Shown here piece by piece: positions 1-64,000 of a stretch of 64,000 nucleotides of DNA (positions within the stretch are counted from its first letter, which is position 1; every line of letters begins with the position of its first letter). The position numbers and the translations under genes were made by a program. The DNA comes from Verrucomicrobiota bacterium (GTDB lineage Bacteria > Verrucomicrobiota > Verrucomicrobiia > Verrucomicrobiales > Akkermansiaceae): the NCBI GenBank assembly GCA_030835305.1, contig JAURPJ010000097.1, forward strand, positions 62,001-126,000, in the 5' to 3' direction. The notes below the pieces were generated by a model, which saw only the letters and a program-made list of their open reading frames with translations, was not told the origin of the DNA and made no database searches.

Positions 1-405
1 GCGAACATCCCCGACATGATCAAAAAGCGCCTCTGCCTTCATGCGAACATGCCACTTTCCTGTCATGTAAGTGGTGTAACCCGCATCGCTCATCAACTGG
101 GGCCAAAGGCGGCGCTCGCCCATCTTTGCCTCTTCCCTCTGGGCATACCAGAGATGGCGCCCCGTCATCATCATATTGCGGCTCGCCACACAAATCGCAC
201 CATTCCACCCGCCTGAATTGTAGGCGTGGGTGAATTGGGTCCCCGAAGCAAACAACTTGTCCAGATTCGGGGTCTTCACCCCCGTGAGTCCCAACGAGCC
301 TATCGCCTCGTATGTCATATCGTCCGCGAATATGAACAGGATATTTGGCTTCTCAGCCGCGGAAACAAGGGAGATGAGAACAAGAAATGGGGTGAAGATG
401 CGCAT
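1..405 (-). CDS. Sulfatase, N-terminal part (runs off the window)
   Basis: The first 135 residues of a secreted type I sulfatase, which would hydrolyse sulfate esters, probably on polysaccharides, in the periplasm or outside the cell. A short hydrophobic signal peptide (MRIFTPFLVLISLVSA) is followed directly by KPNILFIFADD, the family's N-terminal metal-binding strand with its Asp pair. CVASR near residue 75 matches the C-x-[PA]-S-R motif whose Cys is matured to formylglycine, and TGKWH near residue 125 is the usual lysine/histidine motif. The ATG at 403-405 places the signal peptide exactly at the start. The rest of the gene lies left of the window, so the substrate class cannot be judged. 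Confidence 0.9.
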   Translation of the reverse strand, partial: MRIFTPFLVLISLVSAAEKPNILFIFADDMTYEAIGSLGLTGVKTPNLDKLFASGTQFTHAYNSGGWNGAICVASRNMMMTGRHLWYAQREEAKMGERRLWPQLMSDAGYTTYMTGKWHVRMKAEALFDHVGDVR

Positions 406-498
406 GAGGGAATTCTACGCAGAAATTGGAGTATTTTGACACTTAACATTCACTTTTTTCGCTGTTAATACCTCCCAGCCGGCAATTGCGGGCACACG

Positions 499-1668
499 AT
501 GAGTCGCTCCAATTCCCCAACCCTCAGTCACCGGCTTGAGTATTGCGCCTATCGCGCATTCGAGTGGATGTTCAGGATGATGGCGCTGGAAACCATCTTC
601 AGACTCGGCGAATTCATAGGACGGATTGTGCATCGCTGCAATACCGGTCGAAGGCAACAAGTGATCCGTAACCTTCGCCTCGCATTTGGCGACGAAAAAT
701 CGCGACCGGAAATCGAACAACTCGCCGCAGAGGTTTTTGAGCGCACCGGAGCCAATTTCCTTACTTCGCTCAAGATTCCCTTTTTAAGTGACAACGAAAT
801 ACTGAGCAGGCTTCACTTCGAAGGGTTGGCCGAAGTCTTCGAGGCCACCGACAAAGGCGGCATTGTCATGGTCTCCACGCACATGGGAAACTGGGAACTA
901 CTTGCTCAGGCCATCTTCTTGGCCGAGGGAAAATTTAAAGTTGGAACACACTATCGCCCTCTCAACAACGCCCTAATTAATGCTGTCGTTGAACGCCGGA
1001 GAAAGCGGCGGGGCCTACAACTGTTCGCCAAAAAGTCCTCCACCCACCAAATCGCCAGCTTCGTTCGGGAAGGCGGCGCCATGGGCATCCTGGCCGACCA
1101 ACGGGTTGGCGGGCGCGGAGCGGCCTGTCTCTTTTTTGGTCGACCCACCACCTGCTCGCCACTGCCTCACTTGATTGCCAAGCGGGGAAAAGGCCTCCTC
1201 TTCAGCCTCTCTTGTGAAACGGTCGGAACGGCCCACTGGCAGATCTCCTTCAGGCATATCCCGACAATCTCCGCCCAAGCGTGTGCCAATAGCATCGAAC
1301 AGAACTGGCGCCGATCACCGGTCGATGTTTTTTGGTACGAAGACCGCTGGCGAATCCAGGGAAAGCGACCCCTTGCTTTTCTCAACAAATATCAGGACGA
1401 TCTTGAGACTCCCCGCCCCCTTCGGTCCGTGAACCTCGCCCCTGAAAATTGCGAGCTACCCTATCCCGGTCACCTGATCACCCAGGAACATCAGGAAGTG
1501 AACTTCGCTGAAAGCGATCAATCACTCCGCCGTAAGCTCAGAGAAATCTCAGATTCCAGCACAACTCCGGTCGACGTCTTTCTTTGCCCAAGATCTCAAA
1601 TTAAACGCATTAAAAAGCTCTCAGGAAAAATACTGGCTCTTCCGGCCGAAGAAGAATACCTCTCGTGA
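499..1668 (+). CDS. LpxL/HtrB-like lipid A acyltransferase with C-terminal extension
   Basis: A lysophospholipid-acyltransferase-fold enzyme of the LpxL/LpxM family, expected to add a secondary acyl chain to Kdo-lipid A at the inner membrane. The catalytic H-x4-[DE] motif is HMGNWE (His128, Glu133), and RLAF..D at residues 60-66 and the GILADQR block near 195 are also typical. It is 389 residues where LpxL is usually about 300-320. The last 70-80 residues are not recognised and contain a short patch, [19 protein letters not shown], that could be a separate small domain. It lies one base-pair overlap before the UDP-glucose dehydrogenase reading frame, with which it is probably co-transcribed. 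The acyl donor and the position modified cannot be told from sequence. Confidence 0.85.
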
Positions 1669-1694
1669 AGAATTCGCCACTTTACAAAACAAAA

Positions 1695-3053
1695 ATGAAA
1701 ATCTGCTGCATCGGTGCAGGCTATGTCGGAGGTCCCACCATGGCAATGATCGCGACCAAATGTCCGGATATCGACGTCACCGTCGTAGACATCAATGCCG
1801 AACGAATCGCAGCCTGGAATAGCGAGGCGCTTCCAATCTTCGAGAAAGGGTTGGACGAACTTGTCATCGCCGCCCGCGGACAAAATCTCTTCTTCAGCAC
1901 CAACGTCGATCAAAGCATTGATGAGGCCGACATCGTCTTTATCTCCGTCAACACCCCCACCAAGACCTACGGCACCGGGGCCGGAAAAGCCTCCGACCTC
2001 AAATACATCGAGCTCTGCGCCCGCAAGATCGCAGAAGTCTCCACCACCGACAAAATCGTTGTCGAAAAATCCACCCTCCCGGTCCGCACAGCATCGACTA
2101 TCAAGAGGATCCTTAAGAACTGCCCCAGCGAAGCCCAGTTCGAGGTCCTCTCCAATCCCGAATTCCTCGCCGAAGGCACCGCCATCAAAGACCTTCAGGA
2201 ACCCGACCGCGTCCTCATTGGTGGTGATCAAACCCCCGAAGGTCTGGCCGCGATCCAAACCCTCTTCGATATCTACGCCCGCTGGGTCTCACCCGACCGT
2301 ATCCTCACCACCAATGTCTGGTCCTCCGAACTATCCAAGCTCACCGCCAACGCCTTTCTCGCCCAGCGCATCTCCTCCATCAACGCCATCTCAGCGCTCT
2401 GCGAAGCAACCGAAGCCAATGTCGATGAAGTCGCGCGCGCCGTCGGTAGCGATTCCCGCATCGGCCCGAAGTTCCTCAAATCATCCGTCGGCTTCGGCGG
2501 GTCCTGCTTCCAAAAAGACGTCCTCAATCTGGTTTACCTCTGTGAACACTACGGCCTCACTGAAGTCGCCCAGTATTGGGAGCAGGTCATTTTAATGAAC
2601 AACTATCAGCGCAAACGCTTCGTTCAGCGCATGGTCACCACCCTTTTCAACACCGTCGCTGGAAAGAAAATCGCCGTCCTCGGTTTCGCCTTCAAAAAGG
2701 ACACCAACGACACCCGCGAGTCCGCCGCCATTTACATCTGCCGCGACCTCCTCGACGAACAAGCCGAGATCCACATTTACGACCCCAAGGTTTCTCACAA
2801 ACAAATCTGTGCCGACCTCGGAATCCCCGAAGGTCACCCCGGAGTCCACATCCACTCCTCCGCCTCTGACGCCTGCGCCAACGCCCACGCTGTCGCCGTC
2901 CTCACCGAGTGGGATGAATTCACTGAACTCGACTTCCAATCGATCTTCGACAACATGCTCAAACCCTCCTTCATCTTCGACGGCCGTAACATCCTCGACC
3001 TCGAAGCCCTCCGCAAAATCGGCTTCGAAACCCACGCTGTGGGGAAGGTGTAG
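1695..3053 (+). CDS. ugd: UDP-glucose 6-dehydrogenase
   Basis: Oxidises UDP-glucose to UDP-glucuronate with two NAD+, in the cytoplasm, supplying uronic acid for surface polysaccharide. The N-terminal Rossmann motif is [11 protein letters not shown]. The catalytic cysteine sits in [10 protein letters not shown] (about residue 271), and [13 protein letters not shown] marks the C-terminal UDP-binding domain. The length (452 aa) and wording of the motifs resemble the animal-type branch (UGDH) more than the shorter Ugd/TuaD type. The ATG at 1695 puts the Rossmann strand at the N terminus as in homologues; an in-frame GTG at 1665, overlapping the upstream stop, would add ten residues. With the epimerase at 4361 it could form a UDP-glucuronate to UDP-galacturonate route. 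Confidence 0.92.
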
Positions 3054-3241
3054 AAAAACGGCGGAAAAGGAGGACGCATTATCCCTCAATGACTTGTGTT
3101 CGAGTAATTGGAAGTGGTTTGACAAACAAATGCAACACGCCGTCCTACAGAATCACTCGATCAAATAAACCGGCGACTCTCCTACTTCAGCCAACTCGAT
3201 AACCTCACCAAGGCATCGAGCACATTGAAAAACTCACCCGG

Positions 3242-4246
3242 CTATGGTCCGGCGAAGGAGCGGCCGTTGCACCACAGCATGATAATTTGATCGTCTTCGC
3301 CCTCGAAGCGAAGGGTATACACTTCTTCCTCCGTTTCCAACTTCTCCACAAACGTAGCCGAACCCAGTTGCTCTAGAAAGACCTGAAGCATTCGGAATCC
3401 ATCCCGCTTACGCCACTCTCCCTCAATTCGTTCATCTACCAAACCGAAGCCATCCGCCACTATGCGCCACCAGTAAACCTGCTCCACAAACCCGGAGCAG
3501 ATTACAATTACAAGGTAGCGGAGCACGAAGACTCCGTATTCAAATTCCGAAACACTAAGCGGGTTTTCCGGGGCATTCGGGTGTTTGTAGGTCGCCGTCA
3601 CCGGCGACCAGGTTCCGGTTCTCACGAGAGGCCAATTCACTTCAGAAATCACCACCCGATCATCACATTGCGGCATCACCCTAGGAGTCAGTTCCATATT
3701 TTGATTTCCCAAACCCCGATGACAAAAGCCGGCGTCGTGCATTCACTTCATGGTCGTCCCAAATTTCTCAAGCAGCCCCACTAAGAGATCCGCCGGACCA
3801 CACTCCGAATATATCGCGGACAACTCGGCCTTCAAACGCCTCAAACCGCTGAGATATTCTGAAAAATAATAACTCTCTGCCAAGCCCCCATTTTCCCAGC
3901 GATCAAAATAGACCAACGGCTCTGGAGTCCCCACCCCATGCTTCTGCAAAAAACAGGGAGCCTGGAACGATCTCGCCGCCTTCGAGCCCTGCTCCCGATC
4001 ATAGCGATCTTTCCAGCCTCCCTGCCGGCCAAAAGCCTTCACCGCCACCTGCACCAAGCATCCTTCCCTCTCAAAGCACAAAACCACAACGCGATTACGT
4101 CCTTCTGCCAACAGCCCCTCCTTTTGCGAAAAAACCTCCTCCCATAATCCCTTAATTCGTCCCTCATCAAAAGCATCCACCGGGTCACAGCTGACCTCAC
4201 CGGTCAACCCGTCGTGATAATACTTTTGAAACTGACCTTGCCTCAT
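3242..4246 (-). pseudogene. Broken chimera: LPS-core sugar kinase N-terminal part joined to glycosidase-like C-terminal part
   Basis: One continuous frame interrupted by an in-frame TGA at 3743-3745. Before the stop, residues 1-167 resemble a WaaP/Kdo-kinase-like protein kinase fold: VAVKAFGRQGGWKDR carries the ATP-binding lysine and FLQKHGVGTPEPL follows. Straight after the stop the frame continues MHDAGFCHRGLGNQNMEL, a degenerate kinase catalytic loop (HRGL where HRDL is expected). From about 3690 leftwards the protein stops looking like a kinase. Instead ISEVNWPL, YVFVLRYL-like and EQVYWWRIVADGFGLVD segments resemble the C-terminal part of glycosidase-like proteins encoded beside such kinases. 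The simplest reading is a deletion fusing two neighbouring genes, plus a nonsense mutation. It is probably non-functional. The family names are from memory of motifs and unverified. Confidence 0.6.
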
Positions 4247-4360
4247 TCATCCTTCCTTACGGCCTTCCGGATTCAAAGGCACCGCTTTGAGCAAATCCAC
4301 GATCTCCACCCGACACGATTCGCCCTCGACGAGGACCACACTCACCATTATTCTGGAGGG

Positions 4361-5311
4361 ATGCATTACCTCGTCACAGGGGGAGCTGGATTCATCGGCT
4401 CCCACCTAGTTGAAGCCCTTCTTGCCCAAGGAAACGAGATCACAGTCATCGACGACTTTAATGACTACTACGCTCCCCGGATCAAACACCAAAACCTCTC
4501 CGCTTCCCTCTCAAAAATCACCCTCGTCCAAGGCGACATCCGTGATGCCATCCTCGTGGAAAGGACATTCGCGAAGGGCTCTTTCGATGGAGTCATCCAC
4601 CTCGCCGCCCGTGCAGGCGTCCGACCTTCCATCCAATCTCCTAAGCTTTACTTCACGACCAACATCGACGGCACTTTTAACCTTCTCGAGGCCTGCCGCT
4701 ACCATGGCGTCCAAAACTTCATCTTCGCTTCATCCTCCTCGGTCTATGGCATGAATGAAAAGGTCCCCTTCTCAGAAACCGATGCTCTCAACCGCACCAT
4801 CTCACCCTATGCAGCCACAAAGCTTGCGGCCGAGCAGATTTGCTCAAACTACTCCCATCTCTTCGGTATTCGCTGCATGTGTCTCCGCTTCTTCACAGTT
4901 TACGGACCACGCCAACGCCCTGATCTCGCCATCTCAAAATTCACCAAAAAAATTCTCTCCAACGACCCGATCAAGCAATACGGCGACGGATCAACGGCTC
5001 GCGACTACACCTACATCGACGACATCGTGCAAGGCATCCTCACTGCCATTGATTACCACGATTCCCCCTTCGAGATCTTTAACCTCGGCGGATCCGCCAC
5101 CACCACCCTCGCCAGCCTGATCGCACTCGTGGAAGAAGCCTGTGAAAAAAAGGCGAAAGTTGAAATCACCGGAGACCAACCAGGCGATGTCCCCAGAACT
5201 TTCGCGGATGTCTCCAAAGCTCACGAACTTCTTGGCTACGCTCCCCAAACCCCCATCGCAAAGGGGATCAAAAAATACGTGGCTTGGTTTCAGGAAAACC
5301 ATCCGTCATGA
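4361..5311 (+). CDS. NAD-dependent nucleotide-sugar epimerase (UDP-glucuronate 4-epimerase-like)
   Basis: An extended short-chain dehydrogenase that likely epimerises C4 of a UDP-sugar, probably UDP-glucuronate given the upstream Ugd. The NAD-binding motif is TGGAGFIGSHL at residues 5-15. The catalytic set is a Ser-rich FASSSSVYG with the tyrosine in SPYAATK, and RFFTVYGPRQRPDLA and GDGSTARDYTYIDD are the family's substrate-binding stretches. The ATG at 4361 is chosen because the Rossmann strand begins there and GGAGGG lies directly in front, although that spacing is unusually short; the frame is open for 49 more codons upstream. The stop overlaps the ATG of the decayed glycosyltransferase (ATGA), so the two were once translationally coupled. 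Confidence 0.9.
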   Translation: MHYLVTGGAGFIGSHLVEALLAQGNEITVIDDFNDYYAPRIKHQNLSASLSKITLVQGDIRDAILVERTFAKGSFDGVIHLAARAGVRPSIQSPKLYFTTNIDGTFNLLEACRYHGVQNFIFASSSSVYGMNEKVPFSETDALNRTISPYAATKLAAEQICSNYSHLFGIRCMCLRFFTVYGPRQRPDLAISKFTKKILSNDPIKQYGDGSTARDYTYIDDIVQGILTAIDYHDSPFEIFNLGGSATTTLASLIALVEEACEKKAKVEITGDQPGDVPRTFADVSKAHELLGYAPQTPIAKGIKKYVAWFQENHPS

Positions 5312-6430
5312 AGATCGCCATTATTCGCAGCGAGTGCTCTTTCACCAAAGGGGGGGAGCGGAACGCTACGCAGCAAACCTTTGTCGGGAGCTCTGCGAAA
5401 TGGGTCATCAAGTCTGGGTCATCGCTGAAATCTTCGCCGACAATGTCCATCCGGACCTCATCCACATACCAGTCAAAGTGAACTGGGCCACCTCGGCCAC
5501 TCGCAATCGTTCCTTCAATCAAAACGCCCAAAAGGCTGCCCACCAACTCAGCGCCGATCAAGTCATCGCCCTCTCCCTCTGTTATCCTTCCGATGCCTCC
5601 CGCGTCTCGGATCCTCTCCATTGCTACTGGATGGGCCTCCGCTACCCCGGAAAAATCCGCTACTTCATCGAACGACTCAATCCGCGGCACCGCGCCATCT
5701 TAAAATTGGAATGCGAGATCATGTCGCCCCAAAACACCCGCATCATTGTCACGAACTCCAGACTCTCAAAAAAGCTGATCGGGCAATATTACGGCTACCC
5801 CCAAGACCGCATTCACGTCATTTAAAATGGCGTCGATTATGAGCAATTCTCCCCCGACCACAACATTCGGGAAGACTCAACCCTCACGCTTTTTTTCGTT
5901 GGCCAGGACTTCCAACGCAAAGGGCTTGCCGAAGTCATTGACGACCCTCGCCCTAGTTCACAATGCCGGCCATCCCTGCCCCCTGCGCGTCATCGGTCGC
6001 GACGACCCAGTTTCCTTCACAAAACAAGCCGTCCGCCTCAACATTCTCAACGCCATCTCATTCGAAGGCCCTACAAAAAAAAATCCAAGAAGCCTACCAA
6101 AGCTCCGACCTGTTTGTCTTCCCATCCTTATATGATCCTTTTGCAAACGTCGTTCTCGAATCTCTCGCCTGCGGACTCCCGGCACTCACAACTACCACGA
6201 ATGGCTCATCGGAAATCATTACCCAAGACACAGATAGATACGTCATGAAAGGGGCCACCGATCACCTCGCCAAAGACCTCGCCGATCGCATTCAAGAATT
6301 CTGCAAACTCTCCCCGGATGAGCGCTCCATGATGCGGAAAGCAGCCATCGAAAGAGCCACCGCCATGTCCGATGGAGAATCTTTATTTACTTCAATTAAA
6401 AGCCCGAACCTGGATGCTGAAAAATCATAA
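5308..6430 (+). pseudogene. Decayed WaaG-like glycosyltransferase (GT4)
   Basis: A GT4 glycosyltransferase resembling LPS core glucosyltransferase WaaG can be read only by joining four pieces. Piece 1 (MKIAIIRSECSFTKGG) ends in a run of seven G at about 5350-5356, where one base is missing. Piece 2 (AERYAANLCRELCEMGHQV to DRIHVI) ends at an in-frame TAA at 5822-5824, where NGVDYEQFSP continues in the same frame. Near 5942 one extra base moves the frame to TLALVHNAGHPCPLRVIGR. At a run of nine A (6073-6081) one more base moves it to KIQEAYQSSDLFVFPSLYDPF, which holds the E-x7-E donor-binding region (FANVVLESLACGLP). Three indels and one nonsense codon make a functional protein very unlikely. 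The ATGA overlap with the epimerase shows it was part of that operon. Confidence 0.85.
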
Positions 6431-6481
6431 GGAGTTTGAAGTTCGTTTCCTGGAACTCGTTTCGAGTCTCATTTCTTCCTC

Positions 6482-8227
6482 TTAAACCTCGGCGCGCTCA
6501 GAAACAATCTCTCCCTGGTCCAATTCAATCACGCGGCTCGCAATCTTGGTCGTGGACAGTCGATGGGCAATCAGCAAAGTCGTCCGACCTTTCACCAAAT
6601 CCACTAATTCAGACTGGATAACTGCCTCGCTTTCATTATCGAGCGCACTCGTTGCCTCATCCAAAAGAAGAATGGGCGCATCCTTCAAGAAGGCCCGGGC
6701 GATGGCGATGCGCTGCCGCTGGCCACCCGACAAACTTCTTCCCATTTCAGAGACTGCAGTGTCATAGCCATGCTCCTGCTTCAGGATAAAATCATGCGCG
6801 TTCGCTTTTTTTGCCGCACTGATTATCTCTTCCTCATTGGCATCGGAGCGCCCAAGTAGAATATTCTCTCGAATGGTTCCTTGAAACAAAACAGCAGTCT
6901 GCGATACGACTGCAATTTGATCGCGGAGCTCCCTCTTCGCCCATTCCCTCACATCGATCCCACTCACCGTCACGCCTCCCGACTTCACATCATAGAAACG
7001 CGGAATCAAATTAAAGAGACTCGACTTTCCTCCTCCACTCGGACCAATTAAAGCCACACACTGGCCGGGTTCAATCGTTAGGTTGATGCCACGAAGGAAG
7101 ACTTCGTCACCATAACCAAAAGAGACGTCTTTAAAAATAACCCGACTTTCAAAATGCTGTGGACGCCTCGGATGCTCGGGATCATCCAAATTATCCACCG
7201 CGAGGGAAATTTCCTCCAGTCGCTCGAGTGAGGCATCGGCCTGCTTCAGATTTGCGTGAATCGCACCCAACTTTTTCACAGGCTCGTAGCAGAGATAGAG
7301 AGCCATCGCGATGGCCATAAAGCTCGAAAGTTTCATTCCCTGTTGCGCTCCCAGATAGATCGCCACCGTCAGGCCGACCACCGAAACAAACTCCACCGAA
7401 GGCGAAATCAATTGCTTGTATTTCACCACCTCCATTGAGTAGCGGATGATTCCCTTAATCCGGCTACGGAATTTTTGAATAACCGCATGCTGGAGATTGT
7501 AAGCCCTAATGTCGAGAGGCGCCTGAATCGACTCGGAAATTTGCCCGCTCAAATCACCGGCACTGGCTTGTAAGCTTCGAGCCTTATCTCCCAAGCGCTT
7601 CGTGATCGCACGCAGAGGCAGAACACACAGTGGAATTGAGAAAATTGAAAAGAGCACGAGGGAGGCCCCTTGGTTCGAAACAGCCTCAGAAATCAAAAAG
7701 ATCAGAGCTGCCATCAAAACCGCCGGTTGTTTAATGAGATCAACCGCCACCTTGCCTACCGTCGATCGAACCACCTCGGTATCCCCCACGAGGCGTGCAA
7801 GCAGATCTCCCGCCTGCCTCTTTTGAAAAAAGGCAACCGGTAAAGTCTGCAACTTTGTAAAGACCTCATCGCGGACCTGTTCCAAAAAACGAAACCCGCA
7901 ATAACTAATGAGATAGGTATTCAAAAACCCTCCGGCAGCGCGAAAGAGAAACATCAGAGGAAGCCACGCACAAGCAGCGGCCAGCACCCAATCGGCAGGC
8001 AGGCGCTCGAACCAATTCATGAGCACTTCCACAAAGAAACTGTTTTCGTTCTCGTCACCCCCGGCATCAACCTGATCGTCCTCAAAGATGAGAGGCAGCA
8101 CCACCTTCGCAGCCAGAGGCAACCCGGCTCCAGTCGCCGCGGCGTAAACCAATCCGGCCAAGACACTTCCTGCAAGCTGCCACTTAACGGGCTTGAAGTA
8201 TTTGAAATAGGGCTGAAAACGCTTCAT
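6482..8227 (-). CDS. ABC exporter, MsbA-like (fused membrane and ATPase domains)
   Basis: A half-size ABC exporter, 581 residues. The first ~320 residues carry the six-helix transmembrane domain, with an acidic periplasmic loop at about 51-63. The ATPase domain has Walker A GPSGGGKSS at about 395-403, the Q-loop VVSQTAVLFQ, the signature LSGGQRQR near 499, Walker B ILLLDEATSALD near 519-530, and the H-loop IAHRLST. It is expected to work as a homodimer in the inner membrane. Family size and its place among LPS genes suggest lipid A-core flipping (MsbA), but lipid or peptide export by related proteins cannot be excluded. It is transcribed towards the pseudogene and diverges from kdsD across 68 bases. 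Confidence 0.85.
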   Translation of the reverse strand: MKRFQPYFKYFKPVKWQLAGSVLAGLVYAAATGAGLPLAAKVVLPLIFEDDQVDAGGDENENSFFVEVLMNWFERLPADWVLAAACAWLPLMFLFRAAGGFLNTYLISYCGFRFLEQVRDEVFTKLQTLPVAFFQKRQAGDLLARLVGDTEVVRSTVGKVAVDLIKQPAVLMAALIFLISEAVSNQGASLVLFSIFSIPLCVLPLRAITKRLGDKARSLQASAGDLSGQISESIQAPLDIRAYNLQHAVIQKFRSRIKGIIRYSMEVVKYKQLISPSVEFVSVVGLTVAIYLGAQQGMKLSSFMAIAMALYLCYEPVKKLGAIHANLKQADASLERLEEISLAVDNLDDPEHPRRPQHFESRVIFKDVSFGYGDEVFLRGINLTIEPGQCVALIGPSGGGKSSLFNLIPRFYDVKSGGVTVSGIDVREWAKRELRDQIAVVSQTAVLFQGTIRENILLGRSDANEEEIISAAKKANAHDFILKQEHGYDTAVSEMGRSLSGGQRQRIAIARAFLKDAPILLLDEATSALDNESEAVIQSELVDLVKGRTTLLIAHRLSTTKIASRVIELDQGEIVSERAEV

Positions 8228-8295
8228 AGGCGAGGAAGAGCCTAGCCAACAACCTGCAGATCGCCAGCCTTACTTGGATTGACCCGGCCCCAACT

Positions 8296-9285
8296 TTGAG
8301 CAAAGATCCGCGTGTGGATTTCATCGCCAAAGGCCGCAAAACCCTCGAAATCGAAGCAACCCAACTGCTCATGCTCGCTGGTCGTCTCGACGGCTGCTTC
8401 GTCCAATCCGTCGAGGCGCTGGAAGAAACACTAATCGCTGGGAAAAAGATCGTCGTGATCGGTGTTGGCAAATCCGAAAGCATCGGCAATAAATTTGTGG
8501 CCACGCTCAATAGTACGGGCGCCACCGCCGTCAATCTGAGTTGCCAAAATGCCATTCACGGAGACCTCGGAGTCCTTGCGATCGGAGATCTTGTTGTCGC
8601 CCTAAGCTACTCGGGAGAAACCAGCGAGATGATCACGCTTCTTCCACACGTTAAAAAACGTGCTTTCCGCATCATCTCGATCACCGGAGCACCCGCCTCC
8701 ACCCTCGCCAAACACAGTGATCTCGTTCTCGACACCTCTATCGAGGAAGAGGCCTGCCCCCTGCAATTGGCGCCAACCTCCAGCACCACCAACATGCTTG
8801 GTCTCTGCGATGCCCTCGCCATGGTCCTTCTCGAGAAACGCGGCTTCCGGGCCGAAGACTTTGCCGAACTCCACCCCGGTGGAAACCTGGGAAAATACCT
8901 CCTCACTCGGGTCTCGGACATCATGAGAACGGGTGACGCGCTCGCGAAAATACCGATTAAGTCCCTGGTGCAGGATGCCGTCTTAAAAATGCTGGAATGT
9001 CGTGCCGGGGCGGCTGTCATCGTTAACTCCGACGAGTCGCTCGCGGGGATATTTACTCATGGCGATTTCGTGCGAGGTTACCAATCAAACCGCGAAATCG
9101 GAGACTCTCCAGTCATAGAGCACATGACTCGGAATCCCATCTCCATTCACCGCGATGACTTGGCCGTTGAAATCGTCCGAACCCTTCGCGAATACCGCAT
9201 CGATGACCTTGTCGTCGTGAATGATGAAAACCAAGCCGTCGGCCTTGTGGATGTTCAAGACCTCTCGCGACATGGGTTGAGCTAG
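8296..9285 (+). CDS. kdsD: D-arabinose 5-phosphate isomerase
   Basis: Interconverts ribulose 5-phosphate and arabinose 5-phosphate, the first committed step towards Kdo for lipopolysaccharide. The SIS domain covers about residues 35-170 (VIGVGKSESIGNKFVATL, HGDLGVL, ALSYSGETSEM, TSSTTNMLGLCDALA). HPGGNLGK precedes two CBS domains at about 205-329. The length matches the 320-330 residue KdsD/KpsF/GutQ family. The start chosen is TTG at 8296; no in-frame ATG lies in a sensible place, and a GTG at 8311 is the alternative. The gene stands alone, divergent from the MsbA-like exporter, which fits an LPS role. Confidence 0.93.
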   Translation: MSKDPRVDFIAKGRKTLEIEATQLLMLAGRLDGCFVQSVEALEETLIAGKKIVVIGVGKSESIGNKFVATLNSTGATAVNLSCQNAIHGDLGVLAIGDLVVALSYSGETSEMITLLPHVKKRAFRIISITGAPASTLAKHSDLVLDTSIEEEACPLQLAPTSSTTNMLGLCDALAMVLLEKRGFRAEDFAELHPGGNLGKYLLTRVSDIMRTGDALAKIPIKSLVQDAVLKMLECRAGAAVIVNSDESLAGIFTHGDFVRGYQSNREIGDSPVIEHMTRNPISIHRDDLAVEIVRTLREYRIDDLVVVNDENQAVGLVDVQDLSRHGLS

Positions 9286-9371
9286 ACTCAAGTGCATGGA
9301 ATCTTTATCAACGCCTGAAATTAACTCGGGAACGCACCCGAATCCCGCCAACCACCAGACCGGCAAGCTTT

Positions 9372-10697
9372 CTACCTGGCAGAGAGATCGACCTTCACCA
9401 GCTCCTGGTCGTTTCTCATAAAGATCGCCTTGTCCGCAAAAGCCGGACCGCTCCAGACAACGGGACGACCAAAGGCCTCGTTCGTTGGCTTCAAGATCGG
9501 CTGGCGCCCCAACTCTTTATAACCTTCTTTGGAGAGCTTCGCCAAAATCAAATCTCCGCTCTCGCTAAAGATCCAGTAGTTCCCGCTCTCCTCATGACGA
9601 GTCAAATAGGCGGTACCGTGACCGCCCCCTCCCTTGCGATGTTCTTCAGCCATCGTCGGTTCCATCGTTGACCAGAACCGCTCCCCGTTCTCGACCGAAG
9701 CCGCGATCAACTGGCTCGACCGGATGTCACAACCATAGATCACACCATCGTGAATCAAAGGGGTGCTATTGCAACAATACATCGCCGTCTTGGGTTTCCC
9801 ACGCCACGTAAACTTGGCCTCAGGTTTGTCAGGGTCCAACTCGATCATCGCACCCACACGCCCGATCCCGCTGGCAAAAATCCTGTTCCCGACGAGCTGT
9901 GGGGTCATCACCGACATGCCATAGGTTGGTTTCAATGGCAAACTCCAGTAGAGCTCACCGGACTTGGAGTTGAGCGAATTTATCGCTTCCGGATGCCAGA
10001 TGATTAACTGCTCGGTTTTTCCAGCCTTCACCATCGAGGGAGGACAATACCCCTGGCTTCTGGCATCAAGCGCCTTCCATCTCACCTCACCCGTGATGGC
10101 ATTAAAGGCCACGGCCACACTTCCCTTACCACCAACCAAACAATACAAGGTGTCGCCAACCACAAGCGGATGGGCGGAGAATCCCCAAATTGGAAGTCCT
10201 GCACCAAAGTCTTTCTGAAAATCCTTCTCCCACTTCTTCTGCCCGGTTTTGGCATCGAGCGCGACAAGATTTCCCATACCACCCAAAAAATAGACAAGGC
10301 CATTTGCAATCGTGGGAGTGGCCCGTGGTCCGCCGGGATAGGAGAGCATATAAGTCCGATCCTTCTCGTACTTCCAAAGTTCCTTCCCTGTCGCGATATC
10401 CAAACAAAGCAATCTTTCCTTTCCTTCCCAAGTCACGGCCTTACCCGGATTATTTATCAGTTCACCTTTTGAACGTTGGTAATCGGACACATAAACGCGC
10501 CCACCAGCAACGGCAGGCCCGGAATAGCCCCAACCCACCGGGACCCGCCACGCCACAGGAGCACCGGCCTCCGGCAAATCCGCTCTGATTCCTGTTTCCC
10601 GCCAAACCCCATCAGCCTTCTCGCCCATCCAACGCGGCCAATCATCGGCAGATGCACTCAAAATTCCGACAATACCAAACACGACTGGGATTTTCAT
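9372..10697 (-). CDS. Secreted PQQ-like beta-propeller protein
   Basis: A 441-residue protein with a short signal peptide (MKIPVVFGIVGILSASA) followed by DDWPRWMGEKADGVW, the usual opening of the verrucomicrobial/planctomycete PQQ-binding-like outer-membrane BamB-type proteins. Repeated blade motifs with the pattern xx[LI]DxxTGxxxW are visible: LCLDIATGKELWKYEK, VALDAKTGQKKWEKDF, VAFNAITGEVRWKALD and NSLNSKSGELYWSL. This indicates an eight-bladed quinoprotein-alcohol-dehydrogenase-like propeller. No catalytic dehydrogenase residues are recognised, so a structural or binding role in the periplasm is more likely than an enzyme. Substrate and partners are unknown. Confidence 0.82.
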   Translation of the reverse strand: MKIPVVFGIVGILSASADDWPRWMGEKADGVWRETGIRADLPEAGAPVAWRVPVGWGYSGPAVAGGRVYVSDYQRSKGELINNPGKAVTWEGKERLLCLDIATGKELWKYEKDRTYMLSYPGGPRATPTIANGLVYFLGGMGNLVALDAKTGQKKWEKDFQKDFGAGLPIWGFSAHPLVVGDTLYCLVGGKGSVAVAFNAITGEVRWKALDARSQGYCPPSMVKAGKTEQLIIWHPEAINSLNSKSGELYWSLPLKPTYGMSVMTPQLVGNRIFASGIGRVGAMIELDPDKPEAKFTWRGKPKTAMYCCNSTPLIHDGVIYGCDIRSSQLIAASVENGERFWSTMEPTMAEEHRKGGGGHGTAYLTRHEESGNYWIFSESGDLILAKLSKEGYKELGRQPILKPTNEAFGRPVVWSGPAFADKAIFMRNDQELVKVDLSAR

Positions 10698-10738
10698 TTG
10701 GGTAACTTCCCCAGATCCCGCTAAAAGTCAATCCAGCT

Positions 10739-11149
10739 TCAATGAAGGGGCTTCTTAAAACCAATCCCACCGCCTGTCAGGTCCTCGAGGCGCGTCTGGA
10801 TAATCCTCTCTGCCTCGTTCAGAATATCACTATTCTGGACCGCGTCGATACATGCCTGCCGAATCAGAAAATTAACGAAATGCTCACGATCTGCGTCCGT
10901 GATGCGGTTTACAACCCCGCTATTCGAAAAAAGGTGTCGTATTCCTGAAGATTCACCCCAAGCAACCGCCGCTCGAGCCGCCTTATCGACCGGCGAATTC
11001 ATTGAGCTCATTGGCTTGCCAATGAAAAAGCGAAAGGCCGCCATTCCCGCGACCGCCAGAATCACCAGGCCCGCGGAATACTTGAAGTAACGATGGATCT
11101 GTCCGCCTCCTACTCGTTGTCGTCGATAACACATCAAAGTTGTTTTCAA
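10739..11149 (-). CDS. Hypothetical membrane-anchored protein
   Basis: A 136-residue protein not recognised as any family. A basic N terminus (YRRQRVGGGQIHRYFKY) precedes one hydrophobic segment, SAGLVILAVAGMAAFRFF, at about residues 25-42, so it is probably an inner-membrane protein with the C terminus outside. The remainder is mixed and helical (EHFVNFLIRQACIDAVQNS, ILNEAERIIQTRL). It is oriented like the upstream PQQ-type gene, 41 bases before it, and could be co-transcribed. An internal ATG at residue 6 is an alternative start. Codon use does not stand out from its neighbours. It is called a gene because of its length, the clear membrane segment and the lack of a better frame. Confidence 0.6.
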   Translation of the reverse strand: MKTTLMCYRRQRVGGGQIHRYFKYSAGLVILAVAGMAAFRFFIGKPMSSMNSPVDKAARAAVAWGESSGIRHLFSNSGVVNRITDADREHFVNFLIRQACIDAVQNSDILNEAERIIQTRLEDLTGGGIGFKKPLH

Positions 11150-11220
11150 TTAAGAGAAGCCAGCCTTTGATCTTGCCTTCACCGTTACGCGGTGTTCACT
11201 CCCCCCAAACAAAACAAACT

Positions 11221-11721
11221 GTGAAAGCATTCGAAATCTATCAGAAAATCGACCCTTCTCTCGTCAGCGACATGTTTCTCTGGATCCGGGAAAATGACCG
11301 TCAACTTTATAAATCGGCGATCGCCACACTCACCGCAAACCGGAAGCTCCGCCCCGTTTTCGTCGAGAAAAAATCGATCGCAGATCAGATTACCTGGCTT
11401 CACAAAACTCTGAAACTTAAAACCAGCGACACCATCGGCGAGCATCTCTTTCAGGTTTACTTCATGAAGGGGCAACAAGAACTTCTCATCGGATTTTGTG
11501 ACAGCATGGGCATCGAACACGACGGCAAAGGCTCTGTCGAAGGCTCTCTTCCGGACAGTCTTGATGATGAAAAACTCAAGGCCACCATCGATTCTCTCGT
11601 CGGAGCGCACGACCCCAAACTGGTCACACTGTATCTCCGGGTCTTCAACTTACAGACCCAGGATGGATGGGAGAATCTCGCCGGGGTCCTTGAAAGCGAC
11701 GAAAGACTCACACTCGTTTAA
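11221..11721 (+). CDS. Hypothetical cytoplasmic protein
   Basis: A protein of about 166 residues with no recognised domain. It is acidic and predicted helical (SLVSDMFLWIRENDRQLYKSA, SIADQITWLHKTL, GEHLFQVYFMKGQQELLIG), without signal peptide or membrane segment. The GTG at 11221 is chosen because the sequence upstream of it (SPLRGVHSPQTKQT) looks non-coding; a TTG at 11140 would extend the frame by 27 residues and overlap the divergent gene. The 3' end overlaps the end of the convergent aminotransferase gene by four bases. Nothing in the surroundings hints at its role. Confidence 0.65.
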   Translation: MKAFEIYQKIDPSLVSDMFLWIRENDRQLYKSAIATLTANRKLRPVFVEKKSIADQITWLHKTLKLKTSDTIGEHLFQVYFMKGQQELLIGFCDSMGIEHDGKGSVEGSLPDSLDDEKLKATIDSLVGAHDPKLVTLYLRVFNLQTQDGWENLAGVLESDERLTLV

Positions 11722-12962
11722 GCCGCATCCAAAAGTCTGAGAATCACGGTGAGAGCATGGTCCAACTCCCCCTCCGAAATCAAGAAGGGTGGGGTAAATG
11801 AAAGGACGTTTCCCTGCGGTCCGTCCGCAAGAAAAAGAAGACCCTCAGCCAAAAGCGAGGCCAGCAAACCTCCGGCGGGACGGTCCAACTCCATTCCCCA
11901 CATCATGCCACGGCCACGGATTTCGCGAACCGCAGTGTGATCGAAGGACTGGAGCGCGCTTGAGAGCCTGGCCGATACAACTTCCACCAGCTCGATGGTT
12001 TCTTGCCTCTCGAGAATCTCCAGTGACTTCAAGGCCATGGCACAACCCACCGGGTGCCCCAGAAAGGTGCTGGTATGTAGGGCTTCCCCGGGACTCTCGG
12101 GCCATTTATCCATGACCTCTGATTTCCCCACGCATGCAGAGATGGGAAACCCCCCGCTCATTGCTTTTCCGACGCAAATCAAATCGGGAATCACCCCTTC
12201 CCATTCACAAGCAAACCATTTTCCCGAGCGGTGAAAACCGGTGTAAATTTCATCAAAGATCAATAGAGCCCCATGCGCGTCACACCAATCCCTGAGCGCA
12301 GACAAAAAACCGGCTGGAGGAAGCACTTTTCCGCCACGTCCCTGGATTGGCTCAACTAAAACCGCGCCAATGGCGTCGTCATCCGGCAGCTTGAAGGAAC
12401 CGTAATCCACGCGCTTGGTCACTCCGGCGAGCTGATCCACAAAGGGCCCCCTGAATTTTTCCAGATCAGTGCCGAGCAAGCTCCCGTAACCAAGTCCGTG
12501 GTAGCCATTGGCAAAGGCCATCACCCCCCGCTTGCCGGTCGCAAGCCGTGCCGTCTTGAGCGCTGTTTCCACCGCTTCAAATCCTGAATTTGAAAGCACC
12601 ACCTTTCCCGGTCCCGCCCCCCATCTCTCGAAGGTTAATCTCGAAAGCCGCGCGCACATATCCACCTTCAAGGCCGTTGGGTGAACATCGCCCATGCCAT
12701 GAAGCAGTTGATCACATTGCGCCTTCATGGCCGCAACGATCTCGGGATGTCGATGCCCGAGCCCGGAAACCCCAAAGGCACTGGTGAAATCCAGGAAGCG
12801 ATTCCCATCGGCATCCCACACATTCACCCCTTGCGCTCTCTCCCAAAAAACCGGCCACGACTCATCCACATAAGTCACATTGCGACTTTCGTGCTTGCGA
12901 AGCCTCACCGCCAGGTCCTGCGAGCAGGGACCGGGAATGACCGTTTTAATTTCAGGAATCAT
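11718..12962 (-). CDS. Class III PLP-dependent aminotransferase
   Basis: A fold-type I aminotransferase of the ornithine/GABA/acetylornithine group, 414 residues. The PLP lysine is K266 in LICVGKAMSGGFPIS. D237 in LLIFDEIYTGFHRSG contacts the pyridine nitrogen, and SNSGFEAVETALKTAR binds the phosphate. VEPIQGRGG is the family's conserved loop. The substrate cannot be fixed from sequence; omega-amino donors such as 4-aminobutyrate or lysine are typical. The ATG overlaps the stop of the upstream rhomboid gene (ATGA), so the two are translationally coupled. Confidence 0.88.
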   Translation of the reverse strand: MIPEIKTVIPGPCSQDLAVRLRKHESRNVTYVDESWPVFWERAQGVNVWDADGNRFLDFTSAFGVSGLGHRHPEIVAAMKAQCDQLLHGMGDVHPTALKVDMCARLSRLTFERWGAGPGKVVLSNSGFEAVETALKTARLATGKRGVMAFANGYHGLGYGSLLGTDLEKFRGPFVDQLAGVTKRVDYGSFKLPDDDAIGAVLVEPIQGRGGKVLPPAGFLSALRDWCDAHGALLIFDEIYTGFHRSGKWFACEWEGVIPDLICVGKAMSGGFPISACVGKSEVMDKWPESPGEALHTSTFLGHPVGCAMALKSLEILERQETIELVEVVSARLSSALQSFDHTAVREIRGRGMMWGMELDRPAGGLLASLLAEGLLFLADGPQGNVLSFTPPFLISEGELDHALTVILRLLDAA

Positions 12963-14137
12963 GAGGTGTGCATCAAAATCGAAAGAATCGCCCCGATGGC
13001 GGAAGTAGCGATTAAAAAGATCCCCAGGCCTCCAATCGCATAATCACGCTTTAAAATCACCGGCCGATGAGGTGAGGAGGATCTGGGGAACACCAAAAAT
13101 GCGTAAGCAGCTCCAGTAATCAATCCCCCAAAATGAGCAGCGTTATCGATAAACTTGAAACCCAGTGTTCCGATCACGATCACGGAAACAAGAATGCCAG
13201 CTAACCTCCGGCGCGCCGGTCTCGGCACGAGCGGGCGGTGAAGCGTTTCAAATACAAGGAGAAATCCAAGCAACCCGCATACCACACCGGAGATTCCCAC
13301 TGAAGTCTGGGTCGGAAACCAGGAAACAGTCGCCCACCCCGCACCGATGATGCTGAGAAAAAAGGCGGCTGCGAGATGCGGCCAGCGGGCAAGAATTTCA
13401 ACGCGTCGTCCCAAATACCAAAGCGCGCTCATATTCAGGATAAAGTGAATCAGATTGCCGTGGAGAAACGCCGCGGTAAAAAGCCGCCATTTTTCTCCGG
13501 CGAAATAACGGGCCTTAACCAGACCGGCTTCGGCAATTCCGAGTTCCAGGGTTGCGAACTGTACCCCACCGACCAGCACCACAAACACAAGAAACAAGAC
13601 TGAAAAGGGCGTCCGCTGGTTTTCCATCCAAAGTTCGAACCGAGCTTCGGGGACCTGATCTCCAATGAGCTCCCCCGTTAAGAGCTTCGCAAAATTACGC
13701 CCCTTCCGGGCCTCCCTCCACGGGCGGGCGGTGAAATAAAGGAACCCGAAAATCGTGAGGACAAGGAACTGAATTCCGGGAAAGCCGAATGGGGTAATCC
13801 CCTGAAAATGTGAGTAGCCGCCATAAAGAACCGCAAGACCGGTGAAGACCACAGAACGCCGGGCGCTATCTTCATCTTCAGCGGCAAAAATGAGACGCCG
13901 TTTTTTTAAAGCGGGCGCTAAACTGGGAATCTCTTCGGGAGCGACCAGCCTTTCACTTTCAGGGGTCCAAACCCAATCCAGCCTCCCTTGCCCTGTTTTG
14001 AGATAGGCTTTGAGATCAGCAAGCGATTCAAACGAGCGACTCTGCGTCGAGCCATTAATCGCCCCAAATGGGCCGGAATCCGGCTTGACTGGAAACGCAT
14101 CCTTGCGGGCCCAAGCTGGTGAAGCTGGCTCGCTCAT
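12959..14137 (-). CDS. Rhomboid-family intramembrane serine protease
   Basis: A 392-residue membrane protein. The rhomboid core has HGNLIHFILNMSALWYLG (helix 2), the serine in SVGISGVVCGLLG (GxSG) and the catalytic histidine in DNAAHFGGLITG, so both dyad residues are present. Before it lie about 100 soluble residues, FGAINGSTQSRSFESLADLKAYLKTGQG and on, that resemble a GYF_2-type or other small interaction domain, and an extra pair of membrane segments at about 100-150. The C terminus adds a further hydrophobic helix. It would cleave membrane-spanning substrates in the inner membrane; targets unknown. It sits between secG (18 bases upstream) and the aminotransferase it overlaps. Confidence 0.88.
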   Translation of the reverse strand: MSEPASPAWARKDAFPVKPDSGPFGAINGSTQSRSFESLADLKAYLKTGQGRLDWVWTPESERLVAPEEIPSLAPALKKRRLIFAAEDEDSARRSVVFTGLAVLYGGYSHFQGITPFGFPGIQFLVLTIFGFLYFTARPWREARKGRNFAKLLTGELIGDQVPEARFELWMENQRTPFSVLFLVFVVLVGGVQFATLELGIAEAGLVKARYFAGEKWRLFTAAFLHGNLIHFILNMSALWYLGRRVEILARWPHLAAAFFLSIIGAGWATVSWFPTQTSVGISGVVCGLLGFLLVFETLHRPLVPRPARRRLAGILVSVIVIGTLGFKFIDNAAHFGGLITGAAYAFLVFPRSSSPHRPVILKRDYAIGGLGIFLIATSAIGAILSILMHTS

Positions 14138-14155
14138 CTCATCGGACGCAATAAA

Positions 14156-14797
14156 TTACTCACCCACCGGCACACCACCTTCGGGGGTTTCGGTCGCTTC
14201 GGCAGGTGTCTCGGCCCCTTCAGCGGGTGTCTCGGTCCCTTCAGCAGGTATCTCGGTCGCTTCGGCGGGTGTCCCGGTCCCTTCAGCAGGCGTCTCGGTC
14301 CCTTCGGCGGGTATCCCGGTCCCTTCAGCAGGTGTCTCGGCCCCCTCAGCAGGTGTCCCGGTCGCATCGGAAGGTGTCCCGGTCGCATCGGAAGGTGTCC
14401 CGGTCGCATCGACAGGTGTCCCGGTCGCATCGGCGGGCGTATCGATGATTCCTTCACCGGAATTTTCGAGAAGAGAACTTCCTCCTTCGTTGCTTTCAAC
14501 TGGAGCATTTGCAACCGAACCGCCATCAGATGCGTAGTTCTTACCCTCGATGGAGTTTCTCTTTCCCATCAGGATCGCGAGTACTAACGAGAAGATGAAG
14601 AAAAGGGTGCCGAGATAGACAGTTCCTTTCTGAAGAACGTCAGTCGTTTTAGCACCGAAAGCAGCATCAGTCATACCGGCACCGAAAGCAGCGCCGAGGC
14701 CTTCCTGCTTCGGTCGTTGCATGAGGATCACGAGAATCAGCAAAAGACTCACGACGACGTGAGCGATAACCACAAGTGTGATGGAGATGTCTAGCAT
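14156..14797 (-). CDS. secG: Protein translocase subunit SecG with long repeat tail
   Basis: Residues 1-80 are an ordinary SecG: two membrane helices (VVIAHVVVSLLLILVILMQ and GTVYLGTLFFIFSLVLAIL) flanking RPKQEGLGAAFG, the conserved cytoplasmic loop. It assists SecYE-dependent export. SecG is normally 70-110 residues; this one has 213. The additional part is a low-complexity acidic tail made of about a dozen heptads of the form [GE]-[TI]-P-[AS]-[DE]-[AG]-[TA], ending PEGGVPVGE. By topology the tail should lie in the periplasm if both helices span once each with N-out/C-out orientation. The ATG at 14795-14797 is the only sensible start. Confidence 0.9.
   Translation of the reverse strand: MLDISITLVVIAHVVVSLLLILVILMQRPKQEGLGAAFGAGMTDAAFGAKTTDVLQKGTVYLGTLFFIFSLVLAILMGKRNSIEGKNYASDGGSVANAPVESNEGGSSLLENSGEGIIDTPADATGTPVDATGTPSDATGTPSDATGTPAEGAETPAEGTGIPAEGTETPAEGTGTPAEATEIPAEGTETPAEGAETPAEATETPEGGVPVGE
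14177..14443 (-). repeat. Tandem 21-bp repeats inside secG
   Basis: About twelve imperfect 21-base units encode heptads such as GTPSDAT, GTPAEGA and ETPAEGT. Two groups can be seen: a DAT-type at the 5' end of the coding strand (14360-14443) and an EGT/EAT-type after it. Adjacent units differ mostly at third codon positions or by single residue changes, which suggests expansion by slippage or unequal crossing-over and selection on the protein. Copy number may vary between strains. Confidence 0.85.
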
Positions 14798-14907
14798 GGG
14801 AAGGCGGGACTCTATCGGCTCAACCCGAGTTGTAAAGAGGGAGTTTTCAGCAAATTCGCCAACTTTATCTAACCATTCCTAATGAATTTGGCCAGTCAAC
14901 CGTCTCC

Positions 14908-15255
14908 CTAGTTTGTCGATTTAATGATTTCGTTTTTCAGATTGAGCACGTGGCGGAGTGGAATGATCCGCTCATTCGAGATCCCGAAGGCCATAATCGT
15001 GACGCATTCATCCTTCTTTATCAGGTGGGCCGCGCCGCCATTCATGATGATGTGGCCGGTCCCGGGATCTCCCGCCTGAACGTAGGTTTCGAGACGATTC
15101 CCTGATGTCATGGAGGTCACAAGAACCCGCTCACCCTCCCAGAGCCCGGCCGCCTCCATGAGATCAGAGGGGATTTCGATACTCCCTTCATAATCAATAT
15201 CGGCCTGCTTGATGATAGCCCGGTGGAGCTTGGACTTTAGTTGAATGCGCTGCAT
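14908..15255 (-). CDS. panD: Aspartate 1-decarboxylase
   Basis: Pyruvoyl-dependent decarboxylase making beta-alanine for pantothenate and coenzyme A. With the ATG at 15253-15255 the protein has 115 residues and begins MQRIQLKSKLHRA, as in the family. Gly24-Ser25 in DYEGSIEI is the self-cleavage site that produces the pyruvoyl group; the conserved R54-equivalent lies in SGNRLETYV, and Lys9 and Tyr22 are present. IEIPSDLM replaces the usual CAID-type continuation after the cleavage site. The frame is open for 32 more codons upstream, but those look non-coding. No other pantothenate gene is adjacent. Confidence 0.92.
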   Translation of the reverse strand: MQRIQLKSKLHRAIIKQADIDYEGSIEIPSDLMEAAGLWEGERVLVTSMTSGNRLETYVQAGDPGTGHIIMNGGAAHLIKKDECVTIMAFGISNERIIPLRHVLNLKNEIIKSTN

Positions 15256-15350
15256 GGCTATGACGAAACGAGGAATGCCTGCCGCGGTCAAGCGGTGAAA
15301 AACTCCAAGATTGAAAAAATACCACCTGTCTCTAAACTTTCCTCTAGACA

Positions 15351-16403
15351 ATGAAGATGTTGATCCAAATCATTTTCGGCTTTGCCGGGAGTCTATTGCC
15401 CGCTCAGGAGACCGAACCGGCTATTCCTCCGCTGGTGGAAAAGAAAGCGCTCCAATGGATGCAACATCCGGATGCCTACAAACGAGCCGCCGCATACCGG
15501 ACCTTCCAGCTGTACGGTGACGAGGGTGGCTCCATCTACCGGCGCACTCTCGAAAAAGCGCGGACCCTCCACGGCAAAAAATTAGCCGACGTCCTCGGCA
15601 ATGAACGCTCAAATCCCTTTTCGGATCTTCCCGCGATCGCAGAAGAACTCAAGACCGAACGCACGCGGATCTACAAACTCATCAAAACCGATTACAAAAA
15701 GCAGCCGGACAAAATTGCGATGCTTCGCCGCGAGACCGAATCGCTGCAAAAGCTCAATGATCGCGCTCGCAAAATCGCAGAGAAAGATCCTGAATCCCTC
15801 GACAACTCAGTCAAAGCCATCGCCACTGCTCTCGCCGAGGTCACCCGCGAGGTCAACATCATCGACAAGACCGAATTCGACCGTAACAAGCTCGATCTCG
15901 ATGATGCGCTCATGTCGATCTACGAAGGTGAAGTCTACCTCAAGAACCGAAAAGCCGTTGCCGGGATTCGCCAAGAAATGGAAACGCTGGCTGCGGCTCG
16001 GTGCGACAATGATGCCTGTGAATGGGCCAACGTATTGCAGAAGGACTTCACACACCATTTGAACGAATTTCGGTCGCTCTTTGCTCTCTTCCCACTCCGC
16101 ATGGAAGACAAGCTCTCGGATGCCGCTGTCGGACACTCAAAAGACATGGCTTCCATGGGATTCTTCGCCCACCAGTCTCCCATCCCTGAAAAAAAATCGC
16201 CGGGTGACCGGGCTCGCCTGGCCGGCTTCAAACATGCTTGGTCCGGCGAAAATATCTTCATGGGGTCATCTTCACCGATCGCAGCTTACAACGCTTGGTT
16301 CGGCTCCGACGGACACCGCTTCATCATGTTTACAAACGGTCCAAATCTCATCGGGATCGGCCCGCATGGGAAACACTGGACCATGATGACCGGAAGAAAG
16401 TAA
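15351..16403 (+). CDS. Secreted CAP-domain protein with N-terminal helical region
   Basis: A 350-residue secreted protein. A signal peptide (MKMLIQIIFGFAGSLLPAQ) is followed by about 190 residues that are mostly charged helix, likely coiled coil (IAEELKTERTRIYKLIK, ETESLQKLNDRARKIAEK). The C-terminal ~120 residues are a CAP/SCP-PR1 domain: LSDAAVGHSKDMASMGFFAH, GENIFMG, AYNAWFGSDGHRFIMF. The paired His residues (GHSKD, SDGHR) and the Glu in GENI are those of the CAP cleft. Bacterial CAP proteins are often cell-envelope associated, with roles in lipid binding or proteolysis proposed; none is shown here. It ends 14 bases before rnc and could share its transcript. Confidence 0.85.
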   Translation: MKMLIQIIFGFAGSLLPAQETEPAIPPLVEKKALQWMQHPDAYKRAAAYRTFQLYGDEGGSIYRRTLEKARTLHGKKLADVLGNERSNPFSDLPAIAEELKTERTRIYKLIKTDYKKQPDKIAMLRRETESLQKLNDRARKIAEKDPESLDNSVKAIATALAEVTREVNIIDKTEFDRNKLDLDDALMSIYEGEVYLKNRKAVAGIRQEMETLAAARCDNDACEWANVLQKDFTHHLNEFRSLFALFPLRMEDKLSDAAVGHSKDMASMGFFAHQSPIPEKKSPGDRARLAGFKHAWSGENIFMGSSSPIAAYNAWFGSDGHRFIMFTNGPNLIGIGPHGKHWTMMTGRK

Positions 16404-16417
16404 TCCTCTCTATTAAC

Positions 16418-17113
16418 GTGAGCATCGAAAAAAGGCTTAACTACAAATTCAAGAGCGAGTCGCTTTTGAAAGAGGCTCTATCCCACCCCAGCCTTTCGTC
16501 GGAAATCCGTCCGGCACCACCAGACAATCAACGTCTCGAATACCTTGGCGACGCTGTCGTCGAGCTCGTCGTAAGCTCCCATCTCTACCACCACTTCCCT
16601 GAATTTCAGGAAGGTATTCTCACCCAGCTGCGCGCTTCGGTCGTCTCGAAACCCGCACTCGCCACAGCAGCACGCGCCATCGACTTGGGTAGCGCACTTT
16701 TCATGAGCAACGGCGAAGCCGGGAGCGGTGGCCGTGATCGTGATTCCAACCTCGCCGACGCCCTCGAAGCCATCCTTGGTGCGGTCTATCTTGATGGCGG
16801 CCTTGAGTCAGCCCGGGAGGTGGCTCTTCAACTACTCGGGGCCCAACTCAGGGCGCTAAACCCAAAACAAGCACAAGGAAACTCCAAAGGCGAACTTCAG
16901 GAAATCCTACAGCAACTGAACCCGGAATCTCCCGTTTACAAGGTTGTCTCGGAAGAAGGCCCTCCCCATGACCGCACCTTCGTCTGTGAGGTTACCTGGA
17001 GAGGCCAGACCTTGGGACAAGGGCGCGGCCCAAGCAAAAAATCGGCCGAAGCAGAAGCCGCACTTGCCGCACTTTCCACTCAAATTTGGAGCACTAGGAA
17101 AGAATCTTTTTGA
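16418..17113 (+). CDS. rnc: Ribonuclease III
   Basis: Double-stranded-RNA endonuclease for rRNA and mRNA processing, 231 residues. The RNase III signature is [12 protein letters not shown] near residue 38, and the second acidic patch is [20 protein letters not shown]. The C-terminal double-stranded-RNA-binding domain begins near [12 protein letters not shown] and includes [16 protein letters not shown]. The GTG at 16418 gives the normal N terminus ([11 protein letters not shown]); upstream sequence in this frame overlaps the CAP gene and is not plausible. The 3' end overlaps the end of the convergent DUF1501 gene by 20 bases. Confidence 0.93.
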
Positions 17114-18551
17114 TGACTCTCCTTGGCTCCACTCCGGTCAATCGTTCATCGAGCCCCTGATGCCTGAGCGTGAAGCGCTCATGGTCAATACCGAGGCAAT
17201 GCAGGGCCGTGGCATTGATCTCGTTGATGTGAACCTTGTCCTTCACCGGGTTATAGGAAAACTCGTCGGTCTCACCAATCTCGGTCCCACCTTTGATTCC
17301 TCCGCCAGCCATCCACATGCAGAAATTTTTCGGGTGATGATCTCTCCCGTAAGTTTCACGAGTCAGCTTTCCTTGCGAATAAATGGTCCGCCCAAATTCG
17401 CCACCCCAGATTACCAGGGTTTCATCCAACATCCCCCGCTGCTTGAGGTCCCTGATCAATCCGGCGCAAGCCTGATCAGTGTCCAGACATTGGTTCCCAA
17501 GTTCCTTGGGAAGGTTCCCGTGGGAATCCCAACCACGGTGCATGATTTGCACCACACGCACGCCCTTCTCCACCAACCGACGTGCAAGAAGCGCAGTTGA
17601 GGCGAAGGAACCCGGCGTTTTTACTCGGTCCCCATAAAGCCCCAGAGTCGAATCCTTTTCCTGACTCAGATCTGTTAGCTCTGGCACGCTGGCCTGCATT
17701 CTGAATGCCATTTCGTATTGCGAAATCCGGGTCCGGATATCTGGATCCCCGAACTTTGCAAACCCCCGCTGATTCAGCTTCCCCAGAGCATCGAGCATCG
17801 ACCGTCGGTCCCTGCGATCAACTCCCGGGGGGTTCTCAAGATATAACACCGGATCACTACCGGATCTCAAAACAACCCCACTGTTCCTCCCGGGCAAAAA
17901 ACCAGGTCCCCACATCCTGCTGAAAAGCGCCTGGGCGTTTGAGCCGTTGGGAAAGTTGGGAGTCAGAGCGACAAAAGCGGGAAGATCTTCTGTCTCGGCA
18001 CCCAGTCCGTAAGAAATCCAGGACCCCATGCTCGGCTTCCCCGGGACTTCACTTCCAGTCATCACAAATGTGCAGGCCGGATCATGATTAATTGCGTTGG
18101 TGTGCACTGCTTTCACCACCGCGATATCATCCACGATTCCTGCGGTATGTGGTAGCAGTTCACTCACCCATCGACCACACTCGCCATGCTGGGCGAATTT
18201 GAATTTCGAGGGCGCCACCGGAAAACGCCCCTGCCCACTCGTCATGGTCGTAATCCGATTCCCCAAGAAATCCTTGGGCAGGTCTTTGTTGAATTGCTTG
18301 TGCAACTCCGGCTTATAATCCCAGGTATCTAGCTGCGAAGGACCACCATTCATGTGCAGATAAATCACAGCCTTGGCCTTTCCCGCAAAGTGCGGAAGCC
18401 CCTCCAAACCGGGGTGCACCGAGGAACCGGCTTGGGCCACTCCGCGCGAAGCCATCATTGACGCCAGCGCCACCCCGCCAAGTCGCATCCCGCTATCACC
18501 AAAAAACTGGCGGCGGGTTTGCAAAAGTTGATTCTCAAAAAATGGATGCAT
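17094..18551 (-). CDS. DUF1501 family protein
   Basis: A 485-residue member of DUF1501, a family with an alkaline-phosphatase/sulfatase-like fold that is greatly expanded in Planctomycetes and Verrucomicrobia. [21 protein letters not shown] at the N terminus is a twin-arginine-type signal. [55 protein letters not shown] and [17 protein letters not shown] are the family's conserved blocks, rich in Asp and His that could bind metal. It is downstream of the DUF1549/DUF1553 cytochrome gene, ten bases away, the usual pairing. Function is not established; polysaccharide or sulfated-substrate turnover has been suggested for such pairs. Confidence 0.9.
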
Positions 18552-18561
18552 GTCAGTCGGA

Positions 18562-21500
18562 TCAGTTGCGGACGATCGCCTCGTCCATGTTTAAAACAAG
18601 ATTGGCCACCAAGGACCACGCGGCCAATCCGGCCGGATCAAGATCTTTTGCTGGCTCGGATTCGCCAAAGGAAATGGCTTTCATCGCCTCCTCCGGAGCG
18701 CCTTGGTATTTGGCGCGGTGCTTTTCAAAAAAGCCGGCGACGATTTCCTTTTCCTCAACCCCGGGAAGCCTGGAAAGAACACTCCTGAAAATGAAGTCGA
18801 TCCTCGCACCGCGATCGCCCGCGCTCTGCATGGCTCGTTGAGCCAACCCACGGGCAGCCTCGAAGTACTGGACGTCGTTCATCAACTGCAGAGCCTGCAA
18901 CGGGGTGTTGCTTCGCTCGCGCTTCAAACAAAATTGCTCGCGAGCCGGAGCATCGAAGTTGGAAAACATCGGATGAGGCGCAGTCCGCTTGAAGAAAGTA
19001 TAAACCGACCTCCGGTAAAGGTCCGCCCCATTTCCTCGTTTGTAAAAACGAGTGTTCGATCCTCCAAATGCCACCGGCTCCCAAATATTGGGCGGCTGGT
19101 AAGGCATGACGCCACGACCTCCCATCTTGAAGTCAATCAAACCACTCACAAACAAGGCATGGTCGCGAAGCTGCTCGGCATCGAGACGAAACCTCGGGCC
19201 ACGGGCCAGGCGCCGGTTTTCAGGATCACTGTCCCACCGTGGACTGGCAGCGGAACTCTCCTGCCGAAAAGTCTTCGTCATCACCAACTCACGCATGAGA
19301 GCTTTGACATCCCAGCCATTTTTCTGAAAACGCAGAGCCAAGTAGTCCAATAACCTGGGATGACTTGGCACCTCTCCCTGGGTTCCAAAATCATGGCTTG
19401 TTTTCACAAGACCAGTTCCAAATATCTGCTGCCAAAAACGATTCACCGTCACCCGGGAGGTCAATGGATTCCCAGGCGAGACCAGCCACTTGGCGAGATC
19501 GAGACGTGTTGCCCGCTCCCCCGACTTTACCAACGCGGGCAGAACCTCCGGAGTCCCGGGCTCCACCTTTTCGCCCGGCTGATTGTATTCCCCACGCTTC
19601 ATCACGTAACTCTGGCGGGGCTTGGCTAAATCACGATACACAAAGGTCGACGGCACCGACTTCTCGTAGTTCGCCCTCTCGCCCTCAATCGAGACCAACT
19701 CGGCTCGCTTCGCATCGGCTTCTTTCCCCAGAGTCCCGCAGACCCGGGCCAGATAGTAATCCTTCAAAAGAGCCAACTCGGATGGTTTTCGTGCCTTTTC
19801 CACCCCCTCCTGAATCCATGTCTTCAAAGGCTCGGGAACACCGTTCACATGTCTGGCTTTCCGCCACGCCAAAAACGACGCCTTGGGATCAGTCGAGGGA
19901 TCTTCGCGCCCGAGAACTCCAAAGCGATCAAAATAAGCTGTCCCACCATGTACAGTGAAAGCAAAGCCAACCACTTGCATCCCTGCCTTTAGCCCCATCT
20001 TTGCCCCGGGAACTTCCAACCTGACCCACTTGCCCTTCTCCGGCAAGGAACCTGCAACGTATCGCTCGCTGGTACCCTTTTTACCGAAATCAATAATATC
20101 CGCCCCCCAAATCGCCCGATGACTCCACCCCGAAGTGTGGAACTGAATCATCACCTCCTCCGGTGTATCCTTGGGATCCAAGTAAACGTGAAGGAAGAAC
20201 CTCGCCTGTGGCGGAACTGTCAGCGGGGCAGCCCCCGATTGATAATAATCCTGGGCCATCTCATTTCCTCCCCGCTTCAGCGCCTTCTTCCCGCTGAATA
20301 CAGGCTCACCGACCAGCGTCAGGGGATGCCCGGAGCTCCCCACGGTCGCCCCAGCCGGAAAACCATCTTCGAACCAAATCGCTTCCGTTTCTTCAACCAA
20401 ACCCGACGATCCCTTCCCCGCTGGATCCTGATACGAACTCCACGACGGAAGCTTCTTCATCTCTTCGACCACGGCCCCGGACCGCGCATCAAACTCCGCC
20501 ATTTTGGCATCGTAGTCACCGGATTTCACTTTGATTACCGGCGCGGTCAGCAACTCGTTTCCATCCATTGCCGGATCGGCATTGGAATTAAAAAAAGCAT
20601 AAAGAGAATAAAAGTCTTTTTGAGAAATCGGATCGTACTTGTGATCGTGACAAACCGCACATTGAGCCGTCAACCCAAGCCAGACTTGCGCCGTCGTGCT
20701 TGCCCGATCCACTGCATATCGAAAAATAAACTCCTGCTTAATACTACCACCTTCACCCGTCGTGACATTACAGCGATTAAAGCCAGTTGCCACCATTTGA
20801 TCCACCCCCGGATCTGGCAACAAGTCACCAGCCAACTGCTCGATCGTAAAATCATCATACGGAAGGTTCTCATTGAATGACTGAATCACCCAATCGCGAT
20901 ACGCCCACATCTGACGCTCGTTATCCAGATGCATTCCGTGGGTATCACCATAACGAGCGGCATCCAGCCAGTGACGCGCCATTTCTTCCCCGTAACGCGG
21001 TGATGCCAGATAGCGATCGACCATTCGCTCATACGCGCCCTCCAATTGATCGCCCAAAAATCGATCAACATCCTCAATGGCCGGAGGCAATCCTGTCAGT
21101 GCAAAACTCACTCTCCGAATCAAGGTTTCCCGATCGGCCTCGGAAGACATTTGCCAACCATACTTCTCTAAGGCCGATGCCACAAATCGATCGATTTCAC
21201 TTCCCTGCCCGGCCGGAACGATCGGCATCACCGGCGCTTCAAATGCCCAATGCCTCTCGTAGGAAGCCCCTTCTTCAATCCATCGCTTGATCAAGGTTTT
21301 CTCTTGAACGCTCAGTGTCTTATGTGAATCAGGCGGAGGCATCACCTCATCTTCATCGTCCGAAATAATCCTAAGCCACGACTCGCTCTCATCCGGCTTC
21401 CCCGGCACCAGCGCAGAATTCCCGCGTTGCTTTTTCCGATACGCACCCTCCGGCGTATCCAACCGCAATTTGGCCTCCCGTGCCTCCTCGTCCATTCCGT

Positions 21501-21618
21501 GACACGCGAAACACTTATCCGAAAGAATCGGGCGGATGTCTTTGTTAAACTTCAAGGCCTCGGCTCCCTTCGCGAGAAGAGCCAACCCCAATAGCAAAAC
21601 AGAGCTCTGGTATTTCAT
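18562..21618 (-). CDS. DUF1549/DUF1553 protein with cytochrome c-like domain (PSD1 type)
   Basis: A 1018-residue secreted protein. After a signal peptide, [18 protein letters not shown] holds a C-x2-C-H heme motif at about residues 36-40 (planctomycete-type cytochrome PSCyt1). DUF1549 follows at about 145-350 ([72 protein letters not shown], with another CxxCH). A middle carbohydrate-binding-like region is at about 400-580, and DUF1553 at about 690-970 ([64 protein letters not shown]). It is co-directional with and just upstream of DUF1501. A redox role is implied by the hemes, but the substrate is unknown. Confidence 0.9.
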
Positions 21619-21660
21619 GCCTCAAGTTAACAAAAACATCTCTTCTCGAAAGCCCGAAAA

Positions 21661-21976
21661 ATGAAACTCGCAGCCGTCCTCGCACTCGCCTAACTTGCCC
21701 CGAGGAAGGACCTCACCAAACTGCCCAGATCCCACCAGACAGCAACCTTTACTTCAGACGCCAATTTCCTAAAACAGCCCTTCGAGCTCAAAAACCTCAT
21801 CCACGACATCCCCGTCAATGCCGGACCAGCTGAATCGAACGGCATTTTTTGACCATGGAAGCACCGCACTCACCGTCCAAGATAATATGATCTATGCCAT
21901 TGCCCACTCTCCGCTTCGCTTTCACCAGGCTAGAAAAATCCTCGTCAGTAACAATACCCCTCTATCGCAAAAATAA
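21661..21976 (+). pseudogene. Decayed small secreted protein gene
   Basis: The stretch reads MKLAAVLALA, an N-terminal signal-peptide beginning, then an in-frame TAA at codon 11. The frame continues for some 50 codons (including ANFLKQPFELKNLIHDIPV) to a TGA within a run of six T near 21846. After a shift there, the next frame reads DHGSTALTVQDNMIYAIAH and on to a TAA at 21974-21976. The joined product of about 105 residues is not recognised. It could be chance coding-like sequence, but the signal-peptide start and the long open stretch on either side of each lesion favour a dead gene. Confidence 0.4.
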
Positions 21977-22020
21977 GGAAACGCCCCACCTGCGTGGATC
22001 GGAAGAGGCCCGACCAATAA

Positions 22021-22533
22021 TTAACTCTCACGAAAAAGGGCATACACAGGTGAATCCAACCAACCGCGTTCGGGATGATGGTAAAATTTTTCCATGATTC
22101 CTTCAGGTTTGAATCCCACTTTCTCAAGAGCCCGACTACAGGCCAGATTTTTTGAATCGCACATCGCCGACACCTCTTAGATCCAAAGGATCTGGGTCAA
22201 CCAATCACAAACGGCACTCACCGCCTCTGCTCCGTATCCCCTCCCCTAATGATCATTATGAAACATGATCCCAAGCACTGCGGTGAGATAGGGCTGGGTG
22301 AAGGTGACCGTCACATCACACAAAACGAGGCCGTCTTCATTGGTCGCCAGGAAAACCAAGCGTTTGGATTTCAAAAACCCTCTTGGATATCACGAAGTTT
22401 TTAGATATTTGCTCGACTCCGAATTCGAGAATGGATCGGAGATTTCAAAATCATAGTTTCTTGAGTCCTCATAAATCTCATACCAAGCCCACCAGTCACT
22501 TGATTCGACCGGGCGTAATTCCAAGCGCGCCAT
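22021..22533 (-). pseudogene. GNAT acetyltransferase pseudogene with three in-frame stops
   Basis: A single unbroken reading phase of 170 codons spells a RimJ-like GNAT N-acetyltransferase. MARLELRPVESSDWWAWYEI opens it, LVFLATNEDGLVLCDVTVTF and TAVLGIMFHNDH carry the middle strands, and GRGYGAEAVSAVCDW is the acetyl-CoA-binding motif A. NLACSRALEKVGFKPEGIME and YHHPERGWLDSPVYALF complete the fold. Three stops interrupt it: TGA at 22390-22392, TAG at 22246-22248 (directly before GRGYG, where Trp is usual) and TAA at 22177-22179. No frameshift is needed. The length and the position of all motifs are normal for the family, so it was a whole gene inactivated by base substitutions. Confidence 0.8.
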
Positions 22534-22708
22534 CTCAAACCGAAGCGAAGGCTCCCTCGCCAGACCACAAGTCTCTGCCGGCACAATCAGAAACCTCAAA
22601 CACTGCAGATACGAAACAAATTTCCCTTTTTAAAAACGAGAAATTCCCATCTCTCGTTCACAAAAACAAATGTAACGGTGAAGTTTCTCTTTCATCTCCG
22701 CAAATCTC

Positions 22709-23476
22709 TCAGTTTAAAATTCTGATCTCGTGGGCTTGCAAGATCTTCTCGATTCCTGACGTCGTCCGCAACAGCAGCTCGCCACGCGGAGAAACACCTA
22801 CAACCCGGCCTGTTTTGGAAATTCCTCCTGCATCCAATCGCACATCATTTCCGGAAAGGACACAACGGGCCAACCACGCTTCAAGCAACTCCTCAAAACC
22901 AGACCCAATCTGAGTAAGCCGCAATTCCAGACGGCTTAGACAGGTCACAAGAACCTCTTCCCTCGAAATATCCCCGGCCAACTCAATAGCAAGAGAGGTC
23001 GCGGGATGGGCCAACCCTGCCGGAAAGACCTTCACATTCACATTCACCCCGACTCCTACCACCGCGAATCCGGAGTCAGCCTCAACCAGAATTCCGCAAA
23101 TCTTTTTGCCTCCAACCCAGACGTCATTGGGCCATTTCAACCCCGCAGACACGCCAAACGAATCAAGCGCTTCTGCAATTGCCAGACCCGCTGCCAGCGC
23201 AAGACGCGACCACAGTGCCGGAGATTCTTTAGGCCTGACGATCAAGGTAAAAGCCAACCCCTCTTCGGCCGGGCAAGCCCAAGACTGACCCCGCCGCCCA
23301 CGCCCAGAGATTTGGCGCTCGGTCAGGATCACGCTGAGATCGGAAGCTCCCTTCATCGCAATTTTTCGGGCCTCGTCGTTCGTCGAGCCACACTCAGCCA
23401 AAAAAATGATCCGCTCAGCCCACTTCACCGAGAGGTCATGGAGGGCCTTCCCATCCCACTCATCATCACCTGTCAT
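22709..23476 (-). CDS. birA: Biotin-[acetyl-CoA-carboxylase] ligase
   Basis: Attaches biotin to the biotin carboxyl carrier protein through biotinyl-AMP. The catalytic core has STNDEARKIA, TERQISGRGRRGQSW (the GRGRxG nucleotide loop), LALAAGLAIAEAL and LKWPNDVWVGGKKICGILVE with the biotin-binding lysine. There is no N-terminal helix-turn-helix, so it is a monofunctional ligase that does not repress biotin genes directly. A small C-terminal SH3-like domain follows (ISKTGRVVGVSPRGELLL). The ATG at 23474-23476 overlaps the end of nadC by 11 bases, indicating translational coupling; a TTG at 23509 is an alternative start. Confidence 0.9.
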   Translation of the reverse strand: MTGDDEWDGKALHDLSVKWAERIIFLAECGSTNDEARKIAMKGASDLSVILTERQISGRGRRGQSWACPAEEGLAFTLIVRPKESPALWSRLALAAGLAIAEALDSFGVSAGLKWPNDVWVGGKKICGILVEADSGFAVVGVGVNVNVKVFPAGLAHPATSLAIELAGDISREEVLVTCLSRLELRLTQIGSGFEELLEAWLARCVLSGNDVRLDAGGISKTGRVVGVSPRGELLLRTTSGIEKILQAHEIRILN

Positions 23477-24353
23477 CCGAAATATCCACAAATTCCAGAG
23501 AGAGATCAAGCGCCACCGCCGAATGCGTTACGGCTCCGACCGAAATAAAATTCACTCCGGTTTTTGCAATCTCCGCGACCGTTTCCAAATTTACGCCACC
23601 ACTCGCTTCCATCAAAGGCCCCCTCCCGTCACGCATTTCAACCGCCGCACGCAAAGATTCATTGTCCATGTTATCGAGCAAGATGTAATCCACCCCGTCT
23701 ACTTTCAAAAACGCTTCAACCTGATCAAGTCGGTCGGCCTCCAATTCCACTTCCACCCCGGGCTTGTCAATCCTCAGCTGATTGATCGCCGTCTGCAAAG
23801 CCTCGATTCCGCCCTCGGCAACAAGATGATTGTCTTTCACCATCGCCCGATCGTAGAGTCCCATTCGATGGTTCGTTCCACCACCGGCAACGACAGCAGC
23901 CTTCTCAAGAACCCGCCAACCCGGTGTGGTTTTTCGGGTATCCAAAATCTTTGCCCCGGTTCCATCAATCAGCTCGACAAATTGGCGGGTCTTGGTCGCC
24001 ACACCCGAAAGCCGCTGGAGGAAATTTAAAGCCACCCGCTCAGCGGTCAGAAGCGAACGGGCTTTGCCAAGAACTTCCATAACATAAGCTCTTGGACTTA
24101 CATGATTTCCACTCTCCAAGAGAACCTTAACCGAAGTCTTTTTGTCGACCCGCTTGAAAATCTCTGCGGCAATTTCGACCCCCGCTACCACTCCATCGGC
24201 CTTCGCTACGATCAATCCGCGGGCCTCCCGGTGCTCTTGCACAAAATAGTTCGAAGTCACATCTCCGGGGCCTATATCTTCGGCAAGCGCCAGATCGATT
24301 AAAGTAGAAGTTCCTTCGTCCACTCCAAAAGAATAGCGCGCGGCACTGTTCAT
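23466..24353 (-). CDS. nadC: Quinolinate phosphoribosyltransferase (decarboxylating)
   Basis: Makes nicotinate mononucleotide from quinolinate and PRPP in de novo NAD synthesis. Conserved blocks are LAEDIGPGDVTSN, AERVALNFLQRLSGVAT, ILDTRKTTPGWRVLEKAAV, GGGTNHRMGLYDRAMVKDNH, VEVELEADRLDQVEAFL and ASGGVNLETVAEIAKTGVNFISVGAVTHS, covering the whole enzyme (295 aa from this start). The ATG at 24353 gives a normal N terminus; ATGs further upstream (24386) would bring the start closer to the divergent efflux gene. It heads a two-gene unit with birA, which is common, and diverges from the NodT-type gene across about 70 bases. Confidence 0.92.
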   Translation of the reverse strand: MNSAARYSFGVDEGTSTLIDLALAEDIGPGDVTSNYFVQEHREARGLIVAKADGVVAGVEIAAEIFKRVDKKTSVKVLLESGNHVSPRAYVMEVLGKARSLLTAERVALNFLQRLSGVATKTRQFVELIDGTGAKILDTRKTTPGWRVLEKAAVVAGGGTNHRMGLYDRAMVKDNHLVAEGGIEALQTAINQLRIDKPGVEVELEADRLDQVEAFLKVDGVDYILLDNMDNESLRAAVEMRDGRGPLMEASGGVNLETVAEIAKTGVNFISVGAVTHSAVALDLSLEFVDISDDR

Positions 24354-24421
24354 GCCAGCGTTTTGGAGGTGTTTTGTGACTGGCATCCTGCCACAATCGG
24401 GCCACAGTACACCTGGTTCAA

Positions 24422-25816
24422 ATGTCGTCCATTTTTTCAAAACTCCCCGCAACCTTGGTCGTCGGCCTTGCGACCACCCTCGTATCCTGCGAGGCCCTTA
24501 AAGGGCCTCAGGCGATCGGCTCAGTAAAACTCGATCTCCCCGGAGCCTTTTCCAAAGCTGAATCTGGGCAAAATGCCAAGATCTCAACCGGTTGGCTCGC
24601 TGAATTCAAAGATTCCCGCATGACCAAGGTCGTGAGGGACGCCCTTACCCATAACCAGGGGCTCAAGGCTGCAGCCTTCCGGCTGAAGGCCGCCCGGGAA
24701 GGAACCATCATTGGACGTGCCGCTCGCCTCCCATCTATCAACGCCGCGACCTCGTACCGCGAAACAAACGGCCGGAATATCTCCGCGAGCGAGAACTACT
24801 CCATCTCTCTAAACGCGGTCTGGGAACCGGACCTTTGGGGGCGGCTCCGCAACCTTGACTACGCCAGCCGCGCGGACTTCGCTGCTTCGGTGGCCGATTT
24901 TCGGGGCGCCCGTCTTTCGCTCGCGGCAAACACTGCGCAGGCCTGGTGCAACCTGGTAACCTCCGAACAACAGCTCGCTCTCGCCAAAACCAACGTCGCT
25001 TCATTCAGCCAAGCTCTTATCGTAGTGGAGCGCCGTTACAAGGCCAACACCCTGCGCTCTGTCGATGTTCAATTCGCCCGCAACAACGTCGCCAACTCCA
25101 AGCGAAGCCTGAGCGTTCGGCAGCTCGACCGGGACAACGCCGCCCGAAACCTGGAAGTCCTTCTCGGGCGCTATCCCGCGGCCTCCATTCAATCACCGAC
25201 CGAGCTTCCCTTTCTTTCGGAAAGCATTCCCGTCGGACTGCCGTCCAACCTCCTCGAACGCAGACCAGATCTCGAAGCTGCCCGAGCCCGCCTCTTTGCA
25301 TCGGCCCAAGAGGCGGAGGCCGCACGAAAAAACCTCCTACCAAATCTCCGCCTTACCGGCGGTGCCTCAAATAGCTCGAATACCCTCCGCCGTGCCTTCG
25401 ATCCAAATTTCCTGGTCTACACCGTCGCTTCCTCGCTCGCCCAAACCGTTTATCAAGGTGGCGCCCTCTCCGCACGGGCACGGGCCGTGCTTAATCGGAA
25501 CCGTGCCGCCATCGAAGACTACACCCAGCTTGCCCTGCTGGCCTTTCGCGAGGTCGAATCAGCAATTGAGACCGATCGCTCACTTGCCGAACAGGAGCGA
25601 TACCTGAGGCAAGAAGTCAAGCAATCGCAGCTCGCTGTCAAACGCGCCCTTTCCGACATCAGCCTCGGAATTGACGGGGCTTCATTTCTGGAATACCTCG
25701 AAGCCCAGCGCCGCGCAGAAGCTGCCGGCATCTCATTGATTCGTCTCAAGAACCAACGTCTCCAAAACCGCATCGACCTCCACCTCGCCCTTGGTGGCGA
25801 TTACTCGACGAAGTAA
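24422..25816 (+). CDS. Efflux outer-membrane factor (NodT/OprM-like lipoprotein)
   Basis: A 464-residue TolC-type trimeric channel of the NodT family. The signal ends in a lipobox with VSC near residue 23, so the mature protein is probably lipidated. Two OEP repeats are visible: the first with NQGLKAAAFRLKAAREGTIIGRA, SLNAVWEPDLWGRLR and AWCNLV, and the second with ERRPDLEAARARLFASAQEAEAARKNLLPNL and YQGGALSARARAVLNRNRAA. It ends HLALGGDYSTK. No RND or MFP gene lies next to it, unlike the related OMF at 61705, with which it shares the ending LHLALGGDY. It may serve pumps encoded elsewhere. Confidence 0.88.
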   Translation: MSSIFSKLPATLVVGLATTLVSCEALKGPQAIGSVKLDLPGAFSKAESGQNAKISTGWLAEFKDSRMTKVVRDALTHNQGLKAAAFRLKAAREGTIIGRAARLPSINAATSYRETNGRNISASENYSISLNAVWEPDLWGRLRNLDYASRADFAASVADFRGARLSLAANTAQAWCNLVTSEQQLALAKTNVASFSQALIVVERRYKANTLRSVDVQFARNNVANSKRSLSVRQLDRDNAARNLEVLLGRYPAASIQSPTELPFLSESIPVGLPSNLLERRPDLEAARARLFASAQEAEAARKNLLPNLRLTGGASNSSNTLRRAFDPNFLVYTVASSLAQTVYQGGALSARARAVLNRNRAAIEDYTQLALLAFREVESAIETDRSLAEQERYLRQEVKQSQLAVKRALSDISLGIDGASFLEYLEAQRRAEAAGISLIRLKNQRLQNRIDLHLALGGDYSTK

Positions 25817-25828
25817 GAGAGCCTTCAA

Positions 25829-26581
25829 CTACTTCTCGCTCACCGCGAGCCTGAAAAAGAACCTTTCATTGAGCTCCGGATCAAACGGTTGGGCACTACG
25901 GTAGGTAACGAGGGACAGCCCATCGTTACTGTTAACTTGAGAGACAATAACAATGGCGCTTTGATCGCTCAACCAATTGGTCAGGTCCGACCCTATCTGG
26001 AGCACGACACTGACATCATCAGCGGTGATTTTTCGCCTAAAAAAATCACGAGAAAATTATTGGTGATCTCGTTGACCGAAAAATTCTGCACCCCAACTTC
26101 CATCACGGATCCTCCCTCGCCTCCATCCGTGTCATTCTTTCCAAGGGCATGCTCGATGCTATTTGCGATGCCATCTTGATCCAAATCAGCCATGGGATCA
26201 CCATGATCAGGAGTCGCGCCCATTCCCTGCACCAGGACAAGGCTATAGCTGGGAACGCCCGACTCACCCAGCCAGGGGAAAGCATCGCCATAGGTGAAAT
26301 CCTGAATGGTCGCCCCAAAGGCGATTGCGAGATGGACCGGATCACGAAGTCAGCCCGGTCCCACTCCGTGCACGGGCAGTGACCACCATGGTTGAGTTCA
26401 CTTCAATCGAAGGACTTGTGGAAGCCGAGGCAGACACTCCACCGCCGGGAAGGCGTGGATCCGTGCCGTCCTTGGTATAATAAATTGTGCCGCCTTCTCC
26501 TGAAAAGGAAACGGTCGTGCCTAACGAAACCAATCCGGGAGACACGGTGAACTGCGGTTTCCCGGTATATTGTCCATCGTA
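25829..26581 (-). pseudogene. 3' remnant of a large lamin-tail/CotH-like surface protein gene
   Basis: Three frames on this strand must be joined. First, YTGKPQFTVSPGLVSLG leads into GGTIYYTKDGTDPRLPGGG, a chitobiase-C-terminal-like domain, ending in a TGA at 26342-26344. Next, FGATIQDFTYGDAFPWLGE and SYSLVLVQGMGATPDHGDP run into ADLDQDGIANSIEHALG, a Ca-binding-type motif usual at the end of verrucomicrobial lamin-tail-domain proteins. A run of seven T at about 26035-26041 (coding strand) is one base short, after which ADDVSVVLQIGSDLTNW and YRSAQPFDPELNERFFFRL finish the usual C terminus at the TAG at 25829-25831. The 5' part is missing, and a TAA lies just above 26581. A segment between PDHGDP and ADLDQDG also appears deleted. 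Confidence 0.65.
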
Positions 26582-27033
26582 TTAACTTGTCCGCGTTGAA
26601 AGCCAGTTTTTCAAAACGTTCACCGGATTCGGAAGCCCCAATCAGAGCATTCGTCGGCGTACCCGGCTTTGCTGATGTCAGCATCAGCGACCCCATTCCC
26701 AAGGGGAGTGATAGTAATTTCACTGACGAAAACATTTTTGCCCTTATTGGTAACGAATCGTCTCGTGAGGAATCCAACAGCTTCGCCCTGTAGGACTCTG
26801 GCATCATGTTTGGGGAAGATAACGAGCTTGGCCTCGGAGGAACCGAAGTTTACATCACCGACCCGGTCGACGGCCTCGTCAGAGGAAGCATTGTCGTCCC
26901 AATCGATCTTGATCTGAGCGTCGTCTTTCCCTCGGCAATCCAACTCGATAAGGTCCCCGAACCAAGCTCTGCTATTTTGCTCGCCTTTTCTCTGGCGATT
27001 CCTTTTTGCTTCCGGAGGTCGCGAACACGCTAA
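26551..27033 (+). pseudogene. 3' remnant of a PEP-CTERM protein gene
   Basis: The frame opens without a start codon after a TGA at 26548-26550. It reads KASFSKRSPDSEAPIRAFVG and VPGFADVSISDP, hits an in-frame TAG at 26791-26793, and continues DSGIMFGEDNELGLGGTEVY to the end. The last 25 residues are a PEP-CTERM sorting tag: VPEP, a hydrophobic helix (SSAILLAFSLAIPFCF) and a basic RRSRTR tail. In intact relatives this tag directs the protein to an exosortase-type membrane system linked to exopolysaccharide. The N-terminal half is absent and overlaps the other remnant by about 30 bases, so a rearrangement joined them. A start at 26806 would give a 75-residue product with no signal peptide, which is unlikely to be functional. 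Confidence 0.7.
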
Positions 27034-27072
27034 TTTATAAAAAAGCAAAAACTCGCCTTGACGCCGCATGAC

Positions 27073-27088
27073 AATAACGCAAGTTATT
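27073..27088 (+). promoter_or_regulatory. Palindromic operator candidate before the His-rich outer-membrane gene
   Basis: AATAAC-GCAA-GTTATT is a perfect 6+4+6 inverted repeat ending eight bases before the ATG at 27096. A TTGACG at 27058-27063 is a fair -35 box, and with an 18-base spacer the -10 would fall on AGTTAT at 27082-27087, inside the palindrome. A protein bound here would block RNA polymerase. The shape resembles Fur/Zur-family boxes, and the downstream gene has a metal-binding His/Asp loop, so a zinc-responsive repressor is a reasonable guess. If this -10 is right, transcription begins within a few bases of the start codon. Confidence 0.45.
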
Positions 27089-27095
27089 TGCAATT

Positions 27096-28289
27096 ATGAA
27101 AACCTTTCCTATCCTGGCTCTTTTGACGAGCCCCCTGCTTGCAGACATCAGTCTTGATCCCACCTTTCATTTCAATGGCGTCATCGGCGACACCTCGGCT
27201 GACTCGTTCAGCGAGATCGGGGGCCATGCCCACGATCCCAATGACAATTTCGCTGTTCAGGGTTTTGAGCCGGGACTGAACCTCCGGGTCGATGATTGGC
27301 TCGCCGGCTTCACCAATATTAATGTTTTTACCGACTCGAATCACGAGGTCGACTGGGAACTCGAGGAAGCATTCCTGAAGTTCAAGAATCTCCCAGGAGG
27401 CTTTGAACTCCGGGGCGGGCGCATGCTTGCCCGGATTGGGCTCCAAAACAACCAACACCTTCACGCCTGGACGCTCGTCAATTCCAACCTCACTACTTCC
27501 CAGTTTTTGGGCGAAGAAGGCCTCATGAGTGAGGGAATCGAGCTGACCTGGCGAAAGGACTTCGACCAGGGATTCTTCGCAATCTCGACCAACTTCAGCA
27601 ACACTGCCTCCCATCATCATCACGCCGACGAAGATGACCATGGAGATCACGAGGACGAGGATGATCACGGGGACGAAGAAGATCATGAGCATGAGCACGA
27701 ACACTCGTCCGAGGACGCCTTCATGGAAGACAACGTCTTCGTGACCCGCGTTCTCTTCGGCTACAACCAAAGCGATTTCCATCAGCACCGCCTTGGAATC
27801 AACACCGCTTGGGGTGAAAACGGATACGGCCGCGACACCTACATGCACTCGATTGACTACGTTTACACCTGGCGTGAAAACGGACTTGAACTAGGTGGGC
27901 GAGAGTTCTCGGTCGGTGCCGAGTATTTCTATCGCGATGTGGAATGGATCGGCGAAGAAGATTCCACGCTACAGGGGGCAGCTTCTCAACAAAGCTTCAT
28001 GGCCTTCGCCAACTACCGTTTTCACCAACAATGGATCGCCGGCATCCGCTATGAATACCTCGAAGGAGCCATTGGCGGTGCCGACATCCACATGGGCGAA
28101 ACCGAATACGCCTTTGAATCCTCCGGGCGTGAGCGAATCACCCTCGCCCTGACCCGCGAGTTCCGCTACAGCGACATCATGCTTTCCACCATCCGCCTGC
28201 AATATTCCCACGATAATCTTGAGGAGGAGAGTGCCGATTCCATCTGGCTGCAATTCGGCTTCAACTTTGGTGGCCCCGAAGTCCGGTAG
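27096..28289 (+). CDS. Outer-membrane porin-like protein with His/Asp-rich loop
   Basis: A 397-residue protein with a short signal peptide (MKTFPILALLTSPLLA) and alternating beta-strand character throughout, ending with an aromatic strand (IWLQFGFNFGG) as outer-membrane barrels do. Residues 173-203 are a remarkable metal-ligand loop of His, Asp and Glu (HHHHADEDDHGDHEDEDD and more), followed by SSED. Such loops occur in zinc-scavenging outer-membrane proteins, where they capture metal at the surface. A palindrome lies just before the ATG. There is no TonB box or plug domain visible, so it is more likely a passive channel or a scavenger than a TonB-dependent transporter. The cargo is inferred only. 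Confidence 0.8.
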   Translation: MKTFPILALLTSPLLADISLDPTFHFNGVIGDTSADSFSEIGGHAHDPNDNFAVQGFEPGLNLRVDDWLAGFTNINVFTDSNHEVDWELEEAFLKFKNLPGGFELRGGRMLARIGLQNNQHLHAWTLVNSNLTTSQFLGEEGLMSEGIELTWRKDFDQGFFAISTNFSNTASHHHHADEDDHGDHEDEDDHGDEEDHEHEHEHSSEDAFMEDNVFVTRVLFGYNQSDFHQHRLGINTAWGENGYGRDTYMHSIDYVYTWRENGLELGGREFSVGAEYFYRDVEWIGEEDSTLQGAASQQSFMAFANYRFHQQWIAGIRYEYLEGAIGGADIHMGETEYAFESSGRERITLALTREFRYSDIMLSTIRLQYSHDNLEEESADSIWLQFGFNFGGPEVR

Positions 28290-28365
28290 TCGATTTCCCG
28301 TCAGACCGGGATTTCTTTGATTTGCGATTGAAAAAAACCTCGCGGGGCCTTCTCCTCCCGGCCTC

Positions 28366-30750
28366 ATGAACGTTTCGCTCAACTGGCTCAAAGAACGCCT
28401 CGATTTCGCCTCCCGCTCCCTCGAAGAAGTCTGCGACCTCCTCACCTTTGCCGGCATCGAAATCGAAGGACTCCAAGAGATGGGCGTCAAGAGCGGCCAG
28501 ATTGTGGTCGCCGAGATTAAGGAAGCGGTTCAACATCCGGATGCCGACCGCCTCAAAGTCACCCAGGTGGATGCCGGTGAAGGCTCGCTACGCCAAATCG
28601 TCTGCGGTGCCACCAACTACAAGGTCGGCGACAAAGTCCCCTGCTGCCTCCCTGGCGCGGCCCTCCCCGGCGGATTCAAAATTAGTGCAACCAAAATGCG
28701 TGGGGTCGAATCCAAGGGAATGCTCGCCGCTGGATCCGAGATCGGCCTTACCGACAAAGAAGACGGCCTCCTTATCCTCGACCCTGATTTTAAGATCGGC
28801 ACTCCCGTCAAAGAGCTCTTTGATTCCGACACTCTCATCGAAGTCGAAATCACCCCAAACCGCCCCGACCTTCTCTCCCACTCCGGCCTAGCCCGCGAAC
28901 TTGCAGCACTGCTTCACACCAAAACCAAGCCGGTCGAAAAATCACACAAAACTGAGATTGAAGAAGACTCCGCTGTTGTCACCGTCGATTCAGCGACCTG
29001 CCCGTTCTACTCTGTCCTGAGTATCAAAGGTGTCAAAGTCGCTCCAAGCCCGGATTGGCTCGCCAAGAAGCTTAAAGCAATCGGCCTCCGACCCATCAAC
29101 AATATCGTTGATATCACCAACTACGTGCTCCACGAGATCGGGCAGCCGCTTCACGCCTTCGATGCGGGCAAGGTCGATGGAGCTATTCACGTCCGCCAGG
29201 CTTTCGATGGAGAAGCTTTGAAAGCGCTCGACGAAGAAACCTACGATCTCAAAGACATCGACTGCGTCATCTCCGACCAATCCGGCACTCCGCTCGCCCT
29301 TGCCGGAGTGATGGGCGGGCTCGACAGCGGAGTGACTGACTCCACCACCGACATCCTCCTCGAGTCTGCATATTTCACCACTTCCGAGATTCGCCGCACC
29401 TCACGGCGCCTCTTTTTAACGTCAGATTCCTCCTATCGTTTCGAGCGCGGAGTCGACCCACAACAAGTCCTGCCTGCCTCGGCCCTGGCCGCAGCCCTCA
29501 TTCTTGAAATCGCCGGAGGGGAAGTCGTGGGCAAAACCGTGACCGCCGGACGACTCCCCGGAGCTCTTCCCGCAGTTGAACTCGATGTCGACCGCATGCT
29601 ACAGCTTATGGACAACAGCATCTCGCTGGAAGACGCCGGAGCCATCCTGACCCGCCTCGGTCTTTCTTCATCCGATCTCAAGACCTGGGAAATTCCAAGC
29701 TGGCGCGGCGATCTCGAGCGCTCGGCCGATCTCGTCGAAGAGATCGCCCGTACCCATGGGCTCGAAAAGGTCCCTTCCCGTGCCGGCGGAACAGCCGTCG
29801 ACGAAAGTAAGATAGACCACGATTACGATCGGCTCCTCGATCTCAAAAAGAGCATCGTCGCCCTCGGATTTTACGAGACACAGACCATCAAGCTCATCGC
29901 CGAAAACCAACTCCAAGACTGTCTTCCGCTTCGACCTCTGCAAGAGGGCGACCTCGTCACGGTCGCCCGTCCTCTCAGCGAAGATCACGCCATCCTCCGC
30001 CCTGCACTCACTCCCGGACTTCTTGCCACAGCCGAAAACAATCTACGCCAGGGGGCCAAGACCTTACGCTTCTTCGAGGCCGGCCGCCAATTCCGGAACG
30101 TCGGCGGCGGTAAAGCTACCGATCTCGAAGCCAATTCCATCGCCCTTCTACTAGGCGGTGAAGCCAGCCCCCTTTCGTGGACACGAGGTGAGAACCGCAT
30201 GCTAGACTCTTACGACCTCAAAGCCGCCATCCAGGCCGTGCTTGGAAATCGCTCGATTCAATTCACGACCCGTGCTCGCGATGGATTCCTCCTCGCCGGC
30301 GACATCCAACTTGGGGGCAAACCAATTGGCACCTTTGCCCAAGTCATGCCATCCCGCGCCCGGGAGATTGGCTTCCGAGCTCCCATCTACCTTGCTGAAC
30401 TCGATCAGAAAAAGATTCTTGAAATCAAACGAGATATGTTTCAGGTCGAGCCCCTTCCGCAATTTCCGGGATCCAGCCGCGACATCGCAATGGAACTCCC
30501 CATCAAAACCAGCAATGCCGAAATTGAGAAAGTCCTCTCCAAACATAGCGACCCCCTGCTGGTATCGGCAATCTGCTTCGATCAATTCCACGATCCATCC
30601 GGCGAGAAAATGCCCGCTGACAAGCGCTCCATTGCTTATTCATTCGGCTACCGATCCGAGCAAGGTACGATGAAACAGAAGGAAATCGACACCGCCCACG
30701 ACAAGCTTAGAGCCCACCTACAGAGGTCACTTCCGGTTACCTTTCGTTAA
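28366..30750 (+). CDS. pheT: Phenylalanyl-tRNA synthetase beta subunit
   Basis: The 794-residue beta subunit of the alpha2-beta2 enzyme that charges tRNA-Phe. Domains in order are the N-terminal region (MNVSLNWLKERLDF), the EMAP/tRNA-binding-type domain (HPDADRLKVTQVDAG, QIVCGATN, GVESKGMLAAGSEIGL), B3/4 editing domain (LRPINNIVDITNYVLHEIGQ, HAFDAGKV, LAGVMGG, SDSSYRFERGVDP), B5 (RLGLSSS, SWRGDLERSADLVEEIARTHG), the catalytic-like core, and the C-terminal FDX-ACB anticodon-binding domain (PQFPGSSRDIAMELP, SIAYSFGYRSEQGTM). It is complete. pheS is not adjacent on either side, unlike the usual pheST pair. Confidence 0.95.
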   Translation: MNVSLNWLKERLDFASRSLEEVCDLLTFAGIEIEGLQEMGVKSGQIVVAEIKEAVQHPDADRLKVTQVDAGEGSLRQIVCGATNYKVGDKVPCCLPGAALPGGFKISATKMRGVESKGMLAAGSEIGLTDKEDGLLILDPDFKIGTPVKELFDSDTLIEVEITPNRPDLLSHSGLARELAALLHTKTKPVEKSHKTEIEEDSAVVTVDSATCPFYSVLSIKGVKVAPSPDWLAKKLKAIGLRPINNIVDITNYVLHEIGQPLHAFDAGKVDGAIHVRQAFDGEALKALDEETYDLKDIDCVISDQSGTPLALAGVMGGLDSGVTDSTTDILLESAYFTTSEIRRTSRRLFLTSDSSYRFERGVDPQQVLPASALAAALILEIAGGEVVGKTVTAGRLPGALPAVELDVDRMLQLMDNSISLEDAGAILTRLGLSSSDLKTWEIPSWRGDLERSADLVEEIARTHGLEKVPSRAGGTAVDESKIDHDYDRLLDLKKSIVALGFYETQTIKLIAENQLQDCLPLRPLQEGDLVTVARPLSEDHAILRPALTPGLLATAENNLRQGAKTLRFFEAGRQFRNVGGGKATDLEANSIALLLGGEASPLSWTRGENRMLDSYDLKAAIQAVLGNRSIQFTTRARDGFLLAGDIQLGGKPIGTFAQVMPSRAREIGFRAPIYLAELDQKKILEIKRDMFQVEPLPQFPGSSRDIAMELPIKTSNAEIEKVLSKHSDPLLVSAICFDQFHDPSGEKMPADKRSIAYSFGYRSEQGTMKQKEIDTAHDKLRAHLQRSLPVTFR

Positions 30751-30769
30751 GTTAAATCAACAGGCTTCA

Positions 30770-30804
30770 AAAAAGCCCCCGTTTGCATCTCGAGCGGAGG
30801 CTTT
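30770..30804 (-). terminator. Rho-independent terminator for the DUF1287 gene (possibly shared with pheT)
   Basis: AAAGCC (30772-30777) pairs with GGCTTT (30799-30804), and CCG/CGG extends the stem inward past one C-A mismatch. Read on the minus strand the hairpin is followed by six T (CAAAAAA on the plus strand). It lies between two convergent genes, 20 bases after pheT and 28 after the DUF1287 gene. The plus-strand side has only a weak T tract, so its main use is probably for the minus strand. Confidence 0.7.
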
Positions 30805-30831
30805 CTAGTAAAAGAAATTCTGTGGAGCGTC

Positions 30832-31551
30832 CTACTCGCTGTAGCGGTAGTGCCCCTTGATGGTATAATCGAAGAGCTTCTTCTCCCACTCGGGACCATC
30901 ACCAATATTGTGGACCACCCACTTCTCGGTCTTTTTGGCACCCGGGCCAGGAACAATGATTCCGATGTGCTTGTTACCATCGAGCAACTGCCAAATGACA
31001 ATATCACCGAAGCTGTAGTCCTCTGGATCCTGGCTCACACCCAGAACCTGACCCTTGCGAGTGAAGAAACGCTGAAGGTTCTGAACCCGCCGATGATCAA
31101 TATTGGTATCCGGCTCTTTGGAACCAAAGATCTGGGGATAAGAATAGAAGTTCTCTTTAATATCGGCGTGAACACGCACTTGGAGGTCGATATCGAGGCT
31201 CCGATAGGCCCGAACGATCAAATCCTCGGCTTTCCCACGAGTCGGAGCGATATCACCGTTGGGAAAACCAATCTTGAAGTAAGAACCATCGTAGTTGACT
31301 TGAGCCTGTGTCCGTTCAAGAGCCGCAGCCGCCAATCGGGATCCAAAATCGCCATCAGATTCTAGAGTTGTAATGGCCTCGCGAACATTCGCGGGTGAAG
31401 TAAGGTCAGTCTGGGCCCGGAGAAACGGAATCAACGGGCGAAGAAAAAAACCACCCAAAACAATCGCAAACGCGACAAGAAGCCACCCACCCAGTGAGCT
31501 TCTGCGCTTTCTTTTCATCGGAGCAGCTCCGATATACTCGATTGGTCTCAT
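30832..31551 (-). CDS. DUF1287 family protein, membrane-anchored
   Basis: A 239-residue protein with one N-terminal membrane segment (LGGWLLVAFAIVLGGFFLRPL) and a periplasmic domain of the DUF1287 type: YDGSYFKIGFPNGDIAPTRGKAEDLIVRAYR, IDLQVRVHADIKENF, NIDHRRVQNLQRFFTR, YSFGDIVIWQL, HIGIIVP and WVVHNIGDG. The Cys/His/Asp arrangement expected in NlpC/P60-like folds is not complete: the position of a catalytic Cys is taken by another residue (GKAEDLIVRAYR), while HIGI and HNIG histidines are kept. Function is unknown; cell-wall handling is a possibility. It diverges from the CBM9-like gene across 106 A+T-rich bases. Confidence 0.78.
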   Translation of the reverse strand: MRPIEYIGAAPMKRKRRSSLGGWLLVAFAIVLGGFFLRPLIPFLRAQTDLTSPANVREAITTLESDGDFGSRLAAAALERTQAQVNYDGSYFKIGFPNGDIAPTRGKAEDLIVRAYRSLDIDLQVRVHADIKENFYSYPQIFGSKEPDTNIDHRRVQNLQRFFTRKGQVLGVSQDPEDYSFGDIVIWQLLDGNKHIGIIVPGPGAKKTEKWVVHNIGDGPEWEKKLFDYTIKGHYRYSE

Positions 31552-31657
31552 TTAACTTTTATTAACTGTTAAAAATTGTCATGTTTCGATATGCGTGGCG
31601 AGCGAAAACTTGTCGTTCTCCTTGAGAAAGTAGATATTTTTTCATCCTGTTGCATTA

Positions 31658-32263
31658 ATGGAACAAATTCCGGTCATTTTTGCAGCAAAAACCCCGACCT
31701 TCGACGAGATTCATCAACGCGGTGTGCAGATTCTTACGGATTGGTCGGGTTCGCAAATCACAAAATTATCAAAGTTTCTTTTCTGGGTCGATCCAACTCA
31801 CTTCTACTTTCTGGCCAGCCAGAAAGGCACTTCGGGAATGAACCATCCGGACAGTCGACTGGGGCAATATCAAGCCGAGCTTTGGAAATATGACGTCGCT
31901 GAATTCTTCCTTCTTTCGTCTGATAAAAGCCGATACCTCGAGTTCAATCTCGCTCCAAATGGCGGATGGTGGTCGAGCGCCTTTACCGCGCCTCTCCAAG
32001 CAGCCCCCGGCGAACCATCCCCAATTCCCGACGTCAAAACGTCAGCGGAAGCGACCAGCGAAGGGTGGCAGGCCCGCGCAAGTATTCCTTTGTCATGGCT
32101 GCAGGAAGTCTATGGTTTCGGCGAATCTTCCCACCTGAACGCCTGCTTTATTCTTAACTCCCCTGACCAAATCTTCGTCACTGCGGGAGATCCTCCGGAG
32201 GGCAAACCCGATTATCACCGCCCCGATCTCTTTCCCCCCATAAATCCAATCGCTCTCGCGTGA
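31658..32263 (+). CDS. CBM9-like beta-sandwich protein
   Basis: A 201-residue protein without a clear signal peptide. KFLFWVDPTHFYFLASQKG, ELWKYDVAEFFLLSSDKSRYLEFNLAPNGGWWSSAF and ARASIPLSWL match the carbohydrate-binding module family 9-like domain often found in verrucomicrobial proteins, where the pattern xYxEFNLSPxGxWW is typical. As a stand-alone domain it could bind a glycan or an intracellular sugar derivative. It ends 31 bases before the GT9 gene and is probably co-transcribed with it. Confidence 0.7.
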   Translation: MEQIPVIFAAKTPTFDEIHQRGVQILTDWSGSQITKLSKFLFWVDPTHFYFLASQKGTSGMNHPDSRLGQYQAELWKYDVAEFFLLSSDKSRYLEFNLAPNGGWWSSAFTAPLQAAPGEPSPIPDVKTSAEATSEGWQARASIPLSWLQEVYGFGESSHLNACFILNSPDQIFVTAGDPPEGKPDYHRPDLFPPINPIALA

Positions 32264-32294
32264 CATCGCGCTCCTTCCTGACTAACCTCCCGGC

Positions 32295-33311
32295 ATGACC
32301 GAAATGCCAAAGGCCGCGTCCCTTCCGGACCGCCCACCGCTCCACCTCAAAGGAGAATACCTGGCGATCGCGTCGCCCGATTCGATCTCTGAGGCCGGCT
32401 TCAGCATCCCGGCGGTTCGGGGCATTCGCGATATCCGGCCAAACAGCACCATCATAGTAGTAGCGAACCACGAAACTGCCCCGTTATGGCGAAAGGTCGG
32501 CGCCGTTAATATCGTCATCGCTTACTCGCCCTCCGATTCGGTCCGTAAAATTGGCAAACTTTTAAAAGCAACGGATATCCCTTTCGATTCCTCAATTGCC
32601 TGGGAGGACAGCTCTGCCGCCCAGGCTTTCGCCAAGATCGGAATTAAGAATCGCCTTGGTTACCCCGCCGGAAAACTGGCCCGAATCCTGACCGATCCTG
32701 TCAAAGTCGAGCGTGAGGCGGGCCCAATCGAACATCGGGTAAAGCACTACCTGCTTTTTGTCGAAAAGCTCGGTGCCAAGCCTTTCCAAGCAGCTTATTT
32801 CACCCACCCATCCAGACCACCGGCCCCGGAGAAACCAATCCTCGCGATCTCACCCGGATCTGACTATGGCCCCGCCGCCGAGTGGTCGCTCGATCGTTTT
32901 CAAACACTCGCCGAAGAGCTCTCCGGGGCCTTTGATCTCGCGATCATCCCGCACCCCGATCGGCCGGGCCCCGCCTCAGCACTGGCAAAATCCCTTGGAA
33001 AACACATCAGCTCCATTGAAGGAGCCGAACTCATCGACTTTCTCGCAACCTGCCATGGCCTCATCGCAAGCGATGGCTCCATCCCCCATTTGGCATCTTT
33101 TGTCGGTACTCCTTCACTCGTTTTCTTCGGCCCGAACGAACCCGAATGGCGACGACCTCTCGGAAAAATTCACCGCGTGATTCGCGAGCACGTTCCCTGC
33201 AGCGGCTGCCTCCTGAACAAGTGCCCCCTCGATCATCGCTGCCTGAAGGAGATCACGGCCAAGCGAGCGCTCGCCGAAGCCCTCTCACTCTTCGGAGAAG
33301 TTGTCTCCTGA
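32295..33311 (+). CDS. Glycosyltransferase family 9 (heptosyltransferase-like)
   Basis: A GT-B fold protein of 338 residues related to ADP-heptose:LPS heptosyltransferases. AFSIPAVRGIRD-like sequence at about 36-46 (GFSIPAVRGIRDIRP) corresponds to the acceptor-side loop, ILAISPGSDYGPAAEWSLDRFQTLAEEL to the donor-binding turn, and LIASDGSIPHLASFVGTPSLVFFGPNEP to the conserved donor-site block (SxGxxHLAxxxGxP). The tail CSGCLLNKCPLDHRCLKEIT has the Cys cluster common in this family. It would add a heptose or similar sugar to the LPS inner core at the cytoplasmic side of the inner membrane. The true donor is unknown. Confidence 0.85.
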   Translation: MTEMPKAASLPDRPPLHLKGEYLAIASPDSISEAGFSIPAVRGIRDIRPNSTIIVVANHETAPLWRKVGAVNIVIAYSPSDSVRKIGKLLKATDIPFDSSIAWEDSSAAQAFAKIGIKNRLGYPAGKLARILTDPVKVEREAGPIEHRVKHYLLFVEKLGAKPFQAAYFTHPSRPPAPEKPILAISPGSDYGPAAEWSLDRFQTLAEELSGAFDLAIIPHPDRPGPASALAKSLGKHISSIEGAELIDFLATCHGLIASDGSIPHLASFVGTPSLVFFGPNEPEWRRPLGKIHRVIREHVPCSGCLLNKCPLDHRCLKEITAKRALAEALSLFGEVVS

Positions 33312-33330
33312 ATATCCGCTTGCAGCGCTT

Positions 33331-33348
33331 GGCGCCCGGAAGGGCGTC
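33331..33348. terminator. Short GC-rich hairpin between convergent genes
   Basis: GGCGCCC and GGGCGTC flank a GGAA tetraloop (GNRA type), forming a stem of about six pairs. It lies 20 bases after the GT9 stop and 9 bases before the end of the DUF2017 gene. No T run follows on either strand, so termination is uncertain. It shares the trailing bases GCGTCACTC with the terminator near 45765. Confidence 0.4.
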
Positions 33349-33356
33349 ACTCTCCA

Positions 33357-33809
33357 TCAGCAGTCAATCATGACATACTGAAGAAGCATGCCCTGGACGT
33401 GACTGTAAAAGTTGCTGCGGAAGTAGGCCGCTCTCGCCGACGAATCTTCAAACACTTCGGGATCCACTTCTTCGCTGGCTCCGAACTTGTATTTGTCTTC
33501 TAGAGCGAGTCGGGCTTGGTTTAGAGCGCCATACCAGAATTCCGCGTTGCTCTTTACGATATGAATATCCTCCTCCTCCTCCCTGGCATTAAGCACCTCC
33601 TTCACTACGGTGATTCGCTGCTTTGAAAACTCCTCGGTCAACTCGGGTGCCACAATCTCATCCCACATTGAGTCCTCGTCCATCAAACCCGCCAGTCTGC
33701 CCGCTAGATCGGAATCACTATCTCCCGCGATCCCAAGGAGAAGCATCCAATCGTGCTCGGTCTCGGGGACCAACTTTAGGCCACCTGCAACTGTCGGGCC
33801 TACTGTCAT
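33357..33809 (-). CDS. DUF2017 family protein
   Basis: A 150-residue acidic, helical protein with no signal peptide. It is placed in DUF2017 because it directly follows clpS with a four-base ATGA overlap, an arrangement well known in Actinobacteria and Verrucomicrobia, and because of the terminal motif SNFYSHVQGMLLQYVMIDC and the SNAEFWYGALNQARLAL helix. Its biochemical role is unknown; the coupling suggests a link with ClpAP-mediated proteolysis. The last residues come close to the convergent GT9 gene. Confidence 0.7.
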   Translation of the reverse strand: MTVGPTVAGGLKLVPETEHDWMLLLGIAGDSDSDLAGRLAGLMDEDSMWDEIVAPELTEEFSKQRITVVKEVLNAREEEEDIHIVKSNAEFWYGALNQARLALEDKYKFGASEEVDPEVFEDSSARAAYFRSNFYSHVQGMLLQYVMIDC

Positions 33810-34096
33810 TCCGCCTTCTCAAGAGTGGCATGCAGCTGCGCGCTGTGAAGCTGATTCACATACATTTCTGCTTTCTCACGATTCCCGCTCCAAACAACCG
33901 CCTGCCCTCTTTGATGCACCGCCATCATCAACTCCTCTGCCTTTTTCTTCGAAAATCCGAAAATTTGGATCAGGACACGACTGACATACTCCATCAAATT
34001 GACCGGATCATCGAGAACGATGACCTGCCAAGGTTTATCGCTTTTCTCCTTGCTCCTGATTTTGGTTTGGTGAGCCGGGGCATCTACCGCATTCAT
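33806..34096 (-). CDS. clpS: ClpS adaptor for ClpAP protease
   Basis: Delivers N-degron substrates to ClpA. The 96-residue protein has the core PWQVIVLDDPVNLMEYVSRVL (the DDxxN substrate-gate region with Asp-Asp-Pro-Val-Asn), GFSKKKAEELMMAVHQRG with the His that contacts the substrate amino group, and the last strand in REKAEMYVNQLHSAQLHATLE. It sits three bases after ispG on the same strand and overlaps the DUF2017 start, so the three genes are an operon. Confidence 0.92.
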   Translation of the reverse strand: MNAVDAPAHQTKIRSKEKSDKPWQVIVLDDPVNLMEYVSRVLIQIFGFSKKKAEELMMAVHQRGQAVVWSGNREKAEMYVNQLHSAQLHATLEKAE

Positions 34097-34099
34097 TAT

Positions 34100-35872
34100 T
34101 TAGACCTCCGCCACTTGTTCCGGAGCATCCACCCAGCGCCCGTGTTCCCGAATTAAATCCTGAAGTCTCTCCACCGCTTCACCTTCCGGAATGTTAAACT
34201 TCACCGCCTGTTTCCCAACGTAGAGGTTGATCTTCCCAGGAGCACCCCCAACATAACCAAAATCGGCATCCGCCATTTCGCCGGGCCCATTCACAATACA
34301 ACCCATCACGGCTATCCGCACACCTTTCAAATGACCGGTCGCCTTACGGATTTTCTGGGTCGTCTCTTGCAGATTGAAGAGGGTCCGGCCGCAACTCGGG
34401 CACGCCACATAGTCGGTCTTAAAGATTCGGGCACCTGCCGCCTGAAGAATGTTGTAGGAAAGTCGCAGTGACTGCCCCGGAGCCTCTTCTCCTTGCACCA
34501 GGATGGCATCACCAATTCCATCACAAATCAAGGAACCCAAATTCATGGACGCATTCAGTAAAGTTGGCATGAAATCAGCCGCCTCATCGCTCGAGGGAAC
34601 AAGGGTGTCCTTCAACAAAATCGAATGCCGGGAATCAACCTTTGCGGCCAGAAGCCGGAAAGCTGAAATGGTCGGAAGCTTCAACCCGTTTTTCACCGTG
34701 AGCAACCTTGACTCATCCGCCTGGTTGATTTCCGAAATCGCCTCGTTATCCTGCGGATCGAGCTCCACCACACCCGAATCCTCGGCAACGATCTCAGGCT
34801 TAAAATCGCCCATCTGATTGATCTTGTGAGCCACCGCCTCCCACTTCTTGCGGGAACTAAAGACCCGCATCAATTCCGTGCCGCCCAAAGACAAACCCTC
34901 AACCTCCTGCACCTCGCTCTTGCGACGCTCATACTCAAAAGGATTCCACGATTCCTTCACTCCCGTGTCACAGCCGCCTTCCGGAACCGCTTTTACCAAT
35001 GCTTGCGCCACCGGAACCTCATGCACGGCATCCTCGGTTAAACTCACCCTGATGGTATCACCGATTCCGTCCGCCAAAAGACTTCCGATTCCAATCGCGC
35101 TCTTAATACGTCCGTCCTCGCCATCGCCAGCTTCCGTCACGCCCAAATGCAAGGGGTAATTCCAATCCGAACCCTCCGCTTCAAGACGGGCGACCAAAAG
35201 ACGATAAGCCTCAATCATGACCTTCGGATTCGAGGCTTTCATCGAGAAAACAAAGTTGTGAAAATCCTCCTCTCGCGCAATCCGCGCGAACTCCAGCGCA
35301 CTTTCCACCATCCCGAGTGGGGTGTCGCCGTAGCGGTTCATGATGCGGTCGGAGAGCGAACCATGATTGGTCCCAATTCTCACCGCACGGCCCAGATCCT
35401 TGCAAAGAGTCACCAAGGGTGCGAATTCCTCCCGAATGCGGCCCAGCTCCTCCTCATACTGGTCATCCGTGTATTCCCTGATCTCGAATTTCTTCTTATC
35501 GGCGTAATTCCCCGGGTTGACCCTGATTTTCTCCACCCATTTTGCCGCCTCAAAAGCAGCATCCGGCTTGAAGTGGATGTCAGCCACCAACGGAACATCA
35601 CAATGGGCGGCGCGAACCCCATCACGAATATTTTCGAGATTCTCGGCATACTTCCGGGTCTGTGCGGTGATCCGCACCACCTCGCAGCCGGCATTCGCCA
35701 GCTGTAACACTTCTTTGACACAAGCATCGGTGTTCCGGGTGTCCGAGGTGATCATGGACTGCACCACCACGGGGTTGCCGCCACCCATTTTCACGTTTCC
35801 AACCGTCACCTCCCGCGACTCACGACGAGAGTAATTGAAGAGATCTTTGCAATAACGTAATTCGGGTGCCAT
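34100..35872 (-). CDS. ispG: 4-hydroxy-3-methylbut-2-enyl diphosphate synthase, long form
   Basis: Iron-sulfur enzyme of the MEP pathway to isoprenoids. The N-terminal TIM barrel has VTVGNVKMGGGNPVVVQSM, VADIHFKPDAAFEAAK and RIGTNHGSLSDRIMNRYGDTP. The C-terminal [4Fe-4S] domain has ACPSCGR and MGCIVNGPGEMADADFGYVG, giving all three cysteine ligands and the catalytic Glu. At 590 residues it belongs to the long type with a large insert between barrel and cluster domain (here about 290-470), as in plants, chlamydiae and Bacteroidetes, where the 360-400-residue enterobacterial form has none. The ATG at 35872 (MAPELRYCKDLFNYSRRES) is preferred; upstream sequence in frame looks non-coding and runs over the divergent gene's start. 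Confidence 0.93.
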   Translation of the reverse strand: MAPELRYCKDLFNYSRRESREVTVGNVKMGGGNPVVVQSMITSDTRNTDACVKEVLQLANAGCEVVRITAQTRKYAENLENIRDGVRAAHCDVPLVADIHFKPDAAFEAAKWVEKIRVNPGNYADKKKFEIREYTDDQYEEELGRIREEFAPLVTLCKDLGRAVRIGTNHGSLSDRIMNRYGDTPLGMVESALEFARIAREEDFHNFVFSMKASNPKVMIEAYRLLVARLEAEGSDWNYPLHLGVTEAGDGEDGRIKSAIGIGSLLADGIGDTIRVSLTEDAVHEVPVAQALVKAVPEGGCDTGVKESWNPFEYERRKSEVQEVEGLSLGGTELMRVFSSRKKWEAVAHKINQMGDFKPEIVAEDSGVVELDPQDNEAISEINQADESRLLTVKNGLKLPTISAFRLLAAKVDSRHSILLKDTLVPSSDEAADFMPTLLNASMNLGSLICDGIGDAILVQGEEAPGQSLRLSYNILQAAGARIFKTDYVACPSCGRTLFNLQETTQKIRKATGHLKGVRIAVMGCIVNGPGEMADADFGYVGGAPGKINLYVGKQAVKFNIPEGEAVERLQDLIREHGRWVDAPEQVAEV

Positions 35873-35965
35873 TTGGTTCTTCGGACTTCTAAGCCAAAAA
35901 CGCCCCGCCCGCAACGCCCACATTCCCTGATTGCGCCTGCGGCAGATCTGGCGAATGCTTCCCCC

Positions 35966-36889
35966 ATGAAACTTTTCATCCCAATTTTTGCGATCCTGAC
36001 CCTCGTCACCGCCGCAAAGGAACCCCAGACAGCCACCGATTTCATCCGAGTGGAGCAGTCTGAAGAAAAAGTCCACCTCCAGCCCGCACTCGCGACCTAC
36101 GAGAAGGATGGCGTGAAGGTTTCGCTCATCGGCGCAGTCCACATCGCCGACAAAACCTTCTACACCGATCTTAATAAACTCTTCAAAGGTTACGATCGCG
36201 TCCTTTTTGAAATGATCGGCGGAGATCAACTAGAAAAGGTCCGCAAGCAGGAAGCCGAAGAAAAAAAGGCCGAAGAATCGCCTCTCGGGAAGATCTACCA
36301 AATGATTTCCACTTTTCTCGCGCTCGCCGACCAAAAGACCGAAATCGATTACACTGCCGAAAATTTCATTCACGCCGACCTCACCATGGCGGAATTCCAA
36401 ACTCTGCAGGAAGAACGCAGTGAATCTCTACTAGGCTTCGCCATGGAAGCCGCTAAAAACAGTGATCTGAAGAACCAACCTTCCACCATGGCCTTGATGC
36501 AGGCCGTGATGACGGGTGATTCAAAGAGAGCAAAACTTCTCCTCGTCGACGCCCTCGCCGGAGGCGACGAAGCCGTTGGCAGCCTTGTCACACCTACCGT
36601 TGTCATCTCTGATCGCAACGCCAAGGCGCTCAAAGTTCTCAATGCTCAAATCGCCAAAGGCGACAAAAACCTCGGCATTTTTTACGGCGCGGCCCACTTC
36701 CCTGCCATGGAGAAAACCCTCCTGGAACAAGGCTACAAAAAAAACCAAACAGGAATGGCTCACCGCCTGGACTGTCGAGAAATAAACGGAGGGGCTGCCT
36801 TCAGGCTGTCCTTTTCATTTGCTGTCGCCCGGGAAAGCCTCACTTCTTTCCCAGCCGGGTTTCCAATGCCTCTGCTGCTTGTGATTTGA
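35966..36889 (+). CDS. TraB/PrgY/GumN family protein, 3' end probably frameshifted
   Basis: A secreted protein of the TraB/GumN (Tiki-like) superfamily. The signal peptide is MKLFIPIFAILTLVTAA. SLIGAVHIADKTFY carries the first G-x2-H, and GIFYGAAHFPAMEKTLLEQGYKK carries the second His motif; the Tiki relatives are metalloproteases. Intact relatives end with a tail like KKTKQEWLTAWTVEK. Here a run of eight A at 36742-36749 shifts the frame into unrelated sequence that overlaps the convergent esterase gene. With seven A the gene would stop at 36785, seven bases before a good terminator. So the true 3' end is probably 36785, or the gene carries a +1 frameshift at its very end. Confidence 0.8.
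   Translation: MKLFIPIFAILTLVTAAKEPQTATDFIRVEQSEEKVHLQPALATYEKDGVKVSLIGAVHIADKTFYTDLNKLFKGYDRVLFEMIGGDQLEKVRKQEAEEKKAEESPLGKIYQMISTFLALADQKTEIDYTAENFIHADLTMAEFQTLQEERSESLLGFAMEAAKNSDLKNQPSTMALMQAVMTGDSKRAKLLLVDALAGGDEAVGSLVTPTVVISDRNAKALKVLNAQIAKGDKNLGIFYGAAHFPAMEKTLLEQGYKKNQTGMAHRLDCREINGGAAFRLSFSFAVARESLTSFPAGFPMPLLLVI
36791..36815 (+). terminator. Rho-independent terminator after the TraB-family gene
   Basis: GGGCTGCC (36792-36799) and GGCTGTCC (36804-36811) pair around a TTCA loop with one T-T mismatch and one G-U, followed by TTTT at 36812-36815. Its place seven bases after the predicted unshifted stop (36785) supports that stop as the real end of the gene. Confidence 0.65.
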
Positions 36890-38657
36890 GCAGCTTCACC
36901 GCTACCGAATTTTTCTTCCCACCCTCCGGATCCTGATGCGTCACCTCGGGTGAGAAATCGATCTTGTCGGTGCGGAAACTATAAAGCGGCTGCCAGGGAA
37001 TTCCGTTGATCTTGAGATTTCCCATGGGCGCCCGGGACCACGCGTAGCGCACTGAGACGGGCTCAGTCACCAGAGGACTTGAAACCATGATCTTTTTGAA
37101 CCGTTCATTCTTGTCCTTGTTCTCCGGATAAACTGCCTGTGCCATATAATAAGTTCCGGAATGATCTGCGATGGAGAAGCCTTCAACCTCCGAACCGAAG
37201 TCATCCACTCGCATCGGCTTGTCGAAAGTCAGAAGAATCCCACCATCCTTCGGTTCGGCCGAGATCAACCCACCGGTTTCCCAAACTACCTGCTCCATGC
37301 CATAAACCTCCCGAAGCGCCCATCTCGCGGCGCGAAGGCCCAGCTCCTTTTTCTTCTTGGTGTGGAGTTGGGGAATCTTTTGATCGTAGGCAGGAATGAA
37401 TATGGTTTGGGCTTCATCACCCGCATCCAAGAGCCCCAATCGCTGGGACTCGCGAATGTAAGCCGCGCTTGAGAAGCCTTTCTCCTCGAAATTAATCGGG
37501 GTTTGGGCCTCTCCTCCGGCGCACAATCCGATGATCGCAACAGGAAGATTTTCGCCAAAATCTTCCCGCCATCCCTCGACCATGAGCTTCATGAGGGAGC
37601 GATAGAAGCTTGGTTTGCAACTCGTGTTCATCATTGCATTGTTAAAGCCTTGGTGGAATGCCACCCCTTTAATGTTGAGCCCTTTGAAAACGCCGAACAT
37701 GCCATTGTAACACGCGGCGGCATCGCTCGGGCTGCGACCGGGAACGGACCACGTGCGAATGCTTCCGTCCGGCTTATTGGGACGACGGCGCTTCTTCTTC
37801 ACGCCCTTCGCCTTATCTGCGGCCAGCTCTTTTTGATACCTTTCCTCCGCCGCTTTCCACTTGTCCATTTGGGCTTTGTGGAAGTCTTCGAAGCTAAACT
37901 CCGCGCGACGACCATCGACCCATTCCAGGTATTCGGCAGCCCGGGGATCATCGGCAAACTTGTGGCGGGGAACAAGACTCTCAATGGAAGCCCCTCCGCG
38001 CGAGTTGTCGATGATGCCAATAGGAATTTGCAAGGCACGCTGCAATCGCGAACCGAAGATGAAACCAATCGCTCCCATATCGAGCGAAGTTTCCGGTGTG
38101 ACCACCCGCCAGTTCTTGTCTTCGACGTCCTTGCCGAAAATAAAATCTTCATTGAGGTCCGCCTCAACATACTCGGACTCCGCGCCCGCTTGGATTTTGA
38201 AATGACGCATATGCTGCAAGTGAGCCTGGGCAGATTCAAAACCAGCCTGATAAACAGCCTTAAGCCCAAAGGCCATATTACTCTGACCATTCATGACCCA
38301 GACGTCACCGATCAAGATATCCTCCAACCTGATGGTAGTATTTCCTCCTCTGACACTCAAGGTTTGCGGCACGGAGGTCGCAGCTTGCGGGTCAAACTTC
38401 ACTTCCCATCGTCCCGCTTCACCAGCGGCCTTGCTCGTCGCGATATTTTTGCCGAAAGTGACTTCCACTTCGGTGTCCACCGGCGCCCAGCCCCAGACGC
38501 TGATGGGCTCGTCACGCTGAATCACCATGTGACTGCGAAAGATGCCATGCACCTTCAGTGTTTCGGGAACAACCCATGGCTTGGTGGGAGCAGCCAGGAC
38601 CGGCAGGAAAGAGAGAATTGAGAACGTCAGTGCGACGATCAAAGATAAGAATTTCAT
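36840..38657 (-). CDS. Sialate O-acetylesterase-like SGNH hydrolase
   Basis: A secreted 605-residue esterase. The signal peptide is followed by an N-terminal beta domain (FRSHMVIQRDEPISVWGWAP) and the SASA domain with the nucleophile in WVMNGQSNM. GIIDNSRGGASIESL contributes the Gly/Asn oxyanion residues, and the later His lies in GVAFHQGFNN (FHQGF where WYQGE is usual). A lysine/arginine-rich insert (VKKKRRRPNKPDG) at about 275-290 is unusual for this family. It would remove acetyl groups from polysaccharides. It is the last gene of the group that includes DUF1552 and DUF1592, 19 bases after the former. Confidence 0.83.
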   Translation of the reverse strand: MKFLSLIVALTFSILSFLPVLAAPTKPWVVPETLKVHGIFRSHMVIQRDEPISVWGWAPVDTEVEVTFGKNIATSKAAGEAGRWEVKFDPQAATSVPQTLSVRGGNTTIRLEDILIGDVWVMNGQSNMAFGLKAVYQAGFESAQAHLQHMRHFKIQAGAESEYVEADLNEDFIFGKDVEDKNWRVVTPETSLDMGAIGFIFGSRLQRALQIPIGIIDNSRGGASIESLVPRHKFADDPRAAEYLEWVDGRRAEFSFEDFHKAQMDKWKAAEERYQKELAADKAKGVKKKRRRPNKPDGSIRTWSVPGRSPSDAAACYNGMFGVFKGLNIKGVAFHQGFNNAMMNTSCKPSFYRSLMKLMVEGWREDFGENLPVAIIGLCAGGEAQTPINFEEKGFSSAAYIRESQRLGLLDAGDEAQTIFIPAYDQKIPQLHTKKKKELGLRAARWALREVYGMEQVVWETGGLISAEPKDGGILLTFDKPMRVDDFGSEVEGFSIADHSGTYYMAQAVYPENKDKNERFKKIMVSSPLVTEPVSVRYAWSRAPMGNLKINGIPWQPLYSFRTDKIDFSPEVTHQDPEGGKKNSVAVKLLKSQAAEALETRLGKK

Positions 38658-38676
38658 TTTGAGATGGGGGTCTGAA

Positions 38677-40059
38677 TCAGGCCAAGAATTGCTTGATCGG
38701 CCCGGTTTGATCGAGCTTCTTGCGGGACATTACGAGATCCAGGTCACCGTAGTGCTCCATGGAATTTCCGTGGGCATTCAGCAAGGTTGTATACCAATTG
38801 CCGAGAGTCTTGTGTCCCTCGACGCCGAGGACCGGCAGGCGGACATATCGTCCCGCCATGTTGAGGTTGCACTTCCTGCCGGACATGATCACGAATGGTG
38901 ATTCCAGCCCAACCCCGTGATGAGTCTCTCCGTTCTCCGGGAAATACATAATCATGGTGTTATCGAACATTGTGCCATCTCCCTCGGGAGTCTTCTTGAG
39001 CTCCTCTACGATGGTTTTAATCTGATTGACGTGGCTGATTCTGATTTGCTCCCTCGTCTTCCATGCCGGCACTCCGCCGAAGGCTTCATCATGGCCCAGC
39101 GGGTGAATGCCCACCCGGTCGGCCTCGTTTCCGGGCAGTCCGGTGATTGGAGTACCAAGATCATCGATGGTGTAGGTCACGACGTTGGTCAGATTTGCTT
39201 TCAATGCGGAAACCATCACTTTCGTCATGGCCGCCTGCTTCTCAGGGGTACTGGCATTTGGCCCTCCATCGACATGAACGGGATCAATTTCGGGAAGAAA
39301 TTTCGCTAGTGAACCGGAAATCTCAATGAGCTTCTCATTGCGCTCACGAATCGACTCGATCGATTGCAAGTGGACTTCCTGCCGGCGTTTCTCACGGCCT
39401 GCGATACCGCTCTCCTTCAGGCCTTCGTTGCTCCGTAAGAACGAAAGCATATCGTTATCGGAAGTAACCGCTTCCGGGTTGAGAACCGACTTGAAAAGCT
39501 CACTGCGCGCTGTTTCTGGATCGGCGTAGCAGTAATTTCTCGTCTGGGGCGCGGGTGCGGAATACCCAGAGACGATCCCGGTCCGCCCACCCGCGAAGGA
39601 CAGCTCAACGTGACCAAAAGGTGATGGAAAAAGATTGGCCAATTCGAAATCAATCGTGGCCCGCTTGATCGCGCTCAGGGTGTTACGGTTCGATTTAAAG
39701 CAACCCATTACCGAAGAAAAAGAGTAGTGAACATTCTCACTCATCTTCGCCGAAAGACCCTGTAAGATGGTCAAATTTTCCTTGTGATCGTCCAGACCAC
39801 GCAACCAGTTCGGAAGCTCGTGTTGGTCGAGATCAACTTCCAATGCCTCCTTCTTTTCATCCAGGGCCTTGTCTTTTTCCGAAAAACTCGGAAGGGCCAA
39901 TTCCAGCGGGCGAATACCGCTCGACTTACGAATAAAGATGAAACGTTTCGGCTCTCCAACAGTCCCGGTAGCCGCGAACAACTGGCTGAAGGATGGGGCC
40001 AGAGTCATGGCACCCGCCCCAAGGGCTGATGCTTTAAGGAAATGTCGTCTGCTGGTCAT
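38677..40059 (-). CDS. DUF1552 family protein with Tat signal
   Basis: A 460-residue secreted protein of DUF1552. SRRHFLKASALGAGAMTLAPS is a clear twin-arginine signal, so it is exported folded, perhaps with a cofactor. Family blocks include IRKSSGIRPLEL, NLTILQGLSAKMSENVHYSFSS, FELANLFPSPFGHVELSFA, DNDMLSFL and NTMIMYFPENGETHHGVGLESPFVIMSGRKCNLNMAGRYV. It starts four bases after the DUF1592 gene, the normal pairing in Planctomycetes and Verrucomicrobia. Function is unknown, but the fold resembles DUF1501. Confidence 0.88.
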   Translation of the reverse strand: MTSRRHFLKASALGAGAMTLAPSFSQLFAATGTVGEPKRFIFIRKSSGIRPLELALPSFSEKDKALDEKKEALEVDLDQHELPNWLRGLDDHKENLTILQGLSAKMSENVHYSFSSVMGCFKSNRNTLSAIKRATIDFELANLFPSPFGHVELSFAGGRTGIVSGYSAPAPQTRNYCYADPETARSELFKSVLNPEAVTSDNDMLSFLRSNEGLKESGIAGREKRRQEVHLQSIESIRERNEKLIEISGSLAKFLPEIDPVHVDGGPNASTPEKQAAMTKVMVSALKANLTNVVTYTIDDLGTPITGLPGNEADRVGIHPLGHDEAFGGVPAWKTREQIRISHVNQIKTIVEELKKTPEGDGTMFDNTMIMYFPENGETHHGVGLESPFVIMSGRKCNLNMAGRYVRLPVLGVEGHKTLGNWYTTLLNAHGNSMEHYGDLDLVMSRKKLDQTGPIKQFLA

Positions 40060-40063
40060 GGAA

Positions 40064-43000
40064 CTAATTCGTTGGAGGTTTGCGATAAATGAAGGAGTCG
40101 GAGGTCAAAAGAGATACGATGACCGCGTCGAAGCTACCATCATTTTCGAGGTAGGCATCTTCGGCATCGATGAGAGTTTTGGAGTCTGAAAGAAATTCGT
40201 TCCGCCCAAGGAAATAGCGAAACGCATGCCGAATGATCGATTGCCTCACCCGGCGCGATCTGGCAAGACGACCAGCAAGGTCCACCGCATTTTCAACCCT
40301 ACCATCAAGTGCGGCTTCTCCGGTGCCGGCGAGGAAGCCGGAAGCATCAACCGGAAGGGTTTTGTAGATGTCCCGCAGATCAACAAGGTGGTTACGACCG
40401 GGAAGTTTGTCTGGCTTTTTCTCGATCACGTTCTCCGGATACTCAAGTGATTCCTGAATGCGAAAGCGCCCGAAGTCGTCGTAACACTCAAAAGAATAGC
40501 CGAGCGGATTCATCCACTCATGGCACTTCCAGCAGTAAGTGGTCTCGGTAGCGGAGGCGAGGCGGGAGCGAAGAGTCCGGTGGTGATCTTCCGGAATTTG
40601 CGCGTCAACCGCGATTGGAATATCGGGAATGGTTCCGGCCAAGAGCTTCTCGCGGACGAACTTGCCACGACGCACCGGATCGGTCTCGGTGTTAAAAGCG
40701 TGAGCAATGAGCCAAGCCGGATGGGTCAACATCCCCTTTCGGTTGGAAACCTTCATTGGTTGCTCCGGTGTCCAGTCCCAGTTATCCTTCCGGTAACCCC
40801 AAAATTTTGCAACATTACCTCCCCACATAAAATCCGTGCCATAACCACGATAAAGATCAAAAGGCGGGGCATGTTTCTGCCCCTTGTCGAGACGTGCCGC
40901 GATGGTGGTCATTGATTTCTTGAAGAGCTTGAGTCCATCTCCCTGACGATTCCCCGATTTGAGCTTGTCGGGGTTGATACTGCGCATCGGTTCCTTGCGC
41001 AGAAACTCCTTGTGCTTCTCCAGCTCGGGGTAACCGAAATCCTCCCAACCGGTATCCTTGAAGTAAGCATAAATACGTTTGATTTTCTCTGACGCTTCAC
41101 GCATCCGCTCATTGTCTCCATCGTGATAGACGTAAAATTTCTCGGTCCCGATGAGCTCCTCGAAGACGTTCTTATCTTTCTCGAGGATGTATTCCACGAT
41201 ACGATCCGCCTCATTGACCAAACGATTCGTCGACTGGTCAAGGCGATCACTTCCAAATCGTTTCTCGTCCTTGAAGACTTCAAGCGCTTTGGGATAACCA
41301 AAGAATTCGCGGAAAAAGCGCAACTCGCGGATGGGCAAATCCGTGCTGTTGTCGGCATAGTTTTTGTCTTCAAGAATAGGGTCAATGATGGTCCGCACAT
41401 CGCGCCGGGCCAACATTCGCTCAACCTCGCGGCGATAGTCCTCCCGGGTATTCAATTTCCCTGATTGCGCGGCTGCCACCAATTCCTCGTCCGGGCTCTG
41501 ATCGGTCAAAGCATAAGCCAAAGCATAGCTGGCATCACGCGGTGCCATCATACGCCGACCATGCTCATCAGCCTCACCAATTCCGAACTCGTTTCGATAG
41601 ACAAATTCGGAGCTCAGCAGGAAGGTCTGAATGAGCTTCTGCACGGCCTTGCGGCGCCCGAGTTTATCGGTGTAAATTTTGACCTGCTGCAGGTATTTAG
41701 AGGACTCCCCACCGTTGGGAGGCCGTTCGAGAATCAGGGTGGACAGTTCCGTAATCAGCTGTCTGAGCAATTCCTCGCTCGGGGAACCGGCATCTTCACG
41801 CTCTTTTTGAAAGCCCAGCTCCCAAGCGGTCATGCACTTTTCGATGATTTCAGAATAAAAATCCCCTCTCTTCCGATACTTCAAGATCGCCTTGCGGATC
41901 GCCTCCATATCATCATCTTCAAGTGGGTCATAAACCACCTTTTTAATCCGCTTTCCGTTCTTTCCGGCAATCTCGCGAAAATCCGGAACGTATTCGCGAA
42001 GCAAAGCCATCCGGCTTTGAATGGTCCGCTTGTGGTGGCCCCGGAAGAACCAAATTCGCTCACAGAACCCGCGAAATTCATTATCATCAAGGTGCGAGTA
42101 TTCCGGGTCCGAAAGGGTATGATAGACCAGGCGATCAGCCTCCAGCTTCTTGAGCATGCCGGTCGAAACATTCATCGGCGCACGCTTGTATTTCTCTCCA
42201 TCCTTTAATTCGGGCAGGGGCTTGAGCACAACGGGAACAAACTTCGGCAACAAGGACTCGTTTTTGCTCCCATAAATATCCTCGCAGATTCGCTCAATGT
42301 GGTCTTCAAGAAAGTCGCGACGCAGGGCGAGTGTTTCCTTGTGAGCATCCTCCATTTTCAGGATTTCAACAACGGAAGGGAGATAGGGAGTTCGCCCTTT
42401 GCCGTGTCTGGGAACCAAATTCTCGGTGATCTGCTGCGAAACTTTCTGTGAGTTGGTCAGCATGCTCGAGAGATGTCCGGCAGTCAGATCCTCATTGGCA
42501 TAGTAGCGCACCCCGATGGTCTTCGGCAGCAGGAACGGGTTGGAAATATCCAACTTATCGAAACGCTTGCTCCCCTTCCCTTCGGAGCGCTTCTTCCCGT
42601 GGTTGATCATGGTCCGGCCCTTAAGGATCCGCTGAAATTTCGCGTTATAAATAAATTCGCTGATGAGCCAGCGACGATCCGTGGTGAAAGCCGGGAGGTC
42701 GAGGTATTCACCGGAGAACAATTTTTCATGGTCCACGTAGTTCCCGAACTCGGCCTTCTGAAGCTTCCCCTCAAGAGTCGACGCATCGTATTTGGCAAGC
42801 TCCCCAGCAAGGAAATTGAGAAGAACCTTTCGCTCCTTCTCATCAGGCTGGTCCTTCTTCTTTGGCGGCATGTGCCGGAAGTAGACCTGCTCCTGCATTC
42901 TATTCAGAAGATCCAGGCGCTTGGGATTGTCCAGCGCCGCCAGATTGTCCAAGCGAATATCACCCTTCTGGGTCTCATCGTGGCAGTCGTAACAATAATT

Positions 43001-43162
43001 CTCAAGAAAGCCAGCCACAGGTCCTTGAACCTCAAATCGATGACCGGAGCCGGACAGGACTCCCGGGATAAGGGCCCACGCAAACATGCCAATGGAAAAA
43101 AAGAATCCGCGAAAACGGATATTCGGCAGAGATTTCTTAATCTCGTTCCCACAAACAGGCAT
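40064..43162 (-). CDS. DUF1592-type multidomain protein with cytochrome c-like motifs
   Basis: A secreted protein of 1032 residues. After the signal, FLENYCYDCHDETQKGD gives a C-x2-C-H heme motif (Cys57, Cys60, His61; PSCyt3 type). Then follow DUF1587 (FTTDRRWLISEFIYNAKFQRILKG), DUF1595, DUF1592 (LLSSEFVYRNEFG, YALAYALTDQSPDEELVAAA, LREFFGYPKALEVFKD-like region), DUF1588 (RKGMLTHPAWLIAHAFNTETDPVRRGKFVREKLL, TETTYCWKCHEWMNPLGYSFECYDDFGRFR with another CxxCH) and DUF1585 (VENAVDLAGRLARSRRVRQSIIRHAFRYFLGRN). The start ATG at 43162 begins an acceptable signal peptide. Redox chemistry is implied; substrate unknown. Confidence 0.88.
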   Translation of the reverse strand: MPVCGNEIKKSLPNIRFRGFFFSIGMFAWALIPGVLSGSGHRFEVQGPVAGFLENYCYDCHDETQKGDIRLDNLAALDNPKRLDLLNRMQEQVYFRHMPPKKKDQPDEKERKVLLNFLAGELAKYDASTLEGKLQKAEFGNYVDHEKLFSGEYLDLPAFTTDRRWLISEFIYNAKFQRILKGRTMINHGKKRSEGKGSKRFDKLDISNPFLLPKTIGVRYYANEDLTAGHLSSMLTNSQKVSQQITENLVPRHGKGRTPYLPSVVEILKMEDAHKETLALRRDFLEDHIERICEDIYGSKNESLLPKFVPVVLKPLPELKDGEKYKRAPMNVSTGMLKKLEADRLVYHTLSDPEYSHLDDNEFRGFCERIWFFRGHHKRTIQSRMALLREYVPDFREIAGKNGKRIKKVVYDPLEDDDMEAIRKAILKYRKRGDFYSEIIEKCMTAWELGFQKEREDAGSPSEELLRQLITELSTLILERPPNGGESSKYLQQVKIYTDKLGRRKAVQKLIQTFLLSSEFVYRNEFGIGEADEHGRRMMAPRDASYALAYALTDQSPDEELVAAAQSGKLNTREDYRREVERMLARRDVRTIIDPILEDKNYADNSTDLPIRELRFFREFFGYPKALEVFKDEKRFGSDRLDQSTNRLVNEADRIVEYILEKDKNVFEELIGTEKFYVYHDGDNERMREASEKIKRIYAYFKDTGWEDFGYPELEKHKEFLRKEPMRSINPDKLKSGNRQGDGLKLFKKSMTTIAARLDKGQKHAPPFDLYRGYGTDFMWGGNVAKFWGYRKDNWDWTPEQPMKVSNRKGMLTHPAWLIAHAFNTETDPVRRGKFVREKLLAGTIPDIPIAVDAQIPEDHHRTLRSRLASATETTYCWKCHEWMNPLGYSFECYDDFGRFRIQESLEYPENVIEKKPDKLPGRNHLVDLRDIYKTLPVDASGFLAGTGEAALDGRVENAVDLAGRLARSRRVRQSIIRHAFRYFLGRNEFLSDSKTLIDAEDAYLENDGSFDAVIVSLLTSDSFIYRKPPTN

Positions 43163-43208
43163 TCGCAGAATACTCCGAATGATCAGTCGCCCTATCAGCA
43201 CAACGCAA

Positions 43209-43237
43209 AGAAGGGGCGCCTTTCGAATACCCCTTCT
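43209..43237 (-). terminator. Hairpin between anti-sigma and DUF1592 genes
   Basis: GAAGGGG (43210-43216) and CCCCTTC (43230-43236) form a seven-pair stem with a 13-base loop, 33 bases past the anti-sigma stop on the minus strand. The T tract after it is weak, so it may attenuate and not fully stop transcription into the DUF1592 gene. Confidence 0.4.
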
Positions 43238-43268
43238 GGAGTCGCTTGATCGGGAGAACCGGCCTCTT

Positions 43269-44177
43269 TTAAAAAACCTTCGCCAACTCACTTGGGTCCA
43301 TCTTGCTGAGAAGGAAGAAAGTGTGCTCGGCATCAGCCCATCGGGTCACGGACCATTTATCATTTTTATCACAATAGCGGCACTTTTGACACGCGGTGTC
43401 GAGCCCATTGATGTCGTCAACATTGATCACCGCACGGTCCATCATTACCAGATGAACCACTTTGTCGTTTCTTTTGTAGCAGACCAAGGAGCCCCGATGC
43501 TTCCTCTCGCCAATCTCAAGGAGTTTACACCCGACTCCCTTTACATCCAGCAAGCCTTCTGGCAATTGCGCGGGCGTTGGAAGACCTTTCCCGTCAAGCC
43601 ACTCATAAAGGGCGGCCTGTCGATCATTTTGGAGATCGAGCGAAAAGAAAGGAGACTCGAGCATCGCAATCGCGGAATACGCCACTTCCTTCGGAGTAGT
43701 TCCTTCGAGCGCATTTTCACCGGCACCGGCAAAGAATGCCCCAACTGCGACCATAATTGCGATGACGGCCGCAGCAGAAGTTGTCCAGACCGCAGCCTTG
43801 AAAAATCCGCGTTTGTAACGCGGTGGCACCTCCACCAAACTCTGTTCCACTTCCATGGCTCCAAGAATCTGATCACGAAGTCCTTCCGGAGCTCGGACGG
43901 AAGCCAATGCCCCCACGAAATCCGCATCAAATTCCGCCGGTTGATCCTGGGCACCTTCCAAAACTCCAAAAATAGCGTCACGAAGATCTTCCGGGATTTC
44001 GACATCCGCAAGCATGGCTGCGAATGCCGCATCCTGAGCCCGCTCGACTGCGAGCCATTCTCCCAGCTCACGGTCCCGGGCCGCCAGCTCCAGGGCCTCG
44101 GCGAAAGCAGGCTCATTTACGTCCTCGCCGTCGGGACGATAGCTCTGAAAGACGAATTTTGCGCGTTCCTTATCCAT
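43269..44177 (-). CDS. Putative anti-sigma factor (transmembrane)
   Basis: A 302-residue protein with a cytoplasmic N-terminal part of about 130 residues, a membrane helix (AAVWTTSAAAVIAIMVAVGAFFAGA) near 135-158, and a periplasmic C-terminal domain. The start overlaps the ECF sigma stop by eight bases, the classical sigma/anti-sigma coupling. The N-terminal region contains a repeat: VEIPEDLRDAIFG and VRAPEGLRDQILGAME. No ZAS-type zinc motif (H-x3-C-x2-C) is present. The C-terminal domain holds a cysteine cluster, ACQKCRYCDK, plus two other Cys, which could sense redox state or bind metal. The assignment rests mainly on position and topology. Confidence 0.68.
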   Translation of the reverse strand: MDKERAKFVFQSYRPDGEDVNEPAFAEALELAARDRELGEWLAVERAQDAAFAAMLADVEIPEDLRDAIFGVLEGAQDQPAEFDADFVGALASVRAPEGLRDQILGAMEVEQSLVEVPPRYKRGFFKAAVWTTSAAAVIAIMVAVGAFFAGAGENALEGTTPKEVAYSAIAMLESPFFSLDLQNDRQAALYEWLDGKGLPTPAQLPEGLLDVKGVGCKLLEIGERKHRGSLVCYKRNDKVVHLVMMDRAVINVDDINGLDTACQKCRYCDKNDKWSVTRWADAEHTFFLLSKMDPSELAKVF

Positions 44178-44715
44178 TGTTTCGTTGAATCGTTTCAGGT
44201 TTAAAATCAACAATGCGTGTCGGAGCACTCACCGTTTCCGATGTCATCTTCTTACGGAGCTGATCCTTCCCGCGCGAAATTCGCGACATCACTGTGCCGA
44301 TCGGCACATCGAGAACCTCGGCAATCTCCTTGTAGGAATGTCGTTGCAGATAAAAAAGAGTCAGGGGTGCGCGGAAGGTTTCGTCCAATTCGCTCAAAAG
44401 CTTGACCGCTTGCTGGGCATCCAGCTTCCGGCCCGAATCCTCTTCTTCGTGAGGCAACTCATGCTCCGCCTCCGTGATCTCGGTCTCGGGATGGCGATGG
44501 GAACGACGGGCATTCCCAAGGTGCTCGCGATACAGAGTCGTAAAAAGCCAGGTTTTGGCCTTCGAGCGATCTTTGAGCTGATGACCTTTCTGGGCCCAGA
44601 TCACGAAAGTCTGCTGCACGAGATCCGCCGCGCGGTCAGGATTCTTGGCCAAGGAAAAGCCAAAGCGGTAAAGCGCCTGGTAATAATGGTCCACCAAATC
44701 TTCGAATTCGTCCAT
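44170..44715 (-). CDS. ECF-type RNA polymerase sigma factor
   Basis: A 181-residue sigma-70 family factor with region 2 (YYQALYRFGFSLAKNPDRAADLVQQTFVIWAQ, KAKTWLFTTLYREHLGNARR) and region 4 (LSELDETFRAPLTLFYLQRHSYKEIAEVLDVPIGTVMSRISRGKDQLRK) and no region 1 or 3. It would direct transcription of its own operon, which continues with an anti-sigma factor and the DUF1592, DUF1552 and esterase genes. The ATG at 44715 is preferred to a GTG at 44718. The group is divergent from the PmoA-family gene across about 100 bases that must contain both promoters. Confidence 0.9.
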   Translation of the reverse strand: MDEFEDLVDHYYQALYRFGFSLAKNPDRAADLVQQTFVIWAQKGHQLKDRSKAKTWLFTTLYREHLGNARRSHRHPETEITEAEHELPHEEEDSGRKLDAQQAVKLLSELDETFRAPLTLFYLQRHSYKEIAEVLDVPIGTVMSRISRGKDQLRKKMTSETVSAPTRIVDFKPETIQRNNG

Positions 44716-44814
44716 CACCCTGATCTTCTGGCATTAAGAGAAGTCTGTCGCGCAATTATTCCCGCGATTTCCCTTCTTTATTTTTCATCCACCGCAGATT
44801 ATTGCTGGGCCGCT

Positions 44815-45720
44815 ATGAAATCGAGTTTCCTCCTAGTTCCCGCCCTTCTTGCCCAATCCGCGCTCGCTGGCTTTCGTCAGGAAAAAACCGACTCCTCACT
44901 GAAGCTGTTTGACGGCGACACCCTGATTACGGAATACCGCACCGACCACCACCTCCCTTATCTTTACCCGCTCGTGGGACCCACCGGAGTTGGACTGACC
45001 CGGAACTTCCCGATGAAAAAGGACGTGGAAGGCGAGCAGCCGGATCACCCCCACCACCGTTCCTTTTGGTTCACCCATGGAGATGTCAACGGCCACGATT
45101 TCTGGCACTCGAAAGATCACAATTCAAATATTGTCCACAAATCCTTCGGTGAATCCAGTGAAGGAGTATTTTCAGTCAACCTCGAGTGGCAGCAGGACAA
45201 GGTGGTGCTTCTCAAGGAAACCCGCACCTATCGTTTCAGTAAACAAGACGACCAATCGCTCTTGCTTGAGGTTCACTCAACTCTCACCGCAGCCAGCGAA
45301 GTGAAATTTGGCGACACCAAGGAAGGATCCTTCGCTCTTCGCGTCTCACCCACTCTCCGTCACGAAGGCAAGGTCGCCAAAGGCCACATCGCGAACTCCG
45401 AGGGATTGATCGACAAAAAAGCGTGGGGCCAACGCGCCCGCTGGGTCAGCTACTATGGCCCCGACAGATCGGGCCAGGACGTCACCATCACCATGATGGA
45501 CCACCCGTCAAACCTCAATCATCCCACCTACTGGCATGCCCGGACTTATGGCCTCTTGACCGCAAACCCTTTTGGAGAAAAGAGCTTTACCAAAAAAGGC
45601 AATGGGGCCCATACCCTCAAAAAGGGCCATTCCCTGACTCAGAAATACGCTCTTCTCATGCAGCCCAGCACCTTTGAAAAGGACTCGGTCGAGAAAGCTT
45701 ACCAGACCTTTGCAAAATAA
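44815..45720 (+). CDS. PmoA family (DUF6807) secreted protein
   Basis: A 301-residue protein with a signal peptide (MKSSFLLVPALLAQSALA). LPYLYPLVGPTGVGLTRNFPM, DHPHHRSFWFTHGDVNGHDFW and HPTYWHARTYGLLTANPFGEKSFT are the family's hallmarks. Despite its database name (methane oxygenase PmoA) this family is unrelated to particulate methane mono-oxygenase. Members are common in Planctomycetes, Verrucomicrobia and Bacteroidetes, often near sugar-catabolism genes; function unproven. The His-rich HPHH and HTH-type positions suggest metal or substrate contact. It is followed by a good terminator. Confidence 0.88.
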   Translation: MKSSFLLVPALLAQSALAGFRQEKTDSSLKLFDGDTLITEYRTDHHLPYLYPLVGPTGVGLTRNFPMKKDVEGEQPDHPHHRSFWFTHGDVNGHDFWHSKDHNSNIVHKSFGESSEGVFSVNLEWQQDKVVLLKETRTYRFSKQDDQSLLLEVHSTLTAASEVKFGDTKEGSFALRVSPTLRHEGKVAKGHIANSEGLIDKKAWGQRARWVSYYGPDRSGQDVTITMMDHPSNLNHPTYWHARTYGLLTANPFGEKSFTKKGNGAHTLKKGHSLTQKYALLMQPSTFEKDSVEKAYQTFAK

Positions 45721-45740
45721 TCCCGTTGGGTCTGTCTCCC

Positions 45741-45790
45741 GCTCCCGGACTCCATTAACGCCCGGGAGAGCGTCACTCCTTCTCTTTTTT
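45741..45790 (+). terminator. Rho-independent terminator after the PmoA-family gene
   Basis: CTCCCGG (45742-45748) pairs with CCGGGAG (45762-45768) around a 13-base loop, with CG/CG-type extension on both sides. A pyrimidine tract ending in TTTTTT (45785-45790) follows after 16 bases, somewhat further than usual. It separates the PmoA-family gene from the tamB leader. Confidence 0.65.
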
Positions 45791-45821
45791 CGTGAGTTGG
45801 CACATTAAACGCGATGAAAGT

Positions 45822-45854
45822 TGCAGAACTCCTGTCATAACAGGAGAATTGCAG
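45822..45854 (+). promoter_or_regulatory. Hairpin that sequesters the tamB ribosome-binding site
   Basis: CTCCTGT (45829-45835), a CATA loop and ACAGGAG (45840-45846) make a perfect seven-pair stem; TGCA (45822-45825) and TGCA (45850-45853) add four pairs beyond a small internal loop. The AGGAG at 45842-45846 is the only Shine-Dalgarno sequence before the tamB ATG at 45859, 12 bases away, and it lies wholly inside the stem. Folding would hide the ribosome-binding site, so translation would need melting, a ligand or a protein. Confidence 0.5.
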
Positions 45855-45858
45855 TGCG

Positions 45859-48800
45859 ATGCCACTTCGAGAGAAAAAACCCGAAGACCCACTAAAGACC
45901 CGCCAGCGTTGGAAACGGCGGCTGGTTTATGGCCTCCTTGTGCTGATTGGCCTTTCGATCTGGGCAAACGGCCCCGGTATTCGCTGGGGCTTGAAGAAGG
46001 TCATTTCACAACAAATCGCCGCACAGGACCTTTCGGGAAGTTTCAAAGTTGAGGGCACCGCACTCTCCGGGATTTCCATCCGTGACATCTCGCTGAATGG
46101 GAAATCGACTATTCAAAGCGTCAAATCAAACTTGATTCAGGTTGAGTGGTCACTTGGTTCGCTCATCGATCAGGAACTTGAGGGGATCAGACTCGATCGG
46201 CTCCACCTTGTCGTCGATCCCAAAGCAACCAAGCCCGTCGCCGCCCCGTCCCCCGAGGCACCGGAAGATTCCTCCGACTCCGGCACTTCTCTCGCGGACA
46301 CCTTGAATCTGGTCCGAGGCTTTATTCAACCGGCAAAACTTTCTGTCACCGATCTCAACGTCGAAATCGTCGGGGTCACCCAAGTTTCTTTGGCATCGAT
46401 CAGCCACACCGCTAGCGAGGTTACCTACCTCATTTCGGAACTCCATTCATTCGATCATCTCGATCGCCCCGTTCACAACCCGCAATCAACCCTGACTTGG
46501 AATAAGGACGGCTTTGCCATCGACCAAGTCACTCTCAATCCCCGGCTCGCCATTCACGATCTTTCCTTCCAACCGGAGAGATCCGCCTCATTAATAATCT
46601 CTGTTGCCGAAAGCGAGATCCTTGTGAAATCCGACCTCGCCTCCTCACACTGGATTTCGCTCCAGTCTCCCGCACTCTCCATCCCCGATCTCATCCAGCT
46701 GGCCAAGCCCGGCATCGAAGCAACAGGCGAAATCACGCAACTTCAAATCAACACCTCGACCGGCATGGTGACTTTCGAGGGTCAAAACCTGAAGTATCAG
46801 GATCAAGAGATCTCACGTGCCTCGATCGAAGCTACAACCAAGGATCTACTCTCGCCCTTCGAGCAGCCAATCAGCCTCGAGATCGCCATTGATGAAAAAC
46901 TTAAAGTCGACGGATTTGTCGAGCTGAGTCAATCAATTCTCGACTCTTCGGCTGAGCTCAACCTCGTAGTCAATTGGCCGGAAGTCCCCATCGTCAATGC
47001 TGAACTCGCCTATGACTCCCGCGAGGCCAGGATCATTGCCAACACGCTCGACGACCTCCGCGCAACGGCTCGCTTTCAAGTCGATCTGCAAACCTACCAG
47101 GCCGAGATCTTAGGAAGGATCAAAGACTCCTCCGATCTTGAAGAGCGCTTGGAAGGCCCCCTGGAATTTACCGCGACCGCTAATGGTGATTTCAAATCAG
47201 CCGAACACTCCGGGACCCTGAATCTGGAAACTCTCGGATTCCGCCAACCCGACTTCCCCGAAGGAATCGGCCGGGGAAAAATCACCTGGAATTGGCCGGA
47301 GAGCGTAAACATCGAAACGCTTGAAATAACCACGCCGGAAGCCAGCGCACAGGCCAGTCTGTCTTGGTTCAACGACAAGCTAAATATTAGCCACATCAAA
47401 TTGTTAGAAGGCACCGATGAGCTCCTCATGGTCCAGGCCAGCCTCCCGGCACCTCTCGAGACACGTTCGCTGGACGATCTCTTAGAATCGCCGGAAAAAA
47501 TTTCAATGGAGATCTCGTCGAAGCCCCTGACTTTTGAGCGACTCGCTTCATTTCTACCGATCCCAGAAAACCTCACCGGTGTTCTGCAACTTACGGATCT
47601 CAAACTGGCAGGCACCCTTCAAAACCCGGCTCTGGACGGTGAAATTACGCTCAAGGGTTTCAGCTCCGCCTCCACACCCGACCTTCCTCCGGCAGATCTT
47701 GATCTAGCCTTTGAAACCTCCGATGAAAGACTCAGGGTTAACCTCGACGCAAAGGATGCCGAAGGCAAACTCTTAAAGATTGATGGCGTGCTGCCCTTTC
47801 TTCCCCGCCAATGGATTGACTTTAAAACCATCCCTCTCGACACCCCAATCTCTCTTGTCGTCTTCAACAATAGCCTTGACCTGCGCCGCATTCAACCTTT
47901 CTTCCCCACCCTCCCGGGAATAAAGGGAAAGCTCGATCTCGAATTCAGCCTCTCAGGAACAATCGAAACTCCGGTCATCGGAGGAAACCTGAACCTAAGC
48001 GGATTCAACACAACATTGCAGAACAAATTGCCAGACCTTGGACTGGACGTGAAACTCGCGACAGAGAACCGGACTCTCGCCTTGTCCGGTTCGGCACAAG
48101 AAGGCCGAGATCAATTCTTCACCATTGCCGGCAGACTTCCTCTTGAATCAGGGTTTCTGACCGGACGCGCAAAAGAGTTGCCGGAAAAGCCGATCTCTCT
48201 CGACATTACCGGAGCCCGCATCGACCTGGTGCGAATCCGCCCATTCGTTCCACAGATCCAACTTATTCGCGGGGATCTCGCCGCTGACGTCTCCGTCAGC
48301 GGCACTCTCGCCAAACCTGAAATTACCGGTAACGCTCTTCTCCGCATCGAGAAGATGCGTCTCAAGGACTCACCAATCTCGGACTTCAAAGACACCCGGA
48401 TCCAGGTAGATTACGACGAAGACATTGTCACCATATCCGAAGGCAAGATCGTCGCTTCCGGAGGAAAGGCTGATCTCAAGGGAACGATTGACCTTCGCAA
48501 CAGGAAGCCTGAATTTGATCCTGTTTTCAACCTCAGTCTCGACGGAAAATTCATCCTGCTTTACCGGAACAAGGATTTCACCTTCCGCGGCCACCCGAAT
48601 CTCAGGGTCGAAGGGCCACTCTCAAAAGCAAACGTTTCAGGCACCCTCGAAATCGCTGACAGTCTTATTTACAAGGACGTCGAAATCCTTCCACTCGGCG
48701 TTCCGCGCACCACCGAAATCCCAAGACCAAATCTTCCTTCTTTCTCGCAGAAGCCGGTCAAGAAGCAGCTAAGTATGCCTGAGACAGGGATCATGACCTG

Positions 48801-49455
48801 GGGCCTGCAAATCGACGTGAAAATCGAGGATCCCATCCTCATCCGCGGCAATCTCGTCAAAGGTTCGGTCACCGGACAAGACATCCGCATGCGGGGGACG
48901 GTCGGAGACCCACAAACCTCAGGTATGCTGATTGCGAAAGACCTCGAGGCAGACCTTCCTTTCAGCAAGCTAGAAGTGCAGACCGGTGTCGTCACCCTGC
49001 GTCCAGACGCGCTCACCAATCCATTTTTCGATATTCGCGGCAGCTCAGAAATCAGCTCACATCTGATTCAAGTTTACCTCTCCGGCTCCGTTCAAAATCA
49101 CGACCTCGTTCTCACCTCCGACCCTCCTCTTCCGGAAAGCGAAATTTTGCTCCTTCTTGCCACCGGCTCCTCCTCGACCCAGTTGGCTGATCAACAACTT
49201 GCTTCGCAAAAGGCCCTTCAATATCTGTTCGAAACCCTCAGACGCCGAAACGGGGAAAAAGATAAATCGGTCTTCGAGCGGCTTCTCAAAAACTCCGACC
49301 AAATCGAACTCTCACTCGGTGAAACGAATCAATATTCCGGTCGTAACTTCTCCTCCGCCACCCTTGATCTGGACGATCATTTTGACTTCACCACTCAGAT
49401 CGACGAACAAGGACAGACTAGGGCTCTCGTCGTCTTCTCGATCCGCTTCAAATAA
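45859..49455 (+). CDS. tamB: TamB-like translocation and assembly module protein (DUF490)
   Basis: A 1198-residue AsmA/TamB-family protein, anchored by one N-terminal helix (LVYGLLVLIGLSIWANGPGI) and extending across the periplasm as a long beta-taco, which in other bacteria moves phospholipids or helps assemble autotransporters. Repeating beta units of the type LDLEFSLSGTIETPVIGGNLNL and ADVSVSGTLAKPEITGNALLRI are seen between about 560 and 900. The C-terminal DUF490 (TamB_CTD) has DLEADLPFSKLEVQTGVVTL, NPFFDIRGSSEISSHLIQVYLSGSVQNHDLVLTSDPPLPESEILLLLATG. It is followed six bases later by tamA, with which it should form one complex. Confidence 0.9.
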   Translation: MPLREKKPEDPLKTRQRWKRRLVYGLLVLIGLSIWANGPGIRWGLKKVISQQIAAQDLSGSFKVEGTALSGISIRDISLNGKSTIQSVKSNLIQVEWSLGSLIDQELEGIRLDRLHLVVDPKATKPVAAPSPEAPEDSSDSGTSLADTLNLVRGFIQPAKLSVTDLNVEIVGVTQVSLASISHTASEVTYLISELHSFDHLDRPVHNPQSTLTWNKDGFAIDQVTLNPRLAIHDLSFQPERSASLIISVAESEILVKSDLASSHWISLQSPALSIPDLIQLAKPGIEATGEITQLQINTSTGMVTFEGQNLKYQDQEISRASIEATTKDLLSPFEQPISLEIAIDEKLKVDGFVELSQSILDSSAELNLVVNWPEVPIVNAELAYDSREARIIANTLDDLRATARFQVDLQTYQAEILGRIKDSSDLEERLEGPLEFTATANGDFKSAEHSGTLNLETLGFRQPDFPEGIGRGKITWNWPESVNIETLEITTPEASAQASLSWFNDKLNISHIKLLEGTDELLMVQASLPAPLETRSLDDLLESPEKISMEISSKPLTFERLASFLPIPENLTGVLQLTDLKLAGTLQNPALDGEITLKGFSSASTPDLPPADLDLAFETSDERLRVNLDAKDAEGKLLKIDGVLPFLPRQWIDFKTIPLDTPISLVVFNNSLDLRRIQPFFPTLPGIKGKLDLEFSLSGTIETPVIGGNLNLSGFNTTLQNKLPDLGLDVKLATENRTLALSGSAQEGRDQFFTIAGRLPLESGFLTGRAKELPEKPISLDITGARIDLVRIRPFVPQIQLIRGDLAADVSVSGTLAKPEITGNALLRIEKMRLKDSPISDFKDTRIQVDYDEDIVTISEGKIVASGGKADLKGTIDLRNRKPEFDPVFNLSLDGKFILLYRNKDFTFRGHPNLRVEGPLSKANVSGTLEIADSLIYKDVEILPLGVPRTTEIPRPNLPSFSQKPVKKQLSMPETGIMTWGLQIDVKIEDPILIRGNLVKGSVTGQDIRMRGTVGDPQTSGMLIAKDLEADLPFSKLEVQTGVVTLRPDALTNPFFDIRGSSEISSHLIQVYLSGSVQNHDLVLTSDPPLPESEILLLLATGSSSTQLADQQLASQKALQYLFETLRRRNGEKDKSVFERLLKNSDQIELSLGETNQYSGRNFSSATLDLDDHFDFTTQIDEQGQTRALVVFSIRFK

Positions 49456-49460
49456 GAATC

Positions 49461-51398
49461 ATGTTTACTCGAAGCGTCTGCTTGATCCTGCTTCTCGCCA
49501 CCCTTCCGGGGATAGCGGCGAAACTGGATTTCGTGGGCTTGCAGTCCTTCACAAAAAAGGGCCTTCTTAAGGCGGTTGGAGGTCGGCTCGATTATATTCT
49601 GGACCGGCCTGCAACCGACTTCCGGGCCGACGACGCTGCGTTTCTAGTTGAGTCTTACCTCCGCACCCACGGACTTGTCGATGCCATGGTTTATGGCCAG
49701 AAACTACCCGACAACAGGATTCGACTCACCGTCGAAGAAGGCGTCGCCCAATTTCTTGGTGCGATCACGGTGAAAGGCTTCGACAACGAAGCCAGCATTC
49801 AGGAGCAATTCAAGGCCCCCTTCCCCGAAACTGGGAACAGGCGGGCCTATGAAGCCGAGGCGACCGAAAAAGGGTTGGAGCGAGTCAGGGATTTATTGCA
49901 CACCGATGGATATTGGGAGGGCTCCGTTACCGCCACCAAGGGAACCCGAAAGGCCAACGGAGACATTCCATTTACCCTGATCGTCAACACCGGACCGGTA
50001 TTCACGCTCGATAAGCCCGAACTCAAAAGCCGGGTCCCTCCATCCCCCTCCTTGCTCAAGGATCTCATCTCAAAAAAAGGGGGAAATGCCACTGCTGAGA
50101 ACATCGTTGAGATCCGCCAAAAGATCACAGATTACTTCCGGAGTCGTGGCTATCCCGACATTTTTTTAATCATGTTGAAGGAGACGAAGGACAATCGACT
50201 CACCCTCACATTCCTAATTACTCCCGGCAAAAAATTCGTGGTTCGTTCCTTCCAATCGGCCGGGCTTAAAAAGACGAAGCCGCAGAATGTCAGTAACAGA
50301 TTCAAGGAGCTGATCGGGAAAAACTTCGATGACAAATTTGTTCACGAGAAGATCAAAAAACTTCTCGTCACGGGGGCGTTTTCCAGCGTGAGTCTCGAAA
50401 AAACAGAGGTCAATGAAACCGAGCTGGACCTCACCCTCCACCTCGAGGAAGCGGAAGCACGAGGCTACTCGGTCTCGACGGGTTACGGATCAATCGAAGG
50501 CTATATTGTGGGACTTCGTTACTTTGATCGTAATCTCTGGGGAAGACTTTGGAACCTCTCTGCTGGAGCGGAATTTACCGGGCTTGGAGGACTTGGGGAA
50601 ATCTCACTCACCGACCCCTCTTTTCGGGACGGGGACCTCAGACTCTCCAGCCGTGCCTTCCTGATAAGCCGTGACTTCGACAACTACAATAAGTTGGAAG
50701 GTGGCCTCGGAAGCGAGCTGACGTGGAAATGGGGGAGGCATTACACAGGAACAGCGGGGCTTACCGTTTCGCAGACCTCCATCAACAGCCCAATACCCGG
50801 CAATTTAATTGGGTCCGAAGGCTACCTAGTTTCCCGGGTAAGCCTCCGTCAACTCTTTGACTGGAGAGACGATCCCGCTCTTCCTTCGAACGGCTGGTTC
50901 GCGAGCCTCAAGACCTCGATCGGTCTCTCTAGCGGAGACGAAAGCATCGGCTTCACCGAAGTGGAAGGTCAGATCAGCTACTATCGAAGCCTCGGAAAAA
51001 ACACCTCCTATGCTCTCGGACTCCGGGGGGGCTTCATTTCACCATCTGTTGAAGACCAAAGACTCCCCATAGACCTGCGAAAATTCCTCGGCGGAGCCAA
51101 CACCATTCGCTCCTTTCCCGAACTGGAGATGGGGCCCTCGTTAAATGGGCTCGCACTGGGGGGAACAAAGTGGTGGCTTGCGAATGCCGAATACATGCAA
51201 ACTCTTGTTGGCCCGGTGAGGGGGCTCATCTTTATTGATGCAGCGGGACTCGATTCGGAAGTCGAGCTGGCCGCTGGCGTGGGGGTCCGAATCAACCTCC
51301 CAGTGGGACCGATCCGATTCGAATACGGCAGATCGCTTTCGCAGGACAGAGGCGAGCCCAGGGGCGCGTTCCACTTCGCGATCGGCACCACCTTCTGA
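49461..51398 (+). CDS. tamA: TamA/BamA-family outer-membrane assembly factor
   Basis: A 645-residue Omp85 protein. After the signal peptide (MFTRSVCLILLLATLPGIAA) come three to four POTRA domains (about 20-330: VGLQSFTKKGLLKAVGG, GAITVKGFDNEASIQEQF, TLIVNTGPVFTL, FLITPGKKFVVRSFQ), then a 16-strand barrel (ARGYSVSTGYGSIEGYIVGLRYFDRNLWGRLWNLSAG to RFEYGRSLSQDRGEPRGAFHFAIGTTF). The final residue is Phe, as in Omp85 proteins, and the substrate-sorting loop motif is KFLGGANTIRSF. Being next to tamB points to TamA, not the essential BamA. Confidence 0.9.
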   Translation: MFTRSVCLILLLATLPGIAAKLDFVGLQSFTKKGLLKAVGGRLDYILDRPATDFRADDAAFLVESYLRTHGLVDAMVYGQKLPDNRIRLTVEEGVAQFLGAITVKGFDNEASIQEQFKAPFPETGNRRAYEAEATEKGLERVRDLLHTDGYWEGSVTATKGTRKANGDIPFTLIVNTGPVFTLDKPELKSRVPPSPSLLKDLISKKGGNATAENIVEIRQKITDYFRSRGYPDIFLIMLKETKDNRLTLTFLITPGKKFVVRSFQSAGLKKTKPQNVSNRFKELIGKNFDDKFVHEKIKKLLVTGAFSSVSLEKTEVNETELDLTLHLEEAEARGYSVSTGYGSIEGYIVGLRYFDRNLWGRLWNLSAGAEFTGLGGLGEISLTDPSFRDGDLRLSSRAFLISRDFDNYNKLEGGLGSELTWKWGRHYTGTAGLTVSQTSINSPIPGNLIGSEGYLVSRVSLRQLFDWRDDPALPSNGWFASLKTSIGLSSGDESIGFTEVEGQISYYRSLGKNTSYALGLRGGFISPSVEDQRLPIDLRKFLGGANTIRSFPELEMGPSLNGLALGGTKWWLANAEYMQTLVGPVRGLIFIDAAGLDSEVELAAGVGVRINLPVGPIRFEYGRSLSQDRGEPRGAFHFAIGTTF

Positions 51399-51463
51399 CC
51401 CGCATCACAACCCGCCCACCGCTTCCCCCTTGTTTCTTTTGGCTGATTCGTCATTCTTCCGGT

Positions 51464-53149
51464 ATGGCCATCTCAGGTTCAGACCAACAACTTGTCGATC
51501 AGTGGAAGAGCGAACCCGCCCCGCTTCTCCCGCTGCTTCACGCCTTTCATGATCGTGACGGCTACCTTTCAGATGACGCCCTCCGTGCAGTTTCCGAAGG
51601 ATTAAGCACCCCATTGTCCGACCTCTACGGTACGGTCACCTTTTACCATCACTTCTCACGCACTCCCGGCGGATTGGAAGCCCCCCGCGTCTGCACTGGA
51701 AACATCTGCTGCTTTCGAGGCGGGAACGAGATTCTCGAAACTCTGAAATCCCAAGGCCAGGACGCGACCGCAATGCCCTGCTCCGGTCGCTGTGACGCGC
51801 CTGTTCCTGTACTCACCGGCCATACCACTTTGGCCGGAAAATCGGCAGCCAATCTCACGCAAACTCCTTCCCCGCTTCCTCCCGTCAATCCCGGAGACAG
51901 TGAAGAAGCACTCTTTTCAAACATCCGTAAAGAGGGGCAAAACACCTTAAAGGGCTACCGCGAAAACGGTGGCTTCGTCGCTCTCGAGACAGTCCTCAAA
52001 AGAGAGCCTGCTTCAGTCATCGATACGGTCACCAAATCAAAACTCGCCGGGCGTGGCGGTGCCGGGTTCCCGACCGGATTGAAATGGAAAGCGGTTGCCG
52101 AGTGCGATCGCCACCCGAAATCCATCGTTTGCAATGCGGATGAAGGCGAGCCCGGATGCTTCAAGGACCGCGCCCTCATGGACTATGACCCTTTCGCCTT
52201 GATCGAAGGCATGATCATTGCCGGATTTGCCACCGGAGCTCCACGCGGATTCATCTACCTTCGCTACGAATATCCCGAGACCAATGCCCTTCTCGAAAAA
52301 TGCCTTGCCGAAGCGAGGGAAGCCGCCCTTCTGGGGACCAACATTCTCGGATCCGGATTTGAGTTTCACCTTTACGTTCGCCGTGGAGCCGGGGCTTACA
52401 TCTGCGGTGAGGAAGGCTCCCTGCTCAACTCGCTGGAAGGAAAGCACCCGTTCCCTCGCAACAAGCCACCCTTTCCCGTCACTCACGGATTCGAGGACAA
52501 GCCAACCGCGGTCAACAATGTCGAGACCCTTTGTGCCATTCCGCACATCATCAACAAAGGACCGGAATGGTACCAATCTCTCGGCATGGGCGGGCTCGCC
52601 GGAACCAAACTCATCTCGCTTTCCGGCGACATCAAACATCCGGGCAACTACGAGATTCCCATCGGCCTTCCTCTAAAAACCCTCCTTTACGATTGGGCGG
52701 GTGGGCCACCTGAGGGGCGCTCAATTCAAGCCGTCACCATGGCTGGCCTTTCCGGAGGGTTCCTCGGTCATCAAATCCTCGATGACCTCACACTCGACGA
52801 CCCCTGCATTCGCTCGCACGGTTCCTTCCTCGGAGCTGGCGGCATCATGGTCTTCGACGACTCACGCAATATGGTAAAGGCTGCCCACGATGCCATGGCC
52901 TTCTTCGCACATGAATCCTGCGGCAAGTGTTTCCCGTGTCGCATCGGCACCCAACGACTCACCGAACGCTTGAATGGAGAAGCCAACCAACTCGACCTAA
53001 CAGCCTGGACCAAGGAAGTGAACGACATCAACGAGGCCATGAAAGCAACCTCGGCTTGTGGACTCGGTATGGCCGCACCACACGTCACGGAATCACTAAT
53101 GAAGTATTTCCCGGAGCAGGTGGAAGCCGCTACCAATTCAAGTTCGTAA
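51464..53149 (+). CDS. NuoE-NuoF fusion, NAD(H)-linked flavin/iron-sulfur dehydrogenase subunit
   Basis: A 561-residue fusion. Residues 1-130 are a NuoE/thioredoxin-like [2Fe-2S] domain (LLPLLHAFHDRDGYLSDDALR, LYGTVTFYHHFS; Cys in VCTGNICC and MPCSGRCD). Residues 150-545 are NuoF-like: GRGGAGFPTGLKWKAV binds NADH, VCNADEGEPGCFKDRALM and RRGAGAYICGEEGSLLNSLEG bind FMN, and CGKCFPCRIGTQ with the later Cys in TSACGLGMAAP ligate a [4Fe-4S] cluster. Such fused diaphorase subunits occur in NAD-dependent formate dehydrogenases (FdsB) and bidirectional hydrogenases. No catalytic partner subunit is in the window, so the electron donor cannot be named. Confidence 0.85.
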   Translation: MAISGSDQQLVDQWKSEPAPLLPLLHAFHDRDGYLSDDALRAVSEGLSTPLSDLYGTVTFYHHFSRTPGGLEAPRVCTGNICCFRGGNEILETLKSQGQDATAMPCSGRCDAPVPVLTGHTTLAGKSAANLTQTPSPLPPVNPGDSEEALFSNIRKEGQNTLKGYRENGGFVALETVLKREPASVIDTVTKSKLAGRGGAGFPTGLKWKAVAECDRHPKSIVCNADEGEPGCFKDRALMDYDPFALIEGMIIAGFATGAPRGFIYLRYEYPETNALLEKCLAEAREAALLGTNILGSGFEFHLYVRRGAGAYICGEEGSLLNSLEGKHPFPRNKPPFPVTHGFEDKPTAVNNVETLCAIPHIINKGPEWYQSLGMGGLAGTKLISLSGDIKHPGNYEIPIGLPLKTLLYDWAGGPPEGRSIQAVTMAGLSGGFLGHQILDDLTLDDPCIRSHGSFLGAGGIMVFDDSRNMVKAAHDAMAFFAHESCGKCFPCRIGTQRLTERLNGEANQLDLTAWTKEVNDINEAMKATSACGLGMAAPHVTESLMKYFPEQVEAATNSSS

Positions 53150-53301
53150 ATCAGCAAAACACGGTAAACACAGGTAACACCACGCAAGTAGTTTGGATTA
53201 TCAAAACAAGACAAAAATCTTTTCAAACTTTTGCTGTCATCGGTCGGAGTTTTTTGTCTGGATGTATGGGCTCGGGACAATAGCACGGCCTGTTCTTCAA
53301 T

Positions 53302-53348
53302 GCGTCCCGGGCAGTCCTCCCTTTCCGCAGGCAGTTCGTCCGGGACGC
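53302..53348. repeat. Long-stem inverted repeat between nuoEF-like gene and threonine aldolase
   Basis: GCGTCCCGG (53302-53310) and CCGGGACGC (53340-53348) are a perfect nine-base inverted repeat around a 29-base loop. A run of eight A lies just right of it (53354-53361), so on the minus strand the T tract comes before the hairpin, opposite to a normal terminator for the aldolase gene. On the plus strand no T tract follows. It may be a Rho-independent-like element of limited strength or a small interspersed repeat. Confidence 0.4.
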
Positions 53349-53361
53349 CCTTTAAAAAAAA

Positions 53362-54372
53362 CTAGGCGAAAGCCTCTTTAAAGGTTTCCACGACAAAGTT
53401 AATGTCTTTAGACGAAATTCCCATGTGAGTCACTAGGCGATGTTTCGCTCCGGTATACCCTCCAATTTTGATCCCCTTCTTTTCAAGGGTCTGGGAAATC
53501 TGCGACCCATCCACTTGAGGAAAATCAACAAAGACCATATTGGTCTGCACCGGGTCTACCTTAAGCCCCGCAATCCCAGCGAGTCCGTCACACAGTTTAC
53601 GGGCATTTTCGTGATCCTCCGCCAATCGCTCGATATGATTCTCCAAAACAAAAATTCCGGCTGCTGCCAACAGCCCGGACTGACGCATCCCGCCCCCGAG
53701 CATCTTCCGCCACCTTTTTGCCTCCTTAATAAAGTCCGCTGAGGCAAGCAGAACAGAGCCCACCGGCGCACCCAGTCCTTTGGACAAACAGATTGATACC
53801 GACTCAAAGGGAGCTGCCAATTTAATGGCGGATTCTCCCGTCGCAACCGACGCGTTGAAAAGCCGGGCCCCATCGAGGTGAAGCGAAAGTTGATGATCAC
53901 TTGCAAAGGACTGAACCGCATTCAAATAGTCCGTCGGGAGAATCTTACCCCACGTCGTATTTTCAAGACACAAGAGCTTCGTGCGCGCGAAGTGAAAGTC
54001 ATCGGGCTTTACCAGTGTCGCCAACTTATCCAGAGCCAGCGTGCCGTCTTCATCCTGAGCGAGAGGTTGTGGTTGGATACTGCCAAGGATCGCGGCTCCC
54101 CCGCCCTCGAAAAGGTAGGTGTGGGCAGTCTGACCAACGAGATACTCATCACCCCGCTGACAATGAGAAAGCAACGCGCAAAGATTGCTCTGGGTTCCAC
54201 TAGGAACAAACATTCCAGCCTCTTTCCCCAACATCCCGGCAGCCAATTCCTCAAGCCGGGCCACCGTGGGATCATCCCCCATGACATCATCTCCCACCTT
54301 AGCACAGGACATGGCCTCCCTTATGGCCGGAGTGGGTTTGGTGACTGTATCACTTCGTAAGTCGATAAACAT
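53362..54372 (-). CDS. ltaE: Low-specificity L-threonine aldolase
   Basis: PLP enzyme splitting threonine or allo-threonine into glycine and acetaldehyde, 336 residues. [20 protein letters not shown] and [19 protein letters not shown] open the fold, [22 protein letters not shown] binds the cofactor phosphate, [12 protein letters not shown] has the Asp-Arg pair, and [15 protein letters not shown] contains the PLP lysine. [17 protein letters not shown] is also typical. Complete and probably monocistronic. Confidence 0.92.
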
Positions 54373-54431
54373 GGTTCCGCTCCTAAATAAGCCGGAGCAG
54401 GCTCACAAGGATTTACGGCGGAAAAGACCAC

Positions 54432-54470
54432 AAAAAAACAGCCCGTCGCGAATACATAAAGGGCTGTTTG
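54432..54470 (-). terminator. Rho-independent terminator after the FKBP gene
   Basis: AAACAGCCC (54436-54444) and GGGCTGTTT (54461-54469) form a perfect nine-pair stem with a 16-base loop. Read on the minus strand it is followed by TTTTG, beginning with the stem's own T residues. It lies 22 bases beyond the FKBP stop and before the aldolase start. Confidence 0.8.
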
Positions 54471-54491
54471 AAAAATGGAGGAAAAGTCGAG

Positions 54492-56228
54492 CTATTCGGC
54501 TGGTTTCTCTTCCTTCGGCCTGACCGGCTTCACTTCGATAGGCGGAGTGACGGCCTCGATCTTTTTAGGAGCCTCGGGAGTCACAATTTCGAAGAGTTCG
54601 ATATCGAACACCAGCATTCCCGCCGGACGTCCGGGCTGGTTGTTGTATGCCAGCTCGACTGGGATCCAGAAGCGAGTTTTTTCACCCTCAACCATGAGCT
54701 GAACTCCTTCGGTCCAACCCTTGATCACTCCGTTCAGAGGAAACTGGGCCTGTTCGTCACGCTCAATGGAGTTGTCGAAGAGTTTTCCGTCAGTGGTCCA
54801 ACCGGCATAGTGCACCTTGACAGTGTCAGTCTCGATTGGCTTGCGCTTGCCAGTTCCTGCTTTGAGGACCTTGTAGGCGAGTCCGGAGGCCGTCTTCTTG
54901 GCATCTGCCGGCGGAGCTGCAACATTAGCCGGTGCCTTCGGAGCCACCGGCTTGCTCTTAAACTCGACCAATTCAAGATCGAAAGTCAACGCGCCCTCGG
55001 GACCTCCGCGTCCTTTGGTTTCGAAGGTAAGGTTTTCCGGAACCCAGACACGGCGGCTTTCGCCTTTTTTCATGGTCTTCAAGATTTCTACCCATCCTTT
55101 GATCGGAGCCTGGTCGAGGGAAAGTGCCATCGGGCCGCCCATCGCTTCACTGGAGCCAATCGATGCGCCATTGGCATCCCAACCTTTGAAGCTCACCTTC
55201 AGAAGATCAGTCTCGGTTGGAGAAGCGTCTCCTTCACCGGGCTTGAGAACCGTGTATGCGATTCCAGATTCAGTCGTGGTCGCACCTTTGGGAGCAGCCG
55301 CAACATCTTTGGGAGCATTGGGGTCCTTCGGCGGCGGTGGTGGCTTGGGAACAGGCTGGAACGAAATGAGTTCAAATTCAAAGATCAAATCGCCGGTCGG
55401 AGCACCTTCTGGCGCCTCACCCTCCTTGCCATAGGCAAGGCTGGCGGGAATCCAGAAACGGCGCTTCCCACCCTTCTTCATCAGCTGGACGCCTTCGTTC
55501 AACCCCTTGATGGGAACTTGGCCCAGCGTAAACTGAGCTGGCTGCGGGTTGCGGGTCGAAGTCATGATAAATTCGCCATCTGCTTTCCAACCCGTAAACT
55601 GGCAGGTCACGACATCCTCAGGTCCGGGAGAGGTCTCTCCTTCACCTGCTTTAAGGATCTGATATTTGAGACCGGATTCTGTAGCCACCGCATCTGCCGG
55701 AGCGGTGAGATCTTTGGGAGCAGCGGGCGGCTTGATGATTTCAAGCAACTCCACATCGAAAGTAAGATTTCCAGCCACCCGGCCCTCGTCACCATAGGCC
55801 AGATCGGAAGGAATCCAAAAACGGCGTTTTTCGCCAACCACCATGAGTTGCACACCCTCGGTCCAGCCCTTGATCACCTGGTTCAGGGCAAACTCAGCAG
55901 GCTGCCCGCGCTTGAGGGAACTATCGAACATTTGCCCGTCGGAAGCCTTCCACCCAGTGTAATGAACCCGAACGGTATCGGTAGCCAATGGCTTCTCGGT
56001 TCCGGTTCCCTTTGTAATGACCAATGAGGCGAGACCTGATGGAGTCTTTTCGGCATCGGCAGGAGCAGCTGCCACATTGGCAGGCGCTTTGAAGGGATCT
56101 TCAGCCGGATTCTCGGGCACTGCTGGTTTAACCGGCTCGGCGGGGGCCGCGGGCTCTTGCGCGATCGCGGTCACCCCGAGAGTGCCACTGAGGAAGCCGG
56201 ACATCAGCCGGAGTTTTCTATTAATCAT
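54492..56228 (-). CDS. Periplasmic protein with four FKBP-type prolyl isomerase domains
   Basis: A 578-residue secreted protein. After a signal peptide ([15 protein letters not shown]) and a Pro/Ala-rich linker come four FKBP domains at about 65-160, 190-290, 310-420 and 445-550, each preceded by a linker of the type APADAxxTxSGLxYxVLKxGxG. Domains 1 and 4 keep the usual pocket: VHYTGW...FDSS...[12 protein letters not shown]...RRFWIP..LAYG in 1 and VHYAGW...FDNS...[12 protein letters not shown] in 4. Domains 2 and 3 have lost it, for example [18 protein letters not shown] and [18 protein letters not shown], lacking the FD pair. They could be structural or chaperone modules. The ATG at 56228 begins the signal peptide. 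Confidence 0.9.
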
Positions 56229-56262
56229 GTCGGGATGACGGTCATCTGCGGATGCAGATGTG

Positions 56263-57270
56263 TCAACGCCACATCTCACAAGAATGTGCCGCAAATCCGG
56301 CGCCAAAACTGGTCAACCAGTAGCGGGAATCGTCCTTCGATTTCTTCAAACGCTCTTCGAGAGTAAAGAGAACACACGGACTGGAGCAGTTTCCGGCACT
56401 CTTCAGAACCTCACGGGTTTCGGGCAAATCCCACCCCATTCGCTTCTCGAGCGCCTCAATCACGTCCCTCCCACCGGTATGAGCAAGGACCTGATCGGGA
56501 TCGTTTAGCCGCTTCTGCCAGAGTTTTTCGACCGCTTCCGCCGCCAATCCGGGAACAGTCCGATGGAGTTTATTTTCCAATTTCCCACCAGAATTGATGA
56601 AGCGGATCTTCTCGCGCTCTTCCGGAACATGAATTGTGTCAAAGTTGCCGGCCTGCCATTTACCCACGCCTTCCTCGTCAGACCAAACAGCCGCGGCAGC
56701 TCCATCACCAAACAAGCACATGCTGATGAGGACACCGGGTTCTTCGTTCATATAAAGAGCGGCCGAACAGACCTCGACCGCGATTGTTGCAACCTTCTTT
56801 CCGGGGTTTGCCGCCAGAAAACCCTCGGCAGCCCGCATCATGGGAAGCGCGGCACCGCAACCGAGGCCCACAATATCCTGAAGATACACATCATTGCGCA
56901 TCCCCAACTGCTCAGCGACATGGCTGGTCACGCCCGGGCAAAGGTATCCAGTGCAAGTACATATGATAAGGGCGTCAATTTCAGACGGATCGACTCCCGT
57001 CTTTGCCAAGGCCGCAATCGAAAGCTCCGGGGCCTCCTTCTCGAAATACTCATTGAGCTCCTGCGCTCCCGCATCAAACATCGCTGCCGGATCGTCCGTA
57101 CAAAAATGGCGTTTGCTAATCCCGGAGTCCCCCAACAGAACTTTCCCAATGATCCCGCATCCGCGGGCGCTCAGTGATTGATAGGAAGAAGTCGTACGGG
57201 TGAATTCAAAGCACTCTTCTTGAGAGTAGGCATTTGAGGGGAAGGCGCTCGCAAGAGCTTCAAGAAACAT
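56263..57270 (-). CDS. Type III polyketide synthase
   Basis: A chalcone/stilbene synthase-superfamily enzyme of 335 residues that condenses malonyl-CoA onto a starter. The triad is complete: Cys138 in GLGCGAALP, His264 in LAHTGGRDV and Asn294 in SAGNCSSP; the GFGPG-like loop is SFGAGFAAH. It is slightly shorter than plant enzymes (about 390). Its ATG overlaps the end of the RND pump gene by 11 bases, so it is translationally coupled as the last gene of the TetR-headed efflux operon. No methyltransferase, oxidase or prenyltransferase tailoring gene is nearby. Product and starter unit are unknown; alkylresorcinol/pyrone-like products are typical of bacterial relatives. Confidence 0.88.
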
Positions 57271-60200
57271 GTTCCGAACCTCTCCTAGTTTGGGGATTTT
57301 CCAAAGGTTTATTTCCGTTGCTGATTAAACGGATCAAATGAGTGAAAAGGTTGCGGACATCTTCAAGGATAACGTAGAGCGAAGGAACCAGGATCAATGT
57401 GATTGCGGTGGCAAACAGAATGCCAAAACCCAGGGAAACCGCCATCGGAATGAGGAACTTGGCCTGCATGTCATCCTCCAGCAACATCGGCATGAGACCC
57501 ACGAAGGTTGTGAGCGAAGTCAGAAGGATCGGACGGAATCTCCTCACCCCCGCATTACGGGCTGACTCCAGGATACCGAGACCTTCATTCCGGTGACGGT
57601 TCATGTAGTCGACCAGCACCAGGGAGTCATTCACTACCACCCCTGCCAGTGCAACAATCCCACACATCGACATAATGCTCATATTCAAGCCCATGAAAAT
57701 ATGTCCTGCAACCGCCCCAACCATGCCGAAGGGGATCACACTCATTACAATTAGCGGCTGCAAGTAACTCTTCAGGGGAATTGCCATCAAGACGTACATC
57801 AGCAGGAGCGCTCCCAAAAAGCCGATGCCCATCTCACGCATACTGTCGCGCTGGTCGCTTTGTTCCCCTTCGAAGGAATACCGGACACCAGGAAATTTAT
57901 CGGGAATCCTGTCGAGCACCTCATCGGTGTATTTCTCAACAATCTCATTCGCATTATAACCACCAGCAAGATCAACATCGGCCTTCAGGCTGATTGTCCG
58001 AAAACGATCCACCCGGGTCACCGTCGCCGGCCCGCGGTCGTATTCCGGAACGACCACATCGAGAAGAGGAACCTCCTCCCCTTCGGGAGTTCTTAGCTTC
58101 ATTTTCTCAAAATTAGCAAGTGACCTGCGCTCAACGTCCGGGTAGCGGACCATGACCTTCACTTCGTCACGTCCCCGCTGTAGTCGCTGTACTTCGTTCC
58201 CATAAAAAGCATTGCGAACCTGGTTCATCACCCCATTGAGATCAAATCCCAGGGCTTTGCCCCGCGGGGTGAGATCGCGAACGATCAACTCCTCCCGGCC
58301 ACGCCGATCGGAATTGGAAACATCCACCACTCCTTTGTAGTCTTTGCGCAAACGCTCCGTCGCCCAGGTTGCGGCAGCCACCAATTGCTCGTTATCCGGA
58401 CCGGTCAGATTAATGTCTATGGCATTTCCACCCGCTGCTGTCTCGGCCCGGAAAGAGAGAGAAACCACTCCGGGGATATCGCCCACAAGGTCCTGCCACA
58501 TCGATTTCAATTGCTCACTAGAAAGATTCCGGTCCTTAGCCGCAGTCAGCTCCAGAGTCACTTCACCGAGATGGGTGCCTGTAGGAATAGCGGGTGAGAA
58601 GCCACCCTGAAATGGCTGCATTCCGGCTGTCGCAAGCTGGTTGACCACGATAGGATTTCCTTTGTTGTCCTGCTCCGTCGCGCCGAGCTCAAGAGCCGCC
58701 GCCTCCAAGCGCTTCACCACTTCACGGGTCTCGGAAAACGGAGCACCCAGAGGCATCTCGAGTTTCGCCGAAAGAATCTCACCCTCTACTTTCGGGAAAA
58801 ATTGAAAAGGCAACCAACCGGTGCTCACCAGTGATACCGAGAGCACCACGAGAGCAATAAACATCACCCAAACCAAATAGCGAAACCTCAAACACGCCTT
58901 TAGGAACGGTGAATAAACGGCTTTCACAAATCGTTCGAGCCCTCCCGAAATACTCCACTGCAAGCGAGTCAGGGGATTCGCACTTCGATTGGCGGAATGC
59001 GGTTTGAGAAGCGCAAGGTGCGCAGGCAAAACAAACTTAGACTGCAACAGCGAAAAACCCAAAACCGGAATCACCACCAAGGGAATATTGGGCCAAATCT
59101 TCCCGCTCACGCCGCTCAACCCGAGCATTGGCGTGAAGGCAGTCATGGTGGTGAAAATCCCAAAAATCACCACAATCCCCACCTCGTGGGTGCCTTTCCA
59201 ACTCGCTTCCCTCGGGTGCTCGCCTCCCTGAATGCGGGTGTAGACATTCTCACCGACCACGATGGCGTCATCCACCACGATCCCCAACACTAGGATGAAG
59301 GCAAAGGCCGAGATCATATTGATCGAGATTCCAAGGCCAGGCATCAGCCAAAGTCCACCGGCAAAGGAAACAGGAATACCCAGTGCCACCAAGAACGCCA
59401 AACTTGGCCGCAGAAAAAGGGCCAGAACCACAAGGACTAAAATCAGCCCAATCCCGATATTACTTTTTAGGAGATCCAATCGTCCTTTCAGAATGACACT
59501 CTGGTCATTCCAAATATCGATCTCCACACCTTCAGGTTTCTCCAGCGATTGAACATAGTCCCGGGCAAGCTTAGCAATCGTAAGAGTATCCTGTTCGGAG
59601 ACACGGAAGACATGAAGCACAACTGCCGGGCGTCCATTGAAGGTCGACACGAGTTCAATATCCTCGAATCCATCAATTACCGAGGCAATCTGCCCCAACT
59701 TCAAATCAGATCCATCGGACAGCTTTTTGACAGTCACCTCACGAAATTCCTCTCCCCGGTACATCCGCCCGAGAGCCCTCACCACAATCTCACCCGATTC
59801 GGTCTTAATCGATCCACTGGGTAGATCCAAAGAAGCACTCCGAACAGCCATTGCCACCTCCTGCAAAGTGAGGTCGTACTGCCTGAGTGTATCCTCCGGC
59901 ACTTCGATTGAAACTTCATAGGGTCGGACCGAAGCCAGCTCGACCTTCTTGATCGTTTCCCTCCCCTTGAGGAGGTTCTGCACAAAGCCCCCGGGGTCGT
60001 CGAAGAATGCCTCTTTTTTTGACTCCGGCTTCGGCGGCACATAATTCATCAGCCCGTCACGAATCCCCTCCGCATACTCCCGGAGACTGGCCTCATCGGT
60101 ATCGGCGGTGATAGCCAAGCTCAGGATCTGCCGATTCACCACCAGCTCTTCGAAGACCGGCTCTTCGGCGTTCTCGGCAAAGTTATCAATGGCATCGACG

Positions 60201-60535
60201 TTGGTCTGAACATCGCCCATGACATTCCGGGTATTGTATCCGGTCTCCACCTCGACCGCTAGTGTCGCCATATTGCGAACCGCCGTCGAAGTGACCCGCT
60301 TGATGCCCTCCACTTCCGCAATCGCTTCCTCAATCGGAATAACGACTCCGCTTGTCACCTCCTCGGGAGTGGCATTAGGATAGGGAACGCTGACAATGAC
60401 CGCATCAAAGGACGTTTCCGGAAAGACTTCCTTGCGCAGCTTGAACCATGCGGTAAAGCCGGCAAGCAAAACCGCGAGCATGAGAAAATTGGCCGCAACG
60501 TGATTGCGACTGAACCATTTGATCGACTTTTGCAT
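57260..60535 (-). CDS. RND efflux transporter (AcrB/MdtB-like inner-membrane pump)
   Basis: A 1091-residue proton-driven pump with 12 membrane helices. [30 protein letters not shown] is helix 1, followed by the porter domain ([37 protein letters not shown]). The middle has [35 protein letters not shown] and [17 protein letters not shown], with the helix-4 double Asp (VVDD) for proton relay. The second half repeats the plan ([47 protein letters not shown]). It is preceded four bases upstream by the periplasmic adaptor. Drug, lipid or polyketide export is possible; metal-type (CzcA) motifs were not identified. Confidence 0.92.
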
Positions 60536-60539
60536 GGCT

Positions 60540-61700
60540 CTAATTTGGTGACGTGGGTTGTTCTTCCTGTTGATCACCTTTTGGGAGTTTAAGAGTCATA
60601 CCGGCAATTGGCATATCCAGCTTCGTCAGGATTACTTTCTCGCCGTCACCAATTCCTTGCGCCGCGAAAACCCAATCGGCCGTGCTCCTGGCAATCACCA
60701 ATTCACGAACTTCCAACTTGCTCTCCTCACCAAAAACAAAGACCCGGTTCTCCCCCCGGATCGCAGACCGGGGAACCCCCACCACTCCAGGCAGAACCGC
60801 TCCCTCTAGAGAGGCATTCAAAAATATGCCAGGCGAGGGCAAACGAAAACGGGACGAATCATCCTTTTTGGGCAGGATTTTCGCCAGAACGTATGCCGAC
60901 AGGGTCCGTTGATCCACCTCTCCAAGTTCCCACATCACCTCGGCGTCCCACTCGTGCAGGCGTCCCCCGATTGTTGATGACAACCTGATCTCCGCATTCT
61001 CGGGGAGCTGTGCATAGTCATCCAACGAAAATGGAAGACGAATCATAAGCTCCCCGGGATCATAAACCGTTCCCAGTTGAGCCCCGGGAACAACCGTTGC
61101 CCCAACGTTCAAATTGACCGCCCGCACCCGGCAATCCAAAGGAGCAAAAATCCTGGTCCGCGCCAGATCGGCCTCGGCTTTCTCAAGCGCCGCCGCCGCC
61201 GCCGCCAGCCGAGCCTTCGCACTATTCAAAAATGGAATGCGCAACACCAACTCGCTCGCATTCTTGCCTCCACCAATCTTCTTCCAGTCGCGCTCCGCCT
61301 GCTGGGCCCTCGCGTTCTCCTGAACCAGGGCCAGCTCAGCTTCGGCCAACGTCGATTCCGATTGCGCAACAGCCGCCGTGTAGTCAATCGGGTCAATCTC
61401 AGCAATCAGGTCGCCCTTCTTGAAAGTCGCACCGACTTCAAAATTTTCATCCACCTCAACAAGCTTTCCGCCCACTTGTGCGGAAAGAATGATATCCCGA
61501 CGGACCATCACCACACCTTCGCTTTTAAGGACAAACTCCTGATCACCCTTGCTGACTACCTGAACTTCAACAACAGGAGGTTTTTCCACCCGTTCCTTCT
61601 TCTCAGCTTCAGGGGCGTTCTCCTCAAGGAACCTGACTCCCAAAATAGTCAAACCAAGCACGATGGCGATGGCGACGATGGTAGTGATGACAATTTTCAT
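60540..61700 (-). CDS. RND periplasmic adaptor (membrane fusion protein)
   Basis: A 386-residue HlyD/AcrA-type adaptor that links the RND pump to the outer-membrane channel. MKIVITTIVAIAIVLGLTILGVRFL is an uncleaved anchor. Then come the lipoyl half-motif (SEGVVMVRRDIILSAQVGGKLVEVDENFEVGATFKKGDLIAEIDP), an alpha-hairpin (YTAAVAQSESTLAEAELALVQENARAQQAERDW to AAAAALEKAEADLARTRI) and the second lipoyl half (FAPLDCRVRAVNLNVGATVVPGAQLGTV). The beta-barrel and membrane-proximal domains follow. The ATG at 61700 is chosen since it begins the anchor. It starts four bases after the channel gene. Confidence 0.9.
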   Translation of the reverse strand: MKIVITTIVAIAIVLGLTILGVRFLEENAPEAEKKERVEKPPVVEVQVVSKGDQEFVLKSEGVVMVRRDIILSAQVGGKLVEVDENFEVGATFKKGDLIAEIDPIDYTAAVAQSESTLAEAELALVQENARAQQAERDWKKIGGGKNASELVLRIPFLNSAKARLAAAAAALEKAEADLARTRIFAPLDCRVRAVNLNVGATVVPGAQLGTVYDPGELMIRLPFSLDDYAQLPENAEIRLSSTIGGRLHEWDAEVMWELGEVDQRTLSAYVLAKILPKKDDSSRFRLPSPGIFLNASLEGAVLPGVVGVPRSAIRGENRVFVFGEESKLEVRELVIARSTADWVFAAQGIGDGEKVILTKLDMPIAGMTLKLPKGDQQEEQPTSPN

Positions 61701-61704
61701 AATT

Positions 61705-63123
61705 CTATTTACGAGGGCGATAGTCCCCGCCCAGAGCGAGGTGAAGGGTAATACGATTATCAAGACGCAGCCTCTTAAGAGTAGTTTTCTGGGACGCCAA
61801 AGAGACCCGGTTTCCCTGGGCGGTGATCAAAGTCAAAGCATCACCGACTCCGCTCGAATACTCGCTGGACGCAGCATCGGCAGCTTCCTCGGCCGATTTA
61901 AGGGCCCTGGCAATAGCCCGCTCCCGGGCGGCCAAGAACTTCTCCGCAACCATTGCCTGCTCCACTTCGCCAAATGCTTTCAACACCGTGCTTTGGAGCT
62001 TGGCGAGATTCGAGCGATCATCTGCCTTGATCCTCGCAATTTCCGTCCGCAACTTCCCGCCGGCCCAAATCGGCTGGGTGAGCCCCCCGGCAAGCGACCA
62101 CACTCCAAAGTCGGAATTAAAAACCTGCCGCATCGTGTCGGTGGCGGTTCCCGAACTCCCGGTGATCGCGAAGCTGGGATAGAAGGCCCGCTTTGCCTGC
62201 TTCACCAGACTGCCAGTTGAGGCAAAACGGCGCTCCGCCTCAAGGATATCGGGCCGACGCAACAGCAATTCGGAGGGCAATCCGGATGGCGGCATGGCCG
62301 AAATATTCGGGAGCTCTGTCGCAGCCTGCAGTATTCCCTTGGGGTAGCGCCCCAAAAGCAACTCAAGTTGCCTGATTGCCTGCTCCCGTTCTCCGGTTCG
62401 CTGCGCAATCAAAGCTTGATTGTTCGCGATCTCACTCTCGGCCAACCGGACCTCGGCCGCAGACCCCCCTTCGGCGGCAAGGGCATTGTTATAGCGATCA
62501 ATTACGATATCTTTCGTGGCGACAAGAAGTTCCTGCGTCTCGGTCGCCAAAGCAATCTGCTCGTTCGCCTCGGCCAAGGCCAGCCAGGCTCTCATCACTT
62601 GCGCCGCCAGTGAAGCCCGCGCCGCCCGGTAAGTATTCCCCTCGGCCTGGGCATCCGCAATCAGGGCAGCTTGCCCGGCTCTCCGGAACCCCCAGATATC
62701 AGGCTCCCACGAAACCGTCAAATTGGCTCCAAAATTGCTAAAATTCGCGGAAGGGATCCCGCCTCCCCCGAGCCCTCCAAGCGGAATCCCGACAAAAATT
62801 TGCTTCTGACGGGCTGCGTTGAGGCCCGCTGAAACTTGGGGATTCATTGCTGCCCCGGCACTCTTTGCGGAGTTTATGGCACGATTGACCCGCTCGGCGG
62901 CAACCCGCATATCGGGATTTCGAAGAAAGGCTTCATTGACCAGTGCCTCAGCCCGGGCTCCTCCGAGACGACCCACCCAATTTGTATCAATCCCCGCTTT
63001 CGCTTCGGGAGTGGCCGACCAACGCGGCGGAGCCTCGTTCTTCACCGCACCAATTCGCGAATCGGGCACGCTGGCCGAGCACCCGGCCAGCACGACCGCT
63101 ATGACTGGGAGAATCTTTTTCAT
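61705..63123 (-). CDS. Efflux outer-membrane factor (NodT/OprM-like lipoprotein)
   Basis: A 472-residue TolC-type channel. The lipobox is VLAGCSA at residues 11-17, so Cys15 is the likely lipidation site. OEP repeat 1 has NAGNPDMRVAAERVNRAINSAKS-type sequence (NPDMRVAAERVNRAI) and TVSWEPDIWGFRRA; repeat 2 has LLRRPDILEAERRFASTGSLVKQAKRAFYPSFAITG and QPIWAGGKLRTEIARIKAD. It ends RITLHLALGGDYRPRK. Four bases overlap with the tetR stop. It is the dedicated exit channel of this RND operon, and a paralogue of the gene at 24422. Confidence 0.9.
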   Translation of the reverse strand: MKKILPVIAVVLAGCSASVPDSRIGAVKNEAPPRWSATPEAKAGIDTNWVGRLGGARAEALVNEAFLRNPDMRVAAERVNRAINSAKSAGAAMNPQVSAGLNAARQKQIFVGIPLGGLGGGGIPSANFSNFGANLTVSWEPDIWGFRRAGQAALIADAQAEGNTYRAARASLAAQVMRAWLALAEANEQIALATETQELLVATKDIVIDRYNNALAAEGGSAAEVRLAESEIANNQALIAQRTGEREQAIRQLELLLGRYPKGILQAATELPNISAMPPSGLPSELLLRRPDILEAERRFASTGSLVKQAKRAFYPSFAITGSSGTATDTMRQVFNSDFGVWSLAGGLTQPIWAGGKLRTEIARIKADDRSNLAKLQSTVLKAFGEVEQAMVAEKFLAARERAIARALKSAEEAADAASSEYSSGVGDALTLITAQGNRVSLASQKTTLKRLRLDNRITLHLALGGDYRPRK

Positions 63124-63791
63124 TGTCTAAAACCTTCTTCGCAGAAATCGATCGCGCGTTTGAGCGTAACAGAAAGCTTTTCGTCGCCAACTTTGCCGTC
63201 ACTGATCTTCTTAACGAGATCACCATGGGTCAGAGTATTGGCGAGCACCCCGAAGGAGAAATGAATACGCCAAAAGACTTCTTCAGTAGACAACCCCGGG
63301 CAGGCCTTCATGAAGGCGGAAACGTAGCGGGAAGCCACCTCGCGAAATTGCCCCATCATCTCCTCTGAAAATTCATACGGACGATCCCCCACCACACGTC
63401 CCATCAACTTGATGAAAAGCTTCTCACTGAGCGAGCTGTTCTTAATCTGCGAACAGAGAGGCTCGAAGAAAGCCACAATTAATTCCCGAACCGTTGCCCC
63501 CCCCCGTTCCTCAAGTCCTTCGATTCGCCCCAAACGCTCGTCGTTCACCGGCTTCGCCATGCGAGCCACCACCGCATCGATCAATCCCTCCCGCGACCCA
63601 AAATGGTATTTCACCGACGCTACATTCGCTTTTGCCAGAGTGGTGATCTCTCGAACCGACACCACCTCGAATCCTTTCTCCGCAAATAAAACCGAGGCCG
63701 CCTTCATCAGAGCCGCCTTGGTTGCGTTTGCGCTTTTAGTTTTTAACCTCAAACTGACGGAGGTTGCTAAGTCAGATCCAGAATAATTCAA
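63120..63791 (-). CDS. TetR-family regulator of the efflux operon
   Basis: A 223-residue TetR regulator. The N-terminal helix-turn-helix is TKAALMKAASVLFAEKGFEVVSVREITTLAKANVASVKYHFGSREGLIDAVVARM, with the family's VKYHFGSREGL ending. The C-terminal ligand domain resembles the TetR_C-type with SFGVLANTLTHG. It is the first gene of tetR-OMF-MFP-RND-PKS, overlapping the OMF by four bases. The start is uncertain: a TTG at 63791 fits a normal N terminus but lies inside the palindrome at 63782-63809; an internal TTG at residue 14 would clear most of it. Self-repression is the expected logic. Confidence 0.88.
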   Translation of the reverse strand: MNYSGSDLATSVSLRLKTKSANATKAALMKAASVLFAEKGFEVVSVREITTLAKANVASVKYHFGSREGLIDAVVARMAKPVNDERLGRIEGLEERGGATVRELIVAFFEPLCSQIKNSSLSEKLFIKLMGRVVGDRPYEFSEEMMGQFREVASRYVSAFMKACPGLSTEEVFWRIHFSFGVLANTLTHGDLVKKISDGKVGDEKLSVTLKRAIDFCEEGFRQ

Positions 63792-63809
63792 ACGAATGTT
63801 TAAATTATT
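63782..63809 (-). promoter_or_regulatory. Near-perfect palindrome, probable TetR operator
   Basis: On the plus strand AATAATTCAAAC (63782-63793), four bases, and GTTTAAATTATT (63798-63809) are inverted repeats matching at 11 of 12 positions. The size and symmetry suit a dimeric TetR repressor. It is located over the first codons of tetR and between that gene and the divergent methyltransferase, so it could control the whole efflux/PKS operon by steric block. No second copy was noticed elsewhere in the window. Confidence 0.6.
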
Positions 63810-63899
63810 TTAGATTCGTAAGCTGAGGCCCGATCCGAATTTGTCAAATTTGCTCGACGCGAAGCTTTCTTTCCCTCTCCTGCAAAGGGAAACTCTCGT

Positions 63900-64000
63900 G
63901 TGCACAAACTCCACCAAAAAGACTGCCTGGAAGGTATGAAGCAACTTCCGTCCAACTGCATGGACCTTATCGTCACCTCCCCACCTTACAATCTCGACAT
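63900..64000 (+). CDS. DNA methyltransferase, N-terminal start (runs off the window)
   Basis: The first 33 residues of a site-specific DNA adenine or cytosine-N4 methyltransferase. A GTG at 63900 opens HKLHQKDCLEGMKQLPSNCMDLIV, followed by TSPPYNLD, which is the catalytic motif IV ([DNST]PPY). The arrangement with motif IV so close to the N terminus is that of the beta-class enzymes (M.HpaI/CcrM-like). AAAGGGA lies 14-20 bases upstream as a weak ribosome-binding site. Whether it is an orphan or part of a restriction system must be decided from sequence to the right. Confidence 0.82.
   Translation, partial: MHKLHQKDCLEGMKQLPSNCMDLIVTSPPYNLD

Follow-up and report, generated by a model that had tools for sequence, protein, structure and literature searches.

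What does the short, interrupted reading frame at positions 3242–4246 of the window (the whole 64,000-nucleotide stretch of Verrucomicrobiota DNA analyzed here) represent: two genes run together, or one gene that has lost its middle? The frame occupies exactly that interval of the minus strand, read from 4246 to 3242, and comprises 335 codons with one internal TGA and the TAG. From the ATG at 4246, 167 kinase-like codons lead to the TGA (3745–3743), after which the frame continues with MHDAGFCHRGLGNQNMELTPRV...; the stretch ending WCNGRSFAGP directly precedes the TAG. The initial annotation attributed this frame to a deletion that had collapsed two adjacent genes. We conclude, with little doubt, that the frame represents a single, recently inactivated two-domain gene, encoding a Kdo/WaaP-type kinase, a linker, and a GH39-like barrel, in a lipid A/core locus of a marine Verrucomicrobiales bacterium. 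Its function was lost through a TGA ahead of the catalytic loop, loss of the catalytic Asp, one in-frame deletion, and a TAG accompanied by a frameshift.

Table 1. Features of the pseudogene and of its neighbors, in window coordinates
Feature	Coordinates	Strand	Remarks
Lipid A acyltransferase-like gene (lpxL type), open	499..1668	+	PF03279, E 3e-35
UDP-glucose 6-dehydrogenase-like gene (UGD), open	1665..3053	+	PF03721, E 2.5e-61
C-terminal tail, shifted frame	3153..3209	-	Reads like the relatives' C-terminus; ends at the likely original stop
In-frame TAG	3242..3244	-	Early end of the C-terminal remnant
GH39-like domain remnant	3245..3679	-	Starts just before the seventh barrel strand
Join of the internal deletion	3679..3680	-	353 profile positions (190–542) gone, in frame
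HRGL in place of the H-x-D-L of relatives	3710..3721	-	Catalytic Asp lost
In-frame TGA	3743..3745	-	Just upstream of the catalytic loop
Kinase (Kdo/WaaP-like) N-terminal remnant, pseudogene	3746..4246	-	Open until the TGA
NAD-dependent nucleotide-sugar epimerase, open	4361..5311	+	PF01370, PF16363
GT4 glycosyltransferase pseudogene	5308..6430	+	Outer limits approximate; matches L092:6684-7787 and the GT4 of L023
MsbA-like ABC exporter, open	6482..8227	-	PF00005, PF00664
KdsD-like frame, open	8296..9285	+	Matched at 66–75% in 8 of 15 neighborhoods

Much of what had been read from the frame itself stands. It does begin like a WaaP/Kdo-type kinase, in that the kinase half aligns with 15 relatives and PF06293 is found in all four full-length relatives scanned, and it does end like a glycosidase, its C-terminus aligning with relatives whose barrel model is nearest to GH39. 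The inactivating TGA was correctly placed between the ATP-binding half and the catalytic loop, and the match of the kinase remnant to the family profile (positions 1–189) continues past it to 3680. This remnant is 64–65% identical to the kinase start of three congeners (G004, G008, and G021). The loop reads HRGL for HRDL, as had been noticed; the Gly aligns with a catalytic Asp that is present in 15 of 15 congeners (as H-R-D in 13). H-x-D and D-L-N are the names of kinase catalytic motifs, and the Asp of each is present in 61 of the 62 intact family members; in the window copy the former has become Gly and the latter has been deleted. A deletion did indeed occur, and it took the rest of the kinase (including the D-L-N motif), the linker, and barrel strands 1–6 (the position of the seventh strand is a count from DSSP). 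By eye, and judging from relatives, the 5-bp sequence AGGGT was possibly common to both flanks of the join (it is seen in one flank in G004 and G008 and in the other flank in G016) and could have been the point of joining. With a TGA, a TAG, a frameshifted tail, a changed catalytic Asp, and an in-frame deletion, the window copy is a pseudogene. It has an altered catalytic Asp and no D-L-N motif, linker, or strands 1–6, so that neither kinase nor barrel activity is expected of it.

Separate searches with the two halves covered 38 genomes, comprising the window's own, 23 other congeners, and 14 from outside the genus. Both halves match the same 15 of the 23 congeners, and neither matches any of the 14 genomes outside the genus. 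In those 15 congeners, the two halves share one open frame of 720–761 codons (610 in G008, at a contig end), the product being one protein of 708–737 residues that includes both domains. Identity to the window's halves is 41–65% for the kinase and 50–70% for the C-terminus, with the 50% figure coming from a short stretch in G008, which is cut by the contig end. A profile built from ten intact relatives and searched over all 27 genomes of the genus gives one match, free of stops, in each of 16 of the 26 other congeners (truncated in one of them where the contig ends) and no match in 10; the latter genomes are 65–97% complete, and some of the absences may be assembly gaps. Only in the window's genome is the match broken, into abutting pieces at profile positions 1–189 (with one TGA) and 543–699 (with one TAG). 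Their E-values of 4e-78 and 7e-74 mean that the match is not due to chance. The initial annotation had suggested separate profile searches of the halves: this profile matches both, and in Pfam and NCBIfam the broken halves match no family at E 1. The same profile finds no leftover middle piece anywhere in the window's assembly. Given the single stop-free match in congeners and the two abutting pieces with no leftover middle, we conclude that this was one fused gene, now missing 353 positions.

The fusion extends well beyond the genus. A wider search recovered 66 loci, and both domains are in one ORF in 64 of them (49 of 51 independent loci, the other 15 being contigs already counted among the congeners). 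The exceptions are L087, at a contig edge, and L041, in a Roseibacillus MAG, with an in-frame TAG. The loci come from Verrucomicrobia, Kiritimatiellaeota, Lentisphaerae, Planctomycetota, Saccharospirillum, Natronospirillum, a few other Proteobacteria, and one member of the Thermoanaerobaculales; among them, locus L063 belongs to Saccharospirillum impatiens, a species in culture. Incidentally, the Roseibacillus MAG carries the gene twice, on separate contigs (L041 and L042) and with 97% identity between the copies, and the TAG in the first (L041:10162-10164) is possibly a second, independent decay. In seven loci (L053, L058, L068, L070, L073, L078, and L079) the stop-to-stop frame reaches about 270–660 codons upstream of the kinase part, indicating either extra N-terminal domains or merely open frame. 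A plasmid search returned one match (24% identity over 32% of the query), and in PHROGs one intact protein had no match and another had a weak kinase match. The search for a second Kdo-family kinase in the window's genome gave one marginal, partial match (21.7 bits, with a cut-off of 21.3) inside a frame of 1117 codons.

These results bear most directly on the collapse of two adjacent core-oligosaccharide genes, one for a kinase and one for a glycosidase, into a single frame. The kinase-like start, the glycosidase-like end, and the deletion between them agree with it, but what is missing is the inside of one protein. The relatives in which an undeleted gene pair might have been sought have instead one fused, stop-free frame in the same neighborhood, and do so in all 16 congeners that have the family as well as in 64 of the 66 wider loci. 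These intact orthologs refute the collapse of two genes, which we consider extremely improbable: the relatives encode the same fusion without the stop, and the deletion was internal to one gene. We give equally little credence to recoding of the TGA (by readthrough or as selenocysteine), by which the short frame would encode a functional miniature protein. The deletion is in frame and there is no other internal stop up to 3244, as recoding would have it, but where the window has the TGA, 15 relatives carry R, K, Q, A, or S and never Cys, and TGA ends 3 of the 13 intact orthologs whose end is visible. Moreover, the catalytic Asp is changed, the D-L-N motif is deleted, and a TAG and a frameshift follow. 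Joining of reads from two strains or paralogs during assembly or binning, with the middle dropped, deserves consideration since the window's genome is a draft in 133 contigs, where faulty assembly could in principle have produced the join, and since the two remnants are of mosaic ancestry. Against such an artefact are the independent lesions away from the join (the TGA, the TAG, the frameshifted tail, and HRG), the second broken gene nearby, and the lack of an orphan middle piece elsewhere in the assembly, and we think it improbable.

The idea of a chimera does survive in part, in that, within this one gene, the nearest relatives of the kinase remnant are not those of the C-terminal remnant. 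The former clusters with G004, G008, and G021 (support 98/98), and its placement in the G013 clade is rejected (AU p 0.003); for the C-terminal remnant, placement with G004 and G021 is rejected (AU p 0.0075) and there is a leaning to the G013 clade (70/59) that is not firm, all p-values being descriptive as the clades were named after the identities had been seen. Diagnostic sites divide as 26 A, 2 B, and 11 neither in the kinase part (n=39), and as 1 A, 11 B, and 5 neither in the C-terminal part (n=17). Control genomes that belong to neither clade lean alike (G007, 16:8 then 4:11; G005, 14:6 then 4:10), and thus the site counts are weak. Recombination between alleles and deletion between two diverged copies both fit this mosaic. 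The latter would have acted on tandem copies of the fused gene, one of which contributed the kinase and the other the C-terminus. It accords with the different grouping of the remnants in the AU tests and at the diagnostic sites, and with the presence of a pair of copies, 97% identical, on separate contigs (L041, L042) in a single MAG. However, two matches are found in none of the 26 other congeners, and allelic homologous recombination that preceded the deletion would account for these data as well (G023 carries a G005 patch). Considering also the weak site counts (the G007 and G005 controls) and the post hoc naming of clades, we judge the tandem-copy route unlikely. The patch in G023 (L013) is in an open frame, where columns from about 490 to 540 are identical to the G005 protein and the rest is G019-like; it indicates either recent recombination or a chimeric MAG.

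The single two-domain gene probably acquired its lesions recently. Pairwise dN/dS for the kinase remnant is 0.14–0.16 versus 0.16–0.27 among intact relatives, so that no signature of long neutral decay is seen in the dN/dS of this remnant; for the C-terminal part, most pairs are saturated. The window copy has changed 9 of 100 invariant columns, a slight excess over the leave-one-out control (at most 7 of 107). Because both measures are near those of the controls, the divergence seems to have accumulated mostly under constraint.

What the intact gene encodes is best approached domain by domain. All four full-length relatives scanned match the Kdo/WaaP family PF06293, with E-values of 5e-7 to 1e-12 and scores above the gathering score of 21.3 bits, over about positions 46–187 of the 207 in the profile. 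Intact relatives are far below the NCBIfam cut-offs (at best 37.6 of 142 bits for the Kdo kinase and 38.7 of 170 for RfaP). A model of the intact G021 protein (pLDDT 81, pTM 0.63) has WaaP (6dfl) as its top Foldseek match, and when a profile of ten intact proteins was searched against PDB sequences, the best 60 of 136 matches were nearly all kinases, aligned to the kinase part. Thus, residues 1 to about 225 most likely form a predicted sugar kinase of the Kdo/WaaP type. The intact proteins resemble that family (PF06293, 6dfl) in their PF06293 match, in their top Foldseek match, and in having both Asp residues, and differ from it in adding a linker and a barrel.

A helical linker joins the kinase to the barrel, which comprises about residues 340–717. 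The barrel eludes sequence comparison: no Pfam family matches more than one of 30 members (best E 0.0027), the GH39 family PF01229 matches none of the 30 at E 1, and a PDB sequence search with the barrel profile gave three matches, with E-values of 0.79 to 1.8, which we took as chance. Alignment by hhalign to a (thin) profile of three GH39 proteins gave a probability of 0.3%, and thus the likeness to GH39 comes from predicted structure. Modeled alone, the barrel has pLDDT 91 and pTM 0.91. VIA-align ranks BcGH39 (5jvk) and PslG (9g17, 5bx9, 4zn2) first (Z 32.8–32.1, 2.9–3.0 A over 339–349 residues), with the next group at Z 26. Foldseek, ordered by E-value, puts GH30 xylanases first, but we prefer the GH39 ranking because its Z is about 6 above that of the next group. 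The C-terminal domain, predicted as a barrel with a beta side domain, is therefore closest to the GH39 fold of PslG and BcGH39.

The predicted active site seems to depart from the usual one. Classical enzymes have N-E at the acid/base position after the fourth strand, and WNEPN or WNEAN is found at that motif in three GH39 proteins. The motif after the fourth strand of the intact family is E-x-x-H-[AV]-V-N-R-x-K-W-G, with His-Ala/Val where N-E is expected in 62 of 62 members (Ala in 57, Val in 5), in a register inferred from the motif and the strand order. The usual acid/base position thus appears to be Ala or Val, while all 62 members have a Glu on the seventh strand (E555, in G021 numbering). 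An Asp and a Glu that are likewise invariant (Asp487 and Glu489 in G021) might take over the acid/base role. In PslG, Glu165 is the postulated acid/base and Glu276 the nucleophile (PMC11912335). In summary, the barrel is like those of PslG (5bx9, 4zn2, 9g17) and BcGH39 (5jvk) in its predicted fold and its seventh-strand Glu, at only 17–18% identity; unlike them, it is fused to a kinase and, in the register just given, appears to have His-Ala/Val for Asn-Glu.

The setting of the gene is informative as well. Among the neighborhoods of 15 relatives, some on contigs that end too soon to show all flanks, an lpxL-like gene is present in 13, an msbA-like gene in 12, a KdsD-like frame in 8 (the window's own frame at 8296..9285 (+) we take to be KdsD-like from its sequence), and UDP-glucose dehydrogenase in 6. 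Wherever both are present, the kinase-GH gene is located between lpxL and msbA, and the gene order in G020 (lpxL, UGD, kinase-GH, epimerase) is that of the window. By lpxL (91.5%) and msbA (95%) the closest genome is G021, whereas the UDP-glucose dehydrogenase of G021 (83.7%) is surpassed in similarity by those of G017 (87.6%) and G004 (86.7%), so that the flanks disagree on one closest genome. Farther afield, 74 ORFs near the gene in loci L044–L090 (those nearest on each side, chosen from 143, with a few long or doubtful ones dropped) include, in the 25 of 55 families listed, glycosyltransferase 2 in 7, glycosyltransferase 1 in 3, LptF/G in 3, PTP-like phosphatase in 3, and others in 1 or 2. 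Given these mixed neighbors, a lipopolysaccharide context can be asserted with confidence for the genus but not beyond it.

The GT4 glycosyltransferase next door is dead, as the initial annotation held: its pieces are in frames 3 and 2, with an in-frame TAA at 5823. Intact GT4 relatives occur in G009 and G017, the former 74% identical to the first part of the broken one. The further suggestion that the whole core branch is being lost is not established, since four of the neighbors (the lpxL-like, UDP-glucose dehydrogenase-like, epimerase, and MsbA-like genes) retain open frames with Pfam matches, and a fifth frame, the KdsD-like one, is open too. G003, G006, G009, and G015, 4 of the 10 congeners that lack the kinase-GH gene, have lpxL and msbA on a single contig, and no copy intervenes. 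The lpxL-like and msbA-like frames of G003 are only 316 bp apart (L091:4824-5141). In G009, the interval holds a YrbL-like (YrbL-PhoP_reg) kinase and two small Kdo-family kinases (L092:4387-5659), in addition to the intact GT4, and that of G015 holds a YrbL-PhoP_reg kinase (L094:2659-3291). It is as if different kinases were replacing one another at the lpxL–msbA interval. Because the flanks are open and the interval is variable, the loss seems to concern single surface-glycan genes and is not established for the core as a whole. The gene is dispensable in the genus, and given this and the variable interval, its decay along with that of the GT4 most likely reflects a change of surface glycan.

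As to function, a hydropathy scan of one intact protein (G021) peaks at a 19-residue mean of 1.35, so that no segment is strongly hydrophobic, in keeping with a cytoplasmic location. Most likely, the intact protein would act in the cytoplasm on a growing lipid-linked core or capsule glycan, with the barrel holding the sugar chain that the kinase would phosphorylate. Kinase and barrel may act together as WbdD does in capping O9a chains. WbdD, the E. coli O9a chain terminator, is a polysaccharide kinase fused to a methyltransferase (PMC3482155); it too links a kinase to another catalytic domain in the building of a glycan and offers a model of how such a fused kinase may act. It differs from the intact family in that its second domain is a methyltransferase and is accompanied by a coiled coil. 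No published description of a kinase-GH fusion was found in the literature searched, outside of which lie most subscription journals. A bolder reading, which we put forward tentatively and think unlikely to hold in full, is that of an undescribed bifunctional class, mostly of Verrucomicrobiota and their kin and scattered elsewhere. In this class, a GH39-fold barrel that has kept the nucleophile and lost the acid/base would hold, measure, or transglycosylate a lipid-linked glycan that the WaaP-like kinase phosphorylates in the manner of WbdD, and one species would be losing the gene, the remnant being a mosaic of two alleles. The dead copy itself is ordinary, and the intact fusion is a variant of a known WaaP kinase and a GH39-like fold.

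More generally, what looks like a chimera can be a natural fusion that has lost its middle, and recognizing this corrects a wrong inference. Here, it points to a conserved family of two-domain proteins, in which the second domain is not recognized by the profile libraries used and the predicted active site seems to differ from that of known glycosidases. If tested, this family could reveal how a kinase and a glycosidase fold cooperate in the assembly of envelope glycans in Verrucomicrobiota.
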